Shown in pieces: positions 1 through 41,313 of a stretch of DNA of 41,313 bases; position 1 is the first letter of the stretch; each line of letters opens with the position of its first letter. Made by a program: the position numbers and the translations under genes. The notes below the pieces were generated by a model, which did no database searches, had not been told where the DNA came from, and worked only from the letters and a program-made list of their open reading frames with translations. Location: the NCBI GenBank assembly GCA_025454895.1, contig JALONO010000042.1, positions 1-41,313 on the forward strand, read 5' to 3'. The DNA is from Bernardetiaceae bacterium. Its GTDB lineage: Bacteria; Bacteroidota; Bacteroidia; Cytophagales; Thermoflexibacteraceae.

Positions 1-1742
1 ACGCGGGGGCTGAGCTGGCCCCGGAAGTTCTGGTTTTTGTCGTAGCGGAGCGAGCCGGTCAGTTTGAGCCGTTCCTCAAACAGGTTTTTCTGGGCTTGCA
101 CATAACCGCCAAACTCGTTGATGTTGTACTCGCTGCCGTCGGCTTTGGTCAAGAACAGGGTGCCGCCCGAGTTGAGGTCATAGGTGCGGAAATTGCCGCC
201 CACCACGATGTCGACCGTTTTGGGGTCAATGATCTTCTTGAAATTGTACATGAACTCGGCGTGGTACAGGTTGGTGCGGTCCAGGAAGAACGCGCCCACG
301 CCCGCCCCACTGGGCCTGGGCGGCGCGCCGGGCGGCTTCCAGGGCGGCGGGTTGGGCCAATCCCTGGCCCAAGGCCCCGGCAAACGTGGTGGCAAACGTG
401 GTGAGCGCGCCCTGGGCAAAGTTGCCAAAGTACTGGGGGTACCAGGTTGGACTGGGCTTCCAGGCCTCGTTAATGCCCGAGCCCAGGATGCCGATGGCGT
501 AGCTCTCGCCCGAGCGCTCCTGGGTAGTGTAGGCGCGCACGTAGAAGTTGCTGCCCCGCACCTCGGCCTTGATCTGGCTCAGCCTAAAGTTGGACAGCGA
601 ATAGCGGTCGCCGGCCCCGGTGTACACCGAAGTGCCAAAGCCGAAGTTGCCCTGGATGATCGCCTCCACGTTGTCGCTGAGGCGGTAGTGCAGCGAGCCG
701 TTGAGTTTCAGGCTCTTGGTGGTATAGTCGGCCAGGTCGCGCTCCAGGTAGCCGGTGCGGGTAATGTCCGATACCTCGCGGCCAGGGATAATGGACTGGA
801 AAATGGCCTGGGGCGTTTGGCCCGTGAGCTGGAGCAGCGAGGCCCCGCCGATGCCCGGGTCGCGCAGGTCGTTGGCTTGCCAGTCGTTGGCTTGCAGGTA
901 GCCCACGTTGAATTTGAAGGCGAATTTGTTGTTGAACGCCTTGGCGTAGCGGGCCGCCACGTCGATCATGCCCGTGGCGCCCAGTTCCTCGCCCGTGTTG
1001 CGCGCGCGGCGGCCGGCCTCGTTCATCAGGCCGGTGCGCACGTAGGCACTGGCCCCTTGGTAGTCGAAGGGGCTTTTGCTGTTCATGAGCAAAATCCCGT
1101 TGATGGCGTTGGGACCGTACAGCGCCGAGGCCGCGCCGGGCAGCAGTTCCATGTTTTCCAAGTCCAACTCACTGATGCCCACAATGTTGCCCACGGAAAA
1201 GTTGAGGCCGGGGGCCTGGTTGTCCATCCCGTCGATCATCTGCACCATGCGCACGTTGCCGTTGGCGTTGAACCCCCGGGTGGTAACCGATTTGAAAAAT
1301 TGGCGGCCGGGGTTTCGCGCACCTGCAAAATGTCCATGCGCTCCACGCTCACCGGCGACTTGAGCACGCTCTCCTCCACCCGCGAGGCCGAGACCACCAC
1401 TTCTTGGCCCAGTACGGTTTGTTCTTGCATGGCCACGTCCACCGTGGTTTTGCCGTCGGTAATTTCCACTTCCTGCCCTTGGTAACCCACAATCGAGATT
1501 TGGAGCGTAAACGGCGGGGCGGCGTTCACCTTGAGCGAGAATTTGCCGCTCAGGTCGGTTACCGTGCCCACTACTTTGTCTTTCACTTTCACGTTTACCC
1601 CCACCAAAGGCTCTTTGGTGCTCGCATCGGTAACGGTGCCCGTAACCGTGGTGGACTGAGCTAAAGCCTGACCGCTCACTAGTCCCATGAAAAACAGGCA
1701 AACCCACCAAGGTTTGGCTGCGCGTAAGTAAATTGTTCTCAT
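1..1742 (-). pseudogene. TonB-dependent outer-membrane receptor, 3' end off the window, two frame breaks
   Basis: Outer-membrane TonB-dependent transporter; the substrate cannot be told. The ATG at 1742 opens a protein with a signal peptide (hydrophobic stretch ending ALAQ), then a carboxypeptidase-regulatory-like beta-sandwich (VTGTVTDASTKEPLVGVNV, about residues 25-110) and the start of the plug. The frame changes near 1310: before it the protein reads ...VRETPAANF, after it FKSVTTRGFNANGN, and the roughly 20 plug residues normally found between these motifs are missing. The second frame carries the plug (DGMDNQAPGLNF, SALYGPNAINGILL) and early barrel strands to about 305. There the frame changes again and continues as GAFFLDRTNLYHAEFMYNF to base 1, again with a segment apparently missing. 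The family is clear. Both breaks look like small deletions, not single-base slips. Either this is a decaying gene or the assembly has errors. Confidence 0.85.
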
Positions 1743-2040
1743 TTCCACTTGAAATTAAGTAATTGTGATGCTGAATTAAGTAAGGTAAAGATTAAAGAAC
1801 TACTCACTAACCAGGGATAGGATGCTGAAGCGAGACCTCTTCCTGGTTATTTGGTAAGCTAGATTTAGGTTAATTTGATGAAAATCAATGAGTAAATAGA
1901 AAGCAGTAGTGTTGTCTTGGATACTTTTTCCACCAAGGAAAGCAAAAAAATCGACTCTTGTTTAAAGATGAAAATAAGTGTTTAATTTAATCAACCGATG
2001 AGTATGTAAGATGTTCGGGTAATTGACCGGAATTTGGGGG
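1743..2040. other. AT-rich intergenic region upstream of the receptor gene
   Basis: This AT-rich stretch of about 300 bp lies between the start of the TonB receptor gene and the initiator-tRNA terminator. It should hold the receptor promoter on the minus strand, but I found no convincing TAnnTTTG box with a partner -33 element. No credible open reading frame or repeat was seen. Confidence 0.4.
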
Positions 2041-2071
2041 AAAATAAAAAAACCTGACTTTGGGTCAGGTT
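2041..2071 (-). terminator. Rho-independent terminator of the initiator tRNA
   Basis: Perfect 8-bp inverted repeat (AACCTGAC / GTCAGGTT, 2051-2058 and 2064-2071) with a 5-nt loop. On the minus strand it is followed by a T-rich run at 2052-2041. It lies about 10 nt past the 3' end of the tRNA. Confidence 0.85.
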
Positions 2072-2080
2072 TTCTTTTCG

Positions 2081-2153
<73 letters not shown>

Positions 2154-2168
2154 GCGTTGATTGGGGTG

Positions 2169-2198
2169 CAAAATTAGATAACCTAAGTTTAAATGCAA
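2169..2198 (-). promoter_or_regulatory. Promoter of tRNA-fMet (Bacteroidota type)
   Basis: On the minus strand, TTG (2198-2196), 19 bp, then TAATTTTG (2176-2169), a full match to TAnnTTTG. Transcription would start about 10 nt before the tRNA. The -33 element abuts the era -7 box on the other strand. Confidence 0.7.
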
Positions 2199-2206
2199 TA
2201 CCTTTG
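2199..2206 (+). promoter_or_regulatory. Candidate -7 box of the era promoter
   Basis: TACCTTTG matches TAnnTTTG on the plus strand, 18 nt before the era ATG, giving a very short leader of about 12 nt. No good -33 element is seen at the expected distance, so this is a weaker call than the divergent tRNA promoter it overlaps. Confidence 0.5.
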
Positions 2207-2224
2207 CCCAAAAATTTGAAAATA

Positions 2225-3115
2225 ATGGCGGAGACCACGCACCGGGCCGGTTTTGCGAACATCATCGGCAAGCCTAATGTGGGCAAATCGACCCTGATGA
2301 ACGCCCTTACCGGCGAGCGGCTGTCCATCATCACGGCCAAGGCCCAAACCACCCGCCATCGCATCATGGGCATCCTCAGCGGCGAGGATTTCCAGGTCAT
2401 TTACTCCGACACACCGGGCATCCTCAAACCCGCCTACGAGCTACACAAAGTGATGATGACCTACGTGGACCTGGCCCTCGACGATGCCGACATCCTCATT
2501 TACGTGGTGGAAGTGGGCGAAGGCTACGACGAAGAACTGCCCGTACTCAAACGCCTGCAAACCAGCACCGTGCCGCTCATTGTGGTCATTAATAAAATCG
2601 ACTTGGCCAGCCAGGAGGCCGTGATGGAGAAAATCAAACTCTGGGAGGAAAAGCTCAACCCACGGGCGGTAATCCCGGTGTCGGCCTTGAACAACTTTAA
2701 TACCGAGGCTTTGTTGCAAACCGTGCGCGACTTGTTGCCCCCGCACCCGCCTTATTTTGATAAAGAGGAAATGACCGACCGCACCGAGCGGTTTTTCGCT
2801 TCGGAGATTATTAGGGAAAAGATTTTTCTGCATTATGAGCAGGAAATCCCTTATTCTTCCGATGTGGTGATCGATGCGTTCCAGGAATTGGACCACGTGA
2901 TCCGCATCCGGGCTTTGATTTTGGTGGAACGCGATAGCCAAAAGGGCATCATCATTGGCCGAGGCGGGGCCATGCTCAAGAAAATCGGCATCGAGGCCCG
3001 CAAAGCGATGGAGGCATTTTTTGGCAAGCCCGTTTATTTGGAGCAGCACGTGAAGGTAGAACCCGACTGGCGCAACCAAAAAAACAAACTCGAGCGCCTC
3101 GGCTACGGCAGTTAA
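2225..3115 (+). CDS. era: GTPase Era (30S ribosome assembly)
   Basis: Essential GTPase that binds the 3' end of 16S rRNA and helps mature the 30S subunit. The protein is 296 aa, the usual length. It begins MAETTHRAGFANIIGKPNVGKS: the P-loop GKPNVGKS is near residue 15, DTPG (switch II) follows, and NKID is the G4 motif. The C-terminal KH domain (residues about 200-290) contains the GIIIGRGGAMLKKIG core. The ATG at 2225 places the P-loop at the standard position; reading further upstream would run into the tRNA gene. It is transcribed alone, divergent from the initiator tRNA. The glycosyltransferase downstream is about 110 bp away. Confidence 0.97.
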   Translation: MAETTHRAGFANIIGKPNVGKSTLMNALTGERLSIITAKAQTTRHRIMGILSGEDFQVIYSDTPGILKPAYELHKVMMTYVDLALDDADILIYVVEVGEGYDEELPVLKRLQTSTVPLIVVINKIDLASQEAVMEKIKLWEEKLNPRAVIPVSALNNFNTEALLQTVRDLLPPHPPYFDKEEMTDRTERFFASEIIREKIFLHYEQEIPYSSDVVIDAFQELDHVIRIRALILVERDSQKGIIIGRGGAMLKKIGIEARKAMEAFFGKPVYLEQHVKVEPDWRNQKNKLERLGYGS

Positions 3116-3229
3116 CTCCCGCCGCCGAAAAATTTGGTCAGGGTTTGCGGTTGTTAACTGGTTTTGGGCCAACTTAGCAACGTTGAAAGTGGAGCCAAGT
3201 TGTTCACCTCACCCCCCTTTGTTCGCGGC

Positions 3230-4798
3230 GTGAAACCGAAAGTGCTGATGCTGGGCTGGGAGTTCCCCCCGATGATTACCGGGGGCTTGGGCAAGGCCTG
3301 CGAGGGCTTGTTCCGGGCCCTCAACCCCTACACCGAACTGACCCTGGTTTTGCCCCGGGCCAGCCCCGAACTTTCGGCCCAGTACCCACAAGTGCTGGGG
3401 CTTAGTCAGCAAATCCCCGCCGATTTGCAAATTGTGGCCCAGCCCGCCCTGCGCCGCATTTTTGTGGCCGCGCCCGAACCCGCCCCGGAAACTGCCCCGG
3501 CCGATGCTCCGGTGGTGGCGGCTGACTCGCCCGCCGGGGCCTTGCCCGCCCCCGCGCCCGATTATGCCGAATTTAAGGAAGTGGTGTTGGTAGAAACCGA
3601 CCTCAGCCCGTACCCCATCCCGGTGGTGAAGGTGGTGCGACACCTGCCTTCGCTCAGCCCCTTGCCTGTGTTTGCCACCGTGCCGCCCAGTGCCGTGCCA
3701 CCCGCTGACCTGGGCAGCCCGCAACTGGCCCCGGCCCCCACCCCGCTGGACGCGGCGGCCATCCGCGACCTGTACGCCGATGCGGACAATTATGGACCCC
3801 GCACCCTGGAAAAGGTAACCGCTTACACCGAAATGGTGAAACGGCTGGCCGCCACCCGCTCGTTCGACCTCATCCATGCCCACGACTGGCTTACCATGCG
3901 GGCGGGCGTGGAGCTTAAACGCCTCACAGGCAAGCCGTTAGTTGTCCATGTCCACTCGCTCGAGACCGACCGGGTAGGGCCGGGCCAAGGCCGCAAAGCC
4001 CACAACGAGGTGTATAAAATGGAGTACGAAGGCATGTTGAACGCCGACCTGGTGGTGCCCGTAAGTCAATACACTAAAAAGCAGATTTTGGAGCACTATC
4101 CCGGCATTGAGCCTGGCAAAATTGTGCCGGTGTATAACGCCATTGATGCCCCAACCGACCTAGACCTGCCCGATTTCCCCGACGGCGAGGTGCCCCCCGT
4201 GATCGATGAGGAGACGGGCGAGCCTAAACCGGTGCCCCAGGTGGCCCACCACAAAGTAGTATTATTCATGGGCCGCATTACTTACCAAAAAGGCCCGGAG
4301 TTTTTGCTGCAAACCGCCCAAAAACTGATTGCCCAGGACCCCAAAGTGGTATTCGCAGTGGCCGGGGCGGGCGAAATGCAGGGCTGGTTGCAGCAACAGG
4401 TAAACGAACGCCGCCTAGGGGCCAATTTTATTTTTCTGGGCCACCTGAACGCGCAGCGGCTCACCGAGCTAATGCAACGAGCCAGTGTGTATTTCATGCC
4501 CTCTATCTCCGAGCCGTTCGGGCTGGCGGCCCTGGAGGCGGGCCAGGCGGGGCTGCCCAGCGTGCTGTCCCGGCAGTCGGGGGCCAGCGAGGTACTGGAC
4601 CAGGGCGTGCTCACCGCCGACTGTTGGGACATCGACAAATTTGCCAACTATATCCACGCCCTGCTCAACTACCAGGCCCTGCGCCAGGTGCTCGTGGCGG
4701 AAAACCGGGCGGCCGTAGCCACCCTCAGTTGGGACAAGGCCGCCCGCCAGGTGCTAGACCTCTACCAGCAATTACTGCCTTCGCCCGCTCTGGTATAA
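3230..4798 (+). CDS. Glycogen/starch-synthase-like glycosyltransferase (GT4/GT5 fold)
   Basis: GT-B glycosyltransferase, probably cytoplasmic and acting on an NDP-sugar donor. The N-terminal domain opens KVLMLGWEFPPMITGGLGKA, the starch-synthase catalytic motif. The middle has DLIHAHDWLT, and the C-terminal domain has VVLFMGRITYQKGPEFLL and SISEPFGLAALEAGQAGLP with the donor-binding E-x7-E pattern. I chose the GTG at 3230 because homology begins two codons later; in-frame TTG codons exist upstream (for example 3164). Roughly residues 75-180 are an insertion rich in Pro and Ala that separates the two halves of the N-terminal domain and has no counterpart that I recognise. No glycogen-branching or amylase gene is adjacent, so the acceptor is unknown. 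Confidence 0.85.
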   Translation: MKPKVLMLGWEFPPMITGGLGKACEGLFRALNPYTELTLVLPRASPELSAQYPQVLGLSQQIPADLQIVAQPALRRIFVAAPEPAPETAPADAPVVAADSPAGALPAPAPDYAEFKEVVLVETDLSPYPIPVVKVVRHLPSLSPLPVFATVPPSAVPPADLGSPQLAPAPTPLDAAAIRDLYADADNYGPRTLEKVTAYTEMVKRLAATRSFDLIHAHDWLTMRAGVELKRLTGKPLVVHVHSLETDRVGPGQGRKAHNEVYKMEYEGMLNADLVVPVSQYTKKQILEHYPGIEPGKIVPVYNAIDAPTDLDLPDFPDGEVPPVIDEETGEPKPVPQVAHHKVVLFMGRITYQKGPEFLLQTAQKLIAQDPKVVFAVAGAGEMQGWLQQQVNERRLGANFIFLGHLNAQRLTELMQRASVYFMPSISEPFGLAALEAGQAGLPSVLSRQSGASEVLDQGVLTADCWDIDKFANYIHALLNYQALRQVLVAENRAAVATLSWDKAARQVLDLYQQLLPSPALV

Positions 4799-4815
4799 AC
4801 CACGTTGGGTGGTGG

Positions 4816-5406
4816 CTATTGAGTCAATCCTAGTAAAAAGTTTCGGAAAGCCTCGGTGTCATAGTCGGCCAGGCCCTCGTGGCGGGCCATCACTTGCCCC
4901 GTCGGACTAAGCACAAACGTGGTGGGCACCACGCGCGAAGCGTACGCGGGCGGCAGCGGCCCGTCGAGCAGGTACACGGGCACGGTGTAGCCCTTGCGCG
5001 CGATGAACCGCTTTACTTTTTCCGCTTCGTCGCCGGTGGCCACTAGCACAAACGCCAGTTGGCGGCTCAGCCCACGGTCGTAAAGGGCCTGGATGCCCGG
5101 CATTTCGGCCACGCAGGGCGGGCACCAGGTGGCCCAAAAGTTGAGAAATACCACCTTGCCCCGGAACTGGCCAAAATCCACTCGTTCGCCAGTGGCCAGC
5201 GAGCGCAAGGGGAGTTCGTAACTAGCCAGGGCCAGGCCCGGGGCCGGTGGGTCAAGGTTGGGCCGCACCAGGCCCGTGGCTAACACCAGCCTTTGCAAGC
5301 CGCCCAGCACTTCGGTATGCCAGCCGGTGAGGTACAGGCCACCCGCCACGCCCATTAAAATGCCCCATTGCCCCAGTTCGCGCCTTAACCAAGTAGGTAG
5401 TTTCAT
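4816..5406 (-). CDS. TlpA/ResA-like membrane-anchored thioredoxin
   Basis: Extracytoplasmic thiol-disulfide oxidoreductase of the TlpA/ResA/AhpC-TSA group, 196 aa. An N-terminal hydrophobic segment (WGILMGVAGGLYLTGW, about residues 13-30) anchors or exports it. The thioredoxin fold follows, with FLNFWATWCPPCVAEMPGIQ carrying the WCPPC redox site near residue 95 and the cis-proline loop VVPTTFVLSPTG. A likely role is reducing disulfides for cytochrome c assembly or envelope proteins, but nothing nearby confirms it. It is convergent with the glycosyltransferase, with a gap of only 17 bp. A copy of the dispersed repeat lies upstream. Confidence 0.9.
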   Translation of the reverse strand: MKLPTWLRRELGQWGILMGVAGGLYLTGWHTEVLGGLQRLVLATGLVRPNLDPPAPGLALASYELPLRSLATGERVDFGQFRGKVVFLNFWATWCPPCVAEMPGIQALYDRGLSRQLAFVLVATGDEAEKVKRFIARKGYTVPVYLLDGPLPPAYASRVVPTTFVLSPTGQVMARHEGLADYDTEAFRNFLLGLTQ

Positions 5407-5440
5407 AAGTAGAGATGGCGAAAGTGGACGATTACTAAAA

Positions 5441-5530
5441 TGACTTATGATTGCATGATCAAATGCTTGTTCTGTCTGATCATCAATTACTTATAAGATT
5501 AAGAACACGCAATTTTTATTTGATTTTGCT
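5441..5530 (+). repeat. Dispersed AT-rich intergenic repeat, copy A
   Basis: About 90 bp matching copies C, D and E from end to end. Shared blocks are TGATTGCATGATCAAAT at the left, TGAT-ATCAATTA in the centre and ACACGCAAT...ATTTGATTTTG at the right. It is the closest match to copy D (inverted there). It lies between two minus-strand genes. Confidence 0.75.
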
Positions 5531-5557
5531 ATCATATTTCTTGCAAATTAGATTTTT

Positions 5558-6529
5558 TTACCCGCCTGCCGGAGCGGGGATAAGGCCCGTGAGTTCTTTT
5601 TTGGCCCGGCGGTAGGCCCGGAGCAATAAAAAAACCGGCACGGGCCATAAAAACGGCACCAACAAACTGGCCAGGTAAATCAAATCCAGGGTGAGATGGT
5701 GCTCGTGGAAGGCGGCTTCTTGCCAGGCCCCGTATTTGAGGCAGACCGCGAAGGCTTGCAAGAGGGCGTTGGTGGTGCCCAAAGCCAGGGCCAGCCACCA
5801 AAACATAGGCTGACCCAAGATAAGGCCCAATAGTACGGGTAGCAGGGCCAAGGTGGCGTAGCCTACGTGTTGGCGCATTTGGGCATGTAAAAACTGGCGG
5901 GGGCCAAGGTTGGGCAGTTCCAGAAACAGCCGAGGCTCGCAGGCAAACTGGAAACTGGCCATTTGCAACATGAGCAACACGGCCCCCAGCACGGGCCAAC
6001 CGGGGCTTAACCAGGCTAAGCCGCCCAGCCCCCAAGCCAGGGGCAACACTGGCCAATTTTTGCGAAGGCCCGCCCGCCAGGTGTAGGCGCGGGCAGGCAA
6101 AAAGCCCAACGGGCGTGGCGCGCTTAGGGTGGCGGAGCGGGTGGGCAAGCCCCAGGCTACGGCCAAAGTGGCCACGGCCAGGCCCCCGGCGGCCAGCAGT
6201 GGGGTGGGGGAGGGACCACTGGCCAAGCCCTGCCCCAGGCAATAAACCAGGAAAGGGGCCACCAGGGCCAAATATTCCCCGGCCATGAGCCAGCGCCAGC
6301 GGGGGCTAAGCCCGGCCAAAAACTGGGTATCGTTGCGGCCTAGGTGTACGGCCAGCACTGGAGCCAGGCCCAAGGCGGCCAGCCACTGGGGGGCTTGGGC
6401 GGCCCACCCGCCTAGGCGCAGGCCCGCGTAGGCGGCCAAAAGCCCCAGCAAAACGAGGCGCCCCAGGCCTAGTTCGGCCAACAGGCGGCCCAGGGTGCGC
6501 AGGCGCAGCCATAATAAATAAGGCAGCAT
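5558..6529 (-). CDS. Polytopic membrane protein, possible ABC-2-type permease relative
   Basis: Inner-membrane protein of 323 aa, very rich in Leu, Ala and Gly, with about eight to ten predicted hydrophobic segments (for example LGRLVLLGLLAAYAGLRLG and YATLALLPVLLGLILGQPMFWW). I do not recognise a defined family. The layout, with a cytoplasmic loop containing HLGRNDTQFLAGLSPRWRW before a TM pair, recalls Bacteroidota ABC-2-like permease subunits, but there is no ATPase gene nearby, so this is a weak guess. The ATG is 3 bp past the stop of the upstream membrane gene, so the two are almost certainly co-transcribed and translationally coupled. Confidence 0.6.
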   Translation of the reverse strand: MLPYLLWLRLRTLGRLLAELGLGRLVLLGLLAAYAGLRLGGWAAQAPQWLAALGLAPVLAVHLGRNDTQFLAGLSPRWRWLMAGEYLALVAPFLVYCLGQGLASGPSPTPLLAAGGLAVATLAVAWGLPTRSATLSAPRPLGFLPARAYTWRAGLRKNWPVLPLAWGLGGLAWLSPGWPVLGAVLLMLQMASFQFACEPRLFLELPNLGPRQFLHAQMRQHVGYATLALLPVLLGLILGQPMFWWLALALGTTNALLQAFAVCLKYGAWQEAAFHEHHLTLDLIYLASLLVPFLWPVPVFLLLRAYRRAKKELTGLIPAPAGG

Positions 6530-6532
6530 GGG

Positions 6533-7462
6533 TTAAAAATCCTCGTCGTCGTCGGCCACGGGCTGGCCAATGTAGGCCAAGCGGCTGATCAGCCCCGTCG
6601 ACTCCCGCTCCTCCACCATTTGGTAGTATTGGAAGGCGTTGCCCACAAAGGTGATGGTGCTTAAAAAGAACTGCCCCACATACACAAAAGCGTTGAGGCC
6701 GATGTACAGGGCCGAACTCTCAAAGTTATCGCCGCCCATCCGATCGGTGCCGAGGGTCATAAAAACGAACACGATCAAAAGCGGGATGTAAAAAACGTAA
6801 CTGATCACGCTTTGGATAATGTTGAGCACAAAGTAAAATCCGAAACAGTTCCACCAGTTTTCTTTGACCACGGCAAAGGCCCGGTTAGCGGCCTCCCAAA
6901 ATCCGCGTTTCTCCATCACCATAATCAAAGTGGCAAAACTCAGCGGGATAGAAATATAAACACCCGGCACGATCAACATCACACAACCGATAATAATCCC
7001 CAGCACGATGGCCACCCAGGCCACGCTCACCCCAAAAATATGCTTGCGCGTATGCCGCCATACCTCTTCCACGGTAAAAGTGTGCCGGTCTGGGGTGGTA
7101 ATGTACAAATGCACGTAGCTATAGACCACGGTGCTTAGCAGCGTATAGACCAACAGTAACCCTACCCCAGCCACCACCCCCGCCAAGGTGGACGAGAAAA
7201 ACACCGAGAACACGCCATCGTTGAGGTTGGGGGTGTTGCCGCTAATGCTGGCGATAAGCAGGGCCGCCGCCGCCCCGGTAACGGCGATTACCGGGCCGAT
7301 AATGATGATCATGCACTTGATCAGCGGCAGGAAATTCCGCCGCAGGAACTCAAACACCACATTGAGGCGGTCGCCAAACGAACGCACCCGGTCAAACTCG
7401 ATTTTGGTTAATTTTTTGGCCAACGGAGTAAATTTAATTTTTTGATAACCAGTATGATACAA
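6533..7462 (-). CDS. Polytopic membrane protein of unknown function
   Basis: About 309 aa. A soluble N-terminus (KKLTKIEFDRVRSFGDRLNVVFEFLRRNF) leads into about six hydrophobic segments, including IIIIGPVIAVTGAAAALLIA, VSVAWVAIVLGIIIGCVMLIVPGVYI and ALYIGLNAFVYVGQFFL. A glycine/proline-rich IVPGVYISIPLSFA and the motif WEAANRAFAVVKENWW resemble membrane domains of the glycerophosphodiesterase-associated type, but no catalytic domain is present. The acidic tail is DDDEDF. The start is uncertain: no ATG lies in the N-terminal part, and TTG at 7462 is the best candidate, being downstream of the SpoIIM stop. It sits between SpoIIM and another membrane gene in one transcription unit. Confidence 0.65.
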   Translation of the reverse strand: MYHTGYQKIKFTPLAKKLTKIEFDRVRSFGDRLNVVFEFLRRNFLPLIKCMIIIIGPVIAVTGAAAALLIASISGNTPNLNDGVFSVFFSSTLAGVVAGVGLLLVYTLLSTVVYSYVHLYITTPDRHTFTVEEVWRHTRKHIFGVSVAWVAIVLGIIIGCVMLIVPGVYISIPLSFATLIMVMEKRGFWEAANRAFAVVKENWWNCFGFYFVLNIIQSVISYVFYIPLLIVFVFMTLGTDRMGGDNFESSALYIGLNAFVYVGQFFLSTITFVGNAFQYYQMVEERESTGLISRLAYIGQPVADDDEDF

Positions 7463-7505
7463 TGATTTGACGGGTCCGCTTAGGCAGTAACTGCCCGCAG
7501 GTGAT

Positions 7506-8576
7506 TTAACTAATGCCTTGCCCCAGTTCGCTTTCCCGGTTGTAGTGCAGCCGTTTGCTGAGCCAAATGGGGTAGAACACAAAGTAAAATAAGTTGAAAC
7601 TCATCGATGCCAAAATAATGAAGGCTTTGAACGGGTCCGGCATCCAAGTAAGCCGGGTAATGAAACTTTCCAGAAAACCCGCCACGATGAAAATGGGCAC
7701 CGTGCCGATGATCACCTTAAGCCCTCGCATGGCCCCCATCCGAAACGACTGGAAACGGGAGTACGTACCGGGGAACAAAATGCTGTTACCCATCACAAAA
7801 CCGGCCGCCCCGGCTACGATGATGGCCCAAATTTCGAGCGTGCCGTGGATCCAGATCACCAAAAACGAGGTGAGGAACGCCCCCTCATTATAAAACAGGG
7901 TTTGAAACGCCCCCACCATCACCCCGTTATAAAACAGGATGAAAAATGTGCCGATAGAGGTTAAAAATCCCGATACAAACGTGCGGAACGATACCATCAC
8001 GTTGTTCAGGGTGATCTGCGAAAACATGTCCATCCGGCCAGTGTGTTTGTACACCGCCATGGGGTCGCCGCTGCGGATATTTTCTAGGGTCATGTTCACG
8101 TAGCCGTCGCCCAAAATGAGGCGGGGGAATTCCTTGTCGTACAACGACGACACTACCCCGATGAGCACCGATACGGCAAACACGATAAATGCCAGCAGGA
8201 ACTCCCGGTGGACCGACCGGAACGTGAGGGGCATCTCCGTTTTCCAAAAATCAACGAACCGTCCCAGGCTTTCCTTTTTGGTTTTGTAAATCTGCTGGTG
8301 GGTAACGCTGGCCATGTTGTTCAAATACGTGGTGGTTTTACTGGTCGGGTAAAACGTCCGGGCGTACGACAGGTCGTCCGTTAATTGCACAAACATATTG
8401 GCCAGGGTATCCGGGTCCAGTTTTTTGCCCAGGGCTTCCCGGTCGGTGCCCGGGGCGGCCGTTTTTTTGGCGGCCGCTTTGCCCGGCTCTTGCGCCACCC
8501 GGCCCGACTGGATGATCTTCTCGAAAATCCGCCATTTGCTCAGGTTTTTACTAATAAAGGCCGCTTCGCGCATCAT
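7506..8576 (-). CDS. Stage II sporulation protein M (SpoIIM/DUF95) family membrane protein
   Basis: Member of the SpoIIM family, widespread in non-sporulating bacteria where the role is unclear; Bacteroidota copies usually sit with other membrane genes, as here. 356 aa. A soluble N-terminal region (about 1-125) is followed by five or six TM segments. The family signature FLVIWIHGTLEIWAIIVAGAAGFVMGNSILFPG (given in shorter form, HGTLEI...GxxxGNSILFPG) is clear. Two adjacent ATGs (8576, 8573) are possible starts. The frame stays open to 8756, but a promoter -7 box at 8607-8614 argues for the later start. This appears to be the first gene of a three-gene minus-strand unit. Confidence 0.85.
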   Translation of the reverse strand: MMREAAFISKNLSKWRIFEKIIQSGRVAQEPGKAAAKKTAAPGTDREALGKKLDPDTLANMFVQLTDDLSYARTFYPTSKTTTYLNNMASVTHQQIYKTKKESLGRFVDFWKTEMPLTFRSVHREFLLAFIVFAVSVLIGVVSSLYDKEFPRLILGDGYVNMTLENIRSGDPMAVYKHTGRMDMFSQITLNNVMVSFRTFVSGFLTSIGTFFILFYNGVMVGAFQTLFYNEGAFLTSFLVIWIHGTLEIWAIIVAGAAGFVMGNSILFPGTYSRFQSFRMGAMRGLKVIIGTVPIFIVAGFLESFITRLTWMPDPFKAFIILASMSFNLFYFVFYPIWLSKRLHYNRESELGQGIS

Positions 8577-8606
8577 AAGGCTGGCAGGTAGAGGGTGTTT
8601 AACAAC

Positions 8607-8614
8607 CAAAAGTA
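8607..8614 (-). promoter_or_regulatory. Candidate -7 box for the SpoIIM membrane cluster
   Basis: TACTTTTG on the minus strand matches TAnnTTTG, about 30 nt before the SpoIIM start codon. The nearest -33 candidate (TTG at 8641-8639) is spaced 24 bp, slightly long. Confidence 0.5.
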
Positions 8615-8760
8615 CGCAAAACGTCGACTTTTTTTTAGCAAGAAGTAGGTTGCTGGTGTTTTTGGGGCGGGAGCGATTACCTAGGCCGGGCCAAGGCCGC
8701 TTGGCCCGTTGGGTGGGGAGGGGCCAACGGGGCGGCTTGGTGATAATTATCGGCAAATTG

Positions 8761-8792
8761 TTTGGCGGTCCGCGCCCAAAATGCTAACTTTG
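8761..8792 (+). promoter_or_regulatory. Promoter of DUF177-rpmF
   Basis: TTTG (8761-8764), 20 bp, then TAACTTTG (8785-8792), an essentially ideal Bacteroidota promoter. The start would be near 8799, and a purine-rich AAGGGGAG lies about 8 nt before the ATG at 8822. Confidence 0.8.
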
Positions 8793-8821
8793 CAGCCTGA
8801 TTTTTCAAAGGGGAGCCCCAA

Positions 8822-9367
8822 ATGAAAGATTTGCGCCAGTTTGATATTGATATTGTGGCCCTTCGCGATAATCGGGCCTACGAATTCGAGTATCGAATCG
8901 GCGATGATTTTTTTACGTTCTTTGAGACTGACCTAGTGCAAAGCGGCCAATGTACGGCCAAAGTAGAACTGACCAAGGGCGTTTCCATGCTTACGGCCAA
9001 GCTCCACATCACTGGTTTCATCGGGCTGCTTTGCGACCGCAGTTTGGATCCATTCGATTACCCTATCGAAGTCCACCACACGCTCTATTTCAAGTTCGGG
9101 GACGTGGAGGGCGACGATACCGACGACGTGATCATGATTGCCCGTACCACCAGCACCCTCAACTTGGCCAAGTATCTGTACGAGTTTGTGGGCCTGGAAG
9201 TGCCGATGAAAAAGCTGCACCCGCGTTACCAAACCGAACCTGACGCGGACGACGTGCTGGTGTATTCGTCCTCGGCTGAACCAGAGCCTGAAACCGATGC
9301 CGCTGGATCGTTGGAAGACAGCCTGCGGCAATTACAAGACAAGTATAAAAATCGAAACAAGCAATAA
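8822..9367 (+). CDS. DUF177 (YceD-like) protein
   Basis: 181 aa, DUF177 family. Members lie next to rpmF in most bacteria; in plants and Escherichia coli they are linked to 23S rRNA maturation, so a ribosome-assembly role is likely but inferred. The core runs CTAKVELTKGVSMLTAKLHITGF...CDRSLDPFDYPIEV, with the conserved single Cys in place of the usual pair. An acidic stretch (GDVEGDDTDDVIM) and a Glu/Asp-rich tail ending in a short basic segment complete it. It starts at the first ATG after a strong promoter and is 19 bp upstream of rpmF, clearly the same transcript. Confidence 0.9.
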   Translation: MKDLRQFDIDIVALRDNRAYEFEYRIGDDFFTFFETDLVQSGQCTAKVELTKGVSMLTAKLHITGFIGLLCDRSLDPFDYPIEVHHTLYFKFGDVEGDDTDDVIMIARTTSTLNLAKYLYEFVGLEVPMKKLHPRYQTEPDADDVLVYSSSAEPEPETDAAGSLEDSLRQLQDKYKNRNKQ

Positions 9368-9386
9368 AAGTAATTTTTAAGTAAAC

Positions 9387-9596
9387 ATGGCACATCCCAA
9401 ACGAAAAATATCCAGCACCCGCCGCGACAAGCGTCGTGCGCACCACAAACTCACGCCTGTGGCCTTGAGCACCTGCCCGGTAACCGGGGTGTTGCACCAA
9501 AGCCACCGGGCTTACTGGGTAGAAGATAAAATGTACTACAACGGCCGCGTGGTCGCCATCCGCGAGTCGGCCCCGGCGGCCCCTTCGGCCGAGTAA
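9387..9596 (+). CDS. rpmF: 50S ribosomal protein L32
   Basis: 69 aa, starting MAHPKRKISSTRRDKRRAHH, the invariant basic N-terminus of L32. The middle has CPVTGVLHQSHRAYW, the Bacteroidota form in which most of the zinc-ribbon cysteines are lost (only one Cys remains). The C-terminus is an Ala/Pro-rich extension. It is co-transcribed with DUF177 and ends in a terminator, so fabH is not on the same primary transcript unless there is read-through. Confidence 0.97.
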   Translation: MAHPKRKISSTRRDKRRAHHKLTPVALSTCPVTGVLHQSHRAYWVEDKMYYNGRVVAIRESAPAAPSAE

Positions 9597-9642
9597 TTTG
9601 GCCGGGCCAAGCTTGACGTGGCTTTACCGACATTGGTTACTA

Positions 9643-9671
9643 AAGGGGAAGCGTTACACTTCTCCTTTTTT
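9643..9671 (+). terminator. Rho-independent terminator of DUF177-rpmF
   Basis: Stem AAGGGGAAG / CTTCTCCTT (one mismatch) with a 7-nt loop, followed by a run of T. It lies about 45 bp past the rpmF stop. Confidence 0.75.
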
Positions 9672-9791
9672 GTTTTGTATTATTGCGGCTGCTTCTGAAA
9701 AACGCTGGCCCGGCCAAACTAGGCTGGCAAACAGTTTGGGTTGATCACTTGCATCCAGCTGGTGGCCCACTTCATTGACCAAAGCACATTT

Positions 9792-10781
9792 ATGGCTAAA
9801 ATAACGGCTAATATCACCGGTGTGGCAGGCTACGTGCCTGATTACGTGCTCACCAACCGGGAGTTAGAAACCATGGTGGATACCAACGACGAGTGGATCG
9901 TTACCCGCACGGGCATCCGCGAGCGGCGGATCCTCAAAGACCCCGACAAAGCCACCGCTTACATGGCCACCCAGGCGGTCAACGAGTTGTTAGCCCAAAC
10001 CAACACCCGCCCCCAGGAAATCGACGCGATCATTTGCGCCACCGCCACTCCTGATATGATGTTTCCCGCTACGGCCAACCTAGTGGGGGCCGAAATTGGG
10101 GCGAACAACGCCTTTGGTTATGATTTGCAGGCCGCCTGTTCCGGCTTCTTGTATAGCTTGACCACCGGCGCGCAAATGATCGAGTCGGGCCGGTTCAAAA
10201 AGGTACTCGTGATCGGGGCCGATAAAATGTCGAGCATCGTCGATTACACCGACCGCTCCACGTGCATCATTTTTGGCGACGGGGCGGCCGCCGTGCTGTT
10301 GGAGCCTAACACCGAGGGTTTCGGGTTCCACGACTGTGTGCTGCGTTCCGACGGCTCGGGGGGCAAATTCCTCAATATTTATGCTGGAGGCAGCCTGCAC
10401 CCGGCCTCCCACGAAACGGTGGACAAACGGCAGCACTACATTTTCCAGGACGGCCAGCCCGTGTTTAAAATGGCCGTGAGCAAAATGGCCGAAGCTGCCC
10501 AAGAAGTGATGCAGCGCAACCAACTCACCGCCAACGATATAGCTTGGCTAGTGCCGCACCAGGCTAATAAGCGGATCATCGATGCCACGGCCCGGGCGGC
10601 GGGCCTGCCCGACGAAAAGGTGATGATTACCATCGCCAAGTACGGGAACACCACCAACGCTACTATCCCGCTTTGCCTGCGCGACTACAAAGACCAGCTC
10701 AAAAAAGGCGATAAACTCCTGCTCGCGGCCTTTGGTGGCGGCTACACTTGGGGTGCCGCTTACCTTACTTGGGGCATCTAA
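9792..10781 (+). CDS. fabH: 3-oxoacyl-ACP synthase III (FabH)
   Basis: Condenses an acyl-CoA primer with malonyl-ACP to start fatty-acid synthesis; cytoplasmic. 329 aa. The catalytic triad is visible: Cys116 in AACSGFLY, His256 in VPHQANKRI and Asn286 in YGNTTNATIP. The N-terminus is the standard GVAGYVPDYVLTNRELE and the C-terminus ends FGGGYTWGAAYLTW. The ATG at 9792 matches the family start; the frame is open a little further upstream. It heads the fabH-accB-accC set. plsX, often found between rpmF and fabH, is absent, as is efp, which often follows fabH in relatives. Confidence 0.97.
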   Translation: MAKITANITGVAGYVPDYVLTNRELETMVDTNDEWIVTRTGIRERRILKDPDKATAYMATQAVNELLAQTNTRPQEIDAIICATATPDMMFPATANLVGAEIGANNAFGYDLQAACSGFLYSLTTGAQMIESGRFKKVLVIGADKMSSIVDYTDRSTCIIFGDGAAAVLLEPNTEGFGFHDCVLRSDGSGGKFLNIYAGGSLHPASHETVDKRQHYIFQDGQPVFKMAVSKMAEAAQEVMQRNQLTANDIAWLVPHQANKRIIDATARAAGLPDEKVMITIAKYGNTTNATIPLCLRDYKDQLKKGDKLLLAAFGGGYTWGAAYLTWGI

Positions 10782-10834
10782 ACCACTAAGCCCGCCCGTT
10801 TTGCAAACCGTAAGTATTTGTAGATTAGACGATT

Positions 10835-11317
10835 ATGAACGCCAAAGAGATTCAAGACCTCATTAGTTTCATCGCCAACTCTGGGCTGGACGAGGTGAAC
10901 CTGGAAACGACCGATTTCAAAATCAAGGTAAAGCGCCACTCGGCCCCCACGGTGGTAACCGCCGCCCCTTTGTTAAGCCCCGCCCCAGTGGTGCAGCCTG
11001 TACCCGTAGCCAGCGCGGCCCCCGTAGCCACCGAGGCTAAGCCCCAGGGCCAGCCCCAGTCCGACACCGGGAAGAACTACCTTACCGTCAAATCGCCCAT
11101 GATCGGCACTTTTTACCGTTCGGCCAGCCCTGACAAACCCCCGTTCGTGAGCGTGGGCGACGAGGTGCGGCCCGACCAAGTGCTGTGCATCATCGAGGCC
11201 ATGAAACTGTTCAACGAGATCCAAAGCGAAGTAAGCGGCCGGATCGTGAAAGTGTTGGTGGAAAACGCCACGCCGGTGGAGTTTGACCAGCCGCTTTTTT
11301 TGGTGGAACCCGCCTAA
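10835..11317 (+). CDS. accB: Biotin carboxyl carrier protein of acetyl-CoA carboxylase
   Basis: Carries CO2 on biotin between AccC and the carboxyltransferase. 160 aa: an N-terminal helix (IQDLISFIANSGLDEVNLE), a flexible Ala/Pro/Val linker (about residues 45-80) and a biotinyl domain (about 82-160). The biotinylation motif EAMKLFNEI has Lys124 as the attachment site, and the protein ends FDQPLFLVEPA. It lies 53 bp after fabH and about 150 bp before accC, all in one direction. Confidence 0.97.
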   Translation: MNAKEIQDLISFIANSGLDEVNLETTDFKIKVKRHSAPTVVTAAPLLSPAPVVQPVPVASAAPVATEAKPQGQPQSDTGKNYLTVKSPMIGTFYRSASPDKPPFVSVGDEVRPDQVLCIIEAMKLFNEIQSEVSGRIVKVLVENATPVEFDQPLFLVEPA

Positions 11318-11465
11318 ACCCTCGGCCTGTTGCCCGCCCTAATGGAAACCCTGGGCCTTGCCCTTAGCGGGGTCATTGGCGAGGCAGCATCCATTAAATG
11401 ATTGATAATAAAGGAGGTGCGATCGTTGATCGGCCTTTCGTCTAGTCATTTTAGCCTTTGCTTCC

Positions 11466-12809
11466 ATGTTCAAAAAGATATTGATCGCCAACCGGGGCGA
11501 AATTGCCATGCGGGTGATCCGCACCTGCAAAGAAATGGGCATTAAAACGGTGGCCATTTATTCCACCGCCGACCGGGACAGCCTGCACGTCAAGTTTGCC
11601 GACGAGGCCGTGTGCATTGGCCCGCCGCCGAGCCGGCAGAGCTACCTCAACATTCCGGCCATTATCTCGGCGGCCGAGATCACTAATGCCGATGCCATCC
11701 ACCCCGGTTACGGTTTTTTGTCGGAGCGGGCCGAGTTCTCGGCCATTTGCCACGAATATGGCATCAAGTTCATCGGGCCTTCGCCGGCCATGATCAACGC
11801 CATGGGCGATAAAGCCACGGCCAAAGCCACTATGATCGCGGCCGGGGTGCCCGTAGTGCCCGGCTCTGACGGTTTGATCGAGAGCTTGGACGATGCCAAG
11901 CGGATCGCGGCCGAGATTGGCTACCCCGTCATGTTGAAGGCCACGGCCGGGGGCGGGGGCAAGGGCATGCGCATCATCCCCGACGAAGCCAGCTTTGAAG
12001 ATTTGTGGAACAGTGCCCGGATGGAGGCCTCGGCCGCCTTCGGCAACGACGGCGTGTATCTCGAGAAATTTGTGGAGGAGCCCCGGCATATCGAGATCCA
12101 GGTGGTGGGCGACCAGACCGGCAAAGTGTGCCACCTTTCCGAGCGGGATTGCTCCATCCAGCGGCGCCATCAAAAACTGGTAGAAGAAACCCCCTCGCCC
12201 ATTTTGACCCAGGAACTGCGCGACCGGATGGGCCAGGCCGCTATCCGGGGGGCAGAATTTATCAAGTACGAAGGGGCGGGCACCATCGAGTTTTTGGTGG
12301 ACAAGTATGGCAATTTCTACTTTATGGAGATGAACACCCGGATCCAAGTAGAACACCCTATTACGGAGGAAGTTACTGATTTTGACTTGATTAAGGAACA
12401 AATCAAGGTCGCGGCGGGCAGCACCATTTCGGGCCGCAACTATTACCCGCAGTTGCATTCGATGGAGTGCCGGATCAACGCCGAAGACCCCGGTAACGGC
12501 TTTCGGCCCTCGCCCGGGAAAATCACCAACCTGCACCTGCCGGGCGGGCGCGGCGTGCGGGTGGACACCCACGTGTACGCGGGCTACACCATCCCGCCTA
12601 ACTACGACTCGCTGATCGCCAAGCTCATCGTATCCGGGCAAACCCGAGAAGAGGTGATTGTGCGCATGAAACGCGCGTTGGAAGAATTTGTGATCGAGGG
12701 CATCAAAACCACCATCCCGTTCCATATCCGCCTCATGGATGACCCCGGTTTCCGGGCGGGCAAATTCACCACCAAGTACCTGGATACGTTCGATTTTACG
12801 GGCCTGTAA
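11466..12809 (+). CDS. accC: Biotin carboxylase subunit of acetyl-CoA carboxylase
   Basis: ATP-dependent carboxylation of the AccB biotin. 447 aa, the normal length. It starts [20 protein letters not shown] and has the ATP-grasp fold with the glycine-rich loop [12 protein letters not shown], the HIEIQVVGD segment, the metal and catalytic region [21 protein letters not shown], and a C-terminal domain ending DTFDFTGL. No frame disturbance is seen. A long antisense reading frame lies opposite and is a shadow of the GC-rich codon use. Confidence 0.98.
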
Positions 12810-12880
12810 CCGTATAATCTTCGGCCAAGCCACCATGCCCTAAGGTTTCAAAAATCCTTAGGATGTTGAGAGCCAAAACC

Positions 12881-12920
12881 GAAAAAGAAAACGAGATAGG
12901 ATTTTAAGACCTATCTCGTT
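12881..12920 (-). terminator. Rho-independent terminator downstream of prfA
   Basis: Perfect 11-bp inverted repeat (AACGAGATAGG / CCTATCTCGTT, 12890-12900 and 12910-12920). On the minus strand it is followed by TTTTCTTTTTC. It lies 28 nt past the prfA stop, in the gap between the convergent accC and prfA. A separate small CCTAAGG/CCTTAGG hairpin without a T-tract lies closer to accC (about 12839-12862). Confidence 0.85.
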
Positions 12921-12947
12921 GAATGTCAATTTATTGAACCTTCTTGC

Positions 12948-14024
12948 TTAAGCGGTTTGCCCCTCGGCGGATAGGCGGGCGGCATTGTCGGCAATGCGGA
13001 GCTGCTCGATAAAATCACCGATTTGGCCGTTCATCACGGCGGGTAGATTGTACACCGTGTAACCAATGCGGTGGTCGGTTACCCGGCTTTGCGGATAATT
13101 ATAAGTGCGGATTTTGTCGGAACGGTCGCCGCTGCCCACCATGCTTTTGCGTTGGGCCACAATTTCGCTGTTCTGTTTTTCCCACTCCAGCTCGTAAAGT
13201 TTGGTGCGCAGCATTTGCATGGCGCGCTCGCGGTTACCTAGTTGCGAACGTTCAACCTGGCACACCACCACAATGCCGGTGGGCTTGTGGGTGAGTTGCA
13301 CTTTGGTTTCCACTTTGTTTACGTTTTGGCCGCCCGCGCCGCCGCTGCGCGAAGTTTGCAGTTCAATATCGGCGGGGTTAATCTCTACGTCCACTTCTTC
13401 GGCTTCGGGCAGCACGGCCACCGTGGCGGCGGAGGTATGCACCCGGCCCTGGGTTTCGGTGGCGGGCACGCGCTGCACCCGGTGGACGCCGCTCTCAAAC
13501 TTGAGTTTGGCGTAAGCGTCTTCGCCCTTCACCAGGGCCACCACTTCTTTGTAACCCCCGGCGGTGCCATCGGCGTAGTCCAGAAGCTCAATTTTCCAAC
13601 CTTGGATTTCGGCAAAATACTGGTACATCCGAAACAAGTCGCCCGCGAAGAGCGAGGCTTCGTCGCCCCCGGTGCCGGCCCGGATTTCCAGTACCACGTT
13701 GCGGCTGTCGTTCGGGTCCTTGGGGATCAGCAGTTCCTTGAGTTCGGCCTCCAGCGTGGCTTCTTTTTCGGCCAGTTCCACTAGTTCGGCTTTGGCCATT
13801 TCCCGGAAATCGGCATCTTTTTCGGTCCGCAGCACCTCTTTGGCACTCTCGGTGTTGTTGAGCACGGCCTCGTATTCTTGGAACTTGGCCACAATGCGGC
13901 CCAGGTCTTTGTATTCTTTGTTCAATTTGGCGTAGGCCTTCATGTCGGCCATGGCCTCGGGTTTTACAATCAACTCCGACACTTCGTCGTAGCGTTTCTT
14001 GATTTCCCGCAGTTTATCAATCAT
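12948..14024 (-). CDS. prfA: Peptide chain release factor 1
   Basis: Recognises UAA and UAG and triggers peptidyl-tRNA hydrolysis. 358 aa. The GGQ catalytic motif (residues 231-233) is in [16 protein letters not shown]. The stop-codon recognition region reads [14 protein letters not shown] with the PxT tripeptide of RF1, not the SPF of RF2. The protein is complete with the family C-terminus. It is the only gene in its unit, with its own promoter and terminator. tRNA-Thr lies upstream in the same direction. Confidence 0.97.
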
Positions 14025-14067
14025 GAGCGTAGGGGGTTAGCACCTGGCCAGCAGGGCAAACGAACCG

Positions 14068-14097
14068 CAAAATTAGCGGTTAGGCGCGGCTTTACAA
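14068..14097 (-). promoter_or_regulatory. Promoter of prfA
   Basis: On the minus strand, TTG (14097-14095), 19 bp, then TAATTTTG (14075-14068). The start would be about 35-40 nt upstream of the prfA ATG. Confidence 0.65.
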
Positions 14098-14112
14098 GGA
14101 ACCGCAGCCGCC

Positions 14113-14151
14113 AAAAAACAACCGGCACCTGCGGTCGGGCAAGTGCCGGTT
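14113..14151 (-). terminator. Rho-independent terminator of tRNA-Thr
   Basis: Perfect 9-bp stem (AACCGGCAC / GTGCCGGTT, 14120-14128 and 14143-14151). On the minus strand it is followed by GTTTTTT. It begins directly after the encoded CCA of the tRNA. Confidence 0.85.
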
Positions 14152-14153
14152 GG

Positions 14154-14229
14154 TGGAGCCACCCATGGGACTCGAACCCACGACCTGCGCATTACGAATG
14201 CGCTGCTCTACCGGCTGAGCTAGAGTGGC
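14154..14229 (-). tRNA. tRNA-Thr (anticodon CGT)
   Basis: Minus-strand cloverleaf: acceptor GCCACTC paired with GGGTGGC (one G-T wobble), D-arm AGCTCAGCCGGTAGAGC, anticodon stem GCGCA/TGCGC with loop TTCGTAA giving anticodon CGT, and T-arm GTGGGTTCGAGTCCCAT. The 3' CCA is encoded, unlike in the initiator tRNA of this window. It reads ACG threonine codons. Confidence 0.95.
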
Positions 14230-14240
14230 TTTTGGTGGGG

Positions 14241-14271
14241 CAAAATTAGCCCCAGGCCCTGGCAATTCAAA
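14241..14271 (-). promoter_or_regulatory. Promoter of tRNA-Thr
   Basis: On the minus strand, TTTG (14271-14268), 19 bp, then TAATTTTG (14248-14241). Both elements match the Bacteroidota consensus. The expected start is a few nt before the tRNA 5' end. Confidence 0.75.
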
Positions 14272-14538
14272 ATGAGCTACCAGGTTTGGCCGGGTTGCCC
14301 TGGGCAGATTGACTTTTTTCGGGTTTTGTCGCGCCCGCATCAACAATGTGTAGGCGAGTTTTTCACTTAAAGCGAACCAAACTTACACCACTAAGATGGA
14401 TGAACTTATGGAAAAAAAGAAGTCCGCACATTTTACTTTTTGGTAACAAAATTATTGCTTAAAAAATTTAAAATTATATTTAAGTAAGAAATTCGTCTTG
14501 ATAGGCTGTGAAATCATGGTAGGAAAAGAATTGGGGGG

Positions 14539-14614
14539 CTGCTGGCGGCTGCAAGAAATGGATCGACTCACCCGATTTGCGGCTAGCTGGTTGACAAAAA
14601 GCCGCCGATAGCAG
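14539..14614. other. Strongly structured non-coding segment (possible RNA)
   Basis: The gap 14272-14988 between tRNA-Thr and the thioesterase gene has no credible protein gene. Within it, arms 14539-14550 (CTGCTGGCGGCT) and 14600-14614 (AGCCGCC, 3-nt bulge, AGCAG) pair over 12 bp and enclose a smaller nested hairpin (GCAA and ATCG paired with CGAT and TTGC, 14551-14580). Upstream on the plus strand, TTG then about 19 bp then TATATTTA near 14475 is a near-match promoter, and a strong terminator follows at 14833-14867. It matches no RNA family that I can identify (I looked for RNase P, tmRNA and SRP motifs). Confidence 0.35.
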
Positions 14615-14832
14615 CAGGAGGTTACGGCCCTGGCTTTGGGCAATAACAATGTACAAGCGATTTAGCATTAATTTTGTACCATCACAATCAGTCAAAGTTC
14701 ATTAAAACTCCCTGACTTACCGCCGATCGGCCAAGCCAAGTGCCAAACGCACGGGCCTAGGAAGATGCCAAGACCTGCCTTATTTCAAATATGGCGGACA
14801 AAAGGGAAAACAATAACGTTTGACAACCTGAA

Positions 14833-14867
14833 AGAACCGCGTCAATTTTTGGCGCGGTTCTTTTTTT
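14833..14867 (+). terminator. Rho-independent terminator with no assigned gene
   Basis: Stem AGAACCGCG / CGCGGTTCT with an 11-nt loop, followed on the plus strand by seven T. There is no recognised plus-strand gene upstream; it may end the structured segment near 14539. The minus-strand tail is not T-rich enough (CTTTCAGG) to be a terminator on that strand. Confidence 0.75.
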
Positions 14868-14988
14868 CACCTGGGCGCATGACGGGGAGTGTTGGCCACC
14901 TTGGGATCCGGGGTGGTATGCCGGAGTGCCCGCCCGCCTGGGGCCATTGGCAGCCTGCGCCCGGCCTGATGCTGGGCTGGCCCCGTTT

Positions 14989-15405
14989 CTAAGGTTCTGC
15001 CTGGAAATAGGGTTGAAAAAGCGCGGTGATGTGCTTGGGTGGGCGGCAGGGGCGGCGGGTGGTTTTGTCGATGAAGGCCAGCAGGGTTTGCCCGGTGTTG
15101 ATGAGTTGGCCCGCCGGGTTGTAAATCTCATAGTCGAATTGGATGCGCACCGTGGGCATTTGGCGGACTAACACCTTGATGGTGAGCAGGTCGTCGAACT
15201 CGGCGGGCTGGAGGTAGCGCGAGTGGTTCTCGAGCACGGGCATCATAATGCCGGCCGCCTCTAGGTCTTTGTAACTAATCCCGATTTGGCGGAGGGCTTC
15301 CACCCGGGCGATTTCGTAGTAGGCGGCGTAGTTGCCATAATACACGTAGCCCATCTGGTCGGTATCGGCGTAGCGCACCCGCACTTGGGTTTGTTGAGTG
15401 AACAC
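14989..15405 (-). CDS. Acyl-CoA thioesterase, YbgC/4HBT hot-dog family
   Basis: 138-aa single hot-dog domain, expected to hydrolyse acyl-CoA or acyl-ACP thioesters in the cytoplasm. The signature VRVRYADTDQMGYVYYGNYAAYYEIARVEALR contains the catalytic Asp (YADTDQMG) followed by the YxxYxxYxExxR pattern. The rest (QPAEFDDLLTIKV...TGQTLLAFID) fits the family. Its physiological substrate is unknown; YbgC relatives accompany the Tol-Pal system elsewhere, but no tol genes are here. A repeat-rich 250-bp gap separates it from the epimerase upstream. Confidence 0.9.
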   Translation of the reverse strand: MFTQQTQVRVRYADTDQMGYVYYGNYAAYYEIARVEALRQIGISYKDLEAAGIMMPVLENHSRYLQPAEFDDLLTIKVLVRQMPTVRIQFDYEIYNPAGQLINTGQTLLAFIDKTTRRPCRPPKHITALFQPYFQAEP

Positions 15406-15430
15406 GTTATTACCTTATAATCAATGAATT

Positions 15431-15545
15431 AATGACTAAATGATTGCATGATTGCATGATTGCATGATTGCATGATTGCATGATTGCATGATTGCATGAT
15501 CTTCTATTTGATTATAAATTATTTATAGATGGTAAATAGAAAATC
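15431..15545 (+). repeat. Dispersed AT-rich intergenic repeat, copy B (expanded and divergent)
   Basis: Begins TGACTAAATGATTGCATGAT like the other copies, but the TGATTGCA block is expanded into a tandem array (15441-15500). After the array, TTTGATTATAAATTATTTA corresponds to the central block of copies C, D and E. The right end has drifted beyond recognition. Confidence 0.55.
15441..15500 (+). repeat. 8-bp tandem repeat, unit TGATTGCA, 7.5 copies
   Basis: Sixty bases of perfect TGATTGCA repeats inside copy B of the dispersed repeat. All other copies carry the unit once. The absence of any mismatch suggests recent slippage expansion. It is upstream of the thioesterase start (15405), so it could alter that promoter region. 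Confidence 0.95.
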
Positions 15546-15564
15546 AAAGAACTAATCAAGCTAT

Positions 15565-15686
15565 TCAAACCTGGGCGCGGCCGGGTTGTTTTAACGGTAC
15601 ATGGCCGCCCTTACTCAAACCTGGGCGCGGCCGGGTTGTTTTAACGGTACTGGCTGCCCTTACTCAAACCTGGGCGCTGCCAGTAC
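15565..15686 (-). repeat. 50-bp tandem unit with hairpins at the 3' end of the epimerase gene
   Basis: TCAAACCTGGGCGC begins at 15565, 15615 and 15664 (periods 50 and 49). The first two copies are identical over 36 bp; the third is the coding 3' end of the epimerase gene. Each junction folds: 15603-15632 pairs GGCCG..CCC with GGGC..GCGGCC, and 15647-15686 pairs GTACTGGC..GCCC with GGGC..GCCAGTAC. Both enclose the same loop, which contains the complement of the stop codon. The arms differ between copies but stay complementary. On the gene strand this gives two successive stem-loops joined by CGTTAAAACAACCC. No T-tract follows, so it is not a classical terminator. Confidence 0.85.
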
Positions 15687-16592
15687 GCGCCCGATCCCTT
15701 CCACTAGGGGAAGCAGGGGGCGTTGGAGCAGGGCACGCATCCGGGTAATCTCGGGTTGGCGGCGGGTCATGTCGCCTTCGGGCAGGGGGGGCAGGTGCAC
15801 CAGCCGCGACCGCGACCCGGTGAGCTGCACCACGGTATGGGCCAGCTCGGCAATGGTGGTGAGGGCATCGTTGCCGATGTTGACGGTTTCGTTGACGGCC
15901 AGCCCCTGCTCCAAGGCATTAATGGTGGCCTGGACGTTATCGTCGATGTAGCAAAACGTGCGGGTTTGCTCGCCATCGCCATAAATGGGGATGTCGGCGT
16001 TTTGGAGGGCGGCCTTGATAAACTTCGACATCACAAAGTCGGTACTTTGCTTAGGCCCGTAGGTGTTGAAGAACCGGAAAATGGTGTAGTCTAGCCCAAA
16101 CTCGGCTTGGTACGAACGGCAGTAGGCCTCGCCCACGTTTTTGACCACGGCGTAGGGGAGCCGCGAGTTGAGCGGGGTAGTAAGCTCGCGCTGAGGTAGT
16201 TCCACAGGTTCGCCGTACACTTCGGACGAGGAGGAGAAGAACACCCGCCGCACGCCGGTATTTTTGCTCAGGTCCAGGATGTTTTTGATGCCCGCGATGT
16301 CGTCGAGCACCAGCACGGGGTTATCGAGGGTGCGCTTAACGCCCACCACGGCCCCGTAATGGAACACGTAGTCGAACCCGTAAGCCGACATGACTGGGGC
16401 AATGTCTTGGTAATTGTTGACGTTGCATTTGATGAATTTCCAGTTGCGGTGGGCGGGATTGGGCAGCTTGCTCAAGTAGCCCGTGAGCAGGTTATCCACC
16501 AATACCACGTAGTGTTGGGGGTTTTGCACCAGGGCATCGGCCAGGCAACTGCCAATGAACCCGGCCCCGCCCGTGATGAGGATTTTGGCCAT
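15660..16592 (-). CDS. NAD-dependent epimerase/dehydratase (extended SDR)
   Basis: Nucleotide-sugar-modifying enzyme of the UDP-glucose 4-epimerase / UDP-glucuronate decarboxylase type, 310 aa. It starts MAKILITGGAGFIGSCLADAL with the GxxGxxG NAD site. The catalytic residues are in SSSSEVYGEP and in Tyr-x3-Lys of LPYAVVKNVGEAY. RFFNTYGPKQ and GDGEQTRTFCYIDD are substrate-loop motifs of sugar-nucleotide SDRs. The exact substrate is not decidable. The ATG at 16592 fits the family start and leaves a 32-nt leader to the promoter. The last codons and stop lie inside the tandem hairpin unit described separately, so the 3' end may have been exchanged or duplicated recently. Confidence 0.9.
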   Translation of the reverse strand: MAKILITGGAGFIGSCLADALVQNPQHYVVLVDNLLTGYLSKLPNPAHRNWKFIKCNVNNYQDIAPVMSAYGFDYVFHYGAVVGVKRTLDNPVLVLDDIAGIKNILDLSKNTGVRRVFFSSSSEVYGEPVELPQRELTTPLNSRLPYAVVKNVGEAYCRSYQAEFGLDYTIFRFFNTYGPKQSTDFVMSKFIKAALQNADIPIYGDGEQTRTFCYIDDNVQATINALEQGLAVNETVNIGNDALTTIAELAHTVVQLTGSRSRLVHLPPLPEGDMTRRQPEITRMRALLQRPLLPLVEGIGRVLAAPRFE

Positions 16593-16623
16593 AGAAACCG
16601 TGAAGGGAAAATGGGTTTGCGGC

Positions 16624-16656
16624 CAAAGGTACAAACGCCGGCCGGGAATGCGCAAA
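16624..16656 (-). promoter_or_regulatory. Promoter of the epimerase gene
   Basis: On the minus strand, TTTG (16656-16653), 21 bp, then TACCTTTG (16631-16624). Both elements are full matches, about 30 nt upstream of the ATG. Confidence 0.7.
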
Positions 16657-16748
16657 CCGGGGAAGGTGGAGGGGCTGAACCAACCGCTGCCAGGGCTTAG
16701 GGTCGCGGGCAGCGGTTAGGGAGGGCCAGCCGAACTTCTTGGTCAGAC

Positions 16749-16982
16749 TTACTTCGGGAAAAGTTTCTGGCGGAGGTTGGCTACGCGCTCTTGGGTTTTG
16801 CCGGTTTTGTCGTCTTCGTATTTATTGAGGGTTTGCCGGGCGGGGCCGCCGGGGTCGCCGTAAATCCGCTCGTCGGCGGCGTTCACCGGAATGAGCTCGG
16901 CCTTGTTGTGGCCCTTGATGCCACAGGCCGAAGCCAATAAAAGGCAAGTGGAGAAAGCGAACAGGTGGATATGGTGTTTCAT
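16749..16982 (-). CDS. Small lipoprotein of unknown function
   Basis: 77 aa. The N-terminus MKHHIHLFAFSTCLLLASAC is a type II signal peptide with lipobox LASAC, so the mature protein is lipidated at Cys and likely periplasm- or outer-membrane-facing. The remainder is hydrophilic (ERIYGDPGGPARQTLNKYEDD...RVANLRQKLFPK), with no domain that I recognise. The ATG at 16982 is preferred over the TTG three codons upstream. It has its own promoter in the gap after mutS2. Confidence 0.75.
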   Translation of the reverse strand: MKHHIHLFAFSTCLLLASACGIKGHNKAELIPVNAADERIYGDPGGPARQTLNKYEDDKTGKTQERVANLRQKLFPK

Positions 16983-17020
16983 TGCGGGCAATTAGCGTTA
17001 AATAGGGCATAAAAGCACGG

Positions 17021-17051
17021 CAAAAATAGGCGTTTGCCGTGGCTCAAACAA
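17021..17051 (-). promoter_or_regulatory. Promoter of the small lipoprotein gene
   Basis: TATTTTTG on the minus strand (17028-17021) with TTG at 17051-17049, spacing 20 bp. It lies just past the mutS2 stop at 17055 and about 40 nt upstream of the lipoprotein ATG. Confidence 0.6.
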
Positions 17052-17054
17052 TCT

Positions 17055-19475
17055 TTAGTGCAACTTGATGAGGGTTACTCCCGCCCCGCCCCGGTCGGCG
17101 TGCTCGTCTTCGGCGGTGGCCACTTGGCGGTACTGCTTGAGCCGGTTGCGCACCAGGCTGCGCAAAATGCCGTCGCCCTTGCCGTGGACGATGCGCAGGT
17201 TTTGGTGGCCCAGCATAATGGCCTGGTCCACGAACTGTTCCACTTCGACCAGGGCATCTTCGGCCCGCTTGCCGCGCAGGTCCAGGTCCAGGTTAAAATG
17301 GGCCATCCGTTCGTTGAGGTTGAGGCCCACGCTGGGTGGGGCTTTGCGCTCGGGCATTTGGGCGCGGTAGCTTCGGCGGCTTATTTTTTGGACCCGGTTC
17401 ATTTTGAGGTTCGTTTTCAGCTCGCCAATGGCCACCGAAATCTCCTTGCCTTTGAGGGCCAGCACTTGGCCCACGGTGCCACTGTCTTTGATCTGCACGT
17501 AGTCGCCCACCTCGATTTGGCTGTTCTCAATTTCTAGCTCGGGCGGGGCCTCGGCCTCGGTTAAGGGTGGGGGAGGGGCCAGGTTGGTTTCGGGTTGCAG
17601 GTTTTGGCGCAGTTGCTCCAGTTTCTGGCGGGCAGCTTTGGTGCGTTCTTTATCGGCCTGGCTCTCTTTGATTTCGCGGATGGTGTTCTCGATTTGCTGG
17701 TTAGCCTCGCGCAGCAGGTTTTTAGCCTCGGCCTTGGCTTCGTTGAGCAACTGTTTGCGGTTCTGGCTCATAAAGTCGCGCAAGCGGGTGTACTCGGCCA
17801 GGGTGCTCTCCAGTTGCTTTTGCTGTTGCTCCAGCTGCTGGCTACGGGCTTGCAGGGTGCGTTTTTCCACCTCGAGCTCGCGGAGGAGTTTTTCCGTATC
17901 GATTTTTTCGCGGCCCACTTTTTGGCGGGCCCCGGCGGTAACTTGGCGCGGCAACCCGATTTTTTGGGCAATTTCCAGGGCGAACGAACTGCCGGGGCGA
18001 CCGATCTCGAGTTGGAACAGAGGCTCAAGGTGGTCCACGTCGTAGCGCATGGCCCCGTTAACGATACCGGGCGTGTTTTGGGCAAAAAACTTCAAGTTGG
18101 CGTAGTGGGTGGTAATTACCCCCCACACCTGCCGTTCGTTCAGGGCTTCCAACATGGCTTCGGCAATGGCCCCGCCCAGCTCGGGTTCGGTGCCGGTGCC
18201 AAACTCGTCGATGAGGCAAAGCGACTGGGGGTCGGCCCACTGCAAAAACGACTTCATGTTTTTGAGGTGCGAACTGTAGGTACTCAAGTCGTTGTCGATG
18301 GATTGTTCGTCGCCGATGTCGATGAGCAGGTGGGCGAACAGGCCCGCCCGGGAGCCTTCGGCCACCGGGATGAGGAGGCCACACTGGAGCATGTATTGCA
18401 GCAGGCCGGTGGTTTTGAGGGTAATGGATTTACCGCCCGCGTTAGGCCCGGAGATGAGCAAAATCCGTTGCTGGGGGGCCAGTTTAAGGTCAAGGGGCAC
18501 AATTTGGCGGCCCAGTTCTTCCAGGTGTTGTTGCAGTAGCGGGTGCCGGGCGGCCGTCCACTCCAGGCAGGGGCCGGGCTGCACGGGCGGGTAAATGGCC
18601 CGGACGGCCAGGGCAAACCGGGCTTTGGCCCGCACAAAGTCGATAATGCCCAAAAACGAATAGCCTTTTTTGAGGCTCTCAATTTCGGGACGAAGGGCAT
18701 CGGTAAGGGCGGTGAGGATGCGCACAATCTCGTGCCGCTCTTCGTATTGTAGTTCGCGGATTTCGTTATTGACTTCCAGCACCTCGGCCGGTTCGATAAA
18801 CACGGTTTGGCCGGAGGCGGAGCTATCGTGCACGAACCCGCGCACCCGGCGCTTGTACTCGGCGGGCACGGGCACTACCATGCGCCCCTCGCGGATGGTG
18901 AGGCTAGCCTCGTCGGCCACCAGGCCCTCGGCTTTGAGGCTGCGCACAATTTGGTCCAGCCGTTTACGCACACTGTTCTGGGCGGCTAGCAAGCTCTGCC
19001 TAATCTCGCGCAGGCGGGGCGAGGCGGTGTCGCGTACTTGGCCACGCTCGTCTATCACTTTGTCTATTTGGCTAAGTATCTGAGGATTAACGGCTACGTT
19101 ATTGCTCAGTTCGCGCAATTGGGGAAAAACGGTGGGGTCTTTTTTCTGTAAAAACTCGACACATTTAAATAAAGTGCCCAGCGAGAGCTTGAGGTCGAAA
19201 AACGCTTCTTCGGTCAAAAACGCGCCGGGGATGGCCGCCCGGGCCAGGCTATCGCGCACGTCCAGGAAGTGGCTGTCGGGGAAGGGTTCGCCCGCCGCCA
19301 GCAGTTGCCGAAATTCTTCGGTTTGGCTCAAGAGCTTCACCAGCACGTCGTGGCGGTCAGTAAAACGGACCCGCTCCACCAAGGCGCGCCCCAGGGGGCC
19401 GTTGCAAAAACTGGCCACCCATTGGCGCACTTTGTCGAACCCGATCTTCTCCTCAAAATTCTTTGGATATAACAT
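17055..19475 (-). CDS. mutS2: Endonuclease MutS2
   Basis: MutS2 family; members suppress homologous recombination or rescue stalled ribosomes depending on species. 806 aa, the usual length. There is an N-terminal clamp and lever region, then an ATPase with Walker A GPNAGGKSITLKTTG, Walker B CLIDEFGTGTEP and the ITTHYANLK switch. A long coiled coil (ARSQQLEQQQKQLESTLAEY...) and a KOW-like segment follow. The C-terminal Smr nuclease domain has LDLRGKRAEDALVEVEQF and HGKGDGILR. The MutS1 mismatch-recognition domain is absent, as expected. The ATG at 19475 (MLYPKNFEEKIGF) matches the family start; the frame is open further upstream. Confidence 0.96.
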   Translation of the reverse strand: MLYPKNFEEKIGFDKVRQWVASFCNGPLGRALVERVRFTDRHDVLVKLLSQTEEFRQLLAAGEPFPDSHFLDVRDSLARAAIPGAFLTEEAFFDLKLSLGTLFKCVEFLQKKDPTVFPQLRELSNNVAVNPQILSQIDKVIDERGQVRDTASPRLREIRQSLLAAQNSVRKRLDQIVRSLKAEGLVADEASLTIREGRMVVPVPAEYKRRVRGFVHDSSASGQTVFIEPAEVLEVNNEIRELQYEERHEIVRILTALTDALRPEIESLKKGYSFLGIIDFVRAKARFALAVRAIYPPVQPGPCLEWTAARHPLLQQHLEELGRQIVPLDLKLAPQQRILLISGPNAGGKSITLKTTGLLQYMLQCGLLIPVAEGSRAGLFAHLLIDIGDEQSIDNDLSTYSSHLKNMKSFLQWADPQSLCLIDEFGTGTEPELGGAIAEAMLEALNERQVWGVITTHYANLKFFAQNTPGIVNGAMRYDVDHLEPLFQLEIGRPGSSFALEIAQKIGLPRQVTAGARQKVGREKIDTEKLLRELEVEKRTLQARSQQLEQQQKQLESTLAEYTRLRDFMSQNRKQLLNEAKAEAKNLLREANQQIENTIREIKESQADKERTKAARQKLEQLRQNLQPETNLAPPPPLTEAEAPPELEIENSQIEVGDYVQIKDSGTVGQVLALKGKEISVAIGELKTNLKMNRVQKISRRSYRAQMPERKAPPSVGLNLNERMAHFNLDLDLRGKRAEDALVEVEQFVDQAIMLGHQNLRIVHGKGDGILRSLVRNRLKQYRQVATAEDEHADRGGAGVTLIKLH

Positions 19476-19581
19476 GAAGTTGAAATGCCGAATGGTGGTT
19501 AATTGGCCGTTGATCGCGCAATGGGCGGTTGGGATCCACTCATTTTTCGGCCTTAGGTCAAGTGAGCCAACCACCCAACCA

Positions 19582-19589
19582 CAAAATTA
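19582..19589 (-). promoter_or_regulatory. Candidate -7 box of the mutS2 promoter
   Basis: TAATTTTG on the minus strand, giving a leader of about 100 nt. No convincing -33 element is seen. Confidence 0.4.
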
Positions 19590-19975
19590 GTTGCTTAGTT
19601 CAGAAGCAGCAGTACGGATTGCGCAAAGCCTTGAATTGAGGGCAAAATCGCGGGTAATCTTACAAGGCAAAGTACAGAGCGAACTGGCTTGGCCATTCAT
19701 TTGCCTTTAACTCATGAGTAGATTAGGGTTTACTAAGCGAGGCCAGTAAATCGTTAACCGGATCATAGCGGGCTATTCAGCGTTTTTTCTCAACATCTAA
19801 TGCTCAAGCAGTAGCTGTGACAGTCGGGGTTGGCTTTTGGCAGGCTCCTATTTTGGAGAGCAGGCCAAGTAAGCCTTTGATAATCATAACAATTGGTTTA
19901 AGTTTCAATATTCGTTTTCTCGGGTAGGCCCTAACAGCCCAACCTGGGCGCGATCAAACATTATTAAACAAGCGA
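19590..19975. other. Intergenic region between mutS2 and the histidine-kinase gene
   Basis: About 390 bp between divergent genes. It must hold the kinase promoter, but only a partial match is seen (CTTTTGG, then TATTTTGG near 19850). No open reading frame, repeat or stable hairpin was recognised. Confidence 0.4.
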
Positions 19976-20836
19976 TTGGGGATGTTCCAAGGCGGTACTT
20001 TACTCAAATACAGCGAATTACGACTGTTGCGCATAATTTTGGTTATCGGTACCATCATGATGCCTGCCTCGATTTTTTTAATCGAGTTTGCCGCGCCCGG
20101 CACTCAATCGCTGGCTTGGTTAAGGTTGGCCATTGGCCTTAGCTTGTTGGCCCAGCTAGGGTACAGCTATTGGCGGCCTACCGACCGACCCTTTTTCGAC
20201 GGGCTTACGTTTTTGAACATGGCCTTGGTGGGGGGATTGGCCGTGTTTTCACTTTACATCAACGACTTTCAAGAAACCCAGCGGGTTCAGTCGATCATGT
20301 TGTTGGCCATTACCTCGTTGGTTACCCAGCGCAAACGTGCGTTTATTACCTATTTATTACTTGTAAACGTAGGGATGTTAGCTGCAGCCTTTGGGTGTGG
20401 TTGTGGCCGTATTCCCTTCACTTATACCATTGTTACGGCCGTTTACAGCCTCATCGCCTACTTGGCCCTGGCTAATCTCAATTTACTGTCGGAGTTTTCG
20501 GCCAAGATTTTTGGCCTGGCGGGTGCCCAAGCCGTGCCGTTTAGGGAATTTCTGCGCATTATCCATCCCGACGACCGGGAATTGATCAAAAAAACCCTCA
20601 ACACCCGGCTCGGTACGGCGGATACGAGCAATATCTATTATCGGGTAATTACGCCCAACGGCCAACCAAGGTATATCAACGGAGTGAGCCGGATGGTGTT
20701 GGTGGATGGCCAGCCGCTTTATTATGGCCTTGTGCGCGATATCACCGCCGAGAAACTGGCCGAAATCGAGCTAAAGAACACTCAACAATTTTTCCAGTCG
20801 GTGCTGGACAACCTGCCCCTACAGGTAACCGCTTGA
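19976..20836 (+). CDS. N-terminal membrane-sensor part of a PAS hybrid histidine kinase (frame-interrupted)
   Basis: 286 aa before an in-frame TGA. Six hydrophobic segments (from LLRIILVIGTIMMPASIFLI to TYTIVTAVYSLIAYLALANL) form a membrane module. A PAS domain follows (FREFLRIIHPDDRELI...GQPLYYGLVRDITAEKLAEIE) and then the first residues of a second PAS (FFQSVLDNLPLQVTA). The first PAS seems to lack its N-terminal strand, as the last TM runs into NLLSEFSAKIFGL. After the TGA the coding sense moves to another frame (20835-21034, about 65 codons including LDKTWAQLATEPVQIQQ and DLDYPGWVRNRAMTF) and then returns to the original frame for the large downstream product. The start is the ATG-like MGMFQ near 19976; exact codon uncertain. 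Confidence 0.75.
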   Translation: MGMFQGGTLLKYSELRLLRIILVIGTIMMPASIFLIEFAAPGTQSLAWLRLAIGLSLLAQLGYSYWRPTDRPFFDGLTFLNMALVGGLAVFSLYINDFQETQRVQSIMLLAITSLVTQRKRAFITYLLLVNVGMLAAAFGCGCGRIPFTYTIVTAVYSLIAYLALANLNLLSEFSAKIFGLAGAQAVPFREFLRIIHPDDRELIKKTLNTRLGTADTSNIYYRVITPNGQPRYINGVSRMVLVDGQPLYYGLVRDITAEKLAEIELKNTQQFFQSVLDNLPLQVTA

Positions 20837-21034
20837 TGCGGCAAGTGCCCTGGACAAAACCTGGGCCCAACTGGCCACCGAACCAGTTCAAATACAACAA
20901 ATTAACGAGCAAGAGGCGGCCTTGCTGGCCCAGCCCGACTATGCCGTAACGGAAAGCGAAGACTTGGACTATCCTGGCTGGGTACGCAACCGGGCCATGA
21001 CCTTTACCAACGCCGCTACTGGCCAACGGTTTTT

Positions 21035-24000
21035 GTGACCTCCGAGGCGAATCTCCGCACTATTTTGGAAACCTCGCCGCAGGGGATTATCCTCCTCGAC
21101 CTACAACGGCGGGTATTGGCCCTCAACCCGGCCAGCCGCCCACCCGAAATTACCAAAGAACCGATCAACAACGCCCACACAATGGTGGGCCAGGTGATCG
21201 ATGATTACGTGCCCGAGGGCAGCCTGACGGGTTTCCATGACAATTTTACCTCGGCCCTCACCGGGCGGCCCGTGCAGGTGGTACGAAGGTTTGAAGCGGC
21301 CGACCATACCACTAGCTGGTTCAAGTTTGAGTACACCCCCGTATTTGACCAGGCCGGGCAAGTGAGCCGGGTGCTGCTGATGATCACCAACATCACCAGC
21401 CTGAAGCAGGCCCAAGCTAAGCTGGAGCGGTCGGTGAGCGAGTTGGAAACTAGCCAGGTGCATTTGCAAGAACGTGAACGTTACTTGCAGTTGTTGGTAG
21501 ATGTGCAGAACCAGCTCATTAGCGAGAAAGACCTAGCCGAGGTATTACAGGCCGTGTGCCAGCGCCTGGGGGCCATGCCTGGCGTGGGACGAGTAACCTT
21601 TTGGGTGCCAACCCCGGATGCCAATAGCCACGTATTGCCAGAGTCGACCCAGCGGCTTCTCGCCGAGCTAAGCCAAGCCGCCCCAGTTCAGCATTTAGCA
21701 GCAGGATTGGCCAATTGGGAAAAAACTTTGCGCCTGGGCCAAGTTTTGATTGGCCCCATCTCCGATTTTTTCGCCGACGACTCGGCTACGGCCGCGATTT
21801 ACGCCCAACCGATCTTGCTCAACCAGTTTTTCTGGGGGGCGTTGGTGTTAGAATACCCCCGACTAGACCAGTTACCCAATGCCACCGAGCAGAACTACCT
21901 CCGCCTCGTCGCCTCAAGCCTGGCCACCTATTTGGCCCGCCAACAGGCTGCCGCTGAACTCAAAACCAAGGAGCGTTTTTTGAGCGTATTGGTGTACATC
22001 CAGTACTTCCTCATCGCCGAACGCGAGCCAAGCAAGGCATTCCAAGTGATTTGTACCCACGTGGGCCGCGTTTGCCAGGCCGATCGGTTGTATATTTTCA
22101 CCAATCACACCGACGAGGAGGGGCAACTTTACTGTTCCCAACAGGCCGAATGGGTGCGCAGTGGGATCAGTGCCCAACGCGACAACCCGCAGTTAGCCAA
22201 GTTGTATTACCGAGACGGGCTGCAACGCTGGGCCGAGCAGTTGAGCAATGAGCGTTTCATCATGGGCCCGGTGGCCAATTTTCCGGAGAGTGAGCGGGCC
22301 ATTTTGGAGCCGCAAGGCATTAAGTCAGTGGTAGTACTGCCCTTGGTCTTGGATAAGAAGTTCCTGGGTTTTGTGGGGGTCGATTATTGCCAGGCGGAAG
22401 GTGATCCGCCCAGTACGGAGATGCACCTGCTGCGCATTATCGCCTCCAACCTAACTGCTTACCTAGGCCGCTTGGAAGCCATGAAGGCCCAGCACGAGCG
22501 CGAGCGCGAAAACGCCCAGTTGCTCGAGGAGGCCAATTTGATCAACGAGCAATTGTCGGTCCGGGAGGCGGCCCTGCTGGACAGTGAGAAAAAATTCAAG
22601 CTCCTGGCCGACAACACCAGTGAAATGATTGCCCTTAGCACCCCCGAAGGCAACATCAACTACCTTAGCCCCGCTTCGGAAACCCTCACCGGCTACCAGC
22701 GCGAGGAACTTTACGGCAAAAGCCTGGTTGAGTTTTTCCACCCAGAAGACATTGACCAGATGCAGGTCGAATCGCAACGCCAGTTGGAAGACCACGCCCC
22801 CGTGATTTCGCTCACCCACCGGTTTTTGACCAAAACCGGCCATTATATTTGGCTAGACAGTATCATCAAATACATCACCGACGAGCGCGGCAACGTGATC
22901 AACCTCCAAAGTTCTTCGCGTAACGTAACCGAGCGGGTGCGCGCCGCCCAGGCCCTCCAAGAATCGGAGGCCAAGTACCGGTTTTTGTTTAACCAAAACT
23001 TTAGCGGGGTATTTCTTTACCAAGATTTGACGGCCCGTTACGACACCCCCAGTTTTGTGGAGGTGAATGACTTTGCCTGCCAATTGCTAGGCTACACCCG
23101 CGCCGAACTGCTGCAACTTTCGCCCGCCCAAATCGAGGTACCCATTGGCAAGGAGGCCGCCAAGGCCCGGCGGCATGAATTTCTGGCCCGGGGCCAGCTC
23201 CAAGTACAAACCGAGTTTTTTCACAAGGACGGGCACAAAATCCCGGTCGAGGTTACCCTGGCCTACGTCCGCTACGGCGACCAGCAGGTGATCCAGGCCA
23301 TTGCCAACGACGTGAGCCAAAAACGCCAGGCCGAAGAGAACCTCAAGGCCCGCCAACTGGCCGAGCAAGCCCTCCAGTTCAAAACCGATTTTTTGGCCAA
23401 CATGAGCCACGAAATCCGCACCCCCATGAACGGGATCTTGGGTATGACGGGCTTTTTGCTCGAAACCCCCCTGGCCGAAGAGCAACTCAACTACGCGAGT
23501 ACCATCCAAAGCAGTGCCCGCAACCTGCTGCAAATTTTGAACGATATTTTAGACCTCTCGAAATTGGAGGCGGGTAAAATCAATCTTAAGGCCCAGCCGT
23601 TCGACTTCCACAAAACCATCCACACCGTAAAAGGGCTGTTCAGTTCGTCGGCTTTGCAGCGCAATGTGCGCCTGGCCAGCCACTACCAGCCCGAGGTACC
23701 CACCTGGGTGATAGGCGACGAGAACCGCCTCAACCAAGTGCTCACCAACTTGGTAAGTAACGCCATCAAGTTTACCCAAGACGGCCGGGTGGACATCCAC
23801 ACCAGTTTGATCGCGCAAGAAGATGACCGGATTACCCTTAAAGTAGCCGTGCAAGATACGGGTATTGGCATAGCGGCCGACCACCAAGAAAATTTGTTTG
23901 AAAAATTTTACCAGGTAGAGGCGGGTAACCTTGGTAAAAACACAGGCACGGGCCTTGGGTTGTCCATTTGCAAGCAGTTGGTACAGCTCTGGGGTGGCGA

Positions 24001-24901
24001 AATTGGCTTAACCAGCCAGCCGGGCCAAGGCAGCACGTTCTGGTTTACTTTGCCTTTGGGCTTGCCTGTTCAGGCCACTACCTTACCTGTGGCTCACACG
24101 GAACGTGGCCCTAAGCGCCATTATCAACTGACAAACCTGAACATTTTGCTGGCCGAAGATATTTTCGTGAACCAAGAGGTGGTGCGCATCATGGTCAAGA
24201 ACGCGGGCGAGATCATCGACATTGCCAACAACGGGCAAGAGGCATTAGCAAAAGCCCAGCAAAAAAAGTACGAGGTAATATTGATGGACATCCAAATGCC
24301 CGTGCTCGACGGCCTGGCGGCTACCAAACTCATCCGCCAATCGGTTTCGCCGGTGCCCATCATTATTGGATTAAGTGCCAACGCCATGGAAGGCGATGCC
24401 GAGCGGTACATCGCCCAAGGCATGGACGACTACGTGGCCAAGCCCGTAGACCCGGATGCCCTGTTTGGGAAATTGGCCCGGTGGTTCCCCAGCCAGGTGA
24501 AAATTACAGAGCAGGAGGTTGTTATCCTTCCCCCTACGCCCGTGCTCGAGCCGTCGGTGCCAGTGCTCAACTTAACGGTGATCGAGAAGATCAAGGCCCT
24601 GTCGCGCAATAACGAAGCTTACCTCAAGCAGCTCTTCACTTCGTTTGATAGTGATATGGCCCAGCTATTGGCCCAGGCTTCGGCGTCTCTTTCGGCCAAC
24701 GACCTGCCAGGTTTGGCCTCGGCCGTGCATACGCTCAAGGGCCTGGCCGGCACCATTGGGGCCAGCCAACTGCACGAACTGGCCAAAATTTTTGACCATG
24801 AGATCAAGCTAAAACAATTGGCCAATGCCCCGGAGCGCCTGGCAGCCTTGCGGGAAGTTTTTGCCCAAACCCAAACCGCTCTTTTTAAGTTACTAAGCTA
24901 G
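21035..24901 (+). CDS. Hybrid sensor histidine kinase (PAS-GAF-GAF-PAS-PAS-HisKA-HATPase-REC-HPt)
   Basis: 1288 aa, the cytoplasmic body of the sensor begun at 19976. Order: PAS (1-125), two GAF domains (about 150-305 and 315-475), coiled coil, PAS (525-640) and PAS (650-765). Then comes HisKA with the phospho-acceptor His792 in [15 protein letters not shown], and HATPase with the N-box ([17 protein letters not shown]), DTGIGI and GTGLGLSI. A receiver with Asp1085 in [13 protein letters not shown] and a C-terminal HPt with His1232 in VHTLKGLAG complete it. All catalytic residues are present, so phosphorelay chemistry is plausible. The GTG at 21035 is only where the frame reopens; the true protein probably continues from the upstream fragment through two frame breaks. 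A lone receiver gene follows 127 bp downstream. Confidence 0.92.
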
Positions 24902-24965
24902 AGAGCTAATCGGTGTAAATTGCCCATCATTATTACTTGGGTGCGCCAAACCTAGGCCAATTGCC

Positions 24966-24973
24966 TAATTTTG
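24966..24973 (+). promoter_or_regulatory. Candidate -7 box for the receiver gene
   Basis: TAATTTTG on the plus strand, about 55 nt before the ATG at 25029. The nearest TTG (24937-24939) is 26 bp upstream, longer than usual. Confidence 0.4.
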
Positions 24974-25028
24974 TGTCAACTCAGTGCTACTACTACTATT
25001 CGCTTTGTAAACCTGCCCCCTGCTGGCC

Positions 25029-25415
25029 ATGCCCAACTATAAATTATTTGTAATTGAAGATAACCGTACCGAAGGCATGTTGCTCCATCTCGCGCTTTCG
25101 GGAATAGACGAGCTAGAGGTCAGAATTTTCCCCAGTGCTAACGAAATGCTCGGCCATTTGGACGAACAGCCCGACATTTGTGTGGTGGACCTCAACTTGC
25201 CCGACATGCCCGGCATGGAACTGATCCGCCGAGTGAAGGAGTATGATCCCCAAATCCACCTGGTGGTAGTGTCAGCCCAGCGCGATGTGGACGTGATTGC
25301 CGAGGCTCAAGCAGAAGGTATTTACAATTATCTGGTAAAAAGTGAGGTCTGCCTCACCTATTTGCACCGGGTAGTCAACGACCTGTTGGTACTGATCAAG
25401 CATCAACCCGCCTAA
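25029..25415 (+). CDS. Stand-alone response-regulator receiver protein (CheY-like)
   Basis: 128 aa, a single receiver domain with no output module. It starts MPNYKLFVIEDNRTEGMLL (acidic pair ED), has the phospho-acceptor in ICVVDLNLPDMPGMEL, a Ser in the T/S position (VVVSAQRD) and the conserved Lys in YNYLVKSE. It probably receives phosphate from the HPt of the adjacent hybrid kinase and acts on an unlinked target. Placement between the kinase and a CheB-like gene supports one signalling locus. Confidence 0.9.
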   Translation: MPNYKLFVIEDNRTEGMLLHLALSGIDELEVRIFPSANEMLGHLDEQPDICVVDLNLPDMPGMELIRRVKEYDPQIHLVVVSAQRDVDVIAEAQAEGIYNYLVKSEVCLTYLHRVVNDLLVLIKHQPA

Positions 25416-25504
25416 GCGCAAGCGGTTGGTGGTGGGTTAACCCAGTTACTCATCCCGCTTCGTTGATCGCTTTGGTTAGCGTGCTAGCGGTTGCTAAAGC
25501 GGCC

Positions 25505-25590
25505 AAATGATTGCGTGATTAAATAACTTTTTGTTGATTATCAATTAGTTGCAAAAAGAAAAACCCGCATTTCCCATTTGATTTTGGTAT
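25505..25590 (+). repeat. Dispersed AT-rich intergenic repeat, copy C
   Basis: Starts AAATGATTGCGTGATTAAAT, has TTGATTATCAATTA in the centre and CATTTGATTTTGGTAT at the right end. Same orientation as copies A and B, and opposite to copy D about 750 bp away on the other side of the CheB remnant. Confidence 0.75.
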
Positions 25591-25698
25591 AAGTTTCATT
25601 GCTAATGATAACAATTGTTCTTCGGTGAGTATTTACCACAATTCACAATAGTTGAGTTACACTTTTTCCTGTTACCACTATTACTGCATTTAAATTGA

Positions 25699-26246
25699 AT
25701 GGCAACAACCCCTGGCAAATTTGAAGCCCTGGTAATCGGTGGTTCGGCGGGTAGCATCAAGGTGCTCAAACTTATCCTCAAGTCGTTGCCGGGGGTGGCC
25801 CCGGTGCCCATCGCGATGTGATCCAGTTCTCGACGGCCATGCCCGTACTGGAACCTACGCCAGGCCAGGCCGCGCTGCCGGGGCATGTGTACTTGGCGCC
25901 CGCCAACCTCCACCTGGTGGTTGAGCCGGATCGCACGTTTTCGCTCTCGGGCAGCCCCCTTGTTCAATATTCCCGCCCATCGATTGATGTGCTGTTCCTT
26001 TCGGCGGCCGATGTGTACGGCCCTCGGCTGGCGGCTTTATTGGTAACCGGGGCCAATAAAGACGGTGCCTTTGGCCTCAAAACCGTTAAGGATGCAGGCG
26101 GCTATGCGATGGTGCAGGATCCGGCCGATAGTTTTGTGGACACCATGCCTCGGGCAGCCCTGGCCCTTTGCCAACCCGACATGGTGCTGCCCGCCAATGA
26201 AATGAGCGGCTTTTTGACCAATACCCTGTTTCCATTGTGTGCGTAA
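25699..26246 (+). pseudogene. CheB-like protein-glutamate methylesterase domain, broken by a short deletion
   Basis: CheB catalytic domain without an N-terminal receiver. The first frame (from ATG 25699) reads FEALVIGGSAGSIKVLKLILKS...PVPIAM and stops at 25821. The second frame resumes at about 25806 as HRDVIQFSTAMP and runs to 26246, with LPGHVYLAPANLHLVVE, the Asp region GANKDGAFGLKTVKD and a normal C-terminus. The catalytic Ser (GGSAG), the His-Arg pair and the Asp (KDGA) all survive, but about ten residues around the usual VLHR segment are missing and the frame changes. No cheR is adjacent. It is flanked by inverted copies of the dispersed repeat. Either a recent pseudogene or an assembly error. 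Confidence 0.8.
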
Positions 26247-26342
26247 AGTGAGGTCTTTTGGCGTGCGTTACCCCAAAATCAAACCGAGAGCGTGTCACGG
26301 ATGCTGTAAACAATTGACAGCTAGATAGAACAATGTATTCAC

Positions 26343-26434
26343 GCCAAAATCAAATAAGAATTGCGTGTTTTTGATTTTGTAAATGATTGATAAACAAGGA
26401 GAACAATCATTTAATCATGCAATCAGTAAGTCAT
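26343..26434 (-). repeat. Dispersed AT-rich intergenic repeat, copy D (inverted)
   Basis: On the minus strand it reads ATGACTTACTGATTGCATGA, then TTTATCAATCATTTACAAAA, then AACACGCAATTCTTATTTGA, then TTTTGGCGT. It is nearly collinear with copy A, including the flanking ATGACTTA. It lies between the convergent ends of the CheB remnant and rnc. Confidence 0.75.
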
Positions 26435-26452
26435 TCTTGGGGTTATCCAAGG

Positions 26453-27196
26453 CTAATCGATGCTAAACTGCTCGCAGGCTTTGCGGGCGGCATCTTGCTC
26501 GGCCTTCTTTTTGCTGAACCCCAAGCCTTTGGCCGCTAGTTCATCGTCGAGCCAGAGGTGGACTTTGAATTGGCGGTTAGGCCCACTGGCTTTTTCGTTC
26601 GCGATCTCGAAGCGCACCTTTTTACTATTGCGCTGGCCCCACTCGATCAAACGGCTTTTGTAATTCGTGTCGGTTTCCACTACTTCCTCCATATCGTAGT
26701 GGTTGGTGAGCAATTTCTTAACAATAAACCGGCGGCAGGCAATATACCCCCGGTCCAGGTAAACCGCGCCCACAAAGGCTTCCATGGCATCGCCGTAAAT
26801 GTATTTGTACGACAAAGCCGACTTACGCCGCGAGTCGAAATCGACGAGCGCATCCAGCCCGATTTTTTTGGCCAACTGGTCCAACGACTCCCGGCTCACA
26901 ATGCGCGAGCGGATCTCGGTGAGGAAACCCTCGTCTTTATAAGGATATTTTTTGAAGAGGAACTCGGCCACTACGGCCCCTAAAATGGCATCGCCCAGGT
27001 ATTCCAGCCGTTCGTTCGATTCGCGGTAACCGTCGCGGTTTTCTTTTGCCATCGAGCTGTGTACCAAGGCCAACCGGTAAAGGTGGAGGTTGCCGGGGCG
27101 TTGGCCGGTGATCTGCCGCACGGCTTTAACGATCATGCGGTCCCGCTCTGGGTACACATTGAACAGCCTTTGAAAAAAACCAACCAGGGTGGACAA
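26453..27196 (-). CDS. rnc: Ribonuclease III
   Basis: Double-strand-specific RNase that processes rRNA precursors and structured mRNAs. 247 aa. The signature ERLEYLGDAILGAVVAEFLF is intact, and a second acidic cluster (GDAMEAFVGAVYLD) completes the active site. The C-terminal double-stranded-RNA-binding domain begins at about residue 165 and ends KAEQDAARKACEQFSI. The start codon appears to be TTG at 27196 (MSTLVGFFQRLFNVYPERD); no ATG fits better. It is third in acpP-fabF-rnc, the classic Bacteroidota order, 69 bp after fabF. Confidence 0.96.
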   Translation of the reverse strand: MSTLVGFFQRLFNVYPERDRMIVKAVRQITGQRPGNLHLYRLALVHSSMAKENRDGYRESNERLEYLGDAILGAVVAEFLFKKYPYKDEGFLTEIRSRIVSRESLDQLAKKIGLDALVDFDSRRKSALSYKYIYGDAMEAFVGAVYLDRGYIACRRFIVKKLLTNHYDMEEVVETDTNYKSRLIEWGQRNSKKVRFEIANEKASGPNRQFKVHLWLDDELAAKGLGFSKKKAEQDAARKACEQFSID

Positions 27197-27265
27197 AGTA
27201 GTTTTTATCTAAACAACCAATAATAATTATATTTGTTTGCCAAATTAGCAAACAAATGGGCAATG

Positions 27266-28522
27266 TTAGCCTTCGTAGCGGCGCAATAGCACCGAGCAGT
27301 TGTGGCCCCCAAACCCGAAAGTATTGCTCAACGCCACCCGCACCGGCCGGGCCTGGGCTTTGTTGAAGGTAAAGTTGAGCCGAGGGTCAAAGACCTCGTC
27401 GTCAGTAAAGTGGTTGATGGTGGGGGGGATCGTTTGTTTGGTGATGGCAAACACCGCCGCAATGGCCTCGACGGCTCCGGCGGCGCCTAATAAATGCCCC
27501 GTCATGGATTTGGTAGAACTGATGCTGAGTTGGTAGGCGTGCTCGCCGAACACCCGCTGGATGGCCAGTACTTCGCTGATGTCGCCCAGCGGGGTAGAAG
27601 TACCGTGTACGTTGATATAATCTACTTCGTGGGGGGCAATGCCGGCATCGGCCAAGGCGTTGCGCATGACGTTGCTGGCCCCCAGGCCGTCAGGGTGGGG
27701 GGCCGTAATGTGGTGCGCGTCGGCACTGAGGCCGCCCCCGATCACCTCGGCGTAAATGTTGGCCCCTCGGGCCAGAGCGTGCCCCAGTTCTTCCAACACC
27801 AAGGCCCCGGCCCCTTCGCCCATTACAAAACCGTCGCGGTCTTTGTCAAACGGCCGCGAGGCGGTTTGCGGGTCGTCGTTCCGTTCCGACAAGGCCCGCA
27901 TGGCGTTAAACCCGCCAATGCCGGCCTGGGTAACGGCGGCTTCGGCCCCGCCGGTTACGATGGCTTCGGCTTTGCCGTACCTGATGTACATGAGCGCATC
28001 CACCAGGGCGTTGCTGGACGAGGCACAAGCGGACACCGTGATGAAATTAGGCCCCCGGAACCCGTATTTGATCGAGATATGGCCCGCCACAATGTCGGCG
28101 ATCATTTTGGGGATGAAGAAAGGGTTGAACCGGGGGTGCTGCTGGCTGGTGGTGAAAAAGCCCTCGATCTCGTCTTGAAAAGTGGTGATGCCCCCAATGC
28201 CAGAGCCGAAGATCACCCCCACGCGGTCAAGGTTGGCCGTTGCTTGGGTCAGGCCGGAGTCGGCCACGGCCTCATCGGCAGCGGCCAGGGCGTATTGGGC
28301 AAAGGGGTCCAATTTACGGGCCTCTTTTTTGTCCATGTTGGCGGTGGGGTCAAAGCCTTTGACCTCGCAAGCAAACTGGGTACGGAACTTCTCCGGGTCA
28401 AAATGGGTAATACGGGCCGCTCCACTCTGGCCTTGGGCCAGGCCGTTCCAATAGGCGGCCAGGTTGTTGCCGATAGGAGTAAGGGCCCCCAGCCCGGTAA
28501 TTACAACACGACGTGGCTTCAT
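27266..28522 (-). CDS. fabF: 3-oxoacyl-ACP synthase II (FabF)
   Basis: Elongating condensing enzyme of fatty-acid synthesis. 418 aa. Cys166 lies in TVSACASSSNA, and the two His residues are in NVHGTSTPLGD and KSMTGHLLGAAG. The N-terminus MKPRRVVITGLGALTPIGNN and C-terminus NTFGFGGHNCSVLLRRY are standard. It lies downstream of acpP with a 126-bp gap that contains a long hairpin, and upstream of rnc. Confidence 0.98.
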   Translation of the reverse strand: MKPRRVVITGLGALTPIGNNLAAYWNGLAQGQSGAARITHFDPEKFRTQFACEVKGFDPTANMDKKEARKLDPFAQYALAAADEAVADSGLTQATANLDRVGVIFGSGIGGITTFQDEIEGFFTTSQQHPRFNPFFIPKMIADIVAGHISIKYGFRGPNFITVSACASSSNALVDALMYIRYGKAEAIVTGGAEAAVTQAGIGGFNAMRALSERNDDPQTASRPFDKDRDGFVMGEGAGALVLEELGHALARGANIYAEVIGGGLSADAHHITAPHPDGLGASNVMRNALADAGIAPHEVDYINVHGTSTPLGDISEVLAIQRVFGEHAYQLSISSTKSMTGHLLGAAGAVEAIAAVFAITKQTIPPTINHFTDDEVFDPRLNFTFNKAQARPVRVALSNTFGFGGHNCSVLLRRYEG

Positions 28523-28580
28523 AACAATGAGGGCGAATTTTGGACAACGCCGACGGGTCAGATGGGTAAGTCCTTTAAAC

Positions 28581-28622
28581 TTTTACAGGCTAAAACCTAC
28601 GCAAAGGTCTTAGCCTGTAAAA
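28581..28622. other. 18-bp stem-loop between acpP and fabF
   Basis: Arms 28581-28598 (TTTTACAGGCTAAAACCT) and 28605-28622 pair with a single A-C mismatch around a 6-nt loop. On the coding (minus) strand the stem is followed by GTTTAAAG, not a T-tract, so it is unlikely to be a simple terminator. It could be a processing or mRNA-stability element that sets the acpP:fabF ratio. RNase III is encoded two genes downstream in the same operon. Confidence 0.8.
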
Positions 28623-28648
28623 AATGGGCCAGTAAATATGGGATATAT

Positions 28649-28888
28649 CTATTTGGCGGCGTGGGTTTCTATGTAATTAATGGCCTGGCCCACGGTGGCG
28701 ATGTGCTCGGCTTGGTCGTCGGGTATGCTGATGTGGAATTCTTTTTCAAACTCCATAATTAGCTCCACAGTATCCAAGGAGTCGGCACCTAGGTCGTTGG
28801 TGAAACTGGCCTCGTTGGTTACTTCGGCCTCATCCACCCCTAGTCTTTCTACGATGATGGCCTTTACTTTAGAAGCGATGTCTGACAT
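28649..28888 (-). CDS. acpP: Acyl carrier protein
   Basis: 79 aa. The phosphopantetheine attachment motif is [15 protein letters not shown], with the Ser carrying the prosthetic group. It is an acidic helical protein starting [20 protein letters not shown]. The ATG at 28888 is preferred over the longer open frame because it matches the family start. First gene of acpP-fabF-rnc. Confidence 0.97.
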
Positions 28889-28967
28889 GGTAGTATCTTT
28901 TTTGTTCAATTGCCGCAAAGAAATACATTAAGCGTGGGAATGGCAAACAATTTTCCACTGGTTTTTG

Positions 28968-31247
28968 CTAGGCGGGGAGTTCGGTTTGGTTCAAGTGTAC
29001 GCCTATCACCAATATGTCGTCGCGCTGTTCGGTATGGCGGGTATAATGATGCAATGCCTGTTGGAGGGCTTCCCGCTGGGCGGCCATGGGCTGCTGGCTA
29101 ATTTGGCTCAGCAGCTTTACAAAGTTGGCCGACCCGTACCGTTTGCGTTGCGCATCGTTCTGGTCGGCAAAGCCGTCGGTGCTGAGGTAGAGCAGGCTGC
29201 CACTGGGCAAACGCAGCTGGTGGCCGGTAAAAGTTTTAACTTTGGTAACGGCCCCCCCAATGCTCATCCGGTCGGGCAGGAGGCTGAGGCAGGCTTCTTC
29301 GCCGGGAGGCAGGTAATAAAGTGGGCGTTTGGCCCCCGCGTATTCTAGGCAGAAATGCTCGCCGTCTGGCCGCCAGGCGCAAATACAGGCATCCATGCTG
29401 CTCTGGGTTACACCCTCGTCTTGCCGGAGCATCGCCACGATTTCCTGGTTGAGCCGGGTTAAAATTTGCTGAGGGGCTACCATTTTCTCCAATTTGACGA
29501 TCTTATCCAATAAAGTATTGGCAATGAGCGACATAAAAGCCCCGGGTACCCCGTGCCCGGTGCAGTCCAGCACCGCCAAAATCGTCCAGCCGTCCACTTG
29601 GTTGAGCCAAAAGAAGTCGCCCGAGACCACGTCGCGCGGGCGCAGGAAAACGAAGTAGTCGCCTAGTAAAGCCCGCTTTTTAGCAGGGAACGGTAAAATG
29701 GCTTGCTGGATGGTTTGGGCTACTTGTAAGCTCTGCTCAATTTTCTGATTGATGGCTAAGATTTGTTCATTTTGGGCGCGGAGCTTTTCTTGGGAGGCCC
29801 TGGATTTGTCATAAGCCTTTTTAAGGATGGCCTCGTTGGCTTGCAGCCGGCTGTTGACCAAGTGTAGGTAGCTTTGGTTCTGTTCGGTTAGGTCGCGTTG
29901 GGCTAGCAGTTCCTCCTGGGTTTGCAATAGTTCTTCGTTCTGGGCTAGTAGGCGTTGCTCGCTGGCCTGTAACTCCTGGGTGCGTTGGGCCACTCGTTGT
30001 TCAAGCACCTCGGCCGACTGTCTGGCCATTTCTTCGTTCAAGCGAGCGGAGACCAATTGCTGTTCTTGGGCCTTGATAAGTCGGGTGCGGTATTCGCTCA
30101 CTTTACTGGCCACGGCCAAGGTGAGCAGGAGCATTTCGGTGGCCGCGCCCCAGGCCAGTAGTTGCAGGCTGCCCTTCCAGTAAGGTAGCACGTCCACCAC
30201 GATCAGCACCAGGGCAATCACACTGGTCAAATAAGCGCCCCGGGCTAGTAGGAAAAGCCAGCCTTTACCCCGTTGGCGCCAAATGAACCAGGTGGCCGTG
30301 GCCATCATGATGACGGTCCATAACACGCTGAGCAACTGGAGCAAGGTATTGGCGAGGCGGGCTGAGTAGAAATTGACCAGGCCCGCCAAAAACAAAATCG
30401 TGGCCAGCCCCAAATACAAGCGGTACAGCTTAGGGGCCTCTCGGCGAAAGTTAAAAAAAGCACTAGCAAACCAAAGGCTGGGGATACTGGCCCAAAGGTT
30501 AAACATAGGGATGTAATGATTGAGCGTTGGCCAATTAGGCCACAGCCATTGGGAAACGTGCCCGCTCAAGTTGCCTAAAATGAACAACATGGCCGAAGCA
30601 TTAATGGCATACACTAGGTTGAGCCGCTCATTGGCCAAGCGATACACCAATAAGTTGTACAATATGATGATAAAAGCCAGCCCATAGCTTAGGCCGAACC
30701 CCAGGTTGTAATTGCCGATGTCCGCCGAGGCTTGGCGGTAGCTGCTAACGGTGAGCGGGGCAAACACCGGCCGGTCGCTTTGCAGGCGCACGTAATAAGT
30801 CTGCGGGCCGGGTTGTTCAATGAGGGGTATTTTAAAAAGCGTGGTGGGTAGGGGCCGCTGGGCAAAGGGTCGTTGAGCACCCATTTCGGTACTGGACCAG
30901 CCACCGCCGGGCTGGGGTTGGAAAACCGTGAAATGGGCCAAGGCCGGGTTGGCTAGCCCCAACACACAAGGCTCGCCCAGTTGGTTATCGAGGTTGAACT
31001 TGAGCCAAATCGCGGCCGGGGTGGAGCCAAAATTAAGGTGGGTGTTGGGCGCGGGCTTAAACTTTACCTGGTTTTGGGCCGACAGCACCTGGCCCAAGGT
31101 CATTTGGGTGCTGGTATCGACAAAAAAATGGGCATACTGGCCCACTTCTAGCTCGGTTTGCCAGGTGCGTAAAGTAGCCACTGGCTGGGCCAAACCACTG
31201 AAGCTACCAAAGCAGGCCGCCAACAGACTTAAAAGCCATTTTAACAT
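28968..31247 (-). CDS. 7TMR-DISM sensor with C-terminal SpoIIE/RsbU-type protein phosphatase
   Basis: 759-aa membrane sensor. A signal peptide (LKWLLSLLAACFGSFSGLA) precedes an extracellular DISMED2-type beta-rich domain (about 25-170, NTHLNFGSTPAAIWLKFNL). Seven TM segments follow (about 180-380), then a long Gln/Glu-rich coiled coil (385-510) and a PP2C-like SpoIIE domain (about 530-757). That domain has VVSGDFFWL, LDCTGHGVPGAFMSLIAN and the metal-binding QRDDILVIGVHL. The output is expected to be dephosphorylation of an anti-sigma-factor antagonist, but no such partner is nearby. The ATG at 31247 is preferred to the TTG two codons upstream. Confidence 0.92.
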   Translation of the reverse strand: MLKWLLSLLAACFGSFSGLAQPVATLRTWQTELEVGQYAHFFVDTSTQMTLGQVLSAQNQVKFKPAPNTHLNFGSTPAAIWLKFNLDNQLGEPCVLGLANPALAHFTVFQPQPGGGWSSTEMGAQRPFAQRPLPTTLFKIPLIEQPGPQTYYVRLQSDRPVFAPLTVSSYRQASADIGNYNLGFGLSYGLAFIIILYNLLVYRLANERLNLVYAINASAMLFILGNLSGHVSQWLWPNWPTLNHYIPMFNLWASIPSLWFASAFFNFRREAPKLYRLYLGLATILFLAGLVNFYSARLANTLLQLLSVLWTVIMMATATWFIWRQRGKGWLFLLARGAYLTSVIALVLIVVDVLPYWKGSLQLLAWGAATEMLLLTLAVASKVSEYRTRLIKAQEQQLVSARLNEEMARQSAEVLEQRVAQRTQELQASEQRLLAQNEELLQTQEELLAQRDLTEQNQSYLHLVNSRLQANEAILKKAYDKSRASQEKLRAQNEQILAINQKIEQSLQVAQTIQQAILPFPAKKRALLGDYFVFLRPRDVVSGDFFWLNQVDGWTILAVLDCTGHGVPGAFMSLIANTLLDKIVKLEKMVAPQQILTRLNQEIVAMLRQDEGVTQSSMDACICAWRPDGEHFCLEYAGAKRPLYYLPPGEEACLSLLPDRMSIGGAVTKVKTFTGHQLRLPSGSLLYLSTDGFADQNDAQRKRYGSANFVKLLSQISQQPMAAQREALQQALHHYTRHTEQRDDILVIGVHLNQTELPA

Positions 31248-31274
31248 GGCCAAAAGTACTTTTTTAGTTATAAT

Positions 31275-32510
31275 TTATACAGAACGTTCCAGCTTGGCCA
31301 TGTAAAAACCATCGTAGCCAAATTGGGAGGGCAAAACGCTTTTTTCTTCCAAAAACGAAAATTTTATGTCGGAGTTGGCCAAAAAGTTCTCGACCTGCCT
31401 TTGGTTTTCCGAAGGTAATATGCTGCACGTAGCGTACACGAGGGTGCCTCCGGGCTTTGTCATTTGGGCGTAACGGGCCAGGATTTCCTGTTGTTTCAAC
31501 TTCACCTCGGTAATGGCCTCCGGGCTGAGCTTCCACTTACTGTCCGGGTTGCGCCGCAGCACGCCCGTGCCCGAGCAGGGGGCATCTAGCAACACCAGGT
31601 CGGCGCTTTCGCGGAGGCGTTTGATCACTTTATTGTTCTCGATCAACCGGGTCTCGATAATGGAGATACCGGCGCGGTTGCTGCGTCGGCGCAGTTCTTC
31701 TAGTTTGTGGGCCTCTACGTCCATGCTCAGCAGTTGCCCCTGGTTTTGCATGAGGGCGGCCAGGTGCAGGCTTTTGCCGCCCGCGCCCGCGCAAGCATCA
31801 ATCACCCTCATGCCCGGCTCGGGCTTGGCAAACGGGGCTATTAATTGGCTGGCCGCATCCTGGATCTCGAACAAACCTTGCTTGTAAACCGGGTTGCCGA
31901 ACACATTGAGCCGCTTTTTGAGCACCAGGGCATCGGGCAGGGCCTCCAGGGGGGCACTCTCCACGTTTTGCCAGGCTAATTGTTGTTGTAGCTCGGCCCG
32001 GCTGGTTTTCAACGTATTGGTCCGCAATACTACCTGGGTAAGATTATTGAGGGCTTCGGCCTCGACGTCCCAAACGGGCCCTAGCTCGGCGGCGGCCAGG
32101 TCGTCCAGCCAGTCGGGGTAGGAGTAACGTAGCTTACGCACGGTTTGGGCCAAGGCCCAGCGTTCTTGCACCGGCCCGGCCGTTATGCCTTTGAATTTAT
32201 CGCCCTCGGGCAGCTCGCGGCCCTTAAACAGCCAGTACACCCCAAACAAATACCACAACGAGGCGGGTTTGAGGTCGGGCGTGTCGCGGCCGGCCAGGTA
32301 CCACAACAGCCGCCAGTGGCGCACCATGTCGTAGGTAGTTTCGGCAATGAAACCACGGTCATGGCTGCCCCAGCGGGGGTTGGACCGCAGCAGGCCCTCA
32401 ATCACTTTATCGGCGTAGCGTTGCTCGCCGAAAATGGCCCGTAGGCCGTCCACCACGGCGCCCACTAGGTTGGGGTGTAATTTCAAGGGCAAGTCAAATT
32501 TAAGCCGCAA
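31275..32510 (-). CDS. RsmB/NOP-family rRNA cytosine-C5 methyltransferase
   Basis: SAM-dependent m5C methyltransferase acting on rRNA. About 411 aa. There is an N-terminal NusB-like helical region, then a Rossmann domain with the SAM loop VIDACAGAGGKSLHLAAL. The two catalytic-cysteine motifs are DAPCSGTGVLRRNPD and YATCSILPSENQRQV. The C-terminus (FGYDGFYMAKLER) is typical. The start codon is unclear: TTG at 32510 overlaps a TAnnTTTG-like box (32515-32508), so a later TTG may be used. It is 27 bp upstream of the 7TM-phosphatase gene. Confidence 0.9.
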   Translation of the reverse strand: MRLKFDLPLKLHPNLVGAVVDGLRAIFGEQRYADKVIEGLLRSNPRWGSHDRGFIAETTYDMVRHWRLLWYLAGRDTPDLKPASLWYLFGVYWLFKGRELPEGDKFKGITAGPVQERWALAQTVRKLRYSYPDWLDDLAAAELGPVWDVEAEALNNLTQVVLRTNTLKTSRAELQQQLAWQNVESAPLEALPDALVLKKRLNVFGNPVYKQGLFEIQDAASQLIAPFAKPEPGMRVIDACAGAGGKSLHLAALMQNQGQLLSMDVEAHKLEELRRRSNRAGISIIETRLIENNKVIKRLRESADLVLLDAPCSGTGVLRRNPDSKWKLSPEAITEVKLKQQEILARYAQMTKPGGTLVYATCSILPSENQRQVENFLANSDIKFSFLEEKSVLPSQFGYDGFYMAKLERSV

Positions 32511-32642
32511 AAGTAATGCTTATGCGGGATTGCCGGACACGCCCGTGCGGCGACTGGTTGGGCAAAGGAAAGCCAAAGCCCCAAGACAAGTCGCGGCTAG
32601 TGGCCCCGTTTGCCCTGCGCTATTATATTCTAAATCAGTTGG

Positions 32643-32837
32643 TTATTCTTCGTCGGGGTCGCTAAACTCGTGGGCCTTCCACTTGTTTTTGCCCGATTTT
32701 TCGGGGCGGGTTTCTTTACCGCTCAATCGCAGTTTAGCAGTGGGGCGGCCATGGTCATCGTCGTGATAGAACGATTTGGGGGCGTTTTTCTTCGGCCCCT
32801 TGTTGGGTTGGTTGGATTTAAAACTTTTAAATGCCAT
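32643..32837 (-). CDS. Small hydrophilic protein of unknown function
   Basis: 64 aa, MAFKSFKSNQPNKGPKKNAP at the start, a central HDDDHGRP and an acidic end (EFSDPDEE). Strongly charged, with a basic front half and mixed tail; no domain recognised. Codon use resembles neighbours and the ATG is clear. It is short, so the call is moderate. It is upstream of the methyltransferase on the same strand. Confidence 0.5.
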   Translation of the reverse strand: MAFKSFKSNQPNKGPKKNAPKSFYHDDDHGRPTAKLRLSGKETRPEKSGKNKWKAHEFSDPDEE

Positions 32838-33231
32838 TTCTCAAGCAATTTTAACTTTAAAAAGAGTTTGAAAAACAACTGACTGTTCGCGCCCATGCCT
32901 GGGGCACAAGGCAAGCGGTCATGATGATTGAAAAGCGGTAGGGCAATAAAAGGGCCAGATCAAGTTGCCAACCGGATGGCTCATCTGGCGTTTTATCGGC
33001 ACCCTTACAGGTTTTGCTGCATTAAAAAACGAATGGGCAAACTTCGGGCAAGTTGCGCAAAGGTTTCCAGCGCGGGCCTTTCGCTTGGCTCCGGTTTACC
33101 GCCTTTTCAACTTGGCTCATCATGAACAAAAATAAAGCCTTTTTTGCATTCCCAAAAAACGAAAAGGTGGGCCTGGGTAAGACACCGGGTTGTTTTAGAT
33201 TAGCCGGGGCCGGGCGGGTAGTAATCGTCGG
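32838..33231. other. Intergenic stretch with no supported gene
   Basis: About 390 bp. Plus-strand frames (for example from 32928 and 33123) exist but lack recognisable protein features, and the second runs antisense into the lipoprotein gene. No repeat or clear promoter seen. Confidence 0.4.
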
Positions 33232-33651
33232 TTATCGCACCCGCCGCCGAGCGGTTTGCAGTACCGGGGCTGGTTCGGGGAACACGTGGGTGGGGTTCAC
33301 ATAATCGTAAATACCCTCGAAAAGACGCACGGCCTTGCCCTGGGCGGCCTCTTGCAACACAATTTGCCCTTGGCGGAACTCGAAGCTGAGTTGGGCTTGC
33401 TCGCCTAGGTAGCGGTAAACGCCCGACTGGGTGAGGTGGGCTTGGCCGCTGAGGTAATGCACTTGCTGCCGGTTGGTGCGCACAACGGCCTGGAAGGCGA
33501 TTTTTTCGCGGGAGATGGGCGTGATCTCGACCGCGCCCCGGGGGTTGAAATAAATACCGGCCTCCGGGCTAAGTGAGCAGGCGGTCACGATGAGCCACGT
33601 GCTTACTAGTAGCCACCTGGACCAGGCCAAACCTAACTTACGGTATTCCAT
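33232..33651 (-). CDS. Putative lipoprotein of unknown function
   Basis: 139 aa. The N-terminus has a hydrophobic segment (WSRWLLVSTWLIVTAC) ending in a lipobox-like VTAC, so it is probably lipidated and surface- or periplasm-located. The rest is beta-rich in appearance (EITPISREKIAFQAVVRT..., GVYRYLGEQAQLSFEFRQGQIVL) and ends in an Arg-rich tail. No family recognised. Confidence 0.65.
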   Translation of the reverse strand: MEYRKLGLAWSRWLLVSTWLIVTACSLSPEAGIYFNPRGAVEITPISREKIAFQAVVRTNRQQVHYLSGQAHLTQSGVYRYLGEQAQLSFEFRQGQIVLQEAAQGKAVRLFEGIYDYVNPTHVFPEPAPVLQTARRRVR

Positions 33652-33755
33652 GGCGCAAAATTAGCCAGGTGGCAAGGGTTAACCAGCACTGAGGCGGGCT
33701 TCGCCGGTTAAATCGGGTAAGAAAAACGGGGCTTCACATTGTTTTGGCCCTAGCT

Positions 33756-34238
33756 TCAAACTTGGGGCTGGGCCGCTAGGTGCGCGGCCAAATTGTAGGG
33801 CAGGTATTTGTCCACATTGCCTCCGTACCGGTAAATGTCGCGCACGATGGTGGAGCTGATGTACGCATGGCGGGGCGTAGTGATGAGCAGTACCGTTTCT
33901 AAGCCCTCCACCAAGTTGGAGTTGACCTGGGCAATGGTGTTCTCGTACTCGAAGTCGGTGGTGTTGCGCAGGCCCCGGAGCAAAAAATTAGCCCCCACTT
34001 TTTCGGCAAACGAGGCCGTGAGTCCCTGGAACACCTCCACCCGCACGTTGGGCGTGTTGGTAAACGTGGTATTGATGCAGGCCAGCATCAGCTCAAGCGA
34101 GAAAAACCGCTGTTTTTGGCTATTGTGGCCAATGCCGATCACGATTTCGTCAAAAAACCGGCTGCCCCGGCGCACAATGTCTTCGTGGCCTTTGGTAAAG
34201 GGGTCGAACGAGCCGGGGAATAACGCGATGCGTTTCAT
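33756..34238 (-). CDS. coaD: Phosphopantetheine adenylyltransferase
   Basis: Penultimate step of coenzyme A synthesis. 160 aa. The nucleotidyltransferase motif is LFPGSFDPFTKGHEDIV (T/HxGH), RGLRNTTDFEYE is the substrate-binding region, and ISSTIVRDI is the second nucleotide motif. It supplies CoA for the 4'-phosphopantetheine arm of the AcpP encoded in this window. The start ATG overlaps the folB stop by 4 bp (ATGA), so the two are translationally coupled. Confidence 0.97.
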   Translation of the reverse strand: MKRIALFPGSFDPFTKGHEDIVRRGSRFFDEIVIGIGHNSQKQRFFSLELMLACINTTFTNTPNVRVEVFQGLTASFAEKVGANFLLRGLRNTTDFEYENTIAQVNSNLVEGLETVLLITTPRHAYISSTIVRDIYRYGGNVDKYLPYNLAAHLAAQPQV

Positions 34239-34621
34239 GGTAGAGGATTTGGTATTTGGTGACGGTGGCGCCTAATGGTTACTTTGGCCGCTCGGCACAC
34301 GCCGCCAATGGGCGGGTTGAATTTGCTCACACTCACCTGGGCACACTCTACGGCCGGAAACCGGGCGAAAATGCGTAATAAAATCTTGTAGGCCAAATGT
34401 TCCAACAATTTGGCGGGTTGGGCCATCTCGCCGTTCACGATCTCGTACAGGTTGCCGTAGTTGACGGTTTCGCGCAATTTATCGTGCAGGGCGGCCTCGG
34501 TGAAGTCGGTTTCCACCTGCACGTCCACGCCGTAGCGGTTGCCGATTTTATTCTCTTCCGGGTAAAAACCGTGGTAGGCGAAAAACTCAAGCCCTTCCAG
34601 GGCGATTAGGTCTTGGGGCAT
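34235..34621 (-). CDS. folB: Dihydroneopterin aldolase
   Basis: Folate-biosynthesis enzyme. 128 aa. LEGLEFFAYHGFYPEENKIG is the family signature, with the active-site Tyr-His-Gly; ETVNYGNLYEIV and the catalytic Lys in VSKFNPPIGG follow. The ATG at 34621 is preferred to the longer frame. It overlaps coaD by 4 bp. Confidence 0.94.
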   Translation of the reverse strand: MPQDLIALEGLEFFAYHGFYPEENKIGNRYGVDVQVETDFTEAALHDKLRETVNYGNLYEIVNGEMAQPAKLLEHLAYKILLRIFARFPAVECAQVSVSKFNPPIGGVCRAAKVTIRRHRHQIPNPLP

Positions 34622-34905
34622 AGATGACGGGCGGTTGGGGCCTTTGGCCTGCAAATAACCGCCAACTATCGGTTTTTTGGCGTTTTACGAAAAGATAGGC
34701 CCCGTTTGGTTTGGCAAGAAGGGCAAGATGCTTTTTTAGGTCGTTAAAAATTCATGATTTGCTAACGTTACGCTCTGCGCCAACCCAAACCCAACCTAGC
34801 ATTAGATTACCCGAAAGTGTTCGGGAATTGCGAATGTTTATTCTTTAAAATATTGATTTTTAAGTGGTTGTAGATGTGATACAGGCCAATTATTAATACT
34901 GCCGA

Positions 34906-35211
34906 CTACTCGTTGTACGTTTTGCCTTTCCAGTACCACCATTTGAGCTTAGCCGGGTCGGGCGTGGGGTCGGTGGCAAAGTACACCGCGCACCTAAGCG
35001 TGTACAACACGCACACGTCGTGTACGATGCCGCTCAGTTGGTTGAGCCGCTGGTACATGTGCTGCGGGTTTTGCCCGGCCAGGTCGGCCACCTGGCGGAT
35101 GCCCAGGTGCCAGAGGTCCAGCGCACCGGCTGGGCCGATGCTGGGGATTTGCTGCAACTGTTTGAGCGTGAGTTTTTGACTGCGCTCTTCGGCGGAAATG
35201 GCGGTGGGCAT
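34906..35211 (-). CDS. Cdd1-like helix-hairpin-helix protein
   Basis: 101 aa. LQQIPSIGPAGALDLWHLGI is a helix-hairpin-helix DNA-binding motif, followed by a RCAVYFATDPTPDPAKLKWWYWK segment typical of the family called pathogenicity locus Cdd1. The function is unknown; the name comes from a Clostridioides locus and implies no virulence here. The ATG at 35211 is preferred to the TTG two codons upstream. It is 80 bp downstream of the S24 repressor, possibly co-transcribed. Confidence 0.8.
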   Translation of the reverse strand: MPTAISAEERSQKLTLKQLQQIPSIGPAGALDLWHLGIRQVADLAGQNPQHMYQRLNQLSGIVHDVCVLYTLRCAVYFATDPTPDPAKLKWWYWKGKTYNE

Positions 35212-35291
35212 GGTCAATCCAAGATTTTAAGATAAAAATTTTAGGCGACCGGGCTGGCCGGGCCGTGGGACCTGCCTTGACGGCCCGGCGG

Positions 35292-36077
35292 TTACAGTAA
35301 CTTCAGCCGTTCCATTCGCTCCAGCCGGTCCTCGATCTGGGCCAGCCGGTCGTCCAGCCCGGCATTGAGCGACAGATCGGCGGAGAGTTTCCAGCTCACG
35401 CGCCAAATTTCCAGCACCTCGTTGTAGGTAAGGTTGAAGGCGGTGTGCCGTTTGTTGTCGCTTAGGCAGGTAACGTAGCCGTTGCTCAGGCGGTTTTTGA
35501 TGCGTTTTACTTGCAGGCCGCGCTCGTCGGTTACGAGCACGCACACTTCGCCGTCGTTGAGGTAGTCCCAGTCGGCCCGCTCGCACAAGTGGCAAATGAG
35601 GTAGTCGCCGTCGTGCAGGGTAGGTTCCATACTATCGCCGGTTACTTGCAGGGCGTAAAACTGCTTGCCGCGCACAAAGCTGGTGGGCAGGTTGATGGCG
35701 TCCATCTCCTCGAAATACTCTTGGGTTTTGTACCCGGTGAGGTAGTTGGCGGCCGCCCGGCGGTTAATGACCGGGATGCTCACGTTGCCGGCGGTGTCCT
35801 GGGTGGTAACCAGCACGCGCTCGGTGGCGGGCTTGAGCTTGGCCTTTTCCATTTGCCCGCGCCCGTTGATGAGCCACTCGATATTGATAGCCGGGTAGGT
35901 TTCGCAGATTTTTTGGAGCACCTCGAAACCCGGCTTGCTCTGTTGTTTGCCCTTGGTGTAGTTGTTGATCACCGCCGGTTTTACGCCGATCGACTCGGCG
36001 AACCGCTTTTCGTTGCCTTCGGCGAAGCGTTCGATCACGCTTGTAAGTCGTTGGCTGACAGGGTTTTGGAGAGTCAT
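35292..36077 (-). CDS. HTH-type repressor with S24/LexA-like C-terminal domain
   Basis: 261-aa transcription regulator. The N-terminal helix-turn-helix is about residues 8-75 (RFAESIGVKPAVINNYTKGK). The C-terminal S24 fold has Ser149 in VTGDSMEPTLHDGDYLI and Lys191 in LQVKRIKNR, the peptidase dyad. A coiled-coil-like tail (LDDRLAQIEDRLERMERLK) may add oligomerisation. An Ala-Gly pair occurs near residue 97, but whether it is a self-cleavage site is unclear; many Bacteroidota relatives are thought not to cleave. It is divergent from a small basic protein gene, with face-to-face promoters between them. Confidence 0.88.
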   Translation of the reverse strand: MTLQNPVSQRLTSVIERFAEGNEKRFAESIGVKPAVINNYTKGKQQSKPGFEVLQKICETYPAINIEWLINGRGQMEKAKLKPATERVLVTTQDTAGNVSIPVINRRAAANYLTGYKTQEYFEEMDAINLPTSFVRGKQFYALQVTGDSMEPTLHDGDYLICHLCERADWDYLNDGEVCVLVTDERGLQVKRIKNRLSNGYVTCLSDNKRHTAFNLTYNEVLEIWRVSWKLSADLSLNAGLDDRLAQIEDRLERMERLKLL

Positions 36078-36098
36078 AAATTTTTTTAATGAAAAATA

Positions 36099-36112
36099 AA
36101 TAAATATTTATT
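36099..36112. promoter_or_regulatory. AT palindrome, possible operator 1
   Basis: Perfect 14-bp palindrome AATAAATATTTATT. It overlaps the -33 region of the rightward promoter and lies in the leader of the repressor mRNA. The candidate binder is the S24 repressor; AT-rich palindromes can also occur by chance. Confidence 0.4.
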
Positions 36113-36140
36113 GACTTGTCGGAATCATTACCTATTTTTG
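36111..36140 (+). promoter_or_regulatory. Rightward promoter toward the small basic protein gene
   Basis: TTGA (36111-36114), 18 bp, then TATTTTTG (36133-36140). The start would be near 36147, giving a leader of about 120 nt. Its -7 box is 5 bp from the -7 box of the leftward promoter. Confidence 0.65.
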
Positions 36141-36145
36141 TAGGG

Positions 36146-36177
36146 CAAAAGTAGATCACTAAATAATTATTTCCAAA
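36146..36177 (-). promoter_or_regulatory. Leftward promoter of the S24 repressor
   Basis: On the minus strand, TTTG (36177-36174), 20 bp, then TACTTTTG (36153-36146). The start would be near 36139. The two promoters face each other and overlap, so only one can be occupied at a time. Confidence 0.7.
36161..36172. promoter_or_regulatory. AT palindrome, possible operator 2
   Basis: Perfect 12-bp palindrome AAATAATTATTT in the spacer of the leftward promoter, about 61 bp centre-to-centre from operator 1. Same caution about AT composition. Confidence 0.35.
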
Positions 36178-36266
36178 ACCAACTCGCACAAAACGAGCAA
36201 ATTATTCCTGTTTTTTGCTTGGGATGTCAATATTAATTAAGTAAAACCTTAAAATATTTCTTGATT

Positions 36267-36449
36267 ATGAACCGCTCAAACGTGAATAACTTGGATCAAT
36301 TCATCCAAGAAATGGCCAGCAAGCAGGTGCTGGTGGTCAACCGCAACCGCCGTTACGTGATGGTGCGCTACGATATGTCGGACTTATATGTGCCCAGCGC
36401 GCCCGCCAAACCGGGCAAACGCAAACGCATTAAACGGCGGGCCGAATAA
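36267..36449 (+). CDS. Small basic protein of unknown function
   Basis: 60 aa, MNRSNVNNLDQFIQEMASKQ at the start, a central VLVVNRNRRYVMVRYDMSDLYV that looks like a beta hairpin, and a strongly basic tail (KPGKRKRIKRRAE). No family recognised; the tail suggests nucleic-acid binding. It has its own promoter and is followed by a terminator, so it is a monocistronic unit divergent from the S24 repressor, an arrangement typical of a repressor and its target. Confidence 0.6.
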   Translation: MNRSNVNNLDQFIQEMASKQVLVVNRNRRYVMVRYDMSDLYVPSAPAKPGKRKRIKRRAE

Positions 36450-36630
36450 AGTGCCCAGCCAGGCCCGGCATTGCCCACGCGCGGGGGTGCATAGCCCGCA
36501 ACTTGGCATTTGGCCTGGGCCTGGCCGGTTACCCAACGCCTGCCACCAGCTAGGAAAAGGGGCGAGCTTGCGGGCCGCCCACCAATTTTTGTGAGGGTTT
36601 TTGTTTCTTGCTTCCTAATCCGCTTCGGAA

Positions 36631-36660
36631 AAGCCTGGGCCTTTGGCGCGGGCTTTTTTT
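36631..36660 (+). terminator. Rho-independent terminator downstream of the small basic protein gene
   Basis: Stem AAGCCTG / CGGGCTT (one G-T pair), then seven T. It is about 180 bp past the stop at 36449; the region between has no gene, so the transcript has a long 3' UTR. Confidence 0.7.
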
Positions 36661-36735
36661 ATGCCGGGAAGTGACTGGGCCGGTGCTGTCCCGGAAACCC
36701 CGAAGGACGGACGGGCCTCAGACCCAACCAGTTTA

Positions 36736-36820
36736 CACCAAAATCAAATAGAGATTGCGTATTTTGGTATTGTAAATAACTGATAATCAAGAATGAAAAC
36801 TATTTGATCATCCAGTCATG
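36736..36820 (-). repeat. Dispersed AT-rich intergenic repeat, copy E (inverted)
   Basis: On the minus strand it reads ATGATCAAAT, then TTGATTATCAGTTATTTACA, then ATACGCAATCTCTATTTGAT, then TTTGGTGT. Same orientation as copy D. It lies between the terminator at 36660 and the convergent end of the propeller sensor gene. Confidence 0.75.
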
Positions 36821-36935
36821 GTAATGTTAGCCGTCTTTCAGGCCTGGGATAACCCACTGGGTCAATCGTTGGTGGTCAGGAACAAGCCCATTTCAGCGGA
36901 TGATGCCAAGTTGTTTGAGGGCGGTTTTTCAAGCC

Positions 36936-39900
36936 CTAGGCTTTAATGCCCACAATGGTAACGTCGTCGCGCTGGGGCTCGCGCTGCTGGAAATCGCGCA
37001 GGGTGCGCAGCAGGTGGGCTTTCTGTTCGGGCATGGGCAGTTCGGCCACGGATAGCAGCAGGTTTTTGAGCCGGGGCGTGCTGAATTTTTCCTTCTGGGG
37101 GTCGTTTTGGTCCACAAAACCGTCGGAGGTGAGGTAGATCATGTCGCCAGGCATGAGTTGGATTTCTTGCTGCTGGTAGTTGCGCTGCTCTTCCTTTTGC
37201 CGACCGCCCACGGATTTTTTGTTGCCTTTGTACTCCATCAGGCTCAGCCGGGCGCTTTGGCTGGAAAACTGGCTCACGGCCACGGTGGGGTCTTGGTGGG
37301 GGGTGTAGTCTTTGCGCACAATGAACAACGGCCGTTTGGCCCCGGCAAAGGTGAGTTTGTGTAGGCCGCCGCCCTGGTCCAAGCGGCAGAGGCAAACGTC
37401 CATGCCGTCGTCGTTCACGCGGTCATCTTGTTGGAGGGCCTGGCGCACGCCCTGGTGGAGTTCTTCCAAAATGGCGGCCGGTTCGGTAATGCCTTTGCGC
37501 AAAATGATGTCGTTAAGCAAGGTGCTGCCGATGATGGACATGAACGCGCCGGGTACGCCGTGGCCGGTACAGTCCACCACGGCCCAAAAAGTGGAACTGC
37601 GCGGGGTGAGTACCGCCGCCGGCAGGGCGCGGGCCAGCTTATCCTTCAGGTCGGGGCGTTGGAGCAATTCGTCGCCCAACATGCCGGTGCCGTAGTTGAT
37701 ATGAGTGGCCCAGTAAAAATCCCCCGAAACAATGTCTTTGGCCTCGTGAAGGATAAAATGCTGGGGACCAGCGGCTTGGAGGGTGGCTTGGTCAGGTAAA
37801 ATGGCCTGTTGGATTTTTTCCGCGTAGCGGATGCTGCTCAGGATGCTCTCGTTACGGCGTTCGATGGTGAGGTTGGCCTCGGTGAGCTTGCTGTAGTTGT
37901 TGGCGTTATCGATGGCCACCGACACGTAACTGGCCAGGGCGCGCAGCAGGTAGGCGTGCTCGGCCGTGTAGGCGTGCTTGCGGAAGGTTTGCACGGTGAT
38001 TACGCCCACGGGCTGGCCGTCGATGAGCAAAGGCAGGTAAATGGCCGAACCGGGGCGGTGCGGCTGGTACTGCATGTATTCTTTGCCCACGTATTCGGGG
38101 GCTTCCTGGTCAAAATCCTTGATCAAGATTTCCATTTGGTACTGGAAACAAATCACCGACAGGCGCTTGACGGGGTCGGTGGTATCGTGGCTGTACGGCT
38201 TGATACGTTGCTGGCCCGCAAACCCGGTGAAACTAAGCATTTTAGTTTCCGGGTTAAAAATGCCGATGCGGAACATGGACACCTCCATAAACCGGCTCAC
38301 CTTTTGGTAGGCCGAGGTAACCACCTCGTCGCGGTGAAGCTCGGAGGTAAGTTCGCGGCCGATTTGGCTGATGGCTTTGATGCTGTTGTAGGCCCGGTCC
38401 AGTTCGTCGCGCTGGTGGGTGATCTCGCGGGTGCGCTCGGCTACCTGCTGGGTGAGCAGTTGGTTTTGCTTTTTAATGCGCCAGGTGCGCCATTTGTAAA
38501 AGGCCAGCCCCACACTGCCCACAAAAACCGTGGCCAGGCTTAAAAACCACCAAGTGAGCCAAAACGGCGGTTTAATAATTACCCGCAGGCCCAGCGGTTG
38601 GTCGTTCCACACCCCGTCGCTGTTGCTGGCCCGGAGCCAAAACGTGTACCGGCCCGCGGGTAGGTTGGCGTAGTAGGCGTGCCGCTCGGCCGTGGGCAGG
38701 CCCCAAGCACTTTCGTAACCTTCTAAAAAGAAACGGTACTCGTTTTTTTCCGGGTGGCGGAGGCTTAGCCCCACAAAGTGGAAATCGAGGCTATTCTGGT
38801 CGTAGTCAAGCACTACCTCGGCCGGGACGACGGAGTTGGCCAACCCATTGGGCAGGGGCACCGGGGCTGCGGCCCGGTAGCGGCTGCCTGCTTCTAACCG
38901 GGCCAGGTAAGGCTGGGCGGGCAGCGGGTTGGCCACCATGCGGCTAGGGTGGAACAGGTTAAAACCAGCCTGGCCGCCAAAAAACATTTCGCCGTTGGGG
39001 TTGCGGTAAGCCGCCCCGGGCCAAAAAGCGTTGGCCTGCAGGTTATCGTACTCGTCGTAGTGTTGGAAAATGCCTTCGGCCACTTGAAAATGGGCCAGCC
39101 CTTGGTTGGTGCTCAGCCAAAGATCGCCCTCATCGTCGGCCAAAATGCCCAGGATGCTGTTGCTGGGTAGGCCGTCTTTGGTTTGGTACTGGGCTAAAAA
39201 CTTGAGGTTATCGGTGTTGATTTTTTGCAGGCCGCCGTGGGTGCCAATCCACAAAATGCCCTGGGGTGCGGCGTACAAACTTTTCACACTGTTATGGGCC
39301 AGCGACTGCGGATTACCAGGCTCGTGCTGGAACACGGTAAAGTGCTCGGTTTCGAGGTCCATGCGGTTGAGGCCCATGCCCGTGCCCACCCACAGGTAGC
39401 CGCCCTCGTCTTGGGCAATGGCCTGCACGGTGTTGTCGCTGAGCGAGAAGGGTACTTTGGGGTTGTTGCGGTAGGGGATGAGGTTCTCCGAGGCTAGGTC
39501 TAGGGCGTACAACCCGCCTTCGCGCGTGCCGATCCACACCCGGCCGGCCTGGTCCTCGAACAGGCAGGTAATGTAGCTGTCGTTCAGCTCGGAGTCGTCG
39601 CTGCGGTAGTGGATAAACCGGCCGGCGGCCCGGTTGCCGGGCGTAAGCCGCGACAGGCCGCTCACCGTGCCCACCAGCAAATCGCCCCGGCGGGTGCTCA
39701 GCACGCAAGTTACCGAACTGTGGACGAGGCTATTCTTATCGCCGGGCCGGTGGGTAAAGTGCGCCCATTGGTTAGTGGCGCGTTGCCAGCGGTACAGGCC
39801 GCCTTGAGTGCCCAGCCATACTTGCCCTTGGCCGTCTTGGCTGATGCCGGTTACCGGGGCGTGCCCCAAATGGTTGGGTAACGTGGCCGAGGCCCGAAAA

Positions 39901-41036
39901 GCCTTGAATTTTTCTTGGGCGGGGTCGTAGAAGTTAAGCCCGCCGCCATTGGTGCCCACCCACATCAGCCCGGCTTTGTCGGGGACCAAGGCCCCCACCG
40001 TGTTGATGCTCAGGGTGCGGGGGTTTTGCGGGTCCGAACGGAGCACCGCAAAGTCTGGCTGTTCGCGCAGTAGCTCGGGCGGAGTGAGCACGCTAATGCC
40101 GTTTTGGGTGCTCACCCACAAATTGCCCGTGGCGTCTTGGGCCACCGAGGTTACATAATTATCGCTGAGGCTGGTGGGTTGGCCGGGGTCGTGCGCGTAA
40201 GTGCGCACCTTACCGTCCGGGTAAATGCGGCGCAGGCCCTGCAAGCTGCCCACCCAGAGGTTGCGCTGCTGGTCCAGAAACAGGCGGGTAATGTAGTCGC
40301 TGCCGAGCCGCTTGGGGTACAGTGGGTAAGTCTCGAACCGGTTGCTGGCGGCCCGATACACCAGCACGCCCCGCCCCAGCGAGGCGGCCACGATGTTGCC
40401 GCGCGGGTCGGAGGCCAGGCTCCACACGGCCGTCATCCGCCCGCTGAGGGGGTAATTGAAAAACTGCCCCGAGGCCGGGTTGAGCCGCGAAATGCCCCGG
40501 CCCGTGCCGATCCACAATTGCCCCCGGTTTTCGTGCAGGGCAAATACCTGGTTATCGAGCAGGCTGGCGGTATCCGCTTTTTGGTGTTGGTACACCTGAA
40601 AGGTTTGCGAGGCGGCATCCAGCCGCCCCAAGCCGTTGGCCGTGCCTACCCACAGGCGTTGGTCTTGGTCTTCTAATAAGCAGAGCACCCGGTTGTCGGG
40701 CAAGCTGCCGGGCTGTTTGGGGTTGTGCCTAAACGAGGTGAAGGTGTAGCCATCGTAGCGATCCAGGCCGGCCTGCGTCCCGATCCACAAAAAACCTTGG
40801 CTGTCTTGCAAAATACACTGGATGTGGTTGTGCGACAGGCCGCTCTCAACCGTGAGTTGGCGGAAAAGATCGGGGGCAAAAGCCTGCCCTGGCGGCACGG
40901 CGTACCGGCTCGCCCCGGCTGGTTCTTGGGCCTCCGGGCGATTTTTAGGGTTATTCACCAGCAAATTTTGGCCATAAATTAGGCCGCAACTAGCTAATAA
41001 ATAAACAGTTAAGATCGCTTTAACACCCCATTTCAT
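36936..41036 (-). CDS. Two-component-type propeller sensor with GAF and SpoIIE phosphatase output
   Basis: 1366 aa, the largest intact gene here. A signal/anchor segment (ILTVYLLASCGLIYG) precedes a periplasmic region of about 13-14 Reg_prop repeats (WIGTQAGLDRYDG, LWVGTANGLGRLD, VWIGTREGGLYALD and others), enough for two seven-bladed propellers. A Y_Y_Y domain (about 735-812), one TM (about 823-845) and a short coiled coil follow. A GAF domain (about 910-1045) and a SpoIIE phosphatase (about 1070-1366) complete it, the latter with IVSGDFYWA, VVDCTGHGVPGAFMSIIG and QRDDVTIVGIK. There is no HisKA or HATPase, unlike SusR-type hybrids. The ATG at 41036 gives the signal peptide. Output is likely a PP2C-type switch on an unlinked anti-anti-sigma factor. 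Confidence 0.93.
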   Translation of the reverse strand: MKWGVKAILTVYLLASCGLIYGQNLLVNNPKNRPEAQEPAGASRYAVPPGQAFAPDLFRQLTVESGLSHNHIQCILQDSQGFLWIGTQAGLDRYDGYTFTSFRHNPKQPGSLPDNRVLCLLEDQDQRLWVGTANGLGRLDAASQTFQVYQHQKADTASLLDNQVFALHENRGQLWIGTGRGISRLNPASGQFFNYPLSGRMTAVWSLASDPRGNIVAASLGRGVLVYRAASNRFETYPLYPKRLGSDYITRLFLDQQRNLWVGSLQGLRRIYPDGKVRTYAHDPGQPTSLSDNYVTSVAQDATGNLWVSTQNGISVLTPPELLREQPDFAVLRSDPQNPRTLSINTVGALVPDKAGLMWVGTNGGGLNFYDPAQEKFKAFRASATLPNHLGHAPVTGISQDGQGQVWLGTQGGLYRWQRATNQWAHFTHRPGDKNSLVHSSVTCVLSTRRGDLLVGTVSGLSRLTPGNRAAGRFIHYRSDDSELNDSYITCLFEDQAGRVWIGTREGGLYALDLASENLIPYRNNPKVPFSLSDNTVQAIAQDEGGYLWVGTGMGLNRMDLETEHFTVFQHEPGNPQSLAHNSVKSLYAAPQGILWIGTHGGLQKINTDNLKFLAQYQTKDGLPSNSILGILADDEGDLWLSTNQGLAHFQVAEGIFQHYDEYDNLQANAFWPGAAYRNPNGEMFFGGQAGFNLFHPSRMVANPLPAQPYLARLEAGSRYRAAAPVPLPNGLANSVVPAEVVLDYDQNSLDFHFVGLSLRHPEKNEYRFFLEGYESAWGLPTAERHAYYANLPAGRYTFWLRASNSDGVWNDQPLGLRVIIKPPFWLTWWFLSLATVFVGSVGLAFYKWRTWRIKKQNQLLTQQVAERTREITHQRDELDRAYNSIKAISQIGRELTSELHRDEVVTSAYQKVSRFMEVSMFRIGIFNPETKMLSFTGFAGQQRIKPYSHDTTDPVKRLSVICFQYQMEILIKDFDQEAPEYVGKEYMQYQPHRPGSAIYLPLLIDGQPVGVITVQTFRKHAYTAEHAYLLRALASYVSVAIDNANNYSKLTEANLTIERRNESILSSIRYAEKIQQAILPDQATLQAAGPQHFILHEAKDIVSGDFYWATHINYGTGMLGDELLQRPDLKDKLARALPAAVLTPRSSTFWAVVDCTGHGVPGAFMSIIGSTLLNDIILRKGITEPAAILEELHQGVRQALQQDDRVNDDGMDVCLCRLDQGGGLHKLTFAGAKRPLFIVRKDYTPHQDPTVAVSQFSSQSARLSLMEYKGNKKSVGGRQKEEQRNYQQQEIQLMPGDMIYLTSDGFVDQNDPQKEKFSTPRLKNLLLSVAELPMPEQKAHLLRTLRDFQQREPQRDDVTIVGIKA

Positions 41037-41313
41037 AACAAGGTACGCACAAGTATCATTCCAATTAACGCCAAATTGGAAAGAAAAGTACAATCTTTTC
41101 CCTTAAAACCTCAATTGGGCGGTGGTTTTATTTGTGGGGGAGGGGAGTTAAGATTGAGCACGGTTAGTAATGTCCGCCCCCAACAAACAAAAAACCAACC
41201 CCCGCCCCGGCCGCCCCGCCGCATTGCCCGTTTTTTTGCTTAAGTTGGCCGCTGGGGCGCGATAACCTTTGCCCTCGCAATTGCGTGTAAACCCTTGAGG
41301 CAACATGATGCGG
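41037..41313. other. Upstream region of the sensor gene and right edge
   Basis: 277 bp. No full TAnnTTTG box was found for the propeller gene (TACTTGTG near 41051-41058 is a one-mismatch candidate). Two in-frame ATGs at 41305 and 41308 at the extreme edge, preceded by TTGAGG, could open a plus-strand gene, but only three codons are visible. A 31-codon plus-strand frame from 41171 has no recognisable features. Confidence 0.3.

What the first reader, a model, noticed from the sequence alone, without database searches (positions are those of the whole stretch)
36099..36177. Face-to-face overlapping promoters and two palindromes between an S24 repressor and a small basic protein gene
Rightward (TTGA-18-TATTTTTG) and leftward (TTTG-20-TACTTTTG) promoters point into each other with -7 boxes only 5 bp apart, so occupancy is mutually exclusive. 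AT palindromes lie near each outer edge, about 61 bp apart. With an S24-type repressor on one side and a 60-aa basic protein on the other, this has the logic of a bistable or damage-responsive switch, although no other phage genes are present.
Basis: partly seen in the sequence, partly recalled or inferred. Interest (0 to 1): 0.65.

Follow-up and report, generated by a model that had tools for sequence, protein, structure and literature searches.

The report
LexA-like repressor's face-to-face promoter switch
A bacterial control gene related to the DNA-damage repressor LexA and a tiny partner gene are read from two promoters that collide head-on, under binding-site-like elements that also lie before the DNA-repair gene recA, yet the repressor has lost half of the standard self-cutting site, so this looks like an altered damage-response switch.

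Summary
Between an HTH+S24 repressor gene (35292-36077, -) and a 60-aa gene (36267-36449, +), two Bacteroidetes-type promoters face each other with -7 boxes 5 bp apart; no other place in the 4.58 Mb genome has both full promoters so arranged. In the bacterial family the small gene occurs in 5 of 13 genomes, always divergent from the repressor, although the surrounding genes differ. The 5-6 bp gap recurs in relatives; where the small gene is decayed, its -33 TTG is mutated.

The two "palindromes" are better read as two inverted copies of one operator-like element (TAAATATTTATTGACT, TAATTATTTAGTGATC), found with a matrix trained only on recA promoters. All 11 recA promoters in repressor-carrying genomes hold its core; both in genomes lacking it do not.

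My reading: a chromosomal, autoregulated, LexA-like repressor that probably also controls recA and the small gene. Against simple damage induction, the scissile Ala-Gly is Ala-Asn in the whole clade while the Ser-Lys dyad is kept, so RecA-triggered self-cleavage is doubtful. The small protein is of unknown kind; its basic charge is not conserved. Bistability is unproven. This is a new variant of the non-canonical LexA type, not a phage switch.

The parts
35292..36077 (-). 261-aa repressor gene: N-terminal HTH, C-terminal S24 (LexA-like) domain, extra C-terminal helix
   Evidence: Pfam HTH_3 and Peptidase_S24 above cut-off; AlphaFold2 model, pLDDT 78, best matches LexA structures
35745..35756 (-). 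codons for Ala108-Ala109-Ala110-Asn111, the position of the scissile Ala-Gly bond of S24 repressors, here Ala-Asn
   Evidence: alignments: Asn in all 11 family sequences plus L012 and L013, Gly in L014-L031
35631..35633 (-). codon of the predicted catalytic Ser149
   Evidence: invariant GDSM motif
35505..35507 (-). codon of the predicted catalytic Lys191
   Evidence: invariant Lys in GLQ(V/I)KR
36099..36112 (.). palindrome 1, AATAAATATTTATT
36101..36116 (+). OL, operator-like element TAAATATTTATTGACT; covers the rightward -33
   Evidence: best hit of a recA-only matrix in the held-out promoter, p below 0.005; above all 2166 control upstream regions of G008
36111..36114 (+). rightward promoter -33 (TTGA)
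36133..36140 (+). rightward promoter -7 box TATTTTTG; predicted start about 36145
   Evidence: TAnnTTTG consensus and spacing
36146..36153 (-). leftward promoter -7 box TACTTTTG; predicted start about 36141
   Evidence: conserved with TTG-N20 spacing in most relatives
36154..36169 (-). OR, inverted second copy of the element, TAATTATTTAGTGATC, in the leftward promoter spacer
   Evidence: second-best hit of the recA-only matrix
36161..36172 (.). palindrome 2, AAATAATTATTT
36174..36177 (-). leftward promoter -33 (TTTG)
36267..36449 (+). 60-aa small protein gene, no known family
   Evidence: no family match; homologs only beside the repressor; dN below dS in two pairs of relatives

Best explanation
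This is a chromosomal, autoregulated, LexA-like control point. The S24 repressor binds two inverted operators (OL, OR) that lie over two mutually exclusive face-to-face sigma-A promoters. It thereby represses both its own gene and the divergent small gene, and through the same element it also represses recA. When the repressor is removed, the two promoters compete for one piece of DNA, so output splits between replenishing the repressor and making the small protein. Shown here: the promoter layout, its conservation, the linkage, and a recA-shared element at both promoters. Inferred: that the repressor binds this element and that it responds to DNA damage. Unresolved: how it is inactivated. The canonical Ala-Gly cleavage site is Ala-Asn, so it is either cleaved unusually or slowly, or released by another factor, possibly the small protein.
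For: Layout and its uniqueness. Linkage in 5 of 5 genomes that have the small gene although other neighbours differ. The small gene's -33 TTG is lost where that gene is decayed. LexA-like fold with the Ser-Lys dyad kept. Motif shared by recA and repressor promoters, log-likelihood 75.4 against a shuffle maximum of 49.4; a recA-trained matrix finds OL and OR as its two best hits; the window scores above 2166 control regions. The recA core element is present in 11 of 11 genomes with the repressor and 0 of 2 without. The own genome has only two S24 proteins, both of this clade, so no other S24 repressor is available for recA. A 1-mismatch site lies before an SRAP-type gene.
Against: No binding or expression data. 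The held-out scan is not significant in G003, G004, G007, G008, G010 and G012. Two Y-family polymerase genes lack the element, and no clear repair genes stand out in the partial G008 scan, so any regulon is very small. The scissile Gly is lost. The element was noticed by eye before it was tested.
Confidence: 0.6

Rival explanations
1. Two-protein bistable switch of the P2/186 type: the small protein counteracts the repressor (as an antirepressor or a Cro/Cox-like repressor), and the mutually exclusive promoters give two stable states.
For: Conserved pairing and promoter exclusion. Loss of the scissile Gly would call for another way to release the repressor. Small antirepressors divergent from a regulator are known in phages (PMC10432266).
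Against: The small protein has no HTH or other family match. The repressor persists without it in four genomes and with a decayed copy in one. The small protein is poorly conserved, with opposite charges in different genera.
Confidence: 0.17
2. Plain autoregulation of a divergent gene pair by a non-cleavable S24-type repressor that answers another signal; the resemblance to recA promoters reflects another shared promoter element.
For: Scissile Gly replaced throughout the clade; very small apparent regulon.
Against: Shared motif well above shuffles, and the control regions of G008 score lower than the window's region; presence of the recA element follows presence of the repressor, 11 of 11 against 0 of 2.
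Confidence: 0.2
3. The face-to-face boxes and palindromes are chance features of AT-rich intergenic DNA.
For: The intergenic region is 75% AT in a window of 56% GC.
Against: Shuffle frequency 5e-5, uniqueness in the genome, and conservation of both promoters and their gap in relatives.
Confidence: 0.03

Closest known systems
Non-canonical LexA proteins of Bacteroidetes (Sanchez-Osuna et al. 2021, PMC8565304)
   Same: HTH (PF01381) plus S24 domain, Ser-Lys dyad, extra C-terminal helix, autoregulation-like sites, element shared with recA
   Different: Scissile Ala-Gly replaced by Ala-Asn; no GGA-N5-TCC or CTAA-N5-TTAG site; paired with a small-protein gene through face-to-face promoters; apparently much smaller regulon. 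That survey could not assign the Cytophagaceae homologs.
Canonical LexA (E. coli type)
   Same: LexA-like C-terminal fold (Foldseek) and probable control of recA and of itself
   Different: CI-type HTH instead of a winged helix; cleavage-site Gly lost; different operator
Face-to-face divergent promoters of phages P2 and 186 (from general knowledge)
   Same: Repressor and opposing gene driven by overlapping promoters that face each other
   Different: There the transcripts overlap and the opposing gene encodes a second DNA-binding regulator in a prophage; here the predicted transcripts do not overlap, the partner has no HTH, and there is no phage context
Transcription factor-smORF modules of prophages (Silpe et al. 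2023, PMC10432266)
   Same: A small protein without recognisable domains encoded divergently from a regulator and linked to a CI-type repressor
   Different: There a separate activator drives the small gene, whose product inactivates cI; here the divergent neighbour is the repressor itself and no antirepressor activity is shown

Membership tests
Non-canonical LexA of Bacteroidetes | N-terminal phage-repressor-type HTH (PF01381) | tested here: met
Non-canonical LexA of Bacteroidetes | C-terminal S24 domain with Ser-Lys dyad | tested here: met
Non-canonical LexA of Bacteroidetes | Extra C-terminal helix | tested here: met
   helix 241-260 in the model; reported for the family
Non-canonical LexA of Bacteroidetes | Scissile Ala-Gly bond | tested here: not met
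   Ala-Asn in all 11 family sequences
Non-canonical LexA of Bacteroidetes | GGA-N5-TCC or CTAA-N5-TTAG (or TTAC-N5-GTAA) operator at its own promoter | tested here: not met
   none in 11 upstream regions
Non-canonical LexA of Bacteroidetes | Operator shared with SOS genes such as recA | tested here: inconclusive
   shared with recA and perhaps an SRAP-type gene, not with two polymerase genes
Non-canonical LexA of Bacteroidetes | DNA binding and mitomycin C induction | not testable with these tools
   needs EMSA and RT-qPCR
P2/186-type lysogeny switch | Overlapping face-to-face promoters | tested here: met
P2/186-type lysogeny switch | Opposing gene encodes a second DNA-binding regulator, within a prophage | tested here: not met
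   no HTH or family match, no convincing PHROG match, no relatives of the repressor in viral contigs, housekeeping neighbours
P2/186-type lysogeny switch | Bistability | not testable with these tools
   needs single-cell reporters

The most novel reading that the evidence does not exclude
A clade of recA-controlling S24 repressors has replaced the scissile Ala-Gly by Ala-Asn and so runs a damage response without standard RecA-triggered self-cleavage. Release would be by a dedicated small partner protein expressed from a mutually exclusive face-to-face promoter, or by cleavage at Ala-Asn.
Probability: 0.25. Interest if true: 0.8.

Novelty: new variant of a known kind. Interest (0 to 1): 0.52.

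Why it matters
The SOS regulators of the Cytophagaceae were left unassigned in the 2021 survey of Bacteroidetes (PMC8565304). This locus offers a candidate regulator and a candidate operator for one such lineage (Thermoflexibacter and relatives). It also makes a clear question testable: can an S24 repressor that keeps its Ser-Lys dyad but has lost the scissile glycine still respond to DNA damage, and if so how? The strain Thermoflexibacter ruber DSM 9560 carries the pair.

Tried and rejected
Exact palindromes as operators: AATAATTATT and AATAAATATTTATT occur elsewhere in the genome without an evident regulon and are not conserved at the repressor in relatives. Published Bacteroidetes SOS motifs: none in 11 upstream regions. 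Phage origin: no viral-contig relatives, phage hits about 32% identity or below. Defence or toxin-antitoxin partner: no PADLOC match for the small protein. Structure of the small protein: pLDDT 59, so no fold search was made; the profile search of solved structures gave only E above 0.5. Structured leader RNA of the small gene: z = -0.38, no Rfam match at the locus. An alternative cleavage bond in DTAGN just before the S24 domain: Ala-Gly in only 4 of 11 sequences. Exact 7- or 8-mers shared between recA and repressor promoters: not above shuffles; only the matrix is.

Full report
Observation. The bases are as described. Rightward: TTGA 36111-36114 and TATTTTTG 36133-36140. Leftward: TTTG 36177-36174 and TACTTTTG 36153-36146. 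The -7 boxes are 5 bp apart. TAnnTTTG is the sigma-A -7 box of flavobacteria and occupies -12 to -5 (PMC9723704), so the predicted starts are about 36145 and 36141. The polymerases face each other, but the transcripts diverge from almost the same point. Each polymerase footprint would cover the other promoter's core (inference).

Chance. The full two-sided arrangement occurs in 5e-5 of dinucleotide shuffles of 36078-36266. In the 4.58 Mb genome, a search for one full promoter facing a -7 box returned four matches; two are this locus read from either strand, and no other place matches both ways. The palindromes alone are only mildly unusual (p about 0.01-0.02).

Conservation. The window's genome belongs to a family of 13 held genomes that includes Thermoflexibacter ruber. 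Nine other members have the repressor at 52-64% identity, and the own genome has a paralog. The small protein is found in 5 genomes (G000, G004, G006, G008, G009), always divergent from and next to the repressor; none of the 391 genomes searched in the order holds it elsewhere. The other neighbours of the window were not found in the relatives' loci, so the pair stays together while its surroundings change. The face-to-face boxes recur with gaps of 5-6 bp in L004, L005 and L006 and with 11 bp in L011; the leftward promoter keeps TTG-N20-TAnnTTTG spacing in L001, L004, L005 and L007-L011, and one base more in L006. In L007 the small gene is a pseudogene with an early stop, and the -33 TTG of its promoter is CTG. 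This supports the assignment of the rightward promoter to the small gene.

Repressor. HTH_3 and Peptidase_S24. An AlphaFold2 model (pLDDT 78) matches LexA structures best and ends in an extra helix (241-260), as reported for the Bacteroidetes non-canonical LexA proteins (PMC8565304). The recognition region is nearly invariant. Ser149 and Lys191 are invariant, but the Gly after the cleavage-site Ala is Asn in all 11 family sequences and in two proteins of other families (L012, L013); L014-L031 and two gut-phage relatives have Gly. The Asn proteins form one well-supported group (100/98). [quoted passage not shown] its structure 1JHF appears). Standard self-cleavage is therefore doubtful but not excluded.

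Operator. Upstream regions of recA in all 11 repressor-related genomes of the family (ten with the repressor found, plus G011, which is 62% complete and where none was found) hold TWATTGA/TCAATWA; the two recA regions of the other genomes lacking the repressor (G002, G005) do not. A motif search on recA plus repressor promoters gave TCAATAAaTAatTAta, log-likelihood 75.4 against 43.9 +/- 2.6 (maximum 49.4) in shuffles. A matrix trained on recA promoters only (itself barely above shuffles, 46.4 against a maximum of 45.0), applied to the held-out repressor promoter of this genome, returns as its two best hits the two flagged palindromes: TAAATATTTATTGACT (36101-36116, +) and TAATTATTTAGTGATC (36169-36154, -), p below 0.005. 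It is also significant in G006, G009, G001 and the paralog, but not in G003, G004, G007, G008, G010, G012. Against 2166 upstream regions from 2.33 Mb of G008, recA of G008 scores 16.2 (the near-identical G004 promoter was in the training set), the highest control is 10.8, the window's region scores 11.3, and G008's own repressor promoter scores 7.8, about rank 26. In the own genome a degenerate pattern fitted to the three sites matches exactly only at recA, OL and OR; one of the 1-mismatch sites lies about 45 bp upstream of an SRAP-type gene. COG2135 is among the SOS genes reported for Bacteroidetes (PMC8565304). Promoters of two Y-family polymerases lack the element.

Interpretation. The best-supported reading is an autoregulated LexA-like repressor with operators over both mutually exclusive promoters and before recA, with the small gene as a co-regulated output. 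Binding and damage response are inferred. The mode of inactivation is open. Rivals are a two-protein bistable switch with the small protein as antirepressor, plain autoregulation without a damage link, and chance.

Membership. It resembles the non-canonical LexA proteins in domains, fold and the recA link, but fails two tested features (scissile Ala-Gly, published operators), so I do not file it as a member; it may be a diverged branch that works similarly. It is not a P2/186 switch: no phage context and no second DNA-binding regulator.

Limits. All evidence is computational. The element was first noticed by eye and then tested, so the held-out scan and the G008 control are the parts to trust. 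The 11-against-2 count includes G011, whose incomplete genome showed no repressor; without it the count is 10 of 10 against 0 of 2. The own genome is in 389 contigs; the paralog lies at a contig end and its partner gene cannot be seen. G008 was read only in part.

Noticed in passing
L002 (G000:C205:8916-9692, -): Paralog of the repressor (59% identity, also Ala-Asn) at a contig end, with its own facing TAnnTTTG boxes 15 bp apart and a recA-type element between them; its divergent neighbour cannot be seen.
   Followed up: partly
L102 (G000:C277:4152-4166): A 1-mismatch copy of the element lies about 45 bp upstream of an SRAP-type (SOS response-associated peptidase) gene.
   Followed up: partly
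window 34906-35217 (-): Cdd1-family helix-hairpin-helix gene directly downstream of the repressor on the same strand; not found beside the repressor in relatives.
   Followed up: partly
L012 (G027) and L013 (G081): S24 repressors of two other families of the order also carry Ala-Asn in place of Ala-Gly and group with this clade.
   Followed up: partly
window 36226-36240 and loci L003-L007: A TCAATA(T/A)-like word recurs shortly before the start of the small gene in all its relatives; it could be a further site or a translation feature.
   Followed up: no
window 226-1748 (-): A TonB-dependent-receptor-like gene appears split between two overlapping frames, suggesting a frameshift or an assembly error.
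   Followed up: no
G000:C112 about 28380-28520 (L091); L107; window about 15450-15530 (L099): Short intergenic tandem repeats of about 8 bp (TAATGATT, TTTAGTCA, GATTGCAT), and single TAATCATTTAGTCAT-like words at many more places in this genome.
   Followed up: no
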